This document shows positions 1 through 64,000 of a DNA stretch of 64,000 nucleotides, in pieces; the first letter of the stretch is position 1, and the number at the start of each line of letters is the position of its first letter. The DNA lies in NCBI RefSeq assembly GCF_023509825.1, contig NZ_JAKQXY010000002.1:1-64000 (forward strand). Reading direction: 5' to 3'. Under the pieces are notes generated by a model, which was given only the letters and a program-made list of their open reading frames with translations, had not been told where the DNA came from and ran no database searches. The DNA comes from Spiroplasma attinicola. GTDB taxonomy: Bacteria; Bacillota_I; Bacilli_A; Mycoplasmatales; VBWQ01. A program made the position numbers and the translations under genes.

Positions 1-24
1 TATCTTTTTAATAAAAGATTAATT

Positions 25-66
25 AAAATGAGTTCAGTTAAATTGAACTCATTTTATTTTTTTAAT
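25..66. terminator. Hairpin terminator, twin of one at 35461
   Basis: A 12-bp stem (AAAATGAGTTCA paired with TGAACTCATTTT, 7-nt loop) is followed by a T-rich run, so it can stop transcription entering from the left. The stem is nearly identical to the terminator after the spiralin-like gene at 35461-35488, which suggests the gene just outside the window belongs to a similar cassette. Confidence 0.7.
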
Positions 67-490
67 TAGTTTTACAAAGACAAAAAAATCTTTAAGATCT
101 AGGATTGGTTCTTTTTAAATAAAATAAAATTACAAGATTTTAAAATCTTGTAATAATTTTAAAAATTATTTTTTATTTAGTATTTACATTTTGCTTCAGT
201 CTAAATTTACTTGTTTTTTTAATCTTAAAAATATAGAAACATATAAGCTTTTATCAACATTAGATTTTCTTTATAAGTGAATTATTTTCTTTAAGCAGAA
301 ATTTCATTTTTCTAATAAAAAATGAATATATAACATTATTGCGAAAAAATAAAATAGTCGGAATATCAGAAACTACAGAAAAAGAATTGAGCGAATAAAA
401 GATTCACAATTAGTAATTTTTTTTGAATAAATGTGAAAAATAAAAAATTGAAAATTAAGAATATTTAAGATCTAAAATTAATTTATAGGA
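67..490. other. Gene-free stretch
   Basis: No reading frame with a start, ribosome site and sensible length is visible on either strand. It holds a perfect 24-bp palindrome at 130-153 (TTACAAGATTTT and its complement) that could form a bidirectional hairpin. Otherwise it is low-complexity AT-rich sequence, possibly decayed DNA. Confidence 0.5.
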
Positions 491-492
491 TA

Positions 493-599
493 AAAAAATA
501 AAAAGTATATCTAATCTTAGATATACTTTTGTAAAAAAATGGAAACGGACATACGTTCTTACCAATGTTAGCACTGAGCCTATGGCCATTAATTTCACT
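493..599 (-). ncRNA. Candidate small structured RNA (about 105 nt)
   Basis: On the minus strand a promoter (TTGACA at 628-633, 16-bp spacer, TAAGAT at 606-611) lies just past the end of the DUF3800 gene, and a strong hairpin terminator (501-530, then T-rich 491-500) follows about 100 nt later with no reading frame between. The transcript can close on itself: GUGAAA with UUUUAC and AAUGG with CCAUU, leaving a core of about 40 nt that is much richer in G and C than its surroundings. I do not recognise it as SRP RNA, 6S, RNase P or a known riboswitch. Confidence 0.5.
501..530 (-). terminator. Terminator of the small RNA
   Basis: A 13-bp perfect stem (AAAAGTATATCTA with its complement) with a 4-nt loop, followed on the minus strand by TTTTTTAT. 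It ends the candidate RNA above. Confidence 0.75.
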
Positions 600-605
600 A
601 TTTAA

Positions 606-633
606 ATCTTATCATTTTAATTTGCAGTGTCAA
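606..633 (-). promoter_or_regulatory. Promoter of the small RNA
   Basis: TTGACA (628-633) and TAAGAT (606-611) on the minus strand are separated by 16 bp. The -35 box is a perfect consensus. It begins only 16 bp beyond the DUF3800 stop codon, so the RNA would be an independent unit. Confidence 0.55.
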
Positions 634-648
634 GAAATATATAAGATT

Positions 649-1410
649 TTATTGAATTTTTTCTGATATATAAGGATAATTTTTTATTATTATATTGTTT
701 TGTGCATTGAGATAATTAAATTTTTGATTATCATTTTTATTTTTTAACGAGTAAACTGAATGAGCAAAAAAATCTGCACCTTGTAAACAATATTCACTTT
801 TTGAATCTGCCATTACAAAAGTATAATTATATGAACGACTTTTTAGATATTTTTGAGCATGTTTTAAGTAATTAATAAAAGAACCATTTTTACCAGCTAT
901 GCCAAGATCTTCTTGATCTAAAGTAATATTAATTTTTGTTTTTTTAGTTGGGTGGATAGATTCAATTATTAAACAAATTAGTTGTCCAATTAGATATGAT
1001 TTATGATATCCATAATTATTTTTTCTTGTTTGTTTAATTTTTAATTTATTTTGTAATGATTTATTTTTCTTTGATTTTAATTCTTTATCATAAATTTTTT
1101 CAATTTCTATTAGTCTATCAGATAAACTTTTCTGTTCTATTACTGATATTAATTGACAATTATTATTTTTGATAACATTATAAATTTCTTTACGTTTTCA
1201 ATTTGATATTGATGAACCAGCTTTTACTTCTTTATTATTTTTAAATAATTTTATTAATGCATTTTCATATTTTTCTCTAAAATTATCAACTGCTTCTTGA
1301 CTAGTGAAAATTAAAGCTCCATAAATAAAATATTCATTATTACTTGATAGTTCAATATTTCCACTATCATCAATAAAAACTTAACATTCTTTTATATTAT
1401 TTTGATTCAT
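649..1410 (-). pseudogene. DUF3800 family protein, interrupted by an early stop
   Basis: The translated frame (253 codons plus stop) has the DUF3800 signature: VFIDDSGN near the N-terminus, then YFIYGALIF, TLDQEDLG in the middle and YCLQGADFFAHSVY near the C-terminus. DUF3800 proteins have an RNase H-like fold and often occur near mobile or defence genes; their activity is mostly unknown. An in-frame TAA at 1381-1383 (codon 10) lies exactly before the VFIDDSG motif. No ATG, GTG or TTG follows that would restore the motif, so the gene looks inactivated by one nonsense change, while the remaining 240 codons are intact, implying recent loss. One in-frame TGA is read as Trp. Confidence 0.75.
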
Positions 1411-1533
1411 TAATACCTCTTTCTAAACTCTATTCTATAAATATTATAATAAAAATTAAAATATATAATCAATAGTTTTTATAACTTAATAAACTATGTT
1501 ATATTTAAGAAAAAAGATTTAATTGGTGCGGAA

Positions 1534-2934
1534 ATGTTAAAAAGAAAATATGGTTTATTAACAACAACAATGGTTGCCATCAGTGCAACATTAGGATCAT
1601 CAATTTTAATTTCTTTTGGTCAAGTTGCTTTTTATGCAAAGTTTAATCCAATTTTAATGTTATTAGCTTGGGCATTAGGTGGTTTGTTAATTATTCCTAG
1701 TTTATTAATTTTTGCTGAAACAACAGTTAGTTATCCAGAAAATGGTACGACTTATAATTGATTAAAAAAAGCAAATTATAAAGCATTTGCTTTTTGGTTT
1801 GGTTGAATTTTAGTTTTAATTGTTAGTGCCACAGCAATTGCTAGTATTACAATTGCTTGTAGTTCATTAATTGCTTCATTATTTAATATTACTAATCCAT
1901 GAATTATTAAAGCTATTGGTATTGGTTTAATGTTAGTAATTGGTTTATTCCATATTTTTTTAAAACAACTTGTTATTGTTTCTCAAACAATTTTTACATT
2001 TTTAAAACTTTTACCAATTCTTTTTATTATTGTTATTGCGATAATTTATGGTTCATTTAATAATTTCAAAAATCAGGGTGGTAGTAATTTAACAGAAACA
2101 TATGTATCGTCATATTTATTATTACCAGCAATTGCAATGACAATGTTTGCTTATTCAGGAGTAGAATCAGTTACTTATATTGCTGGTGAAATTAAAGAGC
2201 CGAAAAAAAATATTATTCGTGCCAAAATTTTAGCAACGATTGTTGTTATTGCTGTTTATTTAATTTTAGCTTTGTCATTCATTATTATTAATGTTAGTCA
2301 TGGTCTTGACTGAATGTCATCGACTTTTTGACAAGATGCGCTTAAAAATTTAAAACTTCCTTCTGGTTTAATTTTGGCTTTTAATATTTTTGTGATAATA
2401 ATTTTCTTTGGTTCTTTAAATTCTTTCTTCTTATATCATTCACGAATGGTTCATAAGTTAGCAGAAGAAAAAGATTTAGCACTAATTTTTGCTAAAGTAA
2501 GAAAGAGCAATGAATCACCTTATATGGCAATTATTTTATTAATTGTTTTAGCAGCAATTTATATTCTTTGAGATCAGTTATATAGTATTGTTACTTATTT
2601 TGTTATTGCTACCACAATTTTACAATTTATTTCAATTATTGTTGCTTGACAATTACGACATAAACGAAAAGATTATCAGAAAATTTTTAACGATTTTGTT
2701 TTTGGAATTATTTTTTTTAGCGTTTTAATTGCTGATATGCTCTTATTAGCCGGAGCAATTATTTCTGTTTATATTTCAGTAATTAATAATAATGATTGAT
2801 GAATCTTATGAAAATGTTTAATTGTTTGTGGTGTCTTATTAGCAGGTTATCCAATTTATTATTTGCGAACTTTTTGACGATGACTTCGCAATGATGAATC
2901 AAAAAAGAAACAAGTAAAGAATAAAAAAGAATAA
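1534..2934 (+). CDS. APC-type amino-acid permease
   Basis: A 466-aa, very hydrophobic protein with about 12 predicted membrane helices. The first helix carries the APC superfamily pattern with the unwound glycine region (ISATLGSSILISFG), and a later helix has AMTMFAYSGVESV followed by AGEIKEPKKN, typical of amino-acid/polyamine permeases. It would import an amino acid at the cell membrane; the substrate cannot be told. Several TGA codons are read as Trp (first at 1759). The ATG at 1534 has only a weak ribosome site (GGTGCGGAA just upstream). It stands alone, followed by hairpins at 2942-2953 and 2992-3017. Confidence 0.85.
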
Positions 2935-2941
2935 GATTAAT

Positions 2942-3020
2942 AGGGTGAACCCTAAAAAGTAAGTATTAAATAAAAAACACTTTTTAAAATTATTGCAAGA
3001 TGTTAAAGTCTTGCAATTTT
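2942..3020 (+). terminator. Terminator region after the permease
   Basis: A short stem (AGGGT-GA-ACCCT, 2942-2953) is followed by a stronger one (ATTGCAAGA with TCTTGCAAT, 2992-3017) and a T-rich tail. The second hairpin overlaps the 3' end of the broken transposase on the other strand. Confidence 0.6.
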
Positions 3021-3478
3021 ATTTTATTATATCAATCGTTTCAATCAACGACATCTAAAACATATTTTTTAATATTCAAATAATGGTTGCTATGAATTTT
3101 TCCCTTTTTCAAACTAATATGAAAACTTTCAATAACAGCATCTCTGTACAAGAATATACTTTTCCCATTGAGATAACAATGCCATTAGCAGTATAGAAAT
3201 TTTTATATATATTTGATGTGTATTGCCTACCGTGATCTGAATGGATAATTATTCCATTGCGATCATTTTTTGTTTTCTTAATTGCTGAATTTAAATTTTT
3301 CCATTACTAATTTTAAATCATTAAATTTTGAAATTTTAAAATCAATAATTTCTTTTTACTTCTAATTGAGATTTTTTGAATTTTTGCCCTTTTTAGCGAT
3401 AAAAAAGACCTTCATCTAGTAAGTTAATTTATACAAACTATTTTTTAATTTGTCCTTACTATTTGGAGGTCAGTCTAT
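2990..3478 (-). pseudogene. Decayed IS3/IS150-type transposase (OrfB) remnant
   Basis: Minus-strand translation gives the DDE integrase-core stretch IIIHSDHGRQYTS followed by NGIVISMGK. After a frameshift near 3150 it resumes as DAVIESFHISLKKGKIHS and ends DVVDWNDWYNKIK, the classic C-terminus of IS3-family OrfB. The front part (3300-3478) holds only fragments of OrfA-like sequence with stops and what looks like the element's outer end (TAGACTGACCTCC on the minus strand near 3476). The middle of the element is deleted, so it cannot transpose. Confidence 0.75.
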
Positions 3479-3496
3479 TAATCTTGTTCTTTTTTA

Positions 3497-4342
3497 TTAA
3501 TGAATTACTTTAAAGTCTTTAAAACCAGTTTGATTTGATGCTTCTTTATATGAATCAATATCTGCTTCTACTAGTTTTATTTTTGCTAAAGCATTTCTAA
3601 TTGCATCACTGCCAACAAAAATATGAGTTGGAATTGTTTTTTTGGTTGTTAAATCATAAATAAATTTTGCATAAGCTTTTGGATTTCCTAATTGCTGATG
3701 GTTAATAGCATTTCAATTTTTCTTATCAGTTTCAAAATTGTAATCACTAATTTTACTATCGGCATACTTAATTGATGTTGATTCTAAAAAGTTTGTTCTA
3801 AAGCCTCCAGGTAAAATTGATGAAACAGAAATATTAAAGTGTTTTAGTTCATCATTTAATCCTTCACTAAAGCCATCAAGGGCAAATTTAACAGCACTAT
3901 AAACACTAACATTAGCGAAACTACGATAACCAGCAACTGAAGATGTGTTAAAGATATGACCGTATTTTTGTTTACGAAGAATTGGTAATACGGATTTAAT
4001 AACATTGAAAGTATAAAAAACATTAACTTTAAATAAATTATTAATTTCTTCATCACTAATTTCTTCAAATGGTCCAATTAGTCCATAGCCAGCATTATTT
4101 AATACAATATCAATTGTATTAAATTTTTTAAGTGCTAAATTAATCTTTTCACTAATATCGCTAATTGAATTTAAATCAGGACTTAGTGCTAATAAATTTT
4201 TCACATCACCAATTTCTTTGGTAATAGTTTCAGGATTTCTTGAAAATGCGATAACATTATTACCTTGGCTAATTAAATATTTAACAGTTTCTAAGCCAAG
4301 TCCTTGACTGGCGCCTGTTATTAATCAAGTTTTATTTTTCAT
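3497..4342 (-). CDS. Short-chain dehydrogenase/reductase (SDR)
   Basis: A 281-aa classical SDR. The Rossmann motif TGASQGLG lies at the N-terminus, NNAG marks the middle of the fold, and the catalytic pattern Ser...YxxxK appears as NTSSVAGY then YSAVKFALDG. It would reduce or oxidise a small alcohol or carbonyl compound with NAD(P)H in the cytoplasm; the substrate is unknown. Start ATG at 4342 follows AAAGGAG. It begins 19 bp after the aldo/keto reductase stop, so the two form one leftward operon, probably under MerR-type control from 5368-5398. Confidence 0.88.
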
Positions 4343-4361
4343 TTTTTCTCCTTTGCTATTT

Positions 4362-5398
<1,037 letters not shown>

Positions 5399-5411
5399 GG
5401 AGAAATTAAAA

Positions 5412-5816
5412 ATGAAAAAATTATATTTAAATGAAATTGCAAAACGATTTAATCTTAGTGAAGCAACAATTAGATTTTACGATGAAAAAGGTTTAATGCC
5501 ATTTATAAAACGAGAAGCAAATGGTTATCGTTATTTAAATGAAATTGACTTACCATGAATTGAAGTGATTGTTTGTTTGAAGAAAACTGGTATGGCAATT
5601 AAAAATATTAAACAATATATTGATTTATGTATTAAAGGCGAAAGCACTGTTGCAACAAGACATTTAATGATTATTAATCAAAAAGCAGTTGTTGAAACTA
5701 AAATTATTGAATTACAAAATGAATTACAATTTTTAAAGGAAAAAGAACAATATTATCAGAAGTTAATAAGTAAAGAAGTAGGAATAAAAGATCATCCATA
5801 TTCTTATTCAAAATAA
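5412..5816 (+). CDS. MerR family transcriptional regulator (AdhR/NmlR-like)
   Basis: A 134-aa regulator. The N-terminal winged helix has the MerR pattern (LNEIAKRFNLSEATIRFYDE, then GYRYL), followed by a long dimerisation helix around residues 80-120. There is no metal-binding Cys cluster at the C-terminus, in line with the AdhR/NmlR branch that responds to aldehydes or electrophiles. ATG 5412 is preceded by AAGGAG. It is divergent from the reductase operon and probably controls it through the 19-bp spacer promoter. One TGA (near 5559) is Trp. Confidence 0.88.
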
Positions 5817-5847
5817 TTTTTAAGTGAAAGGTATTAGAGTTGTTAAT

Positions 5848-8800
5848 ATGAGCAATAAATTAAAAGATAAAGGGTATTATGATTTATTATTAAAATCAAC
5901 CGATGAAATTGATGATAATTATTTAATCAAAAATCTGGAACAAGAAGTTAATAATATTAATGACATTAATAAATATTTAGGACAACAATTTAATCATTTA
6001 TTAATTAATCATTTAACAACAATTAATAATCTTGATGATAAAGTTAATTTCATTAATAATTTATTAACAAATTTTAGTAGTAAACAATTTCGGAAAGATA
6101 TTTTATTGCAAGTTAAAGATCAAACGAAAAGCAACGAATATCAAAGTCAAATTCGTTTGAGTGATAATTATTTATTTACCAATCAAGAAGAACAAAAATT
6201 AATAGAACAATTAAATAAAGAAATTATTACTAGTGATGCTGTAGCATTTGTTTATCCTTTTATTTCTAAAACAATGATTAATAAATTACGAGGTGCTTTT
6301 AATTTTGCTTTAAAGTATCAGATTCCAATTACTTTAATTACAACAACTTTTGATCATCAAGCATTATTTGTTAATTTATATGAATTAGAACGATTAATTA
6401 AACAATATGCTAATATTAAAATTCGGATTGAAGATAACACTGAAATTAGAAGTGAAAGAATTCATATTAAAGCAGCAATTTTTACTCGTACTTCTGGTTT
6501 TTCTTCAGTTATTATTGGTTCTAGTAATTTAACAATGCCTGGAATGAGTTCGGGAAGAGAATGAAATATTAGAATTAATGAATTTAATAATCAAGGTTTA
6601 TATCAAAGGATTAATCAGGAATATCAAAAATTATGAAATGATAATTTAATTGATTTTAATAATGAACAAGCAAGAAAACAATTATTAGCAAGAATTGAAA
6701 ATCAAAATCAAATCTTTAATCCAAGTATTAATCAAAGTAATTTTTTTAATTATTTATTATATGACTTTCAACTTGCCATTTTAGAAAAATTAGTTTTTCG
6801 GAGAAGAATTAAGAAAAATAAACATTTAATTATTATGGCAACGGGAACAGGCAAAACAGTTATTAGTGCTTTTGATTATTTACAACAAATTAAAAATCAT
6901 CAAGGAAGAAAACCAAGATTATTATTTTTAGCCCATCAAAAAGAAATTATTGAGCAAGCATTAAATACTTTTCGTAATGTTTTAAAAGATAAAACCTTTG
7001 GTCAAATTTTAAATGTTAAAACTGAAAACTTTAATTATGATTATTTATTTGCAACAATTCAAACAGTTTATCGGCATTTAAAAAAGTTTAATCGAAAACA
7101 ATTTGACTTAATTATTTTTGATGAAGCACATCATATTGCAGCTGATACTTTTGATCAAGTTTTTAAATATTTTCAACCACAAGAGATAATTGGTTTAACA
7201 GCAACTCCAGAACGAGAAGATAATAAAAGTATCTTACCTTATTTTGATAATGAATTTGCTTATGAATTACGATTGTGAGATGCAATTGATCAAAGATTAT
7301 TAGCAAAATTTGATTATTATTGTATTGATGATATTAATAGTAATTTAATTGGCATTGATTTGAATAATGATCAACAAGTATTTAAAGTTTTAAATAATGA
7401 TGCAAGAAATAAATTATTATTAGATGTGATTAATAATTATATTGGTTTTTATCATCAGCCATTAACTTTAGTATTTTGTATTAATACCGTTCATGCTGAA
7501 ATTATTAGTAACTATTTACAAGCACAAGGATTAAAAGCAAATTATTTAACTAGCAAAGTTAGTCATTTACGAAATAAAATTTTAAATGATTTTCGAAAAA
7601 GAACGATTAATTATTTATGTGTTGTTAATATTTTTAATGAAGGAATTGATGTTCCTGAAATTGATACGATTATTTTATTACGACCAACAAATTCAAAAAC
7701 AATTTTCTTACAACAATTAGGTCGTGGTTTACGAAAAACAATTAATAAAAATAAATTGGTTGTTTATGATTTAATTGCTAATATTGATCAAAAATATGAT
7801 ATTACGATTGGTATTAAAAATTTATATCATAATCAAGCAACTTTAAATCAAAAAGCACTCTTTGAGCAAGGTTTTAGTTTACCTAATGGTTGTACTTTGA
7901 ATTTAGAAGCGCGCAGTAAAGAAATTATTTTAAAGAATTTACAAGCTTGATATCAAGTACCAAAAAGAATGCATCAAGTAGTTAGGGAATATTATCAAAA
8001 ATATCAAAATGAAGGTTTGGCAAAAATTATTAATGATTATGACTTGAATCTAATTTTGTTTTATCATTACTTGGATGATTTTTATTTAAGAGTAGCAATG
8101 TCAATTAATCGCTATCAAGAGCAAGAAAATCAAACATTGCGTAATAAAAATATTTTAAAACAATTTTTATTTTTAAATGATTATCAAATTATTAATTATT
8201 TTTACTTACGATTACAAAATGATTTAACAAAATTTGTTGTTGATGATTATTATGATAATTTATTATTTTGTTCTTTATTTTATGAAGTTACTAGTTTAAA
8301 AGTTTTTCGTTCACTTATTAGTGATGAAGATAATTTAATTGCAAACTTTATTAATCACCATCAATTAATTGTTCAAGAGTTATTAATTATTCTTGCTTAT
8401 AAATTACAATATGAAACTTTGCTTGTTCAAGAACAAAAGATAACTAATTATCCTTTACTTGCAATTAAAGCAACATATACAGTAAGGCAAGCATTAGCTG
8501 CAATTGGTCGCTTAAATTTCATTAAGAATTTAGATTCATTAAAAATTATTGCCTTTCAAGCAGGTTATTTAACTTATGATCAAGATAAGTCAGTAGTTTT
8601 TGCTGATTTAGATGGCAGTAATTATGGTAAATTAACTAGATATGATGAAGCAAAGCAAGAATTTTATTGATCGGTACCGGAATCAAAGAATATTAATAGT
8701 AAATGAGTTAAGGATTTAGAAAATCAAACAATTGTTAAGTTTTTGTTTTTAAATGAACCAATTAATAAGAACTATCCTAACTTATCATTAAAACTTTATA

Positions 8801-8892
8801 ACTTCGTTGGAATTGGTAAATATCTTGCTACTTTATCTGATAAATACTTAACAATTAAATTAAAAGTTAAAAAAGAGATTACTAAAGATTAA
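5848..8892 (+). CDS. PLD-domain superfamily II helicase (DUF3427-type)
   Basis: A protein of about 1014 aa. The N-terminal third has a phospholipase D-like site: HIKAAIFTR (His206) with SSNLT downstream. The helicase core follows: Walker A TGTGKT (about 332-337), DEAH (425-428), motif III GLTATPERED and motif VI QLGRGLRKT (about 623). The C-terminal third resembles the alpha-helical DUF3427 tail. This layout is known from putative nuclease-helicases of unclear role in DNA repair or defence. The start is uncertain: ATG 5848 was chosen; an in-frame GTG lies at 5824 without a clear ribosome site. Several TGA codons are Trp. Confidence 0.8.
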
Positions 8893-8989
8893 TATTTCTT
8901 TTTGTCTTAAAAAAGTTTTAAAAAATACTATTATTTTTTTTAAAATAGATATATAATTTACTGGTATGTAATTTCAAGGAGGAAGAAAT

Positions 8990-9292
8990 ATGGCTGTACC
9001 AGCAAGACGAACTTCAAAAATGCGTAAAAATACTCGTCGTAGTCACGATGCTTTAATTTCTCGTACAACAGCTAATTGTCCTAATTGTGGTTCAGTAGTT
9101 TTACCTCATCATGCTTGCATGAAATGCAATACTTATAAAGGTGTAAATATTCCCACAAGTAAAAAAACTACAGTATTAGCAGAAACTAAAGATGCTAAAG
9201 TAAAAGGTAGTTCTGATAAAAAAGCAAAAAGTCCTAAAAAGGATAAAAAAGAAGATAAAAAGCAAGTTGTTAATCAAGCAACTAAAGAGTAA
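8990..9292 (+). CDS. rpmF: Ribosomal protein L32 with a long charged tail
   Basis: The first 57 residues are standard bacterial L32: MAVPARRTSK start, and a zinc ribbon formed by CPNC and CMKC. The protein continues for about 43 more residues rich in Lys, Asp and Glu, making 100 aa against about 57-60 usually. Strong ribosome site AAGGAGG; a TATAAT box lies at 8952-8957. It is monocistronic with a hairpin terminator at 9306-9340, just upstream of the rRNA operon. Confidence 0.93.
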   Translation: MAVPARRTSKMRKNTRRSHDALISRTTANCPNCGSVVLPHHACMKCNTYKGVNIPTSKKTTVLAETKDAKVKGSSDKKAKSPKKDKKEDKKQVVNQATKE

Positions 9293-9305
9293 ATTTCAAT
9301 TAATT

Positions 9306-9342
9306 AATGCATTTTCTTTGCAAAAAGGAAGTGCATTTTTAA
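9306..9342 (+). terminator. Terminator of rpmF
   Basis: A hairpin built from AATGCA (9306-9311) and TGCATT (9332-9337), extended inward by partial pairing of TTTTC with GGAA, is followed by a T run. Confidence 0.6.
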
Positions 9343-9399
9343 TACAATTTTAAAGATAAAAAAAGGTTAAAAAAAATAATTATTTTTTTCTTATTTTTG

Positions 9400-9428
9400 T
9401 TGACTTTGTTTCTGCTTTTCGGTAATAT
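9400..9428 (+). promoter_or_regulatory. rRNA operon promoter
   Basis: TTGACT (9400-9405), 17-bp spacer, TAATAT (9423-9428). Transcription would start near 9436. A BoxA-like sequence, ATCTTTGAAAACT, follows at about 9482-9494 and recurs in the 16S-23S spacer. Confidence 0.75.
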
Positions 9429-9553
9429 TCCTATTGTGACTTAAAAAGGTTGCAAATCTAAAAAATTTACAAAATAGAACGATCTTTGAAAACTAAATAG
9501 AACAAGAATTAATCCGTCAATTAAGTCAGAAGATAACTTAAATTAACATATTT

Positions 9554-11075
<1,522 letters not shown>

Positions 11076-11290
11076 TATGGAGAATTGTCTTTTAATTAAG
11101 ACATCAATCAATGTAGAAATTTAACCTTGATTTAATAAAGTACGGATTATTAAAAAAGTTCTTTGTTCTATTTAGTTTTCAGAGATTGTTTTGTTTCTGA
11201 AAATTGTAATTGTTCTTTAAAAACTAGATAAAGTAGACATCAAAATTTTAATCAAATTTTTTATAAATTATCTTGCAATAGGATTATTCT
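11076..11290 (+). other. 16S-23S spacer without tRNA
   Basis: About 215 bp of AT-rich spacer. No cloverleaf or T-loop sequence is visible. A BoxA-like antitermination motif (TGTTCTTTAAAAACT) occurs near 11210-11226, matching the one ahead of 16S. Confidence 0.7.
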
Positions 11291-14214
<2,924 letters not shown>

Positions 14215-14289
14215 AGAGAAATTGCGCTATTGTAACTAATTTATAGTGATGTCTACATCTAGTTTTTAGAGAATAATTACCAAATATTT

Positions 14290-14397
14290 ATTGGTGTTAA
14301 TAGCGATATGGCGCACCTGTTCCCATACCGAACACAGAAGTTAAGCATATCAGCGGCGACGATACCAGAGATGGAAAAATAGCACGATGCCAGTTTT
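14290..14397 (+). rRNA. rrf: 5S ribosomal RNA
   Basis: Contains the conserved loop CCATACCGAACACAGAAGTTAAGC. The start TTGGTG pairs with TGCCAG near the 3' end. It lies about 75 bp after 23S and is followed by a terminator. Confidence 0.93.
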
Positions 14398-14424
14398 ATA
14401 TCAAGAGTTATTCTTGACCAAGAG

Positions 14425-14455
14425 AATCCTTTCTTAAAAGAAAGGATTTTTTTTA
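14425..14455 (+). terminator. rRNA operon terminator
   Basis: AATCCTTTC pairs with GAAAGGATT around a short A/T loop, followed by eight T residues. No tRNA lies between 5S and this hairpin. Confidence 0.9.
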
Positions 14456-14573
14456 TTTTTAAATAAAGTGGTATTATATTTTTATTTTGTAAAAATAATA
14501 GTAAAATAATTTATATTAATTAAGGGAATGATTAATTCTATTCAAAATAATAAAATAAGTAAAAGAGGTAGTT

Positions 14574-15686
14574 ATGAATAAAATTTTACTGTGTGGTAAT
14601 GGTATTAATATTGAATTTAATAAAGAATTTTGTTTTAAAAATTTTATTGATATTTTAACTAATGAAGAAAAATTATTAGAATTAATTAATGAAATTTTAG
14701 AAAAACTTGAATATAAGGAATTTGATTCTTTTAAAGAAGATTTTTTAGAGATATTTGATAAATGTAAGAGTAGTATTATAAATTTAGATCAAGAATCTAA
14801 ATTTAATGGAGTTGAGATAGCAGTATCAGCCTTTAAAAGATCAGTAAAAGCTTTAATTTTTCAATCTCCTTTAAATATAAAAAATGAAAATTTAAATAAA
14901 TTTGAACATTTTTTTGATTTGTTATTTTTTTATTTTTTAGCTAACTTACAAAAGAAAAGCAAAATTAATTTACTTAAAAATTCTAAATGAAATATTAATT
15001 TTAAAAAGTATTTAAAAGAAAAAGAATATCAATATATTTATACTTTAAATTATGATTCACTTTTAACAACTATATATAAGGAAAGTTATATTTGACATGT
15101 ACATGGTAAATTAAAATTTGAAAATAATAAATTAGATTACAAAGGATGCGTTTTTGAAAGTTATTTGAATCCTAAATGAAATAGTTTAAGAAAGACGACT
15201 TTACCGATTTTTTTAGATATGAATGAATTAAAAGGAGAATATAATTTAGATGTTGTAGGATTAAATTCAAAAAATGATGAAGAAATTTTTATTTTTTTTA
15301 TTTTCTCTCAAATTTGTAAAACTATAACTTATTATTTTCATAATGAAAATGATTTAAAAAATTTTCATGAATTTCTTGAAATGATTGCAAATTGAAATGA
15401 AGAATCTGAAGGCATTGAATTAATTAAAGAAAAAGATTTTTTAAAAATTAATTTGAATGAAGATTATCCTGATTATAATAAAAAAATTGAAATTACTGAA
15501 GATCAAGCAAAATTAAATTATAATATTAAATTTCTTGAAAGAACTAATCCATCTTCAGAAAATTGAAAAATTGTACATAAATTGAAAATTAAATTAAGAG
15601 AATCAAAGGATTTTTGGGATGAAGTTAATAAAAAAGAAATAATACTTATAGATAATAAAGAAGAATTACAAAATGAAAAAGGATAA
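14574..15686 (+). CDS. SIR2-like domain protein, probable defence gene
   Basis: A 370-aa protein with landmarks of the SIR2-like superfamily: CGNGIN at residues 7-12 for nucleotide binding, YTLNYDSLL at 156-164, and HVHGK at 175-179 where sirtuins have the catalytic His. A later VVGLNSKNDEEIF resembles the Gly-x-Ser-x-Asp end of stand-alone bacterial SIR2 domains. Related proteins hydrolyse NAD+ during phage infection, and AbiH is a similar family; which one this is cannot be settled here. GAGGT precedes ATG 14574. It sits between the rRNA operon and proC, 18 bp ahead of proC, so the two may be co-transcribed. Confidence 0.65.
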
Positions 15687-15704
15687 AGAAAGTTGATTGA
15701 TAAA

Positions 15705-16493
15705 ATGAAAATCGGAATTTTAGGTGCAGGGCACTTAGGTAAGAGTATTATTAATGGATTATTAAATAGCAAAAGATATAAGTATTCTGATTTTAGGATT
15801 GTTGTTAATAGTAATGAAAGTCAACAAGCTTTTAAAAAAGAAGGATTTTTAGTTAGTCAAGATTGAAAATTTATCCAGGATTGCGATTTAATAATTTTAG
15901 CTTTATTGCCACAAAATATTATTGATTTAAAAGGTAAGTTACAAGCAACTTTTAAGAAACAAATGATTTTATCAGTTGCTAGTGGTATTACTTTAAAACA
16001 ATTAAAAACAATCTTTCCTACTTGTTCAGTGACAAGAGTCATGCCAAATACTTCTGTTCAATATAATCAATCAATGATAATGGTAACAAAAGAAGGAACA
16101 AAAGATGCTAATAAAGAAGCATTAAATCTTTTTAAATGATTAGGCAAAACAATTGTTTTATCTGAAAAACAAATTCATACTTTCATTGCCATTTGTGGTA
16201 GTGCTAGTGCCTATTTGTATTACTGATTACAACCATTAATGAAGTTAGCAATCGTTGATGACATTAGTGAAGCAGATAGTAAAGTAATTATTACTAATCT
16301 TTTACTTGGTGTTGCTGCAAATATTAGTAATAGTTCAGCATCTTTAGAAATGCTACAAAACCAGGTTGCTACTACAGGTGGTACAACAATCGAAGCGATT
16401 AAAGTTTTTGATGAATATCATCTAAAAGATGTTATTAAACAAGCAATAGAAGCAGTTGCTAAAAAAAGTGTCTCACAAAGTTTAGAATCATAA
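15705..16493 (+). CDS. proC: Pyrroline-5-carboxylate reductase
   Basis: A 262-aa enzyme that reduces pyrroline-5-carboxylate to proline with NAD(P)H. The N-terminal Rossmann motif GILGAGHLG, the conserved TRVMPNT, the GSASAYLYYW region and the C-terminal VATTGGTTIEAI signature all match ProC. The ribosome site is weak, which fits translation coupled to the upstream SIR2-like gene. Core metabolism inside an accessory region. Confidence 0.93.
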
Positions 16494-16545
16494 TTTAAAA
16501 ATAATTCTATATAATAGAGGTAAGTACTAAGTAGGAGGGGTTATT

Positions 16546-16629
16546 ATGGCTAGTGAAAAAAGCGATAAAAAATGTAATTGTCATTGCGAAAGTTGCAATT
16601 GTGAAAATTGTCATTGTAAACACCATTAA
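16546..16629 (+). CDS. 27-aa Cys/His-rich peptide, metallothionein-like
   Basis: A tiny gene with a very strong ribosome site (TAGGAGGGG, 6-7 bp before ATG) and its own terminator. The peptide has seven cysteines (residues 10, 12, 14, 17, 19, 22, 24) arranged as CxCxC-xx-CxC-xx-CxC, plus histidines at 13, 23, 26 and 27. Such spacing is the mark of small metal-thiolate proteins that bind Zn, Cu or Cd. A TATAAT box lies at 16510-16515. I know of no named family for it; metal binding is inferred from composition. Confidence 0.75.
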   Translation: MASEKSDKKCNCHCESCNCENCHCKHH

Positions 16630-16647
16630 TAAATTCTTTTATTAAAA

Positions 16648-16682
16648 AAACTAATAATCTTAGCTTAGATTATTAGTTTTCA
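16648..16682 (+). terminator. Terminator after the Cys-rich peptide
   Basis: AAACTAATAATCT pairs with AGATTATTAGTTT around TAGCTT, with a T-rich tail. Confidence 0.8.
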
Positions 16683-16794
16683 TATTTATATTTTATGTGT
16701 TTTTATTTAATACAGTAAAGAATAATTTTCAAAATGTTTTGATAAAAAGTAAAAACTAATGATAAGATTAATTCATAAACTTAAGTAGGGGATT

Positions 16795-17514
16795 ATGATG
16801 AATGAATTAAGTTTACCTAGATATATTTTTTCATATATTAATGAACAGAATGATGCCAAAGTATTTAATAGGGCACTTAGTAAATCGATTAATTCTGGTA
16901 AAATTCAAAATATTGGAAATAATCTTTTAAGATTTAGTTCAGATATTCAGAAACCCGATGAATTTATTATACTTAAAGAAGAAATAGTTTTAGATCAAGA
17001 ATTAGTATTTTCTTTAACTAAATTAATTTTAAGTCAATTGGAATTAAGTAAGAAAATTCCAACAAGAAATGGATTAGAAATAGGAAATTATCGAGAACGG
17101 GATAAAGGAAGCATTGCATCAATAATTAATAATTTAGTTTGTTATAAATGATTTCTTAATAAAGATAATATTTCAGTTTTAGATATGACTGCTGATATTA
17201 TGTATCGGATAGCAACGATAAATCATCCTTTTACTAATGGTAACAAAAGAACTGCACTCTTGTCTGCTGGTGCTTTTTTAGATAGTATTGGTTTATATTT
17301 ATATAAGTTTGATATTAAACCAGATTATCTAGAAAAATGAGAAAAATTTATGTTAGAAATAGCAGATAATAAAAATGAAAAAGAAACAATAGAACAAATT
17401 AAAACTAAATTATTAAATTCAATTTGAATGAATTTCAATAATGAAATTATTTTAGAAACTGAAATTGAAAAGTCTATTGTCAAGGAGCCCGAACATGAAA
17501 AAATTGAACTTTAA
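16795..17514 (+). CDS. Fic/Doc family protein, probable toxin
   Basis: A 239-aa protein with the Fic/Doc active-site motif HPFTNGNKRT (residues 144-153) in the expected helical setting. Doc-type proteins phosphorylate, and Fic proteins AMPylate, target proteins; GNKRT is closer to Doc. The N-terminal 100 residues match nothing I recognise. A plausible promoter (TTGATA, 18 bp, TAAGAT) lies at 16739-16768 and AGTAGGGG precedes the start. The 3' end overlaps a 44-codon gene by 20 bp. Confidence 0.8.
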
Positions 17515-17629
17515 AAATTTGCCAAACAGCAATGAAAAATATGGTCAAAAGAACATTGAACGAGCAATTGAAAGTAACAAGAATAACGATTTTTTAATTG
17601 AAGTTGCAAAGAGATTGGCAGATAAATAA
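17495..17629 (+). CDS. 44-aa protein overlapping the Fic/Doc gene
   Basis: ATG 17495 lies inside the end of the Fic/Doc gene and is preceded by CAAGGAGC, a strong ribosome site embedded in that gene's codons. The 44-residue product is polar and probably helical and ends in EVAKRLADK. The overlap suggests coupled translation, and an antitoxin or modulator role is possible. Phd antitoxins usually precede doc, so this order would be unusual. No domain recognised. Confidence 0.55.
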   Translation: MKKLNFKNLPNSNEKYGQKNIERAIESNKNNDFLIEVAKRLADK

Positions 17630-17643
17630 AATTAAATTTCATT

Positions 17644-17690
17644 AAAAATCAATTTTTAATTTAAATTAAAAATTGATTTTTCTTTTTCCC
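17644..17690 (+). terminator. Palindromic terminator
   Basis: A perfect 38-bp palindrome (17644-17681, each arm 19 bases starting AAAAATCAATTT) followed by CTTTTTC. It closes the Fic/Doc pair. Confidence 0.8.
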
Positions 17691-17767
17691 TTATATTTTT
17701 AAAATATTTTTTATGTTAAAATTTAAATGACTTTCTTGGGAATATATAAAGAATTAGGAAAAATAAG

Positions 17768-19591
17768 GTGAAAGTTTTGAATTGAAGAAATATAAGATTA
17801 CTTCCAGTTAACCCTAGATTTACATTAATGGAAGATTTAGATTGAAAGAAAATTGGAAATAATAAAGAAAAAAATTATACTAATTATAATTTAATAGATA
17901 ATATATGTCATTTATTAAATTTTGAAGATGATTTTTCTGATTTTTTAGAATTATTAAATTCAATTATAGAAAATGGTTGAGATAAATATTCAAAGATTTT
18001 TATTATTAAAGGTCAAGATGGTTACTTTTATTGTGTAGAAGGAAATAGAAGATTAATGGTATTAAATTTAATTTCTGATTTTTCTTCTTTTAATAAAGTA
18101 GATCAAGACAAAATTGAAAAAGCATTTAAAGATGAAAAATTATCTTTTAATAAAATGAAGAAAATTATAAAAGCATTTAAAAATGATATTCCTACTGATA
18201 TAAGTATAGAATTTTTAGATTTACCAAAAAATGAAGATGAAGTTATTGAAATTTGACGTACAATAAATTCAAAGCATGTGGGTGAAGAAATTGGTAAACG
18301 AGGTCATTCAAGATTTAAATATTTTTATGATTTAATGCATTATGCAGAAAAATTACAAAAAGAAAATAATACTTATGATCAAATTGTACAAAAATGTTCC
18401 TTAATTTTTAATAAAAAGAAAGAAATTATTCAATTAGATCTTAAAAATGGAATATGAATAATGTATGTGACAGAAATTTATAATAAATCTACTAATAAAA
18501 CAAAGATTCAAGATAAAATTGATTTTACAAATATGAAAATTTCTAGTTTGGAATTATTACCGACTCAAAATATTAAATTTAATGATAATAATGAGAGAAT
18601 TTCAAATATTTTAAATTTATATTGAGATTCACAAAATTTAAAATTAATAATAAAAAACCAAGAAATTAATCAAGAAGAAGTTTTAATTTTTTTGGTAAAT
18701 CAATGTCTGAAAAAAATGATTACTACTCGAGGTATTAAGCCAGAACTTTATGATGATTTGTCTAGTTTATTTTATAAAGAAGTCTTTAAGACAGAAAACC
18801 ACAAAGATTACATTAAAAAATTAAAACAACAAAAAACAAAAACAAAAACTGAAAAACAAGAAATTGAAATTACTGATAATATTAAAGAAATTCAAAAAAT
18901 GTCTTTAAAAATTAATTTTAATAATAAAGATAATAATTTAATTTGATCTATTAAATATTTATGAAAATATGATTTAGTTACTTTAGATGCTTTAAGCATA
19001 ATAGATAAAAATGGTTATCCTTATTCCACTTTGTCTCTTATTTTAAGAACAACAATTGAAAATTTTCTTTTGTTATTAATTTATATGGATGAATTTGCAT
19101 ATAAATATATTTATAATCTTTATCAAAATTTAAATAATGAGAACATGTTTAAAATATGAGATAAATATAATTCTGTTATTAATAATAGAAATGATTTTGG
19201 TTTGGCGGAACCATTAGTAAAAAGTAATTATAAGTTATTAGTAAAGAAAATTGATTCATGTAATTCCAAAGTAAATAAAAATTTAAAAACACTTTTAAGG
19301 ATATTTTTGAAAAATAAATTTTTAAATTGAAAAGATATTTCGAAAATATTGGAAAACTCTCCAAATATAACTCAAAAATATAATTCTAAAATTTTGGATA
19401 GTATAAATAGTTTATTACCTACATTACAAAAGGAATTATTTGATGAAAATTTATTTGCAATTTTAAATAAGTTAGTTCATACTCCTCATTACTTAAGAAG
19501 TAATAAAAATGAAATTATAGATGCTTGTGCAAGAACGTTTGGCTTGATTAAAGAAGTATTAAAATTTTTTAGTATAATAATAATTGAATAA
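17768..19591 (+). CDS. ParB-like domain protein in a DNA-modification cluster
   Basis: About 607 aa. The N-terminus has the ParB/Srx fold landmarks LLPVNPRF (11-18) and EGNRRLMVL (91-99), the conserved pocket of ParB-like nuclease/CTPase domains. The long remainder is Lys/Asn-rich, helical, and not recognised. It stands first in a four-gene run with two DNA methyltransferases and a B3-like protein, so it may be the nuclease or regulator of a modification-based defence system. The start is uncertain: GTG 17768, or TTG 17777 with AAGGTG as ribosome site. Many TGA Trp codons. Confidence 0.6.
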
Positions 19592-19618
19592 TAAAAATTT
19601 AAAAAAAGAGGTAAAATA

Positions 19619-20833
19619 ATGAAATTGGATACAAACATAGTAATTTATAGGGATTTTCAAACTGGTAAAAATTTAGAATTGCCAAAAGAAGATACTTGAA
19701 AAGAGCATAACCGACTTTGAGGTGATCAAATGCATCGTATTTGTTCTTATGTAGCTATGTTCTCTCCAAGTTTGGCTAGTTTTTTTCTTAAAACATATAG
19801 TGACAAGAATGATGTTGTATTAGATACATTTTCTGGAAGAGGTACTACTCTTTTAGAAGCAAGATTGTTAGATCGTAAATGTTATGCTATAGATTTAAAT
19901 CCATTTGCATATGTTTTGTCTCGTGCAAAATCTCAAAGTTTTAAAATTGAAGATGTTTTAAAAAGAATTAATTATTGAGAAAAAAAGTATTTTTCAAATA
20001 ATAATATTATTTATGATTTTGATAATACTTATGATGATTTAAAAGTTTATTATAGTGAGAAAAATTTACATCAATTAGTTTTTATTAAGAAAAATTTAGG
20101 AATAAGATTTAAAAAAATATCAACTCTTGATAATTTTATTTTGGCTATAACGTTAGGTATTATGCATGGACCTATGAGAAAAAGTGGAAAGTCAATATAT
20201 TTTTCATTAAGTATGAGTAATCATACTTCAATGTCAGTTAATTATGTTAGAAATTATGCTGTAAAACATAATCTTAAGAAACCTGATGATGATAATATAT
20301 TTGAGAAAATAAAAAATCGTGCAATTTATATTTTAAAAAAATCAAAATATTCTAATAATATTGCTCAAGTAAAATTAGGAAATGCTTTAGAAATAAATAA
20401 ATATTTTGATATTAAACCAAAATTAATTTTTACTTCACCACCTTATTTAAATTTAATTAATTATACAAAACAAAATTGAATTAAAATGTGAATGTTGGGT
20501 TTTAATAATAATCAAGATAACAATAATATTAAATTAGATGATCGTCATAATTTTTTAAGTTATAAAATTTTTATGACTAATTATTTATTAGAAATTGCAA
20601 AAATTTGTAATAATGATACTACAGTTATTTTAGTAATTGGTGATGCTAATAATAAAAGAATACATAATTATTTTGAATTAATGTGAGATGAAATTAAAAA
20701 AGTTGTTCCTTTTAGATTAAAAGAAACATATGCTGATTCTATTATTCAAGAAAAAAAAGCTACTAATTCTTTAGGCACAAAAGCAGGCAGAGCAACTAGA
20801 GTAGATAGGATGTATATTTTTAAATTAAAATAA
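19619..20833 (+). CDS. DNA methyltransferase with TSPPY motif (m4C type)
   Basis: A 404-aa methylase. S-adenosylmethionine motif I is DTFSGRGTT (residues 69-77), the cofactor acidic residue lies in YAIDLNP (89-95), and catalytic motif IV is TSPPY (272-276). SPPY is typical of N4-cytosine methylases, though some N6-adenine enzymes share it. The middle stretch (SNHTSMSVNYVRNY) belongs to a recurring methylase subfamily. GAGGT precedes ATG 19619; only 27 bp separate it from the ParB-like gene. It would modify one strand or one site of the system's target. Confidence 0.85.
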
Positions 20834-20893
20834 TTAACTTTAATATTTTCTATATAATTAGATTATTAAATATCACAGAAAGGATTGTTTAGA

Positions 20894-21862
20894 ATGAAAA
20901 AATATAAGGTTTTAAGCCTTTTTGCTGGGATTGGTGGAATTGATTTAGGTTTTAAAAAAGTTAATGTAGATTCAATTTTAGCAAATGATATTGACAAGTT
21001 TTGTAAAATTACTTTTTCTGAAAATTTTCCCAATACTGAATTTATTCTTGATGATATAACTAATTTAAAAATAGAACAATTACCTAATTTTGATATTTTA
21101 GCTGGTGGTTTTCCATGTCAACCTTTTTCTGTAGCTGGTAAAAGAAAAGGATTTAATGATGATAGAGGAAATTTATTTTTTCAAGTGACAAAAATAATAT
21201 ATGAATTAGTTAAGATAAACAGAAAACCAGAAGTAGTTTTTTTAGAAAATGTAAAAAATTTATATACTCATGATTTTGGAAAAACTTATAAAATAATTAA
21301 AGAAGAGTTAAAAAAATTAGATTATGAAGTTACAGAAAAAATATTAAATACCTGTGAATATGGTAATATTCCGCAAAATAGAGAAAGACTATTTATAATA
21401 GCGTTTTCTTCAAAAAAAGCTTTTAATAAGTTTCAATGACCTGAAAAAATACCATTAACAAATACAATAAATAAATTAATAGATTGAAATAAAGAAGTTC
21501 CTTCGCAATACTATTATTCAGAAAAGAGTAAAGTTTTTAACTTATTAAAAGAAAATGTAGTTAAAAATAATGCTATATATCAATATAGACGTGTTTATGT
21601 TAGAGAAAATAAATCAGGTTTATCACCTACTCTAACAGCTAATATGGGTATGGGAGGACATAATATACCTATAATAAAAGATAATTTTGAAAGAATAAGA
21701 AAGTTAACACCAGAAGAATGTTTATTATTACAAGGATTTCCAAAAAATTATATAATTCCAGAAAATTTAAGTAATTCAACTATATATAAACAAATTGGAA
21801 ATTCTGTTTCGGTTACTGTTATTGAACGTATAGCAGAAAATATAATTAAAGCTTTAAATTAA
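20894..21862 (+). CDS. DNA (cytosine-5-)-methyltransferase
   Basis: A 322-aa m5C methylase with all main motifs: SLFAGIGGIDLG (motif I), GGFPCQPFS with nucleophile Cys75 (IV), FLENV (VI), PQNRERLF (VIII) and QIGNSV (X). The target-recognition region reads YRRVYVRENKSGLSPTLTAN, a style I associate from memory with enzymes of GC-rich targets such as the NgoAVII group. ATG 20894 follows AGAAAGGA; a TTG at 20885 is too close to that site. It probably protects DNA together with the m4C enzyme upstream. Confidence 0.92.
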
Positions 21863-21909
21863 AAAATGCATTGTACTTTAGATGATTATTAAAATAGTGA
21901 GGTTCAACG

Positions 21910-22416
21910 ATGGAAAAAGAAGATAACAAAATGCAGAAAATAATTTTACCTTTATATTCTTATAAAAAAGGAAAAGAAAAAATTATTAATAAAAAAAGTG
22001 GCTTAAATCAGTGAAATGCAAAGGGTAGGTTAAGACATAATGATGAAGTTTATATACCTTTTCCTTCTGAACTTAGAGAAAAATTTAAAAATTTTTTTCC
22101 TGACAGAAAATATCCATTTAAAGTTAAGTTACCTAATGGAGAAATTTTAAATATGAAAGTATGTCAACAAGGAGGAAAAGCAATAATGTCTAATCCTAAT
22201 AAAGATTTAGGTAAGTGGATATTAAGAGATGTTTTGAAAATTCCTGAAAAAAAGGTAGTGAAATATAAAGATTTATTAGAAATAGGAATTGATAGTGTTG
22301 TCTTTGAAAAATTTGATAATTTTTACAAATTAGACTTTCAAAAAATTGGTTCATATGAATTTTTTATACAAAATTTTGTTTTAGATGATTATAATGATTT
22401 AAATAAAGATTTTTAG
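21910..22416 (+). CDS. B3-like DNA-binding domain protein (NgoFVII/BfiI-type C-domain)
   Basis: A 168-aa protein that resembles only the C-terminal DNA-recognition domain of NgoFVII-family (PLD-type) restriction enzymes: SGLNQWNAKGRLRHNDEVYI, FFPDRKYPFKVKLPNG, and KAIMSNPNKDLGKWILR. In R.NgoAVII and R.BfiI this fold (B3-like) reads the target, while a separate N-terminal PLD domain cuts. The cutting domain is absent here. Strong coupling to the m5C methylase (48 bp gap) suggests a recognition subunit or the remnant of a restriction enzyme. Confidence 0.65.
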
Positions 22417-22448
22417 TTTAAAAATATATAAAAATTAACTAAAAGATA

Positions 22449-22477
22449 TTGTATTTTACTCTAATTTATAATATAAT
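22449..22477 (+). promoter_or_regulatory. Promoter of the rplJ leader
   Basis: TTGTAT (22449-22454), exactly 17 bp, TATAAT (22472-22477). It sits right ahead of the L10 leader. Confidence 0.75.
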
Positions 22478-22483
22478 ATTTAA

Positions 22484-22640
22484 ACTAGAAAATAAGCCTA
22501 AGACAGCAACGGACACAAGTCTTAATCATGTTGCCCAGGTAAATTCCATGTTTTCTTTATGTGGTAATTAATACTCGGGTTCACTCGAGTTTTTACATTG
22601 CTTATAATCTAGTAACAAAATTCTAGAAGAAGGAGGTGTA
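22484..22640 (+). promoter_or_regulatory. L10 ribosomal leader (rplJL autoregulation)
   Basis: The untranslated leader includes AGACAGCAACGGACACAAG, the conserved core of the L10 leader where the L10(L12)4 complex binds its own mRNA. A hairpin near the end (ACTCG at 22573 pairing with CGAGT, then TTTTT) can act as an attenuator before the ribosome site AGGAGGTG. It explains the 150-bp gap between promoter and rplJ. Confidence 0.75.
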
Positions 22641-22644
22641 ATTG

Positions 22645-23145
22645 ATGCGCCCAGCAATGGTAGAAAAACAAAAAATTATTAATCAAATTCATGATCAAAT
22701 TACAAAAGCAAAAACAACAATTGTTGTTCAATATCAAGGATTGGATGTAAGTTTATTAAGTCAATTAAGACATGAACTAAAGCAAGCCGGAGCCGAAATT
22801 AAAGTTTATAAAAACAATTTAGTTAGTCGTGCTTTGAAAGATAGCAAGTTTACTGATTTAGATCAATCATTAATTGGTCCAAATGCATTTGTTTTTGGTT
22901 TTGAAAATGATTTAAAGACTGCGAAAGTTTTATCAGATTTTGCTAAGAAAAATAAGTTGTTAAAACTGAAAGCCGGTATTTTTGATAATAAAGTAATTGA
23001 TCAAAAACAATTACTAGTTATTGCATCATTACCACCAAAAGAAATCTTATTATCAATGTTATTGAGTGTTTTACAAGCACCTGTGCAAAAATTAGCAGCA
23101 GCATTTGATGCAGTTGCAAAACAAAAAGACCCATCAATTAAATAA
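22645..23145 (+). CDS. rplJ: Ribosomal protein L10
   Basis: A 166-aa L10. Typical features are the N-terminal rRNA-binding domain (RPAMVEKQ, VVQYQGL, LRHELKQAGAEIKVYKN) and the C-terminal helix that carries L7/L12 dimers. ATG 22645 has AGGAGGTG six bases upstream. It is co-transcribed with rplL, 34 bp away. Confidence 0.95.
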   Translation: MRPAMVEKQKIINQIHDQITKAKTTIVVQYQGLDVSLLSQLRHELKQAGAEIKVYKNNLVSRALKDSKFTDLDQSLIGPNAFVFGFENDLKTAKVLSDFAKKNKLLKLKAGIFDNKVIDQKQLLVIASLPPKEILLSMLLSVLQAPVQKLAAAFDAVAKQKDPSIK

Positions 23146-23179
23146 TAATTAAGAATATATAATAAAAGGAGAAAATAAA

Positions 23180-23563
23180 ATGGAAAAATTAACTAATGCC
23201 GAAATCATTAAGCACGTTAAAACAATGAGTGCTTTAGAATTAAAAGAATTGGTTTCTGCAATTGAAGCAGAATTCGGTGTAACAGCTGCAGCAGCAGTTG
23301 TAGCAGCACCAACAGGGACAGCAGATGCTGCTCAAGAAGAAAAGCAAGCAAGTTCAATCTACTTAAAAGAAGTAGGAGCTGCTAAAGTTGCTGTTATTAA
23401 ATTAATGAAAGAAAAATTAGGAATGGACTTAATGTCTGCTAAAAAAGTAACTGATGCTGTTGCTGAAAAACCACAATTATTAAAAGAAAATGCCTCACCT
23501 GCTGAATTAAAAGATTTAGAAGAAGCTTTCAAAGCAGCTGGAGCAGTTGTTGAAATTAAATAA
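23180..23563 (+). CDS. rplL: Ribosomal protein L7/L12
   Basis: A 127-aa stalk protein. N-terminal dimerisation helices, an Ala-rich hinge (about residues 35-55), and the C-terminal factor-binding domain with KVAVIKLMKE and LGMDLMSAKK. Ribosome site AAAGGAG. It recruits translation GTPases. Confidence 0.95.
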   Translation: MEKLTNAEIIKHVKTMSALELKELVSAIEAEFGVTAAAAVVAAPTGTADAAQEEKQASSIYLKEVGAAKVAVIKLMKEKLGMDLMSAKKVTDAVAEKPQLLKENASPAELKDLEEAFKAAGAVVEIK

Positions 23564-23594
23564 ATTTATTAAAACAAAAAATTTAAGATAACTA

Positions 23595-23620
23595 AAAACC
23601 AGTTTTTGAACTGGTTTTAT
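23595..23620 (+). terminator. Attenuator/terminator between rplL and rpoB
   Basis: AAAACCAGTT pairs with AACTGGTTTT; the T tail is short. This position often holds a partial terminator that lowers rpoBC expression relative to the stalk proteins. A TATAAT sequence at 23663-23668 could give a separate rpoB start, but no good -35 box is seen. Confidence 0.55.
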
Positions 23621-23703
23621 CTACTTAGATAATCTCTAAGCAAATTGTGTTATATTTGACTATATAATAACAAAAAAATAAAAAAACGAATTGGAGCTGG
23701 CCA

Positions 23704-26700
23704 ATGGAATATACAACAAAGAAGTTTGGACATTATGCGTCAAGAAGAGATTATACAAAAGTTTCTGGTAATTTAGATTTACCTGACTTGATTGCAATTC
23801 AAAGAGATACTTACGATTGATTTAACAAACAAGGAATCCAAGAAGTATTTGATGATATTTTTCCAATTACTGATAATGATGATCGGACAATTCTTTCTTT
23901 ACTAGATTGAGAATTTCGGACACCTCGAAGATCAATTAAAGAAGCAAAAGAAGAATCAAAAAATTATGAAGCACCATTATATACGAAATTATCATTAGCA
24001 ATATCTGATAGTAATCGTAAATTACCAATTACCCCAAAAGAAAATATTTTACAATACTTAACTCGTTGAATTAAAGAACAATTTAATATTACTAATATTA
24101 TTGAACCAAAAATTAGTGGTGATACTTATTATTTTGAAGAAAAAACGCCACATAATAATGGTGATTTTTCAAATATTGAAATTATTGTTCAACAAAGAAC
24201 TGATCAAGAATTAGTTGTTGATTTTAATTTAACTCGTGAAGGTGATGTTTTCTTAGGTGATTTTCCAATTATGACTGATAAAGGAACTTTCATCATTAAT
24301 GGTAGTGAAAAAGTTGTGATTTCACAATTAGTTCGTTCACCTGGTGCTTATTTTAAAGTTGAAGTTGATGCTAAAACTGGATTAAAAAAATATTTTGGTG
24401 ACTTAATTCCTTCAAGAGGAACTTGATTAGAATTAGAAACTGATACGAAAAAGAATAAACTAATTAAAAATAAAAATGCTTTAAAAGAAATTATCCAAAT
24501 TAAAGTTGAAAAGTCAAGAAAAATTCTTGTGACAACATTATTAACAGCATTAGGTTTATCAAAAGTTGATATGCTTGATATTCTTGGTAATGATGAAATT
24601 TTATTAAATACTTATCAATATGATGAATATTCAACATGAGAAACTGCTGTTCAAGAAGTTTACAAAAAAATTAAAGCTGGAGAAACTGCAAGTATTGATG
24701 GTGCTTCAAAGTTTTTATTTGGTTTATTATTTGATCGTAAAAAATATGATTTAACTAAAGCCGGAAGATATAAGTTAATTAAAAAATTAACAATTACTGA
24801 TCGTATTTTGAATAAAACTATTGCTCAAGATATTAAAGATAATAAGGGTAATATTGTAATTAAAAAGAATACTTTAATTGACAAAACTAATATTGAAGTT
24901 TTAAAACAAGCCTTAAATAAAGGTGCTTGTTTAATATCTTTAAATTCAGTTGCTAATTCTGAACAAAATCAACATCAACTACAATTAGTTAAAATTTATA
25001 AAGATAATACTGAACAAATTGAAGAAAATATCATTAATGTTGTTGGTGTTACTAACTCTAATGTTGACAGTATTACAATTGCTGATATTGTTGCAACTTT
25101 ATCATACATTTTGAATTTTATTCATGGTGTTGGTAGTGAAGATGATATTGATCATTTAGCTAATCGTCGTGTGCGAACTGTTGGTGAATTATTACAAAAT
25201 CAATTCCGAATTGGGATGGGAAGAATTGAAAAAAATGTTAAAGAAAAGATGGCAACAACTGATATTGACAGAATTAAGCCAACTAATATTACTAACAATA
25301 AACCATTAACAGCGGTTGTTGGTGAATTTTTTAACTTATCACAATTATCACAATTTATGGATCAAACTAATCCTTTGGCTGAATTAGCAAACAAAAGAAG
25401 ACTAACTGCTTTAGGACCAGGTGGTTTATCTCGTGAACGTGCTAGTTTAGAAGTTCGAGATGTCCACTATTCTCACTATGGCCGAATTTGTCCGAGTGAA
25501 ACTCCTGAAGGACCAAATATTGGTTTAATTAGTAACTTGGCAACTTATGCGCGAGTAAATCAATTTGGGTTCATTGAAACACCATATCGAAAAGTAACTA
25601 ATAATAAAGTAACTAATGAAGTTGTTTATTTAACAGCGGGCGAAGAAAAAAATTATATTATTGGTCAAGCTAATATTGAACTTGATAACAATAATAATAT
25701 TAGTAGTAAGAGTGTTATTGCTCGTAATAATGGTGAAAATATTATTGTTAGTCCAAGTGAAATTGATTTTATTGATGTTTCACCAAAACAAATTGTTTCA
25801 ATTGCGACAAGTTGTATTCCATTCTTGGAAAATGATGATGCTAACCGTGCTTTAATGGGAGCTAATATGCAAAGACAAGCAATTCCATTGTTGAAACCAG
25901 ATGCACCAATTGTTGGAACTGGAGTTGAACATGCAGTTGCTCGTGATTCAGGATTGGCAATTTTAGCAAAACAAGCTGGTGTTGTAGCTTATGCTGATGC
26001 TAATGAAATTATTATTAAATCTGAAAAAGATGTTAATACTTATGATTTAAGTCGTTTTGAACGTAGTAACTATGGAACAGCAATTAGTCATCGACCATTA
26101 GTTAAAGTTGGTGATAAAGTTGAAAAAGGGCAAATCTTGGCTGATGGACCATCAATGAAAGATGGTGAATTGGCATTAGGACAAAATGTTATTGTTGGCT
26201 TTATGACTTGAAATGGTTATAACTATGAAGATGCGATTATTCTTAGTGAAAGACTAGTGAAAGATGATGTTTATACTTCAATGCATATTGAAGAATATAC
26301 ATTGGAACGAAGACGAACAAAACAAGGTAAAGAAGAAATTACTAGAGAAATTCCTAATACTTCTGAACAAGCAAGAAAATTCCTTGATGATGACGGAGTT
26401 GTTTTGGTTGGAACTGAAGTAAAAGAAGGCGATATTTTGGTTGGTAAAGTAACACCAAAAGGTCAAACACAACCAACACCAGAAGAAAAATTATTATCAA
26501 TTCTTTATGGTGAAAAATCTCGTAATGTTAAAGATAATTCTTTAAGAGTACCAAATGGTGGTGCTGGAATTGTTCAAAGTATTAAGCGCTATGCGCGTGC
26601 TGAAGGTTATGAATTACCTTCCGAAGTAGAAGAAATTATTCACGTTTACATCGTACAAAAACGAAAAATTCGTGAAGGTGATAAAATGGCTGGAAGACAC

Positions 26701-27486
26701 GGAAATAAAGGTGTTATTTCAAAAGTATTACCAGTTGAAGATATGCCATTCTTAGCTGATGGAACACCAATTGATATTATGTTAAATCCTTTGGGAGTAC
26801 CTTCAAGAATGAATATCGGTCAAATTTTAGAATTACATTTAGGAATGGCAGCAAAAACTTTAGGAATTAAAGTTGCTACTCCAGTTTTTGATGGTCTAAA
26901 AAATGATGATTTACTTAATATTATGAAAGAAGCCAAATTTAATGGTTTTGATAAAGTTGATCTTTATGATGGAGTAACAGGACAAAAATTTGATAACAAA
27001 ATTTCTGTTGGCGTAATGTATATGTTGAAACTTTCTCACATGGTTGATGATAAATTACATGCGCGAAATGTTGGACCATATTCATTAATTACGCAACAAC
27101 CATTAGGTGGTAAAGCTCAAAATGGTGGTCAAAGATTTGGAGAAATGGAAGTTTGAGCGTTGGAAGCTTATGGTGCTGCTCATACTTTACAAGAAATCTT
27201 AACAATCAAGTCTGATGATATTAAAGGAAGAATTAAAACTTACGAAGCAATTTTACGAGATAAAGAGATTCCAAAATCAGGAATTCCTGAATCATTTAAT
27301 GTTCTAACAAGAGAATTGCAAGGTTTAGGAATTAATGTTAGTTTAATTGATGGCTATGGTAAAGAACAAGAAGTAGTAGCCTATGATGATGAAGTTTCAT
27401 TAGAGGAAAATAACTTCATGGATTACGAAGCACCAGGAGCGATTGTTGAAGCAACAGAAGAAGAAGCCCAAGGCTTTTTCGAATAA
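23704..27486 (+). CDS. rpoB: RNA polymerase subunit beta
   Basis: 1260 aa. The rifampicin region [16 protein letters not shown] is followed by ANKRR: Asn563 (codon 25390-25392) replaces the His of E. coli position 526. [10 protein letters not shown] and [24 protein letters not shown]-type landmarks are present to the C-terminus, so the gene is complete once TGA is read as Trp. GGAG lies 8 bp before the ATG. It is followed by rpoC after 15 bp. Confidence 0.96.
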
Positions 27487-27501
27487 GGGAGGAAGAATAA
27501 G

Positions 27502-31263
<3,762 letters not shown>

Positions 31264-31274
31264 TCATAAATAAG

Positions 31275-31308
31275 AAATCTTAGATATTTATCTAAGATTT
31301 TTTTTATT
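31275..31308 (+). terminator. rpoBC terminator
   Basis: AAATCTTAGAT pairs with ATCTAAGATTT around ATTT, followed by a run of T. Confidence 0.85.
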
Positions 31309-31340
31309 TTTGATGACAAAAGATAACTTTATTTTATCTG

Positions 31341-31395
31341 GTAATTTTTAAAAAAAGCATTATAATAAAAGAAAAAAAAGGGGTATAGGATAGTG
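31341..31395 (+). repeat. Leader repeat, copy 1 (promoter and ribosome site)
   Basis: The 55 bp that contain TATAAT, an A-rich stretch and the ribosome site up to the GTG start of the secreted protein. A near-identical copy (34779-34830) sits in front of no gene, right before a MITE-like element. Confidence 0.7.
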
Positions 31396-32586
31396 AGAAA
31401 GTTTTTGCTTGCTTTTTTAGCAGTAATTCCAGTTTCTAGTGCTACGGCACCAATTGTAAGTTCACAAATAACAAAAGCTAATAATATTCATTATGTTAAT
31501 GAAAATATTTATTTAGATAATAAAAAAAATGAAAGTCAAAACTTATCTAAAAATCAAGATTCTTTTAGTGTTAATGGTGATAATTATCAAACAACTCATA
31601 GAGTTTATATTCATTCTGATTCTGATAAATATTTACCTGAACAAGAAAATACGGTTGATGATATCATTGGCAAAGGTAAAAAAGATACTTGATATGATCA
31701 GTCATTTTCTGGTTTATCATTAGATATTACAAAATATGCTGCTAATAAAACTGAATTTTTAAATAAATATAAATTAGTTAATATTACTTATTCGTATATG
31801 TATAATTTTTGAAATGGAGTGCAACACTGAACTAGTCCGTATCAAAAAAATCCAACAGTTTTAATGTGAAATTATAATTATAATCTAAGAGAAAATGATG
31901 AAATAATTGAAATATTGCAATCAACTGATAAGTCTCATAAAAGTAATGAAAAAGCAAGATTAATTTTAGAAACTTCTTGAAATAATAATATTTTAAATCT
32001 TAATTGAAAATTAGGTGTTTGATATCATTGAGCAACAGGAAGTATTTATGACCATGCTGCGTTTACAAGTTTTACAAATGATTGCTATAGTTTTTTAAAG
32101 TCATCAAATTCTTCTATTTCTAATGTTGAATCAAAAATTGATAATTTTAGTAAACCTTCTGTTATTACTTTACCAAGTAAAGATAAAGTATCAAGTTTAA
32201 ATAATATTGATAGTGAATTAAAAAAAATATCAAAGCAAAAAGAGATTAAAAATTCATTTTTCACATCTGCTTTTGAAGTTATTCAATATTATACTGGCAA
32301 AAAAACTGTAATTATTTCTGGTGATATTTGATTTTTTCAAGTGTCTATGATTGTTAGATGAGATCCATTTTCACATGTTGTTTTAGATTCTAACTTAATA
32401 GTTAATTCTACAGGTATAGAATGTAGTAGGTGATTTGAAATAGAGTCTATTGGTAATTTTTGTCGTATGGTTTATAAAAATAATGTTGGAGTTGAAGATT
32501 ATACTAATTATCAAATTTTTGACCCAAAATTTTCAGGAATTAAATTAACTGGTACAATTGCATTATCATATATTTATTATGCTTAA
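31393..32586 (+). CDS. Secreted protein of unknown function
   Basis: A 397-aa protein with a clear signal peptide (RKFLLAFLAVIPVSSATA, likely cleavage after SATA) and no lipobox Cys. The mature part is rich in Asn, Ser and Trp and has aromatic stretches (WNGVQHWTSPY, WKLGVWYHWATG). I recognise no domain. It resembles in style other spiroplasma-only exported proteins. GTG start with GGGGTATAGG upstream. It has its own promoter (TATAAT in the leader repeat) and terminator. Confidence 0.75.
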
Positions 32587-32608
32587 TAAGAGATAAATTA
32601 TTAGTCTT

Positions 32609-32642
32609 AAAAATCTTACTTTAAAAGTAAGATTTTTTATTT
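32609..32642 (+). terminator. Terminator, repeated at 34738
   Basis: AAATCTTACTT pairs with AAGTAAGATTT, followed by TTTATTTT. The same hairpin recurs after the HNH-like gene, so the ATPase/HNH pair lies between two copies. Confidence 0.85.
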
Positions 32643-32732
32643 TATAAAAAATATATAAAACTTTATCAGAATAGTAATAATTTCTTTATATAATTAATGT
32701 ATTAATTATTTATGTTATTGGAGGAGACTTAT

Positions 32733-34412
32733 ATGAAAGTAAAATACAGTATTAAAAGATTTAGAACAATTGTAGATAGTCAAGATATTGAATTAGATTC
32801 AAATAAAATTAATATTATTTTAGGAGTTAATGGTTCAGGTAAATCTAATATTTTAGATGCGATTAGATGATTTTCGGGAGAAGATATTAAAAATATCGAA
32901 TCAAAAACTACAGAATTTCATCCGTATTTTAATCCAAGTAATGTCTTTTTAGATGTTCCTGAAATTATGTATACTGATGAATTAGATGAAGGTGAAAAGA
33001 AATATGTTTTAGAATCTTTGAAAGAAATAAAAATAAAATTATTTAAGAATGATAATCTTTGTCGTTATTTTGTACAGTATAAGGATTTATATTATAAAAA
33101 TTTAAATGTTACAAAAGATGGATTAACTGATTTAGGAAGAATTAAAGAAGCAATAGTTTCAAAATTTAAAAATTCCTGACCTATAGGATTATTTATTCAA
33201 GAAGAAGAAAATGATTTTAAATATTGAAGATTTGCTACAAGTCCTGAATCTGCTAAAAGAGAAATTAAGAGATCTAAAGAAAATGATGCAGACAAAGAAT
33301 TATTGTGTAAGGTAATTGATGTATGAATTAATATTGAAAATGTTTTTAAGACAAGGCCAAATATTTTATTTTCCAGTAATTTAGAAGCTGATAATCATAT
33401 TTTATTTGAATATCCAATTTTTGGAGTAAGAAATCCTGAAACTTTGAATCCAACTTTTAGAAATATTTTAAATATGTTAGGCAAAACAACAATTACTGAG
33501 ATTCAAAAAATTATTGATTTATCTAGTTCAACTTCAAATCGACCAACAATTAGAGCTTTAAAAAATAAAATGAATCAAAGATTTAGAGATTGTTTTGCAC
33601 AAATTTTTAATAATTTTACTATGGATACTATTCCTGAAATTGTGATTGATGATAATATGTTTCAAATTATAATTAATGTTAATAATAATAGACATTATGC
33701 TAGTTCAGAAACTACTTATCAGAGTTCAGGGTTTAAAGCTTTTTTATGATTAATTATTATGTTAGAAGTTATCAAATTTTGAGATGATACAAAACTTGGC
33801 AGAACAATTTTAGTAGTTGATGAACCCGATAAAAGTTTACATATTTTATTACAATATGAATTAGCAAAATATTTAGAAACTAATTTTAAAAATCAAAATA
33901 ATGTTTTTATTTTATTAACTTCTCATTCACCTTTTTTAATTCCTAATTTAGAGGAAAATATTTATATTGCTGAAATGAATAAAAACGGTTGTACAAGTAT
34001 AATTAAAGCAAATGATATTAATGATATTAGAAGTAATGGAATTTTTCCATTAATTACATTATTTCATATGAAAAAATTAAAAGAAGAATTATCTATTGAT
34101 TTAGACAAAGAAACTATTAGAATTTATTATCAGGATTTAAATAGTGATAAGAATAAAAAAATAGAAGATTTTGTAAAAAGTATAATCTCTAAAAAAATTA
34201 AATATCAATTGATTCCAGTTACTGATAAAGAATCAAAACATTTTTTAAAATTAGGAACAAATGAATTTTTTTCAGTGCATATTTCTAAAGTAAAGGACTT
34301 AAAAGATATGATTGTTAATGATTTTTTTAAAACTAAAAAAGATATTTATTTAACTGATTCATTTATTAAACCTATTTTATCGGATGATATATTAGATGCA
34401 ATGTCTAATTAG
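32733..34412 (+). CDS. OLD-like AAA ATPase, Septu PtuA-type candidate
   Basis: A 559-aa SMC/OLD-type ATPase. Walker A GVNGSGKS (residues 31-38), a signature-like YQSSGFKAF, Walker B LVVDEPDKSLH and the switch LLTSHSPFL are all visible. There is no TOPRIM nuclease domain, so it should need a partner. The next gene encodes an HNH-like small protein, the arrangement of Septu (PtuA ATPase plus PtuB HNH). Strong ribosome site TTGGAGGAG. Four TGA codons or more are Trp. Confidence 0.7.
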
Positions 34413-34462
34413 TAAAATAAAGAAGAAATAAGATTCTTCTTACTCAAGAAGGAATATAAGAA

Positions 34463-34723
34463 ATGTTAAAAAAACTTTTATCATCAAAAGCTAGAAAAAC
34501 TTGAAAAAATTCATATGATTGTGATTGTGGATCTCAGAAAGATGCTAAAAATAAACATAAATTATGTTATTGATGTAAAGTTCCTATGGAATATGGAGCA
34601 TATCAAAGTTGACAACAAGATAATCCTAATTGCTGAAATGTTGAATATTTAATTTCTAAAAGAGATGATGGAACAAATCGAAAAGAGAATGTAACAGGAG
34701 TGCATAAAAGATGTAGCAGATAG
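34463..34723 (+). CDS. 86-aa HNH-like zinc protein
   Basis: Cys pairs CDC (20-22) and CYWC (35-38) lead to WNVEYLISKRDDG and then N76...H81...C84. This follows the HNH pattern (zinc CxxC, a His-rich beta hairpin, Asn, His, then C), but Tyr62 replaces the first catalytic His that the related 85-aa protein at 58210 still has. The pair with the upstream ATPase is 50 bp apart, with AGAAGGA before ATG. It could be an inactive nuclease, a zinc-binding partner, or a variant using another residue. Four in-frame TGA codons are Trp. Confidence 0.6.
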
Positions 34724-34737
34724 TAATTATTAATTTT

Positions 34738-34770
34738 AGAATCTTACTTTAAAAGTAAGATTTTTTTATT
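34738..34770 (+). terminator. Terminator, copy of 32609
   Basis: AATCTTACTT pairs with AAGTAAGATT and runs into seven T residues. Sequence is shared with the terminator of the secreted-protein gene. Confidence 0.8.
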
Positions 34771-34778
34771 TTATTAAT

Positions 34779-34830
34779 GATAATTTTTAAAAAAGCATTA
34801 TAATAAAAGAAAAAAGGGTATAGAATAGTG
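34779..34830 (+). repeat. Leader repeat, copy 2 (orphan promoter)
   Basis: Copy of 31341-31395, including TATAAT, the ribosome site and the GTG start. The coding sequence is missing: the MITE-like element begins at the next base. It marks a lost paralog of the secreted protein. Confidence 0.7.
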
Positions 34831-34900
34831 TGGAATACACCCCAAAAAGTAGACACGAAAATAAAAAGTTATATGAAAATACTTATGGAGGTGGATTCCA
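34831..34900. mobile_element. 70-bp MITE-like element, copy A
   Basis: Begins TGGAATACACCCC and ends GGAGGTGGATTCCA, which are imperfect inverted repeats of about 13 bp. It is about 90 percent identical to 51091-51159. It encodes nothing and probably derives from the two ends of a longer IS. Confidence 0.7.
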
Positions 34901-35007
34901 GTCAATAAAACTTATCTTTTTTATTTAATTTTGGTAAGAAAAAGTTTTTATGCAATTTTTAGAATTAATTGATATAATAAGTTAAATAAAAAAGGGAGGT
35001 ATTTTTT

Positions 35008-35439
35008 ATGAAATTGAGAAATTTATTAACAAGCTTAACAGCTTTAGGTTTAATTACGGTTGCTGCAGTAAGTGCGACAACTCATGAAAAAATTGCAACA
35101 GTTACTGTTGATAAAGATGCTATTAATTTAGGTACACAAGATTTTAGAATTGATATTGGTTCTTTTGTTACTGAAGAAAATAGTAAATTAAATTTAGTAG
35201 GTGTTGATACTAACTCAACAGATGCTCAAATTACTAAAGCTATTATTAAAGCAGTAGCTGTTCTTGGAACTGACATTATGCATTTTCCAGTGTCTGAAGC
35301 TTTAATTAGTCCTCATATTAATATTATCCTTGATAGTAATGCTCCCCATACAAGTGCTATTGTCGCAGCAAAAGATGGTGATTTGTTAATCAAAGGTTCA
35401 GCAGCTGTTACTTTTACATTAAAGGATGCTAATAAATAA
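35008..35439 (+). CDS. Spiralin-like secreted protein
   Basis: A 143-aa protein with a signal peptide (about residues 1-23, LITVAAVSA then TTHEK) and a beta-rich, Thr/Val/Ala-rich mature part ending GSAAVTFTLKDANK. The composition and size resemble spiralin-type surface proteins, but there is no lipobox Cys, so it would be secreted rather than lipid-anchored. No Trp or Cys. Strong ribosome site AGGGAGGT; TATAAT near 34974. Similarity to spiralin is an impression, not a motif match. Confidence 0.6.
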   Translation: MKLRNLLTSLTALGLITVAAVSATTHEKIATVTVDKDAINLGTQDFRIDIGSFVTEENSKLNLVGVDTNSTDAQITKAIIKAVAVLGTDIMHFPVSEALISPHINIILDSNAPHTSAIVAAKDGDLLIKGSAAVTFTLKDANK

Positions 35440-35460
35440 AGATTAAAAATAGCAACAAAA

Positions 35461-35490
35461 AAATGAGTTCAATTGAATGAACTCATTTTT
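35461..35490. terminator. Convergent terminator, twin of 25-66
   Basis: AAATGAGTTCA pairs with TGAACTCATTT, flanked by A and T runs, so it can serve both the secreted-protein gene and the GNAT gene that converges on it. Confidence 0.85.
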
Positions 35491-35495
35491 TATTA

Positions 35496-35924
35496 TTATA
35501 AAGTTTTTTTCATTAAATAATGTTCAATATTTGCTTCCATAAATGGTTTAGAACAAACTTGATAACCTAGTTTTTGATAAAAGTCTAGGACTGTGGTTTG
35601 AGCACCTAAAACTGCTTCTTTAAATCCTTGACTTTTTGCTGCTTGTTCAGCAAAATTAATTAAATTTTCACCAATTTTTAAACCACGATAAGCTTTTAAA
35701 ACACAAACTCGTTCAATTTTAACTTTATTGTCGGCATAGACTCTTGTTCTGCAAGTTGCAATTGGCTGGTTTTTCTTATTATAAGCTAGAAAATGAGTTG
35801 CTTCGGTTTCATATTGATCATTTTCTTCTGATAAAGGCACTTTTTGTTCATTAATGAAAACAATTTCTCTAACTTTTAAAGCTTGATTTAACATCTTTTG
35901 ATTGTTAACTATTTTAATTTTCAT
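35496..35924 (-). CDS. GNAT family N-acetyltransferase
   Basis: A 142-aa GNAT fold protein. Acetyl-CoA binding motif A is seen as ERVCVLKAYRGLKIGENL (the R/Q-x-x-G-x-G/A loop), followed by VLDFYQKLGYQV, the usual end of the domain. The N-terminus (VREIVFINEQKVP) is like the ElaA-type subgroup. Substrate unknown. ATG 35924 is preceded on its strand by GGGGAGAAA. Confidence 0.85.
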   Translation of the reverse strand: MKIKIVNNQKMLNQALKVREIVFINEQKVPLSEENDQYETEATHFLAYNKKNQPIATCRTRVYADNKVKIERVCVLKAYRGLKIGENLINFAEQAAKSQGFKEAVLGAQTTVLDFYQKLGYQVCSKPFMEANIEHYLMKKTL

Positions 35925-36059
35925 TGATTTTTTTCTCCCCTAGAATATTAGTTTCCATAATATTTATTTTATCGTATTTTTTAAAATTTGATTGAGAATT
36001 TTAAATAACTAATGGTAAAATTAAGGTAAATAATACTAAAAAATATAAAGGAGTTATCA

Positions 36060-37058
36060 ATGAAAGTATTATGTTATGGTATTCAAGAAGCAGAAAAACC
36101 AATTTTTGAGCAAAATAATAAGAATTATAACTTTAAATTATCATTTACTAATGAATTATTAAATGATGAAAATGTTAATAAAGTAAAAGGTTATGATGCT
36201 TTAATTTTATTTGTTAATTGTGATGCTAGTGCTGATAATTTAAAAAAGATTAAAGAATTAGGAATTAAATATATTGTTACTAGAACTGCTGGCTTTAATC
36301 ATATTGATTTAAAAACTGCCAAAGAATTAAATTATGTTATTGGTCGTGTTCCTGGATATTCACCAACAGCAATTGCTTCTTTAGCTTTTAATGGTGGTTT
36401 AAGTTTATTAAGACGAACATCTTATATTTATGAACAAACTAGACAAGGTAATTTTAAAATTGATAGCAATATGTTTGCTAAAGAAACTAAAAATTGTACA
36501 ATTGGAATTTTAGGAACAGGTAAAATTGGTTATGAAACTGCAAAAATGTGAAAAGCATTAGATGCAACAATTATTGCTTATGATCCTTATCCTAATGAAG
36601 CAGCTAAATCATTTTTATCTTATACTACTTTTGATGAAGTTATTGCCAAAAGTGATTTAATTTCAATTCATATGCCTTATTTTAAAGGTGAAAATGATGA
36701 TGTTATTAATGATGAAGTAATTAAAAAAATGAAAAAAGGGACAATTTTAGTTAATGCTGCTCGTTCAGAATTAGTGTCTTTACCAGCTGTTATTAAAGCA
36801 ATTAAAGCAAATCATTTGGAAGGTTATGCAACTGATGTTTTTCCACATGAATCAGAAATTATTAATCATAATTTTAAAGATAAATTCCCAAGTAATTTAA
36901 AATTAATTGAAGAATTAATTGCTTTATATCCTAAAACTTTAATTTCACCTCACGTTGCTTACTTTACTGATGAAGCGATTAAAAATATGTCAGAAATTTC
37001 TTTTGAAAATTTAAAACAATTACAAACAACAGGAACTTGTGATAATCGAATTGATTAA
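36060..37058 (+). CDS. D-2-hydroxyacid dehydrogenase (D-lactate type), copy 1
   Basis: A 332-aa NAD-dependent dehydrogenase. NAD-binding motif GILGTGKIG, then NAARSELV (catalytic Arg) and SPHVAYFT (catalytic His) match D-lactate dehydrogenases. It is a diverged paralog of the gene at 38058: ASLAFNGG replaces the usual SELAVA-type segment before the cofactor domain. It would reduce pyruvate or another 2-oxo acid to recycle NADH. AAGGAG lies upstream of the ATG. Confidence 0.85.
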
Positions 37059-37090
37059 AATTTATTTTTAATTTTAAATTATTAGCAAAA

Positions 37091-37120
37091 AAGTCACCCT
37101 ATATTCAAGGGTGATTTTAA
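37091..37120 (+). terminator. Terminator
   Basis: GTCACCCT pairs with AGGGTGAT and is followed by TTT; it ends the first dehydrogenase gene. Confidence 0.7.
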
Positions 37121-37235
37121 TTATTATTTTAATTAACATTGAACTTAACCTTTTTAAATTTAACGATTTTTAATAATTTTTAGTATAATGATATTATTAT
37201 TTGTCATATTTAAAGAAAAAGAAAGTAGGATCGTA

Positions 37236-38006
37236 ATGTCTTCAGAAAATGATTATTGTGTCATTGGTTTAGGAAAGTTTGGAATGTCAGTTGTAAGAAC
37301 TTTAGAAGATTTAGGTAAGGTTTGTTTAGCAATTGACAAAAATGAAGATCGAGTTCAATTAGCTGCTAATGTTGCTAGTGAAGTTTTAATTTTGGATTCA
37401 ACTAATCGTGATGCTTTAGAAGATGCTGGGATTCATAAAATTAAAAATATTATTATTGCTGTTGGTTCAGATTTAGCAGCTTCGGTTGTTACTGCTGTGC
37501 AAATTTTAGCATTACAAAAAGAATATAATGATGGCGAAGAAATTAATATTGTTGCTAAGGCAGTTGATAGTACTCATCAGTTATTATTAGAAGCAATTGG
37601 AATTAGTAATATTATTTTACCGGAACTAGAAGCTGGTAAAAGGGCAGCTTATCGAGCAATTTGAAAGTTAGGATTAGATTTAACTACTGTTGATCAAAAA
37701 CATTCAATTGCTCATGTTATTTTGAAGAATGTTCGCTTAACTAATCGTAAGTTAGAGAATTTGCAAATTCCTGTTAATTATAATATTAATTTGATTGCGA
37801 TTAAGCGTGATAATCGTGTTATTATTCCCCGAAGCGATGAAAAACTATTCTTGAATGATGAAGTGCTTTTTATTGGGGCAAATGAAAATATTGTTAAAGT
37901 TTATAATGAATTTAGTTTAAGTAATACAACAATGCCATCAAAATCATCAAAATCTAGTAAGAAGCAAAAAAGTAAAAAAGGTTTTTGAGGCAGAAAACGA
38001 CCTTAA
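37236..38006 (+). CDS. KtrA/TrkA-type potassium uptake regulator
   Basis: A 256-aa cytosolic RCK protein. The N-terminal Rossmann fold starts YCVIGLGKFGMS and continues to the acidic residue in CLAIDKNEDR; a C-terminal TrkA_C domain follows (NYNINLIAIKR to DEVLFIG), and a Lys/Ser-rich tail ends it. It would gate a KtrB-type K+ channel in response to nucleotides. ATG 37236 was chosen for AGTAGGA upstream; an in-frame ATT-rich extension begins at 37188. The channel partner is not in the window. Confidence 0.88.
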
Positions 38007-38016
38007 AATATGATGA

Positions 38017-38050
38017 AAAAACTGATTTATTTTTAAATCAGTTTTTTATT
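38017..38050. terminator. Convergent terminator
   Basis: AAAACTGATTTA pairs with AAATCAGTTTT; it separates the KtrA-like gene from the converging dehydrogenase. Confidence 0.8.
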
Positions 38051-38057
38051 TATTATC

Positions 38058-39050
38058 TTAAAGTTGATTTAGACAATCACGGTTATTAATTAAATCGTCA
38101 AGGTTTTGGTAACTTATTTCAATCATATTTTTTGTTGCTTCATCAGTATAACTACCAATATGTGGAGTAATAATCACTCTTGGGTATAGTGAATTTAATT
38201 TTTCATAAATTTCAATTGGTAATTTCTGATTTTTAAAGTCTTTAAAGAAGATTTTTCCTTCTTGATTAATTGTATCTAAAGCAGCACCTTTAAGTTTATT
38301 AGTAATTAAAGCTTGATATAGTGCTTCATGATCAATTAATTCACCACGAGCAGCATTAATTAAAAAACTACCATCTTTCATTTTATTAAGAAAATCTTGA
38401 TTAACCATTTTATCATTTTCTCCAGGAATGTAAGGTGTGTGTAAACTTATTAAATCAGATTTTTTCAATAATGTATTTAAATCAGTATATTCTAAAATTG
38501 TTTCATTATTTTTATTAGGATAAATATCATATCCTAAGATTTTTGCACCCATACCTTTGAAAGCTTTGGCAAATTCAATGCCAATTCGACCAGTTCCAAT
38601 AATGCCAATCGTTGAATTTCTAATTTCTTTGGCAAAGATGAAATTATCAACTTTAAAATTTTTATTAGTAGAATTGTTAGCAATATAAAAAGTATTTCGT
38701 AATAAACCAACTGCTAAAGCAACTGCTAGTTCACTAACGGCATTAGGAGAGTATGCTGGTACTCTTGCTACTAAAAAACCTAATGATTTAGCATAGGCAA
38801 CATCAATATGATTAAAACCAACGGTTCTTGTTAAAAGATATTTAACACCATATGATTTTAATTGATTTAAATTTTTTTCATCAGCAATACAATTTGCTCG
38901 TAACATCACAGCATCGCATCCTTTTGCTGTTGCAATATTTTCGTGAGTTAATAATTCTGATTTTAAAATTAGTTGATAATTATATTTTTTATTTAATGAG
39001 TTAAAAAATTCTTGATCAGTTTCGCGAACGCCATAACAAATTATTTTCAT
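38058..39050 (-). CDS. D-2-hydroxyacid dehydrogenase (D-lactate type), copy 2
   Basis: A 330-aa paralog of 36060. NAD motif GIIGTGRIG, catalytic Arg in NAARGELID, and ITPHIGSYT with the catalytic His; AYSPNAVSELAV is closer to the family than copy 1. ATG 39050 has GGAGGAAC upstream; the ATG at 39062 is part of that site. It is transcribed together with the AEC transporter, 32 bp away, which suggests lactate or another hydroxyacid is made here and exported. Confidence 0.9.
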   Translation of the reverse strand: MKIICYGVRETDQEFFNSLNKKYNYQLILKSELLTHENIATAKGCDAVMLRANCIADEKNLNQLKSYGVKYLLTRTVGFNHIDVAYAKSLGFLVARVPAYSPNAVSELAVALAVGLLRNTFYIANNSTNKNFKVDNFIFAKEIRNSTIGIIGTGRIGIEFAKAFKGMGAKILGYDIYPNKNNETILEYTDLNTLLKKSDLISLHTPYIPGENDKMVNQDFLNKMKDGSFLINAARGELIDHEALYQALITNKLKGAALDTINQEGKIFFKDFKNQKLPIEIYEKLNSLYPRVIITPHIGSYTDEATKNMIEISYQNLDDLINNRDCLNQL

Positions 39051-39082
39051 AAGTTCCTCCATTTTAAAATTTATTTAATTTA

Positions 39083-40279
39083 TTAACCAAAAATTGGTAA
39101 TGTTCCAATTGCAGTAACGATAATTACTCAAATTGGTAAGGTAATAATTGCCATTACTGTTGTTACTAATGTTAAATCACTGGCGATTTTTGGTTCTTTG
39201 GCAAAAGCAATTGAATAAGAAACAACGACACTAGCAGGTGGAGTTGCTGTCATAATTACTAATACTCCTAAAGCTGATTGACTTAATTTTCAACCACCTG
39301 TGGCAGATCCAATTCAAGCAATTAACATTGAAATTCCTAAAATAATTAATGGTGCAACAATAATTTTTAAACCTGTTGCATATCAAACTGTTTTAGACTT
39401 CATTGCTTGTTTAAAGTTACCATCTGATAATTGCATCCCAATGGCAATTCATGCTAATGGTGTACAAAGTGCTGCTAAAATTGTTAGGATTTTGGCAATT
39501 GGTGGAAATAATAAATCAATTCGTAATGGTGAAAATGCCTGATCGTTATTAATACCGGACATTTTTATTACTTCAATTCCTGGAATTAATTGTGTTACTC
39601 AAATAATAATTCCAATAAAAGTAGCAATTAAAATTGGGTTTAAAAAGATGTTTTTACATTGAGTTTTTACAGCATTTCTTTTATTAACTAAATAATTTTG
39701 GTAAACTTCTGTTTCTGTTTCTTTATTAGGAATTGCTTTTAGTTTTAATGCTTTTCTTTCACTGAAATTTAATTTTATTTTTGGATTTTTTCTTGTCATA
39801 ATAATAAATGCCAATGAATATAAAAATACACGATAAGGAACATTAAACATATTTCCAATTGCTGAACCATTTGGTTTAAATAATTCAGAAACGATTGGTA
39901 ATCCAAAAAATGTTGTTGAAGCAAAAGCAATACACATTGCTAAAGTATCTTGGATGTCACGATCATATTTAAAGAAAAATAATCGTGTCCCAAAGGCCAT
40001 TAAGGCATAAAAAATAAATCCAATTGCTAAAACAGCAACTTGATTTTTTAATTCGGCAATAGTAATGTTTGTTAAAAATCCTTGTAGTGCTAACGCTGGT
40101 AAACCAATTGTCATAACTAGTTTAATTAGCACTTTATCTCATTCTCTTTTTAAAATGTTTTTTCTTGTTAACAAAAAACCTAAGAAGATAACAAAAATTG
40201 TCGCAACAATGGCACTTCAAAACCCTCAATTTTTTAAAGTTTCTAACACAGCATCATTAATTGATTTTGTTAAAATCAT
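39083..40279 (-). CDS. AEC family transporter (auxin efflux/malate permease type)
   Basis: A 398-aa membrane protein with about 10 helices in two halves. Typical features: LVMTIGLPALAL, FASTTFFGLPIV, and GMQLSDGN plus MTATPPASVVV near the C-terminus. Members move organic acids such as malate or lactate. A hydrophilic loop of about 50 residues (KNPKIKL to KTQCKN) splits the halves. AGAAAGGA precedes ATG. It is upstream of a D-lactate dehydrogenase in the same direction. Confidence 0.85.
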
Positions 40280-40487
40280 AAACTTTATCCTTTCTGATTA
40301 ATTTTAATAACAATCTAATTAATGCCTCTTCTAAACTACCTACCATAGTTATTATATATTGCGATTTAAGTTTTATTTTTAATTTTTTCAAAATCTTTTT
40401 TATTTTTTCCAGCAATGTTATTTTCTTTGTTTTTTTAATAATTTACGATAAAATAATTTTATTAAATCAGAAAAAGGAAAAATAATT

Positions 40488-43250
40488 GTGAAATGAACAA
40501 CCGACAAATTACGAGCTAAATGATTAGAGTTCTTTCAATCTAAAGGGCACTATCTTTTGCCTACTGCTTCTTTAGTACCAAAAGATGACCGTTCATTATT
40601 ATGAATTAATTCCGGTGTTGCTAATTTGAAACCTTATTTTGAAGGAAAACAAACACCACCCGCTCCAAGATTAGTTAATTCACAAAAGGCGATTAGAACT
40701 AATGATATTGAAAATGTTGGTTTAACTGCTCGCCATCATACTTTTTTTGAAATGTTAGGTAATTTTTCAATTGGTGACTATTTTAAGCAAGAAGCAATTG
40801 TTTGGGCTTGAGAATTTTTAACTAGTAAAAATTGATTAAATCTTAGTCCAGAAAAACTTTATATTACAATTTTTTCTGAAGATCAAGAAACAGAAAATAT
40901 TTGATTAAATGATATTAAAATTCCTAAAAATCATTTAATTTTAGGTTCAAGAAAAACCAACTTTTGAGATATGGGACAAGGACCTTGTGGTCCTAATACT
41001 GAAATTTATTATGATCGTGGTGCTAAATATGATCAAAATAAGATTGGTTTAAAGTTATTACAAGATGATATTGAAAATGATCGTTATATTGAAATTTGAA
41101 ATATTGTTTTTTCACAATATAATAACGATGGTTTTAACAATTATACAGATTTGCCAAGAAAGAATATTGATACAGGAGCAGGATTAGAGCGAATTGTTGC
41201 TGTTTTACAAGATGTGCCAACTAATTTTGATACTGATTTATTTCAAGCAATTATTAAAAAATGTGAAACTTTTTCACAATATCATTATGAGATTAATAAT
41301 TATTTTAAAAATGATCCAAAGCAAACGACAATTAATACTGCTTTTAAAATTATTAGTGATCATATTCGTTGTTTAACTTTTGCTATTGCTGATGGTGTTT
41401 TTCCAAGTAGCAAAACTCGGGGTTATATTTTACGAAGATTAATTCGTCGAGCTGAGATTTATGGTCAAAAATTAGCAATTAATAAGCCATTTTTATATCT
41501 TTTAGTACCAACAGTTATTGAACAAATGGCAGATTATTATCAAGAGTTAAAATCTAAAGCACAATTAATTGTTAATGTTATTAAAAATGAAGAAGTTAAA
41601 TTTTGACAAACTTTAGTGGCAGGAAAAGAATTGTTATTAAAGATTATTAAAGAAAATCAAACAATTTCAGGCGAAAATGCTTTTAAATTATTTGATACTT
41701 TTGGTTTTCCAATTGAGTTAACACAAGAATTAGCACAAGAAAACAAAGTGGATGTTGATTTAGAAAGTTTTTATGCTTTATTAAATCAACATAAAGTTAA
41801 TGCTCGTAATGCTCAAGGTGATATTAAAGCACTAACAGAACAAAATCCGTTATTAATTAACTTACAATTAAAATCAAGTTTTGTTGGTTATCAACAAGAA
41901 CGAATTGATGATAGTAAAATTATTTTTCTTTTTAAAGATGATAATCAAGCATATCAAAGTTTAGAAAATACTAATGGTTATCTAATTTTAGATCAAACAC
42001 CATTTTATGCTGAAAAAGGTGGCCAAGCAGCCGATACAGGAGAAATTACTGGTGAAAATGGTTATGGTCATGTTTTAGATGTTCAATCAGTTAATAATTT
42101 TAATATTCATTATTTAGAAGTGGTTGGTAAATTAAGTAAAGATGATTTTGTTATTGCAAAAATCAATCAATTAAAGCGTTATTATACAAGAAAAAATCAC
42201 TCGGGAACACATTTATTACATGCAGCATTAAGAACAATTTTAGGTTCTCATGTTATGCAATCAGGTAGTTTTAATAATGATGAATACTTACGATTAGATT
42301 TTAGTCATTTTACAACTGTTACTGAAACACAAATTGTTCAATTAGAAACACAAGTACAAGCATGAATTGATGCAGCAGTACCAGCAGAAGTATTTCATTT
42401 AACTCATGATGAAGCTTTAAAAATTGGCGCTTTGGCATTTTTTGGTGAAAAGTATGATCAAATTGTTCGTGTTGTTAAGTTTGGTGATTTTTCAATTGAA
42501 TTGTGTGGTGGTACTCATTGTGGTAATAGTAAAGAAGTTGAAGATTTATTAATTACTAGTGTTGAATCAAAAGGTTCAGGTAATTATCGGATTCAGGCAC
42601 TAACAAGTTTTAAAACAATTAAAGAATTTTTAAACGAAGAAATGAACCAAATGAAACAAGTTAGTCAAAATCTCGCTAGTTTTTATCAAAAAAATCGGAA
42701 GATTAAAGTTGATAGTAAATTGGAACAACAATTAACAATTTTTAATAAACTTAATGCTACTAAAACTGATTGAAGAACAGCAAAAAAACTATTGCCAGAA
42801 CTACAAGAACAATATCGTAAATGAAAAAAAGTTATTGATGCTCAATTTGAAAAAGAACAAGCACAAGCGTTTTTAGATTTAAAACCAATTGTAGCAAAAG
42901 ATGGTAAAAATTTATTAGTTCATCATTTTCAAAACTTTAATCTTAATGTTTTAAAAAATCTTAGTGATTATTATCGTAATCGTTATCAAGATTTAATTGT
43001 AATTTTCTTAAATCAAGTTGTGGCAAATAATGAAACTTTAATTTTAGTAGCAATTAGTAAAACTTTAGCTGCTAATAATTATGATGCTAAAGCAGTTTTA
43101 ATGACAGTTTTACAATCATTTCCTGGTCAAGGTGGTGGAACAAACTTATTAAGTCAAGGAAAAATTCAGGGAATTATTACTTCAGAACAAGTAATACCTT
43201 ATTTTGTTAATTCAGAAACAACGCAAGAAAATGAAATAAAAAATGGTTAA
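40488..43250 (+). CDS. alaS: Alanyl-tRNA synthetase
   Basis: 920 aa. Class II core motifs [19 protein letters not shown] and TGAGLERI, the editing domain zinc site (NHSGTHLLH and CGGTHCGN), and the C-terminal C-Ala region with [12 protein letters not shown]. It starts with GTG (40488) after AAAAGGAAAA. More than ten TGA codons are Trp. It is complete and ends in a terminator shared with the Spx gene. Confidence 0.95.
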
Positions 43251-43270
43251 TAAAACTTAACCATTTTTTA
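43237..43270. terminator. Convergent terminator
   Basis: AAAATGGTTAA pairs with TTAACCATTTTTT between alaS and spx, with T runs on both strands. Confidence 0.8.
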
Positions 43271-43272
43271 AA

Positions 43273-43641
43273 TTAATCATCTAAATTACTGCGTAAAAAT
43301 ATTTCAATTTCGTCTTCATTATAACCAACTTGAATCTTTTTCTTTTCAAAGTCAACAATGATTGGTCGTTTTAAGATTCTTGGTTCATCTTTAATTAATT
43401 GATAGATTTCTGGTAATCTTAATGTTTCAATATTTATTGCATGAGTTTTAATATACTTTGCTTTTGTTGCAATAATATCATTAACACCATTGGGTGCAAA
43501 TTGTAATAATGTTTTTATTTCTTGGTCAGTTAATGAATCTTTGATAATGTTCTTTGCTGTGTAACTAATATTATGTTCATTGAAAAACTTAATTGTTTTT
43601 CGTGAAGATGAACAACTTGATGAAAAATAAATCTTTTTCAT
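43273..43641 (-). CDS. spx: Spx/ArsC family regulator
   Basis: A 122-aa thioredoxin-fold protein. The redox site is reduced to Cys10 in SSCSSSRK (CxxS rather than CxxC), and the end ILKRPIIVD then VGYNEDEIEIFLR is typical of Spx. Spx binds the RNA polymerase alpha C-terminal domain during thiol stress; a single Cys means it cannot form the internal disulfide switch of B. subtilis Spx. It could also be a related ArsC-like reductase. Confidence 0.8.
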   Translation of the reverse strand: MKKIYFSSSCSSSRKTIKFFNEHNISYTAKNIIKDSLTDQEIKTLLQFAPNGVNDIIATKAKYIKTHAINIETLRLPEIYQLIKDEPRILKRPIIVDFEKKKIQVGYNEDEIEIFLRSNLDD

Positions 43642-43770
43642 ATCCTACCCCTGAATTTCTTTTATACTACCTTGATTTTCCCCATAATCTTTTAAAATCA
43701 TAATAGCACCTTTAAAATTAATTGTGTTATTTTGTGATTTAAAAATAAAAAATAATTTAAATTAAATCAT

Positions 43771-43799
43771 TTTACAAACAAAAAATAATATAGTATTAT
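43771..43799 (+). promoter_or_regulatory. Promoter of the nrdFIE leader
   Basis: TTTACA (43771-43776), 17-bp spacer, TATTAT (43794-43799). Transcription would start near 43806, about 25 nt before the cobalamin-type aptamer. Confidence 0.65.
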
Positions 43800-43814
43800 G
43801 ACTTTACAACTAAA

Positions 43815-44098
43815 AAATGAAAGTTTAGATGTTCGGGAAAAAGATGAAAATTCTTTGCTGTCCCAGCAACTGTAATGCTGATGAATGTTGAATTACCCAT
43901 TGAAACATTGTTTTGAGAAGGGCAACTAGTAAAAAGACGCTAAGCCAGTAGACCGGTCTAATTTTTCAGAAATAATCATTATTCCTGGGGGTGAATATTT
44001 AATTATTAAGTAATTTTATGATTTTTTTGTCGTAAAAAATTATAAAAAAGCAAAATAATTATTATCTTTAATGCCCCAATTAACTTGGGCATTTTTTA
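43815..44098 (+). promoter_or_regulatory. Cobalamin (AdoCbl) riboswitch before nrdFIE
   Basis: The leader carries the conserved aptamer blocks in order: TTCGGGAA (43832), GCTGTCCCAGCAACTGTAATG (43858; here split as GCTGTCCCAGC and AACTGTAATG), ACCCATTG ... GAGAAGGGCAAC, and the B12 box AAGCCAGTAGACCGGTC (43942; consensus AAGCCAGGAGACCTGCC). A hairpin terminator (AATGCCC with GGGCATT then TTTTTT, 44069-44096) follows before nrdF, so ligand binding could stop transcription. In other bacteria this class represses B12-independent enzymes or transport. Confidence 0.82.
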
Positions 44099-44128
44099 GT
44101 TATTAACGAAATTTGGAGGTAACAACTT

Positions 44129-45151
44129 ATGGCAACACATAAGAATCAGTATTATCAAGCATCATTATCACCATTAGGGTATAGTCAAAATGGTTTTAAA
44201 GGTAAGATGCGAGCAGTAAATTGAAATGTTATTAATGATGATAAAGATTTAGAAGTTTGAAATCGAATAACACAAAATTTTTGATTACCAGAAAAAATTC
44301 CGGTATCAAATGATTTAACTTCTTGAAGAACTTTAAGTAATGAATGACAACAATTAATTACAAGAACCTTTACTGGTTTAACTTTGTTGGATACAATTCA
44401 AGCAACACTTTGTGATCCAGCACAAATTCCAAATTCATTAACTGATCATGAACAAGTTATTTATGCTAATTTTGCTTTTATGGTTGGCGTTCATGCTCGT
44501 TCTTATGGAACAATTTTTTCAACTTTGTGTTCAAGTGAACAAATTGAAGAAGCACATGAGTGAGTTATTAATAATGAAAAGTTACAAGAACGCGCTAAAG
44601 CTTTAATTCCTTATTATAGTAATAGTGATCCATTAAAATCAAAAGTTGCTGCAGCATTAATGCCAGGGTTTTTATTATATGGTGGGTTTTATTTACCATT
44701 TTATTTATCAGCGCGTGGTAAATTACCAAATACTTCTGATATTATTCGTTTAATTTTACGTGATAAAGTAATTCATAATTATTATAGTGGTTATAAATAT
44801 CAAAGAAAAGTTGAAAAGTTGTCAGTAGAAAAACAAGCAGAAATGAAAAAATTTGTTTTTGATTTACTTTTTCAGTTAATTGATTTAGAAAAAACTTATT
44901 TAACAGAACTTTATCAAGGTTTTGATTTAGCTGAAGATGCCATTAAATTTAGTTTGTATAATGCTGGGAAATTCTTACAAAATTTAGGTTATGATTCACC
45001 ATTTACTGAAGCAGAAACAAGAATTGCCCCAGAAATTTTTACCCAATTATCAGCTAGAGCTGATGAAAATCATGATTTCTTTTCTGGTAATGGTTCATCT
45101 TATGTGATGGGAATTAGTGAAGAAACTGAAGATGAAGATTGAGAATTTTAA
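44129..45151 (+). CDS. nrdF: Ribonucleotide reductase radical subunit, class Ie (VPK variant)
   Basis: A 340-aa NrdF. Aligned with E. coli NrdF (offset 21), the first metal ligand Asp88 and both His (122, 216) remain, but three ligand Glu are replaced: Val119 (FMVGVHARSY), Pro179 (LMPGF) and Lys213 (RDKVIH). This VPK set marks the metal-free class Ie subunits of Mesoplasma and Mycoplasma, which carry a DOPA radical on the tyrosine (here Tyr126). GGAGG precedes ATG. It is first in nrdF-nrdI-nrdE, behind the cobalamin-type riboswitch. Confidence 0.93.
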
Positions 45152-45176
45152 TTTGAGAAAGTAAGGAGCAAGTAAA

Positions 45177-45650
45177 ATGCATAATGATGTCATAAAAGTC
45201 ACAAGTGACAAAGTAGTAAAGCCAAAGGGAGCAATTCATGTTGTTTATTATTCATCAATTTCTAATAATACGCATCGTTTTATTCAAAAATTAGCAGTTT
45301 TAAACTCACGAATTCCTTATCAATTAAGTGAAGAACTTTTAGTTAATCAAGATTATGTTTTAATCACACCAAGTTATAGTGGTGGTGGTGAATTTAAAAA
45401 GGGCGCTGTTCCAAGTCAAGTAATTAAGTTTTTAAATAATAAACAAAATCGTGATTTTTGTCGGGGAGTAATTGCTTCAGGTAATACTAATTTTGGTAAT
45501 ACTTTTGCCATGGCAGGGCCAATTCTTTCAAAAAAACTAAATGTTCCTTTACTTTACCAATTTGAATTACTAGGAACAGAACATGATGTGACAACCGTGA
45601 GAAAAGTTTTGACAGATTTTTGAAATTCTAATGACGGAGAAAACGAATAA
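45177..45650 (+). CDS. nrdI: NrdI flavodoxin-like protein
   Basis: A 157-aa flavoprotein with the FMN loop YYSSISNNTHRF, PSYSGGGEFKKGAVP and GVIASGNTNFG. In class Ie it is needed with oxygen to create the DOPA radical in NrdF. AAGGAGC precedes ATG. Its stop overlaps the nrdE start (TAATG), so translation is coupled. Confidence 0.94.
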
Positions 45651-47803
45651 TGGCAAAAATTACAACCTTATCAGGAAATTTAGAATCAGATCAATACATT
45701 GCTTTAAATGCTAAAACAAAGTTATTTGATTGAAATCAAGATAATTTTCAATTAGATTTACAAGCAGCTGAAGCTTATTTAGCAAATCATATTATTCCTA
45801 ATTTAAAAACATTTCCAACAACTAAAGCACGATTTGATTATTTAATTAAAAATCAATATTATGACGAAGAATTAATTAATAAATATGATTTTTCTGAAAT
45901 TGAAATATTAACAAATCAAGCTAATAGTTATCATCATCATTTTGCTAGTTTTGTTGGAGCATTAAAGTTTTTTAATGCTTATGCTTTAAAAAGTTTTGAT
46001 GGTAAAGAATATTTAGAAACTTATTCAGAACGAGTTTTGATGAATGCTTTATTTTTTGCTGATGGTAATTTTAAAAAAGCTCAAGATGTTTTAAGGGAAA
46101 TGATGTTAGGAAGATATCAACCAGCAACACCAACATTTTTGAATGCTGGCAAAAAACAACGGGGGGAGTATGTTTCTTGTTATTTGTTGCGAGTTGAAGA
46201 TAATATGGAATCAATTGCTCGTGCTGTTTCAACTTCTTTACAGTTATCAAAACGTGGTGGTGGCGTAGCGTTATGTTTAACTAATTTAAGAGAGCAGGGA
46301 GCACCAATTAAAAATATTGCTAATCAAGCAACTGGTGTCATTCCTGTTATGAAAATTTTAGAAGATGCTTTTTCTTATGCTAATCAATTAGGACAAAGAC
46401 AAGGTGCAGGTGCAGTTTATCTAAATATTCATCATCCAGATATTATGTTGTTTTTAGACACAAAAAGAGAAAATGCTGATGAAAAAATTAGAATTAAGTC
46501 TTTATCTTTAGGAATAGTTGTTCCTGATATTGCTTTTGAATTAGCAAAAAATAATCAAGATATGGCACTTTTTAGTCCTTATGATATTGAAAAAGTTTAT
46601 GGTAAACCAATGACTGATATTTCAATTACGAAGGAGTATGATAATTTATTAAAACATCCAGAAATTAAAAAAACTTTTATTAGTGCAAGAAAGTTATTTC
46701 AAACAATTGCTGAATTACATTTTGAAAGTGGTTACCCATATTTATTATTTGATGATACAGTAAACAATCGTAATCCCCATCCAGGACGAATTGTCATGAG
46801 TAATTTGTGTAGCGAAATTGTTCAAGTTAGTTCTTTAAGTGAATATCATGATGATTTAAGTTTTAAAACTATTGGTGAAGATGTTTGTTGTAATTTAGGT
46901 AGTGTTAATATTGCAAAAATGATGGAAAGTGGTAAGGAATTTGGTCAAGCAATTGCACAAGCAATTTATGCTTTAGATCATGTTTCAAGAAATAGTAATT
47001 TAGTTTCGGCACCATCAATTGTTGAAGGTAATAAAAATAATCATGCTTTAGGTTTAGGAGCAATGAATTTACATGGGTTTCTAGCAACAAATCAGATTTT
47101 TTATGATTCACAAGAAGCAATTGATTTTACTAATATCTTTTTTTATACGATGGCTTATTATGCTTTTAGTGCTTCTAATAAATTAGCACAAGAATTTGGC
47201 ACTTTTAATGGTTTTAAAAATAGTCAATTTGCTAATGGTGGTTATTTTGATAAATATATCAAGTGTCAAAGTGATAAATGATTACCAAAAACAGAAAAAA
47301 TTGCAGCAATCTTTGAGCAATATCAAGTTGAAATTCCAACCCAAGGACAATGAAAAATATTAGTGAAAAAAATTAAAACAACTGGACTTGCTAATTCACA
47401 TTTAATGGCAGTTGCTCCAACTGGCTCAATTAGTTATTTATCTTCTTGTACTCCTAGTTTACAACCAGTGGTTGCACCAGTCGAAACAAGAAAAGAAGGT
47501 AAATTAGGGCGAGTATATGTGCCAGCATACAAAATTACTGCTGAAAATTTACCATATTATAAATCTGGTGCTTATGAGATTGGACCTGATGCAATTATTG
47601 ATATTGCAGCAGCAGCACAACAACATGTTGATCAAGCAATTTCCTTAACTTTATTTTTTACTGATAAAGCAACAACTCGTGATTTGAATAAAGCTTATAT
47701 TCGTGCTTTTAAAAAAGGTTGTTCATCAATTTATTATGTTCGTGTTCGGCAAGATGTTTTGGAAGATAGTGAAAATTATGATTGCGATGCTTGTGTTGTC
47801 TAA
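45650..47803 (+). CDS. nrdE: Ribonucleotide reductase catalytic subunit, class Ib/Ie
   Basis: 717 aa, usual for NrdE. Catalytic cysteines appear in YVSCYLL and MSNLCSEI, the second half of the redox pair in DVCCNLGS, the substrate loop in GSISYLSSCTPSLQPV, and the C-terminal shuttle pair in CDACVV. It makes deoxynucleotides from NDPs using the radical of NrdF. The start overlaps nrdI by one base. A hairpin terminator follows at 47838. Confidence 0.95.
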
Positions 47804-47831
47804 TTATTATCATTATTTACTTATTAATTAA

Positions 47832-47985
47832 ACATAAAATAGTTTTAACTGTTTTATGTTTTTATTTTAATATAAAAAATGACCTTTTTTGAAGAAAGGT
47901 CTAATCTGAGCGAGATTTGGTTACACGCAAGTTAAATTTTACTTTAACTTATAACAATAATATTAGAACATAGTTTAAGATGAAA
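47832..47985. repeat. Direct repeat DR1, left of the OLD cassette
   Basis: About 150 bp that recur (with changes) at 51067-51300, right of the cassette. Contents: a terminator (ACATAAAATAGT with ACTGTTTTATGT), a second hairpin (GACCTTT with AAAGGTC), the shared core TGAGCGAGATTTGGTTAC, and a third hairpin (GTTAAA with TTTAAC). Read on the minus strand, the second hairpin followed by ATTTTTT would be a good terminator for a small RNA. Confidence 0.7.
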
Positions 47986-48004
47986 ATAAAATGTAATTAT
48001 GTCA

Positions 48005-48033
48005 TTGACAAGAAAGAGTAAAGAGAATATAAC
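48005..48033 (+). promoter_or_regulatory. Promoter of the OLD operon
   Basis: TTGACA (48005-48010), 17 bp, TATAAC (48028-48033): a near-consensus promoter 55 bp ahead of the first gene. Confidence 0.75.
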
Positions 48034-48089
48034 TTATTTAAAATGAAAAAACAAGGTTATATATAGATTATTGATTTATGGGAAAAGCA

Positions 48090-49988
48090 ATGGCAATACA
48101 ATGTTTTAAAATTAAAAATTATAAATCGATAGAAGAAGTAACAATAGATTTAAAAAATAAAAAACTTATTCCATTAATTGGAATAAATAATGTTGGTAAA
48201 ACTAATATTTTGGAAGCTTTAAATGCAATTAAAGGAAGTAGAAGAGGTTATTATTGAAATCATAAAAATCATGATCAACCTAATTTTAGAGTTGTTGATA
48301 ATTATTATCTTAAAAATGAAAATCATAATATTCCTACTAATTTTGATTTTGAAGTTGAATGTTTATTTTCTGATTCAAAGTTTACAGAAAAATTTTTTAT
48401 TAATAAAGACAATAAGAAAAATGCTATTCCTTTATTAGATAAATTAGTTAATAAGAATATTAATAGTTTTAAAAATATTATGAAAAATCATTTTAAAAAT
48501 AAATATTTTTTACAAAGGGATTTTGATTTTTTTATTGAAAATTTAAAAAAAGTTTTGGAAAATCCTAGTGAAATTCATTTATATCAAGCAGAAAATTATT
48601 TTCCATTCGACCAAAATCTTCTTATTTCAAATAATGATGATAAATTGAAGAAATCATTCAAAGATTTTCTTTTAAATAGTTATGTTTTTTCTTCAAAAGA
48701 AGAAATTGAAGATATAATAACAAAATTATTTGAATTTATTAATAATTTTAGAGAATTAAAAAAAACTATTTTAAATCATGACTTATCAAGTAAAATATTT
48801 TATATTTGTACTAGTTTAGAAAATTATGAAGAATTTAAAATTTTTAGTTCAATTGATTTGTCTAAAAAAAATATTGAACTAGATTTATTAAATAATTATT
48901 TAACACCTTTAATTTATTTTAATAAAGACTGAAAGAATATTTTAATAAAAATTGAAAGTTTATTAAACAATAAAAGTCAAAGTAAAAATGAAGAATTTCT
49001 AAAAAAAATTAATGAGATTTTAAAAAAAGAATTTTTATTAGATATTTTAAATGATGATAGTAATAATTATGTTGTTTATCCAAGTTTTTATATTGATAGA
49101 GATAAGTTTTTAAATTCTAAACTGATTTTGAAAAATAATAATTTAGAATGTGAAGAAAATATTGCTTTAATAAGTCAAGGATTAAGGAATAAATTATTTT
49201 TAAAATTAAATTTAGAATATTGCAAAAAATATTCAGATAGAGAAATTATTCTTTTACTTGATGAACCAGATCAAGGATTACATATTAGTGCCATTTTACA
49301 ATTATATAAAGAATTAAAGAAAATAACTGAAGAAACAAAAACTAAAATAATTTATACTACTCATAGTCCTTATTTACTAGGACATATTTTTGAAACTTAT
49401 CAAGATATTTTGATTGTTGAAAAGAATAAAAATAATAAAACTGTAGTTAAATCTTATTCTGAGAATAATAAAAATGAATTAACTGAAACTGCTTTAGGAA
49501 AAGAAATTACAATAACAGGTAATGATTATTTAGTTATAAATGCAATGAATCATAAAGATTTTAAGTACATAACTGTTGAAGGTAAAACAGATCATTCTTT
49601 TTATACTTGATATAATAAGAATTATGTCAAAGATAAAAATTTACACTTTATAAGTATTAATGGTAAATTTAATACTAAATTGATTAATTTTCTTAAAATT
49701 TCAAATTTAAAATATATTTCATTATACGATAATGATTATAAAAATAATAATTTTATAGATAAAAAAAGAATTATAAAATATAATGATGTTTTCTCACATA
49801 AAAAAATTAAAGATTTAGAAACTTTATTAAAGAATATTAAAGATGAACATTTAACACTTATCAAAAGTGATGATTTTAATAAACTTAATGATTATTATCA
49901 AAAATTATTACAAGAATCTGAAACTGAAGAAAATATTAAAGAATTATTTACATATTTAAAACAAAAATTTGGTGAATTAAATGACTAG
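48090..49988 (+). CDS. OLD family nuclease (ATPase with TOPRIM-like domain)
   Basis: About 632 aa. Walker A GINNVGKT (31-38), a SQGLRNKLFLKL signature, Walker B LLLDEPDQGLH, and TTHSPYL form an SMC-like ATPase interrupted by a long insertion. The C-terminus has YITVEGKTDHSFY and ISLYDND, the Glu and DxD landmarks of TOPRIM metal sites. OLD nucleases act in anti-phage systems (class 1 alone, class 2 with a UvrD-like partner). ATG 48090 follows GGGAA; ATG 48078 is also in frame. Its stop overlaps the next gene by 8 bp. Confidence 0.75.
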
Positions 49989-51054
49989 TTTCTTTTTGAA
50001 AAAACAAAATAATAATGCTTTAAAAGAAATAGTAAAGTTTGAATCAAAATTAGATCAAAAATTATTAAATCAAAAAGATAGTATTTCTAATAAATTAAAG
50101 CAAAATCTTTTTATCAAAGAGAATGTTACAATTTTTATATATCATGATTATTTATTTGAAAATGCAAAAAAACAATGTGAAAAATATTTAAATTTAGCAA
50201 TTTCAATTTTGGATGATTGTAAAGAATATAGTTGAGATAATATTTGAAATAATTTTAAAAAAATAATTTATGAAAAAGTAATTAATTATGATTGAGAATA
50301 TTTAATGATTTTTAGATGAATATTATTATTAATTTATTTAAATGAAAATCAAAAGATAGAATTAGAATTCTTTTTTATAGTTCATAAGAAGTTTGAGAAA
50401 GATTTTCAAAATTTTGGCTTTCTTACAGATAAGTATGGTTATTATTATGATAACAATAATTTAATTCAAATTGATGAAGAAATTTTTTTAGAATTTGATA
50501 AATTAGATAGTTTATATTTAAAGATTAAAAATTTTTTTGAGCAATTAGATATTTTTTTTCTTAAAAATTTTTCTCTTATAGTAAAAGAATTAAATTTTAA
50601 TTATAAAAAAATAAAGAATAAAATTATACAAAAAGATTATTTTTTTAATCATCAAAATTTAAGTAAATTAATTAAACCAAACCATAAAAAATATATAAGT
50701 AATTTTACAACAATCAAAAATAATTTGAATTTGCCAATTAATTATATTTTTATTAAATATTTAGTTGATAATAATTTTCTTTGTATAAATGAAAATTTAA
50801 TAGAAAACTTTTTGCAAAAAATTAATCAAGATTTAGAAATAGAAGATACTACTTTTTTGAGAGAAAAAATATTTAATTTTCTAAATAGAAGTAAAGTTTA
50901 TAAAAAAATAGATAAAAATTATATTTTTAATTTATTTGATGATTATAGTAATAATTATTTGGAAGAACATATTATAAAACAATTTCAAGATATGATTTCT
51001 GATCTTAAATTAGATATGCCTTTTCCTATAATTGAATTATGAGGAATAATATAA
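49981..51054 (+). CDS. Unknown 357-aa partner of the OLD nuclease
   Basis: Starts inside the OLD gene (8-bp overlap, ATGACTAG), so the two are translationally coupled and likely work together. The product is very rich in Asn, Lys, Ile and Phe, mostly helical, with hydrophobic stretches (MIFRWILLLIYL near residue 110) but no clear membrane topology. No helicase, nuclease or HNH motif is visible, so it is not a Gabija-type UvrD partner. Several TGA codons are Trp. Confidence 0.7.
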
Positions 51055-51066
51055 ATATTAAGCAAA

Positions 51067-51300
51067 TAAACATAAAACAGTTTATCTGTTTGGAATGCAC
51101 CTCAAAAATAGACACGAAAATAAAAAGTTATGTGAAACTACTTATGGAGGCGCATTCCAATTTTATTTTTATGTTTTTTTATTTAAAAGTAAAAATTTGA
51201 ATAAAAAAATAACCTTTCTTAAAGAAAGGTCTAATTTGAACGAGATTTGGTTACCTGCAAGTTAAGTTTTTTACTTTAACTTATAACAACAATATTATTA
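51067..51300. repeat. Direct repeat DR2, right of the OLD cassette
   Basis: Diverged copy of 47832-47985, split by the MITE-like element at 51091-51159 in the loop of the first hairpin. Conserved parts: ACATAAAACAGTTTATCTGTT ahead of the insertion, the hairpin CCTTTCTT-AAAG-AAAGG, TTTGAACGAGATTTGGTTAC, and AAGTTAAG with CTTTAACTT. The matching flank on both sides suggests that the cassette arrived by duplication or recombination at this sequence. Confidence 0.65.
51091..51159. mobile_element. 69-bp MITE-like element, copy B
   Basis: Starts TGGAATGCACCTC and ends GGAGGCGCATTCCA. It matches copy A at 34831-34900 except for about six substitutions and one missing base. It sits inside a terminator hairpin of DR2. 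Confidence 0.7.
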
Positions 51301-51305
51301 TATAT

Positions 51306-51662
51306 TTAGTATGAGCTGGTACAACAAAACAAGTTAATATTAACGAAAAGTCTATTGTTATAAAAATTAATAATATTGATACTTATTTTTATAATAAAAA
51401 TTTAATTAAAGTTAATACTAAAGATTTAATTAATAAGTGATATATAAATGATAACAATAAAATTTTTATTTTAAATGATGAACAACAAAAATTATTTATA
51501 AGTAAATTTAGTAAATTAACTTTTCAAATTGATCCTTATATTGAAATTACAAAATTAAAATTTGAAAATAATCAATTAAGACTTGAAAATGAATTGTTAA
51601 AAAACGAGATTAAAGATAATGGAAATGAAAAACTAAATGAACAAGATAGTTATGAAATGTAA
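51306..51662 (+). pseudogene. N-terminally truncated coiled-coil protein of the 61-64 kb family
   Basis: The frame WAGTTKQVNINEKSIVIKIN, ITYFYN-like (IDTYFYNKNL), TKDLINKW, ending in a coiled coil (KFENNQLRLENELLKNE) is clearly related to the three paralogs at 61381-63969, which have WSGTT/WIGST/WAGTT, TYFY and TKDL in the same order. Its first 40 residues and start codon are missing; open frame runs upstream into DR2 without a start. Two TGA codons are Trp. Ends with TAA at 51660. Confidence 0.65.
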
Positions 51663-51715
51663 ATTAAAAAAATAGTTTAAAATATTAAAATTTTCTTCTC
51701 TTTTACTCATAATAA

Positions 51716-51744
51716 TTGTTTAATTAAGATTTTTCTGCTATAAA
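51716..51744 (+). promoter_or_regulatory. Promoter of the M-box leader
   Basis: TTGTTT (51716-51721), 17 bp, TATAAA (51739-51744), with TGC just before the -10 box as an extended element. Confidence 0.7.
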
Positions 51745-51769
51745 TAAGGTAGATAAAATAATCGAATAT

Positions 51770-51998
51770 TTTTATTCTGTTAGGTGAGGCTACTTTACGG
51801 ATATATGCTGCTACCCACTTTTGTCTAAAGACAAAAAAATGGGTGAACAACTTTTGTCGAATTAAGGCTTAAGTTAATGTAGCTGACTTATACTTTTAAG
51901 TCAAAGTTGTAAAGTGCTAAAGCTCAACGCGGTGAATAAATTCTTTTTAATTGTGAATAGGATTTATTTTTTCCGTAAATAAATCTTTTTTTATTTTT
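51770..51998 (+). promoter_or_regulatory. M-box (ykoK) magnesium riboswitch
   Basis: The leader shows the conserved M-box segments: GTTAGGTGAGGCTAC (51779), CTGCTACCCA, ATGGGTGAACAAC, GAATTAAGGC, and GTGCTAAAGCTCAACGCGG. A hairpin terminator (GATTTATTT with AAATAAATC then a T run, 51961-51996) follows. High Mg2+ would favour termination. It sits ahead of a Mg2+-type P-ATPase, the expected target. Confidence 0.92.
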
Positions 51999-52030
51999 TG
52001 GCTAACAAAATATAAGATTGAAGGTGAAAC

Positions 52031-54721
52031 ATGAAAAACAAAACAAAAAAGGTCGCTGTAAAAAATAATGTTTTTTTTAAAGAAGTTTCACAACTTTCAA
52101 AACAAGAAACAATTAAAAGATTAGATAGCAGTTTGCTTGGTTTAACTAAAGATCAAATTGAAGAAAAGCAAAAAGAATATGGTAAAAATGATTTTTCTCA
52201 TAAGCATTTTGTTTGATATAAACAACTTTTTCGTAATTTGGTTAATCCATTTATTATTATTTTAACAATTATTGCGATTTATAATTTTATTAGTTATTTT
52301 GTCATTAATGATGACCCTAATGATCGTAGTGAATTATGAGGAGCAATTATTGTCCTTGTTATGGTTGTTTTGAGTGTTATAATTACTTTCTTTCAAGATT
52401 TTCGTAGCTATAAATCATCAGAAAAATTACGAGAAATGGTTGAAACAACTGCTAGTGTTTTTCGTTATAGTAGAAAGTTTCCTGACCGAAAAATTAATTT
52501 AGATGATTTAAATAGTGTTGCTCAAAATACGAAAGAAATTTTAATTGAAGAATTGGTTCCTGGTGATATTGTTTTTCTTTCATCTGGTGATATGGTTCCT
52601 GCTGATGTGCGATTATTAAAATCAATTGATTTATTTATTAATCAGGCTGCTTTAACTGGTGAAGCATTACCAGTTGAAAAACATGCAACTTATAATAATA
52701 AAAATAGTAAAAAAACTAGCAATATGTTAGAATTTGAAAATTTATGTTTTATGGGTACAAGTGTTGTTTCAGGTGGTGCAATTGCGATTGTCATTGCAAC
52801 AGGAGCAAATAGTTATTTTGGAACAATTGCTAGTTCAATTACTGCTAAAAGACCAGAAACTAGTTTTAATAAAGGAATTAAAAAGGTTAGTTATCTTTTA
52901 GTGGCATTTATGCTAGCAATGATTACCTTAATTTTTGTTGTTAACTTTTTTACTAAACATGATTGATTATCAGCGTTATTGTTTTCAATTTCAGTGGCTG
53001 TTGGAATTACTCCTGAAATGTTACCTGTGATTGTTAGTGCTAATTTGGCTCGTGGTGCTTTGCGATTATCAAAGAAAAAAGTAATTGTTAAAAATTTGAG
53101 TAGTATTCAAAATTTTGGGGCAATGGATATTTTATGTACTGATAAAACTGGTACTTTAACCGAAGATAAAATTGAATTAGTAAGGTATTTAGACCCTGAT
53201 GGTAAAAAATCTCATCGTGTTTTAGAACTAGCATTTTTAAATAGTAGTTTTCAAACTGGGTTAAAAAATAATATTGATAAAACAATTATTGAAAAAGCAC
53301 AAAGCGGTAAAATTACTAAACAAGATTATCATAAAGTTGATGAAATTCCTTTTGATTTTGCCCGAAGAAGAATGTCAGTTGTTATTAGTAAGAATGATCA
53401 AGATGATATTTTAATTTGTAAAGGTGCTGTTGAAGAAATTTTAAAGATTTGTCATAGTGTTGAAATTGAAGATAAAGTTGTGCCATTAGATCAAGAAGTG
53501 AAAGCAAAAATTTTACAATTAAGTCAAGATTTAAATAGTCAAGGTTTACGAGTAATTGCTGTTGGATATCGTAATTTTAAAGCAGATAAGAAACAAGTTT
53601 ATAAAATTAAAGATGAATCAAATTTAACTTTAATGGGCTATATTGGTTTTTTTGATGTTCCTAAAAAAAGTGCGATTACTGCAATTCAAGCATTAAAAAC
53701 TCATGGTGTTGAGGTTAAAATTTTAACGGGTGATAATGAAATTGTTACAAGAGCAATTTGTAATAAAGTTGGATTAGATCCAAAAACTCCTTTACTAGGA
53801 ACTGAAATTGATGCTATTAGTGATCAAGAATTAAGCATTCGAGCTGATGAAACAACAATTTTTGCAAAAATGAATCCATTACAAAAAGCACGAATTATTG
53901 ATATTTTAAAATTAAAAAATCATACTGTTGGTTTTTTAGGTGATGGTATTAATGATGCTGTTGCTTTACATCATGCTGATGTTAGTATTTCTGTTAATAG
54001 TGCTTCTGATATTGCTAAAGAAGCTTCAGATATTATTCTTTTGGAAAAAGATTTAAATGTTTTAGAACAAGGTGTTACAGGTGGTCGAATTACTTTTGGT
54101 AATATTTTAAAATATATTAAAATTACTATTGCCTCAAATTTTGGTAATGTTCTAAGTATCTTAATAGCTGCTGCTTGATTACCATTTTTACCAATGTTAG
54201 CAATTCAAATCTTGTTACAAAACTTATTATATGACTTGTCACAATTGACAATTCCATGAGATGGTGTTGATCAAGAATTTATTGCCAAACCGCGGAAGTG
54301 AAATATTAAAAGTATTGTGCCATTTGCTTTGTGAAATGGGCCGTTAAGTTCAATTTTTGATATTGCGACTTTTGCTTTTTTAGGGTATGCTTTACATGCA
54401 ATTCCTAATGATAATGCACCGTTATTTCAATCAGGCTGATTTGTTCTTGGAATTACAACTCAAACTTTAATTTTCCATTTACTAAGAACAGCAAAAGTAC
54501 CATTCTTTAAAAGTAATGCTTCGTGACCTGTTTATGTGACAACAATTTTATTTACTGCAATTGGAATTGCCATTCCTTTTACAGTAATTGGCACAGCAGT
54601 AAATTTAGTGCCATTACCATGAATTTTCTTTGCTTATTTGGTTGGTATTGTTATTGCTTATTTTGGTCTGAGTCAATTATGAAAAATGTTATATATTAAA
54701 ATTTTTAAAAGTTGAATTTAA
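52031..54721 (+). CDS. mgtA: Magnesium-translocating P-type ATPase
   Basis: 896 aa, P3B-type ATPase. TGEALPVEK (actuator), phosphorylation motif CTDKTGTLT with Asp371, the KGAVEE nucleotide site, and hinge GDGINDAVAL are present, with about 10 membrane helices. NVLSILIAAAWLPFLPM and DLSQLTIPWD near the C-terminus match MgtA/MgtB. It imports Mg2+ when the M-box senses scarcity. AAGGTG precedes ATG. Complete with TGA as Trp. Confidence 0.93.
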
Positions 54722-54779
54722 AATTATGATTAATAGGTAGAACACGATATAATTTTTAATAGCAACAGTAGGAGGTATT

Positions 54780-55805
54780 ATGAAAATTGCATTTGATGTT
54801 ATGAGTGGTGATTTTGGCAGTAAAGAAGCAATTTTAGCTGCTTGCGAAATGGTAAAAGAATTTACTGATTTAAAAATCACTTTAGTTGGTAATGAAGTAG
54901 AAATTAAAAATCATTTGCAAGAAATTTTTAAAAACAAACCAAATAAAAACTTAGATATTCATCATGCTAATGAAATAGTACCAATGACTGCTGGACCATT
55001 TGAAGCATTAAGAATGCCAAATTCTTCAATGAGTCAATCTGTTCGTTTAGTTAAAGAAAAAAAAGTTGATGGTGTTCTTTCATCAGGTTCAACTGCTGCT
55101 TATTTGGGAGTTTGTCATTTATTATTAGGTGAAATTTCTGGGATTAAAAGACCTGCTTTTATGCCAATTATGCCAACATTAAAAGGGACAAAAGTATTAG
55201 TTTTAGATATTGGTGCTAATATTGAAAATACTGCTGATGAGTTAGTTACTTTTGCTTTAATGGCTAATATTTATAGTAAAGCAATTTTAAATATTGCTGA
55301 ACCAAAAGTTGCTTTATTAAATATTGGACTTGAAGCAAATAAAGGTCCAAAGGTAACAAAAGAAACTTATGCAAAGTTAAGTGAATTAACTCTTAAAGAT
55401 GGGAAATTACAACAATTGAATTTTTGTGGTAATATTGAACCCCGTGAAGTTTTAAATGGTGAAGTTGATATTGTTGTTTGTGATGGTTATTCTGGTAATG
55501 TTCTTTTAAAATCATTTGAAGGAATTACAACCTTAATTTTTACTTTATTAAAAAAAGCTTATAAAAAAAATCTTTGAACTAAATTATTAGGATTAATGTC
55601 AAAACCAGTTTTTAAAACAATTAAAACTACTTTTGATTATAAAAATACTGGTGGTGCCCAATTAATTGGGATCAATGGTATTTGTTTTAAGGCACATGGT
55701 TCAAGTGATGTTCAATCTTATTATAGTACTTTGAAATTATTGAGAACGGCAATTAAACAAGATGTGACTAATAAAATTAAAGATGAAGTTAAAAAAATCT
55801 TATAA
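54780..55805 (+). CDS. plsX: Phosphate acyltransferase PlsX
   Basis: A 341-aa PlsX, which turns acyl-ACP into acyl-phosphate for phospholipid synthesis. Landmarks: IAFDVMSGDFG at the start, VLSSGSTAAYL, ALLNIGLEANKG, and CDGYSGNVLLKSFEG. GGAGG precedes ATG. It is followed by rnc after 36 bp, a pairing common in Firmicutes and mollicutes. One in-frame TGA (near 55575) is Trp. Confidence 0.95.
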
Positions 55806-55841
55806 ATTTGCCTTTATAAGAATATTAAGGAATGATTGATA

Positions 55842-56537
55842 ATGGAAAATGAAATTAATAATATTTTAAGAATGAGTTTAGCGACTAAAATTAAAACTAA
55901 TGAAAATTATTTAGCAGCATTTACTCATAAATCTTATTCTAATGAAAAAAATTTATCTTATTCTTATGAACGATTAGAGTTTTTAGGTGATGCCCTTTTA
56001 AGTGCTCATATTTCAGAATTTATTTGAAGACAATTTCCTAATATGACTGAAGGAGAAATGACAAGTTTAAGAAGTAAAGCAGTTCGAGAAGAAACTTTAG
56101 CTGCTGCTAGTTTATCTTTAGGTTTAGAAAATTATCTTGTTTTAGGTCATGGTGAAGAAAGTACTGGAGGTAAACAACGAGTTAGTATTTTATCAGATGT
56201 TTTTGAGTCATTTCTAGCGGCTGTTTATTTAGATTTAGGTCATCAAGCAATTGATCGTCTTTTAAATTTAACTTTGTATGAATGAATTACTAATAATAAT
56301 TTTGATCGGATGATTGATTATAAAACAAAATTACAAGAATACGTTCAAAATGAAAAGCGCAATCCAATTATTTATAAGCTAATTGAACAAAATAAGAAAA
56401 ATAATAATCTGATTTTTATTATTGGTGCTTACTTAGATGAAATTTTACTAGGCAAAGGTCAAGGAACAACAAAAAAGAAAGCAGAACAAGAGGCCGCTAA
56501 GGCAGCGTTAGCAAAATTAGCACAAGTTAAAAAATAA
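55842..56537 (+). CDS. rnc: Ribonuclease III
   Basis: A 231-aa double-strand-specific RNase. The signature ERLEFLGDALL (43-53) carries catalytic acids, DVFESFLAAVY holds the second set, and a C-terminal dsRNA-binding domain ends GQGTTKKKAEQEAAKAAL. AAGGA lies 10 bp before ATG 55842; an in-frame TTG at 55836 is possible. It processes rRNA and mRNA. Confidence 0.95.
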
Positions 56538-56568
56538 AAAAAAGATGTTTTTAAAGCATCTTTTTAAT
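56535..56568 (+). terminator. Terminator of plsX-rnc
   Basis: AAAAAGATG pairs with CATCTTTTT around TTTTTAAAG, with a T-rich tail. Confidence 0.8.
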
Positions 56569-56704
56569 TACGGTTGAATAATTTATTTTACGGACTAATA
56601 TAATAACTAAGAACCAAAAGGTTTTTATTACTATCTTTTCAATTCTTTAATATTATAGCACTGATTTAAAAAAGAAAACAAGGTTTTTTTATTTATTTTT
56701 TTAA

Positions 56705-58137
56705 ATAATTTCAGAAAAAAAATAATCTTAATTTAAGATAACAATAATTACTTTTGAATTAATTTTTAAAAATAATTTTAATAATAAATTATTTTATTTA
56801 GTGAGGAGTAATAATATTTTTTTTGATAAAGTTCCTTAGTTAATTTTTGTTTATTATGATTTTCATATTTTAAATAATTAATAATATCAATTTGATTAAT
56901 ATCAGCTGTTCGTAATAATAACATATTTTTAAAAGTTTGATAATTAAATGCTTTTGAACCATAACCTAGTAATCATTTAACAATATGAGAAACATCTCCT
57001 TCAGCACTAACGCCAATATTAAATTGTAATTTTTGATTAATAATTCCAATTGAATTATTTTTAAAATAACTAATTACTTTTTCTAGTTTTATTTGTTTTT
57101 CTTTACTTGTTAATTTAGGAGAGTTATTTTCTAAATAAGTAATTAATTCAGAATATAATCCAAGATTAAAAAGATTTTTGCTAATTTGATATTTTTCTAG
57201 ATTTTTGTTATTTACTTCATTGGGAAATATTTTTTTTAATTGACGACAAGCATGAAATTTGTCAAGTAAGTAATAAGAGTTTGATCAATAATAACTTGCT
57301 TCTCTAATCCATGGTGCACCATCACCACCAATAATGATTTTACTAGTATCAACATTGGCATAAAAAATTTTAGCAATGCTTTTAAGATTGTTAATAAATT
57401 CCTTTGTATCAATTTTTTGAGTAATTGGAAATAGTTGTCAATATACTCGTTTATTAGCTAAAACTTTTCTTTTATTGGTGGAAGTGTCTTGATTATAACC
57501 AGTATGAAAGGTAATTAAGCGAATGCGATATTTATTAAGTTTATTATTATTTCTTAATTTAACATAAGTTTCATCCATATTGATGTATAAGCAATTAGGA
57601 ATTAAAATCGGTTTTTGTTGTAAAGTAAGAATTTTTAACGATTGATATAAATCAAATGATTTAATAATATTACCAATTGTTGCTGTCGTAATATTTGCTT
57701 GTTCAATACTATCACAAATATCGCGTTGTCGTTTACCATGAGAAATTTGTTCGAGAATTTTAAATTTTAAATGATTAGTAACACGACTATATTTTTCAAT
57801 TTCTAATTTTTTGTCTGTTAGACAAATATATTGATAACGAGATTGATGTCAATATTTATATATTCTTCTTTTATAAGTTATTGAACCAAAGATTGTTAGA
57901 ATTGTTCGATTTTTGAATCCATCAGGAATATAATGATTTTCTTTTCGTCATTTTGAAAGAAAAATATCTTGATCGGTTTTTTCAAAATAATCTTGTAAAT
58001 CTTTCTGAATTCTTGTTAAATTTGCTTTTTGATAATTTTCAAAAAATAAAAACTGATTACTAAATTCCTCTTGCTTTAATGCTTGCAAGTCCATCACGTT
58101 TCCCCCATAAAAGTCTAAAATTTCTTTTTGAAATTAT
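56705..58137 (-). mobile_element. ISLre2-like insertion sequence
   Basis: About 1.4 kb around one intact transposase gene. Possible ends are weak inverted repeats: ATAATTTC at 56705 and its complement at 58130-58137, each followed by an A-rich run. No clear target duplication could be seen, so the limits are tentative. It separates the plsX-rnc operon from the conjugation-type block. Confidence 0.5.
56778..58094 (-). CDS. ISLre2/UPF0236 family transposase
   Basis: A 438-aa intact frame (many TGA Trp codons, no frameshift found on codon-by-codon reading). Typical UPF0236 landmarks: TIFGSITYKRRIY, LYINMDETYVKLR with the first catalytic Asp, IIIGGDGAPWI with the second, and LLDKFHACRQL, GVSAEGDVSH towards the end. 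GGGGGAAACGTG lies before ATG 58094. Such elements move by a DDE mechanism. Being intact, it may still be active. Confidence 0.85.
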
Positions 58138-58209
58138 AACTTTTATTTGGTTAATAATAAAGATGGGTTTAGGAATTTCTTATAATCAGTTTGATTTTTC
58201 TTTATTTTA

Positions 58210-58467
58210 TTATCCTAATTCAATATTGCAAGCAGGATGAGTTGCTACTAAATTCTTGCAACTATTATTATGCGGATTACTATCTTTGTGATGAATATTT
58301 CAACTATAAGAGCTATTTTTTTGTTCTCCTTGATAGGCACCTTTATTTAGTGGTCCTTGGCAATGAAAACATGCTCGGAATTGTTCTTTTTTCGGATGTT
58401 CTGGATGATACTTTGTATTATTTCATGCACAATTTTTCTTACTTTTATGGTTAATACATGCTGCCAT
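58210..58467 (-). CDS. 85-aa HNH-like zinc protein
   Basis: A CFHC zinc pair is followed by GAYQGE, WNIHHKDSNPHNN, then NLVATHPACN: a complete small HNH pattern (His-His, Asn, final His and CN). Related to the 86-aa protein at 34463, which shares GAYQ, WN(V/I) and the ending but lost one His. Ribosome site GGGAGG before ATG; the 45 bp upstream are a near copy of those before the gene at 59078. Last gene of the leftward conjugation-type block. Confidence 0.65.
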
Positions 58468-58515
58468 TTTAAAGTCCTCCCTTTTTAAAATCTTAATTAA
58501 AGTATAGCATTAATT
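58468..58515 (-). repeat. Duplicated leader, copy near the HNH-like gene
   Basis: TATACTTTAATTAAGA and the ribosome-site part AAAAAGGGAGGACTTTAAA match 59079-59126 except for a few bases. It contains a likely -10 box (TATACT), so each gene has its own start of the same type. Confidence 0.6.
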
Positions 58516-58639
58516 ATTTTTTCAGTTGTATGAAAAATTCTTTGCTATTGTTTGTTTTTTTTGAATATTCTGAATGATATTCAGTATTATTGCAAGCAGA
58601 GTCTTTTTGTTCTTGTTGATTATTAATACATGTTGGCAT
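58514..58639 (-). pseudogene. Truncated copy of the HNH-like protein (41 codons)
   Basis: The N-terminal part (PTCIN, SACNNTEYHSEYSKK) parallels the first 30 residues of the 85-aa protein (AACIN, NCAWNNTKYHPEHPKK), then runs into unrelated codons and TAA. The zinc pair and HNH part are missing. It starts one base after the stop of the gene at 58641. Confidence 0.55.
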
Positions 58640-58640
58640 T

Positions 58641-59078
58641 TTAATCTAATTTTTGTAAACATCCTTGATAAAGAGTAAGTACCATGTTAGTGATGTCATT
58701 TTCTTGTTGATGAGATTCAATAACTTTTTTTATATTTGCAATAAGGTCTTTATTTTCTTTTGTTCGTTCTCCTTGATATATAGATTCCATTATTAGTAAT
58801 AGTTTTTCATGTCGCATGATAATATCATTATTTTCGGTAACTTTTTCAGTTAATTCATTAATTTCTGCTGTAAGTCAACTTTTTGAGCGAAATTCTTCAA
58901 TTCTTCGTTGTGGATCACTCATTTCTTTCTTTATTTTCTGAATATCATTAAGTATATCTCTTGCTGTTAGTCCTTCAGTTTCTTTTTTGTCATTATTATT
59001 CTTATCTGAATCATTAATTGTCACAAGTTTTATTGATTTTGTTTTTTTATTATTGTTGTTATTTGTTTTTGTTGGCAT
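58641..59078 (-). CDS. 145-aa charged helical protein
   Basis: Begins with a low-complexity basic stretch (many Asn, Lys and Thr) and continues as a helical, coiled-coil-like region (LTAEINELTEKVTENND). No family recognised. It lies in the leftward block after the coupling protein and has its own leader (59079-59126). One TGA (58875) is Trp. It may be an accessory protein of the plasmid-type element. Confidence 0.6.
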
Positions 59079-59126
59079 TTTAAAATCCTCCCTTTTTAAA
59101 GTCTTAATTAAAGTATAATACTATTT
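59079..59126 (-). repeat. Duplicated leader, copy near the 145-aa gene
   Basis: See 58468-58515: same TATACT-type promoter, TTAATTAAGACTTT spacer and AAAGGGAGG ribosome site. Confidence 0.6.
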
Positions 59127-59161
59127 ATTAATTTAGATGATTAAAAATTAATTTTAAGTAT

Positions 59162-61225
59162 TTATTTTTTGTTCAATTTTTGTAACTCTGATTGATAAAA
59201 TTTAATTTGATTTTTAATACTAGTAAGATAATTTTGATAATATTCTGTTTGATCATCATCATATTCAGTTAATTTTGCTTCTAAATCTAAAATAGCTTTT
59301 TCAATTGAAGACTTTGAATCTAATTTAACATCTTCATCTATTACTTTTTTACTTTTTGTTTTGACTTTTTTCGCTGTTGTACTAAGAATTTTTTCTAGAA
59401 TTAATTTAATATCATAATAATAATCTTGGTTAAAGTTAATTAAAGTTAATTGTTGTTTAATTTCATTGTCTTTTGGTAAGTTTGGTTTCATTTGATGTCA
59501 AGGAATTAATTTTGTTTTAGCAGGATTTTCACGAGCATAAAAAATAATTGCTTGTTTAGGTGCTAATTTCATTAAATCACTAGCTAAAATTAAACGATGG
59601 CCAGTTAAGGTTTCGGATTGATTTTTGTCTTTATTTTTATTACCAGTTTTACCACTAGTTGAAATTTGTAAAACTGTTGTATCACCAATCATTTTGCTAT
59701 AGCGTTCAGCAGTTTCTAAATCAATTGTTTGTAGGAAAATGTGTAAACTGCAATTAGTAAAAATCACATTAGCTTTTTCTTGGCCATATTTACTTGTTAA
59801 TTGTTTTAAATCTTGCAAAATTAGTTGAAAGAAGATATTACGACTTCGTGCCACAGTAATAATAGCATCAAGATTGGCAACTGTTGGGACATTACCAAAT
59901 TCATCACATAGGAAATAAACTGGTCGTGTTAGTTTATTATTTTCATTATTGTTTGCTTTACTTACTAAGAATTTATAAAGTTGACTAATTAATAAAGCGA
60001 TAAAAACATAATAATTATGATTTTCATCGGGAACAATAATAAATAATGTTGTTGGTTTATTAATAAAGTCATCAAAGTTAAGGTCATTGTTGCAAGTTAA
60101 GTTACGAATGAAATCATTTTTAAAGATTGCTAAATAAGTAGACATTGTCATTAGAACACTGCTTAAAGTTTTCGATTCGCCATGTAAGACTTGACTAGCA
60201 GTAATTTTGGCAAGACTAGTGTCATCACGATTTTTTAATCAAGCAATCATTTCTTTTTGCATTGAAGTAATTACAGCAACTGATGCTAAGTTGAATTTTT
60301 TCAATGGTAATACTTGTGCTAAAGTTGTCATTTTATCATCATTAATTTTTTCAACAGCAATTTGAGCATCTTCTAACATTGCCATAATAATTGCTTCAGT
60401 AATTAAAGCACCACTATTAGTTCAAAATGGATCTTCTTGTTTTTTAGTAGTAAATAAAGTTTTTGTTAAATCTTGAATATCACTTTGAATTGCTACTTTT
60501 AGTTGTAGTTGTTCTTGTTTGTTATTAGATAATAGCATTGTTTTAAATTGTTGATAGATCATTGCCAAGGGATTTCAAGCAATACTAGCAGTAACATCTC
60601 GTAAATTAAGTGCTAAAACTTGATAACCTTGTGTTGTTAATAGTGTTTTTTGTTCTTGATATAATTCACCTTTAGGATCGGTAATAATCATACTAGGTTT
60701 ATCAATACTTTTACTATTAATGTTAATTGTTGGTAAAACTAAATTTTGTGTTTTTCCACTACCTGTACCACCAATTACTAAACTGTGAGTATTACTTCTA
60801 ATATTAAATGTTAATTGATGTTTATTTTGATTAGCATTGACTACGAAACCATGATATTGATGATTATCATTAGAACTAACTAAAGGATAATTTTTATTTA
60901 GTTCTTTTTCACTAGCTCATTGTGCTTGACCATAATCGTTGTTTTTACTTTTTTTGATTCCTGTTTTACCATCTTTTGGTTGAAAGATTTTAAAAATATA
61001 ATATAGATAAGCTATGATACTTAACAATAATGATAATATTCATGGATATTGATTATTAATTGCTGTTTTTCAATAAATTACTAAATTAAATTTTGTATGA
61101 TCTTTAATAATTGTAATTATCGCACCAAGAATTGTGATTAGAATTAAGAAAATAATTGGAATCATAATTAATCCGATTAGTACTAATTTAGTTTTTTGTT
61201 TTATTGTTTTTTCTTTTCGATTCAT
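59162..61225 (-). CDS. traG: VirD4/TraG-type conjugation coupling protein
   Basis: About 687 aa. Two N-terminal membrane helices (residues 13-40 and 61-80), Walker A GGTGSGKT (152-159), TDPKGELYQEQ, Walker B FLCDEFGNVP, and the arginine-rich stretch IITVARSRNIFFQLILQDL are hallmarks of type IV coupling ATPases that bring DNA to a mating channel. A charged coiled-coil tail of about 110 residues follows in the same frame across TGA (Trp) at 59498. ATG 61225 has AAGAGGT upstream. No relaxase or VirB4-like gene is in view. Confidence 0.88.
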
Positions 61226-61269
61226 TTTTAATACCTCTTTTCTCTTATTTAAATCTTTTTTATAAACAA

Positions 61270-61298
61270 AATGAAAAACTCACTTTTACAAGTGAGTT
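61270..61298 (-). terminator. Terminator of the 324-aa coiled-coil gene
   Basis: On the minus strand AACTCACTT pairs with AAGTGAGTT around GTAA, followed by TTTCATTTTG. Confidence 0.7.
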
Positions 61299-61380
61299 TG
61301 TTGTCATGATTAATTTTTTGACCTGTGAGAAATAGTTTCAGGTTTTACTGGTTTTATAAATTAATTAAAACATTTTTAAA

Positions 61381-62355
61381 TTATTCTCTTTCATAGTCTG
61401 ATGATTTTTGATTTTGGAGTTGTGATTTGAATAATTCATTTTCAGATTTTAAGATTTTTTGATTATTTTGTAGAGCTAGAATTTTTAATTTTAAACTTTC
61501 AATTTCTGTTGTTTGATTTTTGATTTTGTTTTCTGCAATTTCGTTTTCTTGACGTAGTTTTTCGGTATTATTATTCTTTTTCTCAATTGCTTTTGTTAAT
61601 TCTGCAAGTTTTTTTGATTTACTTTTATTTTTTTCTGCTAGATTTTTGATTGTTTGATTTTTTGTATTTTTTTCGATTATAAGTTCTTCGTTTTTTATTT
61701 TTAGATTTTGATTTTTATTTTCTAGATTTTTTTCTTTATTTTTTAAAATTTGATTTTCCTTTCTTAAATTTTCATTTTTTGTTTTTTTATTATTTACTTC
61801 CTTAGTTAAGTTTTCAAATTTATTTTTTGTCTTTAAATTTTCCTTTTTTTCTGTTTGTAGTTCTTTCTTTAGAGTTTTTATTGTTTCATTATTTGCTTTT
61901 TTGTTATTTCTTTTGTTTATTTTTTCTTGATTTATTGTATTAATTAAATTCTTTTTTTCATTTTCTAATTTTTTTATTGTTTTAGAAGGTTTTTCTAAAT
62001 AAGTAAACTCTGAAAATTTATCTAGAAATTCTTTTTGTATTTCTAAAGGTACTGCAATTGCTTGTGTTCCATCAATTGTTTTTGTTCAATTTTCTATTAA
62101 ATCTTTTGTTTTTAATTTTTCAATACCACTATTATAAAAGTAAGTAATTGTAGTATTAATTTTCATTATTATTGGTTTTTCTTTGATTTTTCTTTTAACT
62201 GTAGTTCCTGATCATATTGTTGATTCTTCTCCTAAATGATGAAGAAAAACTGTTGGTCTTCCTCCTTTATCTTTTTCTTCGCTTCTTAAAAGTTTATATA
62301 TATGCATTTTTTTATATTCAATAGTTTGTGAACCTTGATTTTCTTTTTCATTCAT
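61381..62355 (-). CDS. 324-aa coiled-coil protein, paralog 1
   Basis: A small N-terminal domain shared by the family (MHIYKLLR, GGRPTVFLHHLGEESTIWSG, then TYFYNSG, TKDLIENW) followed by roughly 200 residues of continuous coiled coil rich in Lys, Asn and Glu. The N-domain recurs at 62800, 63403 and in truncated form at 51306. No known domain; it may bind nucleic acid through the N-domain and oligomerise through the coil. AAGAGGT lies before ATG. Belongs to the conjugation-type block. Confidence 0.65.
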
Positions 62356-62408
62356 AATTATTTACCTCTTTTCTTTAGATATATAATTAAAAATGACCCT
62401 TAAATTGA

Positions 62409-62437
62409 TTGTTTTAATAAATTACCTTTGCTATAAT
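62409..62437 (+). promoter_or_regulatory. Extended -10 promoter of the large RNA
   Basis: TTGTTT (62409-62414), exactly 17 bp, TATAAT (62432-62437) with TGC directly before the -10 box. It faces right, against all neighbouring genes. Confidence 0.7.
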
Positions 62438-62443
62438 TTATTT

Positions 62444-62782
62444 GTTCATTTAGTGGATAAGATGCTGTTACGAAGAGAGTATAGTATTCTTGAGATAATA
62501 TCTTTTGTTCAAGGTGTATTAGTAACACGAATATTATTACCCTAAAAGATATGAATCTCACATAGCCATGATGTAAGTCTTATATTTTCAGTTAATACAC
62601 AATGTTGAGAATATAATTGGTTTTTTATAGCCATTAATGTACATTGGTTATGGAATTGTCCGACATATGATGTGTATTATAAGCATATGTCACATATGTT
62701 AAATGCATATGTAGTTGCTGCTGGGGTGTGAAACCCTGGCTTATATTTATAATTATTTTGAGCCGTAAGGCTCTTTTTGTTT
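62444..62782 (+). ncRNA. Candidate large structured RNA (about 340 nt)
   Basis: A plus-strand unit lies between two leftward genes, with a consensus promoter (62409-62437) and a strong terminator (62760-62780) but no reading frame. Foldable parts include GAGAT...ATCTC enclosing ATCTTTT...AAAAGAT, an inner GTGT-ACAC hairpin, TGTTAC with GTAACA, repeated CATATG palindromes at 62670-62720, and two stems capped by GNRA loops (GGGT-GTGA-ACCC and GAGCC-GTAA-GGCTC). The G and C content is higher than in the flanks. I do not recognise it as RNase P, tmRNA, 6S or a group I/II intron. Confidence 0.6.
62760..62782 (+). terminator. Terminator of the large RNA
   Basis: GAGCC-GTAA-GGCTC followed by TTTTTGTTT: a GNRA-capped stem and T run, active on the plus strand. 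Confidence 0.8.
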
Positions 62783-62799
62783 AGATAAAAATGTTATTC

Positions 62800-63324
62800 T
62801 TATTGATAATTTAATTCTTGATTTTTATTGTTAATTATTTTTATTTCATTTTTTAAAATATTTTTATCAAAATTTAATTCTTTTATTTTTTTATTTGCTA
62901 ATTTTAACTTTTCTTTTAATTCATTATTTTTCTTTTTTTCTTGCTTGAGATTTTCTTTTAATGATTCAATATAAGAACTTCTTAATTGAGTAAATGAGAT
63001 AATCTTATTAAGAACTTTTTCTTCTTGTTCAGTAGATAAACAATAAGGTTTGCCTGTTTCTTTATTTTTTCAATAATTTTTTAGATCTTTTGTTGAAACT
63101 AAATTAATATCATTTGCATAAAAATATGTTTTAATATTATTAATCTTAAGTGTTAATGGTTTTTCATTATTATATTTATCAATTTTAGTTGAACCAATTC
63201 AGATAAGTGATTCTTTTTTCCTATAGTTTAACAAAATTGCAGGCCGACCTAATTTATGATCTTTTTCGTTATCTCTATGTAAACTATAAATATATTTTTT
63301 TCTAAATATTAATTTTTTATCCAT
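62800..63324 (-). CDS. 174-aa protein, paralog 2
   Basis: N-domain with YIYSLHRDNEKDHKLGRPA, LIWIGSTK, TYFYAND and TKDLKNYW; then a helical coil (LKENLKQEKKKNNELKEK). Strongly related to the gene at 63403 and less to 61381. AAGGAG before ATG 63324. Unknown function. Confidence 0.65.
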
Positions 63325-63363
63325 AAATTTATTCTCCTTACTATTAGAAGTTACAAAATAGTA

Positions 63364-63392
63364 AAAATGACCCATTCGGGTCATTCTTATTT
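63364..63392 (-). terminator. Terminator between paralogs 3 and 2
   Basis: AATGACCC-GAAT-GGGTCATT followed by TTT on the minus strand; half of the same sequence (AAAATGACCC) remains at 62390, in front of paralog 1. Confidence 0.75.
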
Positions 63393-63402
63393 GTTATTTA
63401 AA

Positions 63403-63969
63403 TTATTCTTGCTCATATTCTAAAATTTCTTTAATTTTATTGTTATTTTTTAATAATTCCTTTTCATGGTTTAGTGTTTTATTTTCCAAGCTTAATTTTT
63501 CGTTTTCAGTTTTTAATATTTCGTTTTCTTGTAATAATTTATAATTGATATATTTTGCTTTGCTAAGTTTGATTTTTATTGCTTCATTTGATGTTTCTAA
63601 TTGTTTAATTTTAAGAAAAGGATTTTTTAAATGACTCATGTCAATGATTTTTTTTAATACTGCTTCTTGTTGATCAGGCGATATAACATAAGGTTTTTTT
63701 GTTTTATTGTCAATTCATTCTGTTTTTAAATCTTTTGTTGCTACTGTTTCTATGGCGTTACCATAAAAATATACGGGAGTATCATTTATATCAAGTGTTA
63801 AAGGTACTTCTGTATTACGTTCATCAAATTTAGTTGTTCCTGCTCAAATAAGTGATTTTGTTATTCTGCCATTTAGTAAAAGTGCTGGACGACCTAATTC
63901 ATGATCTTTTTCTTTATCACGATGTAAGCGATAAATATGTTTTCGTTTTACTCATAATTTTTCACCCAT
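63403..63969 (-). CDS. 188-aa protein, paralog 3
   Basis: N-domain HIYRLHRDKEKDHELGRPA, LIWAGTTK, VYFYGNA and TKDLKTEW, then a Lys/Glu/Asn-rich coiled coil of about 60 residues. AGGAGG before ATG 63969. The three tandem copies differ mainly in coil length, as if one architecture was amplified. Function unknown. Confidence 0.65.
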
Positions 63970-64000
63970 AAGTTTGCCTCCTTTCTTTAAAAATAAAAAA

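What the first reader, a model, noticed from the sequence alone, without database searches (positions are those of the whole stretch)
17768..22416. ParB-like protein, m4C and m5C methylases and a lone B3 domain: modification system without a visible nuclease
Four tightly spaced same-strand genes. Two methylases of different chemistry suggest an asymmetric target or a system like NgoAVII. The B3 protein corresponds only to the recognition half of PLD-type restriction enzymes, and the ParB-like protein takes the place where a nuclease is expected. This could be a new restriction architecture with a ParB-fold effector.
Basis: partly seen in the sequence, partly recalled or inferred. Interest (0 to 1): 0.78.

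Follow-up and report, generated by a model that had tools for sequence, protein, structure and literature searches.

The report
ParB-methylase pair beside decayed restriction system
The four genes are two neighbouring units: a complete two-gene, phage-defence-like pair (a ParB-fold protein and a DNA methylase) and an ordinary restriction system whose cutting domain is gone, so it is not one new four-gene restriction system, although the pair is a new variant of a known phage-defence type.

Summary
The four genes are real (17768-22416, code 4, TGA=Trp), but they are two units, not one system. Unit 1 is a 607-aa protein with an N-terminal ParB/sulfiredoxin-fold domain plus an N4/N6-class methylase. 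The pair recurs alone: 15 of 18 same-order genomes with a ParB-protein hit have the methylase beside it, and 24 of 29 genomes with the methylase have the ParB protein beside it. Its N-domain is homologous to PD-Lambda-5_A, a validated E. coli prophage defence protein, but PD-Lambda-5 uses a D12 (Dam-like) methylase: 55 of 63 distinct viral homologues sit with D12 and 0 with this class. So unit 1 is a methylase-swapped variant that probably works like PD-Lambda-5. Unit 2 is an m5C methylase plus a B3 domain, the remnant of a type II system: 17 full-length relatives carry ~220 residues in front of B3 with invariant E/D/K/E, modelled as PD-(D/E)XK, not PLD. That domain is absent from this genome. 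The B3 remnant keeps 25 of 25 invariant B3 residues. The locus is a variable restriction slot: the same place in a congener holds an m5C/HNH and a Z1-helicase set. A ParB-fold effector for unit 1 is plausible but unproven.

The parts
17768..19591 (+). ParB-fold protein (PD-Lambda-5_A-like), 607 aa, GTG start, 10 TGA=Trp; proposed sensor/effector of unit 1
   Evidence: PADLOC PD-Lambda-5_A 3.3e-6; profile-profile N-domain 98.9% / 1.2e-17 with a PD-Lambda-5_A set
17768..18307 (+). ParB/sulfiredoxin-fold NTP-binding-like domain (about residues 1-180); NPR and EGNRR boxes invariant in 17 of 17 homologues
   Evidence: Model pLDDT 55-91 per ten-residue block over 1-160; ParB 7o0n Z 9.3, rmsd 2.2, 93 aligned; sulfiredoxin 6ky4 Z 7.7; conservation
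18038..18052 (+). EGNRR box (residues 91-95), ParB Box-II/phosphate-motif-like
   Evidence: Invariant 17 of 17; role of the Box-II arginine as in PMC12704722 (passages)
19019..19588 (+). C-terminal helical region (residues 418-607) with conserved R427 and N567-x3-H571; HEPN-like is a guess
   Evidence: 16/17, 15/17, 16/17; pLDDT 39-81 per block; no Pfam HEPN hit at E<=10
19619..20833 (+). N4/N6-class DNA methylase (SPPY; probable m4C), 404 aa; modification half of unit 1
   Evidence: PF01555 1.8e-14; MTase_II PDLC03325 6.4e-30; next to a ParB-fold protein in 24 of 29 genomes
20885..21862 (+). C-5 cytosine DNA methylase, 325 aa; full length, now orphan; unit 2
   Evidence: PF00145 6.1e-85; homologue in 16 of 18 B3 loci and 3 of 3 same-order loci
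21910..22416 (+). Lone B3 DNA-recognition domain, 168 aa: C-terminal part of a PD-(D/E)XK-B3 restriction enzyme whose first ~220 residues are missing
   Evidence: REase_II PDLC03479 positions 230-375 of 376, 7.2e-41; alignment with 17 full-length relatives; 25/25 invariant residues kept
17634..22468 (.). Variable slot between fic and the rplJ leader; holds other restriction genes in a congener
   Evidence: Similarity to G002 stops at 17633 and resumes at 22469; to G001 it resumes at 22429; contents of L178

Best explanation
Two units share a restriction slot. Unit 1 (ParB-fold protein + N4/N6 methylase) is a self-contained defence pair that works like PD-Lambda-5: the methylase marks a short motif in the cell's own DNA; the ParB-fold protein uses its N-terminal NTP-binding domain to load on or sense DNA that lacks the mark (or to sense failure of marking), and its fast-evolving C-terminal part delivers the block, by cutting DNA or by shutting the cell down. 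Unit 2 (m5C methylase + B3) is a type II system of the m5C + PD-(D/E)XK-B3 kind that lost its nuclease domain by a deletion of about 220 codons; the methylase is now orphan and the B3 domain is left with its own start codon. Shown: gene content, pairing, homology of the ParB domain, methylase swap, absence of the nuclease half, variable slot. Inferred: all steps of unit 1's action, and that the lost domain was an active nuclease.
For: Unit 1: PD-Lambda-5_A match 3.3e-6 and profile match 98.9% / 1.2e-17, 99.3% / 6.1e-21 for the N-domain alone. Pairing both ways: 15 of 18 same-order genomes and 24 of 29, with either gene order and different neighbours. PD-Lambda-5 proper: 55 of 63 distinct viral A proteins with a D12 methylase, 0 with this class; PD-Lambda-5_B absent from this genome. 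The methylase is more conserved than the ParB protein in 78 of 78 genome pairs, as for a fast-evolving effector. PD-Lambda-5 defends in E. coli (PMC9519451, section 7 read). Unit 2: 17 full-length relatives with E49, D69, K80 and E93 17 of 17; model pLDDT 89.1, N-domain resembling 3ndh Z 9.0, HinP1I 2fkc Z 7.4, EcoRV about 6, and B3 resembling R.NgoAVII Z 16; N-domain absent from this genome (with 3 of 3 positive controls).
Against: No function was tested. The C-terminal region of the ParB protein shows no significant homology to PD-Lambda-5_A (hhalign probability 4%), so the effector part may differ. Whole-model confidence is low (pLDDT 60.4). Two full-length methylases (G244, G298) lack a ParB protein beside them, and G231 and G423 have the ParB protein without the methylase. 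G071 holds both a ParB protein and an intact B3 enzyme on separate short contigs, so linkage there cannot be seen. The tight spacing of all four genes would also fit one operon. Perfect B3 conservation (25 of 25) could mean the lone B3 is still used.
Confidence: 0.62

Rival explanations
1. The ParB-fold protein is not an effector but a helper or regulator of methylation (as DpdB or DndB are thought to be), and the pair is a modification or regulatory system.
For: DpdB and DndB are ParB-superfamily proteins of DNA-modification systems (PMC12839542 and PMC10853773, passages). No nuclease domain was recognised in P0001.
Against: The partner methylase differs in class between the mollicute and PD-Lambda-5 lineages, which suits an effector better than a dedicated methylase helper. 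PD-Lambda-5 gives phage defence. The ParB protein evolves faster than the methylase.
Confidence: 0.2
2. One four-gene system: B3 gives specificity, the two methylases protect an asymmetric site, and the ParB-fold protein cuts.
For: Tight same-strand spacing; B3 perfectly conserved.
Against: The halves are separate in every other locus looked at: 18 + 3 B3 loci and the loci of 18 same-order genomes with the ParB protein. B3 relatives sit with m5C and their own nuclease domain.
Confidence: 0.06
3. The B3 protein recruits the PLD-helicase protein at 5824-8892 in trans, a split NgoAVII-like enzyme.
For: That protein carries the only RE_NgoFVII PLD match in this genome; NgoAVII needs a PLD-B3 protein plus a helicase-like ATPase (PMC4267653, abstract and section 22).
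Against: The PLD-helicase is found near full length in congeners and family members without any B3 match, and the three same-order genomes with intact B3 enzymes show only short weak helicase matches.
Confidence: 0.04
4. Unit 1 is also inactive and the whole slot is decaying.
For: Its neighbour has lost its nuclease; a decayed copy of unit 1 exists in G093.
Against: Both unit 1 ORFs are full length with the invariant motifs kept.
Confidence: 0.08

Closest known systems
PD-Lambda-5 (two-gene prophage defence system, PMC9519451)
   Same: Two genes, ParB-fold N-domain protein plus a DNA methylase; N-domain homologous; similar LNxxVH-like element near the C-terminus.
   Different: Methylase is of the N4/N6 SPPY class instead of D12/Dam-like; C-terminal half not alignable with significance; found in mollicute-type genomes, with no match to P0001 in phage or plasmid records.
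HEPN MAE_28990-type operons with a ParB nuclease and DNA methylase gene (PMC3710099, table passage)
   Same: ParB-fold protein and methylase coupled, proposed restriction plus cell-shutdown logic.
   Different: No separate HEPN gene seen here and no recognised HEPN domain.
R.NgoAVII / CglI (PLD-B3 protein plus helicase-like ATPase)
   Same: B3 domain (Pfam RE_NgoFVII_C; relatives' B3 Z 16 to 4rd5).
   Different: Relatives of the window's B3 carry a PD-(D/E)XK-like N-domain, not PLD; no ATPase partner gene in the unit.
EcoRII and UbaLAI (B3 plus PD-(D/E)XK type II enzymes)
   Same: B3 joined to a PD-(D/E)XK nuclease (recalled); the UbaLAI B3 domain appears at Z 5.4.
   Different: Domain order is reversed here, nuclease first and B3 last (order in EcoRII/UbaLAI recalled, no call).

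Membership tests
PD-Lambda-5 | A protein with the PD-Lambda-5_A ParB-fold N-domain | tested here: met
   hmmscan 3.3e-6; hhalign 98.9%, 1.2e-17
PD-Lambda-5 | Homology to PD-Lambda-5_A over the C-terminal half | tested here: inconclusive
   hhalign of C-terminal parts probability 4%; only a short LNxxVHxP-like element in common
PD-Lambda-5 | PD-Lambda-5_B, a D12-class methylase, next to A | tested here: not met
   PDLC04018 has no match in this genome; the partner is N4/N6 class
PD-Lambda-5 | Protects against phage | not testable with these tools
   Shown for the E. coli system in PMC9519451 only
NgoAVII/CglI-type restriction enzyme | B3 domain of the R.NgoAVII kind | tested here: met
   RE_NgoFVII_C 2.3e-11 for P0004; relatives' model Z 16
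NgoAVII/CglI-type restriction enzyme | PLD nuclease domain on the same protein | tested here: not met
   Absent in P0004; PF09565 does not match 4 scanned full-length relatives, whose N-domain models as PD-(D/E)XK-like
m5C + PD-(D/E)XK-B3 type II restriction-modification | m5C methylase beside the B3 gene | tested here: met
   the same in 16 of 18 and 3 of 3 related loci
m5C + PD-(D/E)XK-B3 type II restriction-modification | N-terminal nuclease domain with E49, D69, K80, E93 | tested here: not met
   P0004 begins after it; no match in this genome, 3 of 3 controls found
HEPN ribonuclease | Recognisable HEPN domain in the C-terminal region | tested here: inconclusive
   No HEPN family among hits at E<=10 for 10 C-terminal parts; R427 and N567-x3-H571 conserved; low model confidence

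The most novel reading that the evidence does not exclude
A ParB-fold protein alone is the restriction effector of a two-gene methylase-guided system, the same effector family having been re-partnered with methylases of different chemistry (D12 class in phages, N4/N6 class in mollicutes), and in this genome the nuclease-less B3 protein is kept as a working DNA-recognition or shielding factor beside it.
Probability: 0.12. Interest if true: 0.8.

Novelty: new variant of a known kind. Interest (0 to 1): 0.5.

Why it matters
If unit 1 restricts, it shows that the effector of PD-Lambda-5-like systems does not depend on one kind of methyl mark, so a ParB-type NTP switch can tell self from non-self through different methylases. 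That makes an open question (how PD-Lambda-5 acts and what its ParB domain does) testable by swapping partners. The second unit corrects a likely misreading: these B3 enzymes are PD-(D/E)XK, not PLD, and the window holds a decayed copy.

Tried and rejected
P0001 against solved structures by sequence: nothing; family profiles: nothing. P0001 by tblastn in phages and plasmids: no match. P0002 and alignment A1 in viral contigs: nothing. Pfam on the 10 A proteins: only chance-level hits. HEPN in the C-terminal part: no hit; no HEPN entry among the VIA rows, which excludes nothing. PLD half elsewhere in the genome: only the PLD-helicase at 5824-8892, rejected as partner by co-occurrence. A published methylome that would name unit 1's motif: the M. 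agalactiae m4C methylase MAGa4250 is listed there as Bsp6I-type with its own REase; I did not compare it by sequence (passages of PMC9465063). Print searches on ParB-methylase pairs; nothing describing the mollicute pair was seen in the listings or the passages read. Papers seen: PMC9519451 (section 7 and passages), PMC4267653 (abstract, section 22), PMC12704722 (abstract and passages), PMC3710099, PMC3506569, PMC10853773, PMC12839542, PMC10799925, PMC10952713, PMC9465063, PMC12824646, PMC10673309 (passages only).
Full report
Observation. Read with TGA as tryptophan, the window holds four tight same-strand genes at exactly the stated coordinates. Under table 11 they appear broken. Searches give: no family for the 607-aa protein except PD-Lambda-5_A in PADLOC (3.3e-6, residues 58-159); an N4/N6-class methylase; a C-5 cytosine methylase; and a B3 domain (Pfam RE_NgoFVII_C 2.3e-11). 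PADLOC places the last on positions 230-375 of a 376-position restriction-enzyme model (7.2e-41), so it is the C-terminal part of something larger.

Unit 2, the m5C methylase and B3. A scan of genome contigs with the B3 protein gave 18 related loci, by their record titles from Treponema, Bacilli, Campylobacterota, Alistipes, archaea and others. In 16 of 18 an m5C methylase homologue lies in the locus. A search of 298 related genomes found 3 more, all 374-394 aa and beside an m5C methylase. Aligning the 17 full-length proteins (14 of the 18 and 3 of the 3; L008, L020, L022 and L023 were left out as broken or cut by a contig end) shows the window protein starting in the linker, after about 220 residues. 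By tblastn the four left-out loci still hold DNA for part or all of that domain (from residue 121 or earlier, by the L012 query); the window shows only the B3 part. A search of the window's whole genome with the N-domain of L038 found nothing; the same search found it in 3 of 3 genomes that carry the enzyme, one of them the query's own source. G000 is held in 4 contigs at about 94% completeness, so absence from the assembly is not quite absence from the cell.

What was lost. The Pfam PLD model of NgoFVII did not match the 4 full-length relatives scanned, while a separate PADLOC restriction-enzyme model matched the N-halves of the 2 scanned (8.5e-26 and 1.8e-24). A model of the Treponema relative (15-row alignment, mean pLDDT 89.1) resembles the R.NgoAVII B3 domain in its C-part (4rd5 Z 16.3, 134 aligned) and PD-(D/E)XK restriction enzymes in its N-part (3ndh Z 9.0, rmsd 5.6, 176 aligned; HinP1I Z 7.4; SwaI, DpnI and EcoRV about 6; the fold class of these enzymes is recalled). 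Z values under 8 alone would be weak; the agreement of many restriction enzymes, and E49, D69, K80 and E93 in 17 of 17, make PD-(D/E)XK likely. The B3 remnant keeps 25 of 25 residues invariant in the 17 relatives and 18 of 19 nearly invariant ones; the deletion is either recent or the B3 domain is still used.

Unit 1, the ParB-fold protein and the methylase. Among 99 related genomes 5 (the window's own included) had a homologue of the ParB protein, each with the methylase homologue beside it. With a 10-row profile, 22 of 392 phylum genomes matched; 18 are of the same order, and 15 of these 18 have the methylase next door (one pair decayed, G093); G071 (contig end), G231 and G423 do not. From the other side, 29 of 298 genomes have the methylase at E<=1e-15, 24 of them with a ParB-protein hit in the same short locus (one only at 5e-4); G244 and G298 have a full-length methylase without it, and G004, G374 and G071 hold fragments. 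The profile used was built from some of the same genomes. Order and neighbours vary (either gene first, divergent in G064, housekeeping genes around), and no nuclease gene recurs beside the pair.

Relation to PD-Lambda-5. The profile matches PD-Lambda-5_A proteins over the first ~200 residues at 98.9% and 1.2e-17 (N-parts alone 99.3%, 6.1e-21). The C-terminal parts do not match (4%), though many end in an LNxxVH-like element. In viral contigs all 19 loci carry a D12 methylase homologue; over both scans (80 loci) there are 63 distinct A proteins, 55 with a D12 methylase in the locus, 0 with a homologue of P0002 and 8 with neither. In class-level relatives G222 and G252 the partner is D12 too. 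PD-Lambda-5_B is absent from the window's genome. So the mollicute pair is a variant with a methylase of another class; I do not file it as PD-Lambda-5 because its defining B gene was tested and not met.

Structure and likely action. The P0001 model is weak overall (pLDDT 60.4) but most of the N-terminal 160 residues are fair to good and resemble CTP-bound ParB relatives (7o0n Z 9.3, rmsd 2.2, 93 aligned), Noc, KorB and sulfiredoxin. The EGNRR box is invariant in 17 of 17. ParB-fold proteins bind CTP, ATP or GTP, and the Box-II arginine is needed (PMC12704722, passages). The C-terminal helical part is unassigned. The ParB protein diverges faster than its methylase in 78 of 78 pairs of 13 genomes; against congener G001 the methylase is 77% identical and the ParB protein 34%. 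This fits an effector under pressure. PD-Lambda-5 was selected for phage defence in E. coli, and its authors call it a compacted restriction-plus-abortive system (PMC9519451). Hence the proposal: the methylase marks self, the ParB-fold protein responds to lack of the mark. Whether it cuts DNA or stops the cell is not decided.

The slot. Similarity to congener G002 breaks off at 17633, after fic, and resumes at 22469 in the L10 leader; G002 holds there an m5C methylase with an HNH protein, and a HATPase/Z1-helicase set; in G001 the genes upstream of rplJ match none of the window's. The four genes are thus cargo of a variable restriction site, which explains why two unrelated units lie side by side.

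Prior print. ParB nuclease and methylase genes in one operon with a HEPN protein are in PMC3710099 (table passage). I found no description of the mollicute pair in the searches; the library is open-licence papers only.

Noticed in passing
window 5824-8892: 1022-aa protein with PLD and SF2 helicase domains (SauUSI-like by recall), near full length in congeners and many order members; independent of B3.
   Followed up: partly
L178 (G002:C6) 2239-9639: Same slot in a congener: m5C methylase + HNH protein, and HATPase + Z1 helicase + 346-aa protein.
   Followed up: partly
L165 (G423:C1) 5948-12310: A ParB-family protein beside a 980-aa GmrSD_N-domain protein and an m5C methylase, without the N4/N6 methylase.
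   Followed up: no
L055, L057, L058, L060, L061, L062, L064, L065, L070: Viral three-gene form: A protein of 370-386 aa, a 339-340-aa protein, and a convergent D12 methylase; the middle protein of L061 has no Pfam hit.
   Followed up: partly
window 14574-15686: 370-aa protein between the rRNA operon and proC with no family hit at useful E.
   Followed up: no
L042 (G044) 11526-14243: PLD-helicase homologue directly downstream of that genome's ParB-methylase pair.
   Followed up: partly
L022 9338-10444 and L023 9350-10360: B3-enzyme genes that were split in table 11 ORF calling but align in one frame when TGA is read as sense.
   Followed up: no
window 43810-43975 and 51769-51942: Cobalamin and M-box riboswitches.
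   Followed up: no

Follow-up and report, generated by a model that had tools for sequence, protein, structure and literature searches.

Within a 64,000-nucleotide stretch of the Spiroplasma attinicola genome, analysed at its full length and called the window here, the genes of a predicted metal-free ribonucleotide reductase (RNR) lie behind a cobalamin riboswitch, raising the question of why such an enzyme should be placed under the control of vitamin B12. A preliminary description of the locus had suggested, rather vaguely, that cofactor economy and B12 sensing might be linked; the presence of a B12-dependent RNR, NrdJ, in the same genome sharpens this to a switch that most likely chooses between two RNRs. 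We propose that nrdFIE probably encodes a metal-free class Ie RNR that B12 represses when AdoCbl can power the class II enzyme.

The operon spans 44129-47803 in the order nrdFIE, which matches the order described for other class Ie loci (PMC11846895), and comprises the following features.

44115-44119, + strand: ribosome-binding site GGAGG of nrdF, read from the sequence, 5' of the ATG
44129-45151, + strand: nrdF, predicted class Ie (VPK) radical subunit R2e, 340 amino acids, genetic code 4
45177-45650, + strand: nrdI, flavodoxin-like activase, 157 amino acids (TIGR00333, 177 bits against a cut-off of 74.65)
45650-47803, + strand: nrdE, catalytic subunit R1, 717 amino acids (TIGR04170, 984 bits against a cut-off of 750; PF02867, 531 bits)

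Seven TGA codons fall inside nrdF and, read as Trp, leave a single open frame. All residues of the product, 1-340, align without a gap to PDB 6gp2 (678.7 bits, E 1e-203), whose sequence is common to four PDB entries, among them 8bt3 and 8bt4, the Mesoplasma florum R2e (MfR2e; PMC11846895); the solved class Ie proteins 6ebo/7mmp likewise match ungapped over the full length (601 bits). At the seven diagnostic positions NrdF reads D88, V119, H122, Y126, P179, K213 and H216. The alignment confirms the earlier reading that Val119, Pro179 and Lys213 stand in place of three Glu while Asp88, His122, Tyr126 and His216 are retained, and the comparison with M. florum NrdF, a gapless match, places Glu at none of the three positions. 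Every riboswitch-linked Mollicute homologue checked has D-V-H-Y-P-K-H in these columns; across a wider alignment the columns hold VPK in eight named loci (including Mesoplasma grammopterae, Spiroplasma, Mycoplasmopsis, Streptococcus ictaluri, Lactobacillus kitasatonis and Atopobium), QSK (D-Q-H-Y-S-K-H) in Gardnerella/Bifidobacterium-type loci, and EEE (D-E-H-Y-E-E-H) in class Ib. The residue set had been described as one found in Mesoplasma and Mycoplasma, which holds, but it is not confined there, occurring in Streptococcus and Aerococcus too (PMC11846895); of 128 VPK sequences reported, 93 come from Mycoplasmatales, and the order nrdFIE is almost universal (PMC11846895).

The ungapped match to solved proteins, the diagnostic residues and the gene order together support assignment to class Ie (VPK), and given also its many known VPK relatives, NrdF on its own is, as judged from sequence, an ordinary member of an already known family. 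It is encoded by the single R2 gene of the genome. By homology, a DOPA radical at Tyr126 and the absence of metal would follow: NrdI, whose nearest solved relative is 6ebq (153.9 bits), would supply the oxidant that turns Tyr126 into the DOPA radical, which would in turn start catalysis in NrdE, as in close homologues.

What sets the locus apart is its leader, which fills the gap separating nrdF from the divergent gene upstream and contains the following features.

43771-43799, + strand: sigma-70-like promoter TTTACA-17-TATTAT, 10/12 consensus matches
43810-43975, + strand: cobalamin (B12) riboswitch aptamer, RF00174, 91.3 bits, E 2.6e-21, full model 1-189
43862-43866, + strand: L5 loop segment CCCAG, proposed kissing partner of L13, read from the sequence
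43980-43997, + strand: P13 hairpin UAUUC-CUGGGGGU-GAAUA, read from the sequence, its loop able to pair with L5 or with the terminator 5' arm
44070-44097, + strand: intrinsic terminator AAUGCCCCAA-UUAAC-UUGGGCAUU followed by a U tract, from a terminator scan

The cobalamin switch noted in the preliminary description is real, lying on the strand of nrdF and far above the RF00174 gathering score of 31.5 bits. Promoter-like matches as good as the one listed are about as frequent as expected by chance; its position suits a transcript start just before the aptamer. The terminator scan found one terminator in the leader against 0.2 expected, and a similar hairpin with a T-run occurs in most riboswitch leaders of relatives. 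The L5 segment CCCAG is complementary to CUGGG at 43985-43989, and CCAG/CUGG is retained in nearly all related leaders. L13 can thus pair either with L5 (CCCAG/CUGGG) or with the 5' arm of the terminator (UGGGG/CCCCA), but not with both at once. Among relatives, the sequences of L13 and of the terminator arm covary (GGGAUG/CAUCCC, UGGUCA/UGACCA, UGGCUA/UAGCCA and others): L13 scores a mean of 14.0 against its own terminator and 11.5 (sd 0.7) against those of other genomes, a permutation p of about 1e-4 over 14 distinct leader types with the L13 and terminator segments chosen by eye or by simple scan. The S. attinicola helix between L13 and terminator is only 5 bp.

This covariation supports a transcriptional OFF switch, predicted from the pairings, and we infer that the leader is an AdoCbl-type cobalamin riboswitch. 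With B12 bound, L13 (CUGGGGGU) would kiss L5 (CCCAG), the terminator would form and transcription would end before nrdF; without B12, L13 would instead engage the 5' arm of the terminator (CCCCA), letting transcription proceed through the operon.

Elsewhere in the window, an M-box magnesium riboswitch (51769-51942, 130 bits) lies upstream of a P-type ATPase gene (52031-54721). A transposase-like open reading frame (ORF; 56778-58097, - strand) and a TraG/VirD4-like ORF (59162-61225, - strand), both recognized from sequence only, suggest an integrated mobile element downstream (56778-61225). Near the RNR operon, 31393-34412 and 48078-49988 hold ORFs for a putative secreted protein and AAA/OLD-like ATPases, possibly defence genes and likewise identified by sequence alone.

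The remainder of the genome (835,706 bases, four contigs) supplies the context in which such a switch makes physiological sense, since it encodes both an AdoCbl-dependent NrdJ and a CobA-type adenosyltransferase. Its genetic code, gene content and nearest relatives are those of a Spiroplasma-like family. NrdJ, a class II, B12-dependent RNR, lies at C1:358332-360857 (NF005991, 1311.6 bits against a cut-off of 854, residues 4-843; TIGR02504, 562 against 400). The CobA/BtuR-family adenosyltransferase homologue at C1:123395-123919 scores 158.6 bits against 25.7 for PF02572, and 96.7 bits for NCBIfam TIGR00708, under that model's cut-off of 167.75. An ECF-S-like protein is encoded at C1:615454; a PduO-type adenosyltransferase is absent from the genome and from family f1. 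A search for the PF02310 B12-binding domain found none in the genome, and, as far as that domain shows, NrdJ may be its sole B12 consumer. Both RNRs found, in a search that covered classes I and II, would avoid Fe and Mn in the radical cofactor. With B12 the cell would use the class II enzyme, for which O2 is not needed; without B12 it would use class Ie.

A second RF00174 copy lies at C1:285289 (88.0 bits). It precedes (L084:8290-13129, which is C1:285289 onward in genome G000) genes for two putative secreted proteins, an ABC-2 permease, a DUF4430 protein and an ABC ATPase, an unusually composed operon that is a candidate for B12 acquisition. The two putative secreted proteins have no Pfam match, and the DUF4430 protein has no meaningful match among solved structures. 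In several relatives, too, riboswitches are followed by DUF4430 homologues; we take the domain to be B12-binding (Pfam/InterPro), and its putative role here rests on that assumption and on the riboswitch.

We compared the occurrence of riboswitch and NrdJ across 320 Mycoplasmatales genomes, 141 of which have an R2 gene above the cut-off, counting a riboswitch as linked when RF00174 scored at least 31.5 bits on the same strand, 200-435 bases upstream of the start of the R2 domain. Seventeen R2 genes are riboswitch-linked, all of them encoding VPK proteins, and NrdJ is present in 16 of the 17 genomes (12 intact, 4 damaged), as against 5 of the 124 genomes whose R2 gene has no riboswitch. The association is strong by genome (Fisher p 7e-16) and by genus (7/0 versus 2/23, p 1e-5), both p-values ignoring shared ancestry; on the NrdF tree only two independent pairs lie on well-supported branches, leaving a phylogeny-corrected test without power. 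In one genome (G003) the riboswitch is present and NrdJ absent, and in four (G188, G218, G302 and G294) NrdJ and nrdF are present and no riboswitch was detected. CobA was found in 48 genomes, NrdJ in 44, and the two together in 42.

Genus g33, with 20 nrdF-bearing species, displays the switch in differing states of erosion. One species (G191) combines an intact switch with NrdJ; in another (G204) the aptamer scores 38 bits, NrdJ survives as fragments and a broken CobA lies immediately upstream of nrdF. Four more (G192, G197, G198 and G199) have riboswitch remnants of 22-27 bits and no NrdJ, and the leaders of G193 and G201 resemble these remnants (23 bits in G201). Leaders are eroded further in G187, G200 and G202, and in G186, G189, G194, G195 and G203 are reduced to little beyond the promoter region. 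This erosion fits a loss of selection following the loss of NrdJ. In six Spiroplasma-like species without NrdJ and CobA (leaders L181, L182, L183, L184, L190 and L191 of G192, G197, G198, G199, G201 and G193, respectively), the aptamer core has shrunk while L5, L13 and the terminator are invariant; if function had simply been lost, such elements should not persist for long. The leaders may have been retained or may have acquired a new ligand. Their NrdF proteins are close to one another, however, and descent from a recent common ancestor might also account for the likeness of the leaders.

Cobalamin is not the only ligand implicated at this operon. Mesoplasma grammopterae and genera g27, g31 and g36 have a 2'-dG-I riboswitch ahead of class Ie nrdF, and such riboswitches lie directly upstream of nrdF in Mesoplasma-type genomes (L002:3332-3395; L149, L161 and L229-L233), from which the same operon appears to have come under riboswitch control, with different ligands, in several Mollicute lineages. 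An AdoCbl-II-like aptamer lies ahead of nrdF in G079 (L237:1324-1400, - strand; 35 bits, just short of the gathering score of 36.5), a genome that encodes a CobA homologue and retains a fragment of NrdJ, and another in G075 (L186:1722-1790, - strand; 27 bits, under the gathering score, in a scan of a few-kilobase stretch), which is one exception in the riboswitch-NrdJ comparison. No cobalamin riboswitch was found in the QSK and non-Mollicute VPK loci scanned, the upstream sequence of L008 amounting to only 214 bases. If the six g33 leaders have been repurposed for another ligand, the class Ie operon would have changed riboswitch inputs several times in Mollicutes, among cobalamin, an AdoCbl-II-like aptamer, 2'-dG and perhaps a new one; we hold this to be unlikely.

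How far might the locus be explained otherwise? NrdF could use Mn or Fe through its remaining ligands, Asp88, His122 and His216 being still present, or it could be an inactive relic. We regard either as highly improbable: the three Glu ligands are swapped exactly as in the solved metal-free R2e, to which the protein corresponds over its full length, nrdI and nrdE are intact, and a relic would not be expected to hold 340 ungapped residues within an intact operon. No more credible is a switch of opposite sign, in which B12 would turn nrdFIE ON. That reading draws on the OFF direction being one that we infer, and it must contend with the intrinsic terminator at the end of the leader: the 5' arm of this hairpin complements L13, the loop sequestered on ligand binding in known cobalamin riboswitches. 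The precedents described for RNR operons are, moreover, repressing (PMC3848588, PMC4991794).

A broader challenge is that the riboswitch might simply be one of the copies that make up a general B12 regulon, untuned to NrdJ, which nrdFIE joined either fortuitously or within a wide response to B12 from the environment or host. Further riboswitch copies do precede transport-like genes and CobA, G003 retains the switch without NrdJ, and the six g33 species lacking NrdJ and CobA hold a partly conserved aptamer and terminator. Against these stand the strong association of the riboswitch with NrdJ, its erosion or absence in most of the g33 species that lack NrdJ, and the PF02310 search, which found no other B12-binding enzyme in S. 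attinicola; we therefore consider a general regulon quite unlikely, and favour a switch by which B12 would silence the class Ie operon in the presence of the class II enzyme.

The proposed B12-controlled pairing of class Ie and class II enzymes would be a new form of a known regulatory logic that appears undescribed for class Ie and for Mollicutes. In a literature search with subscription journals mostly outside its reach and most papers judged by title or abstract, we found no report of a B12-riboswitch-controlled class Ie RNR or of such control in Mollicutes, and no paper in which 'cobalamin riboswitch' and 'Spiroplasma' appear together. A 2009 survey concluded that cobalt and nickel use has been lost in most Mollicutes (PMC2667541), and the conditions under which cells use class Ie RNR are not understood (PMC8463856). 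The cobalamin switch would give the predicted metal-free enzyme a concrete regulatory context and predicts that some Mollicutes pick, by B12 supply, between two RNRs that avoid Fe and Mn, one metal-free and the other using the cobalt in B12. Different riboswitches in sister lineages, and erosion where the partner enzyme is missing, together offer a natural experiment on how such switches arise and decay.

Among known systems, the VPK R2e proteins of Mesoplasma florum, Streptococcus pyogenes and Aerococcus urinae share with S. attinicola the diagnostic residues, gapless full-length alignment, nrdFIE order and NrdI (PMC11846895); unlike those systems, S. attinicola has a cobalamin riboswitch in its leader and also encodes a class II NrdJ. 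The 2'-dG-I system (RF01510) of Mesoplasma-type Mollicutes likewise sets a riboswitch immediately upstream of class Ie nrdF, but senses a deoxynucleoside product, whereas the cobalamin switch would sense the cofactor of the alternative enzyme. The nearest regulatory parallel comes from Streptomyces coelicolor, whose nrdABS operon is under a B12 riboswitch beside NrdJ, according to Borovok 2006 as cited in PMC4991794: there, too, an oxygen-dependent RNR operon under cobalamin control accompanies a class II RNR in the same genome, but the enzyme is a class Ia metal enzyme of an actinobacterium rather than a predicted metal-free class Ie enzyme of a wall-less Mollicute. In Propionibacterium acnes, cobalamin riboswitch control of nrdAB and nrdDG beside NrdJ has been inferred, and early termination in the RNR leaders observed by RNA-seq (PMC3848588); these B12-independent RNRs likewise carry cobalamin riboswitches in their leaders, but they belong to other RNR classes, and NrdR boxes take part in their control.
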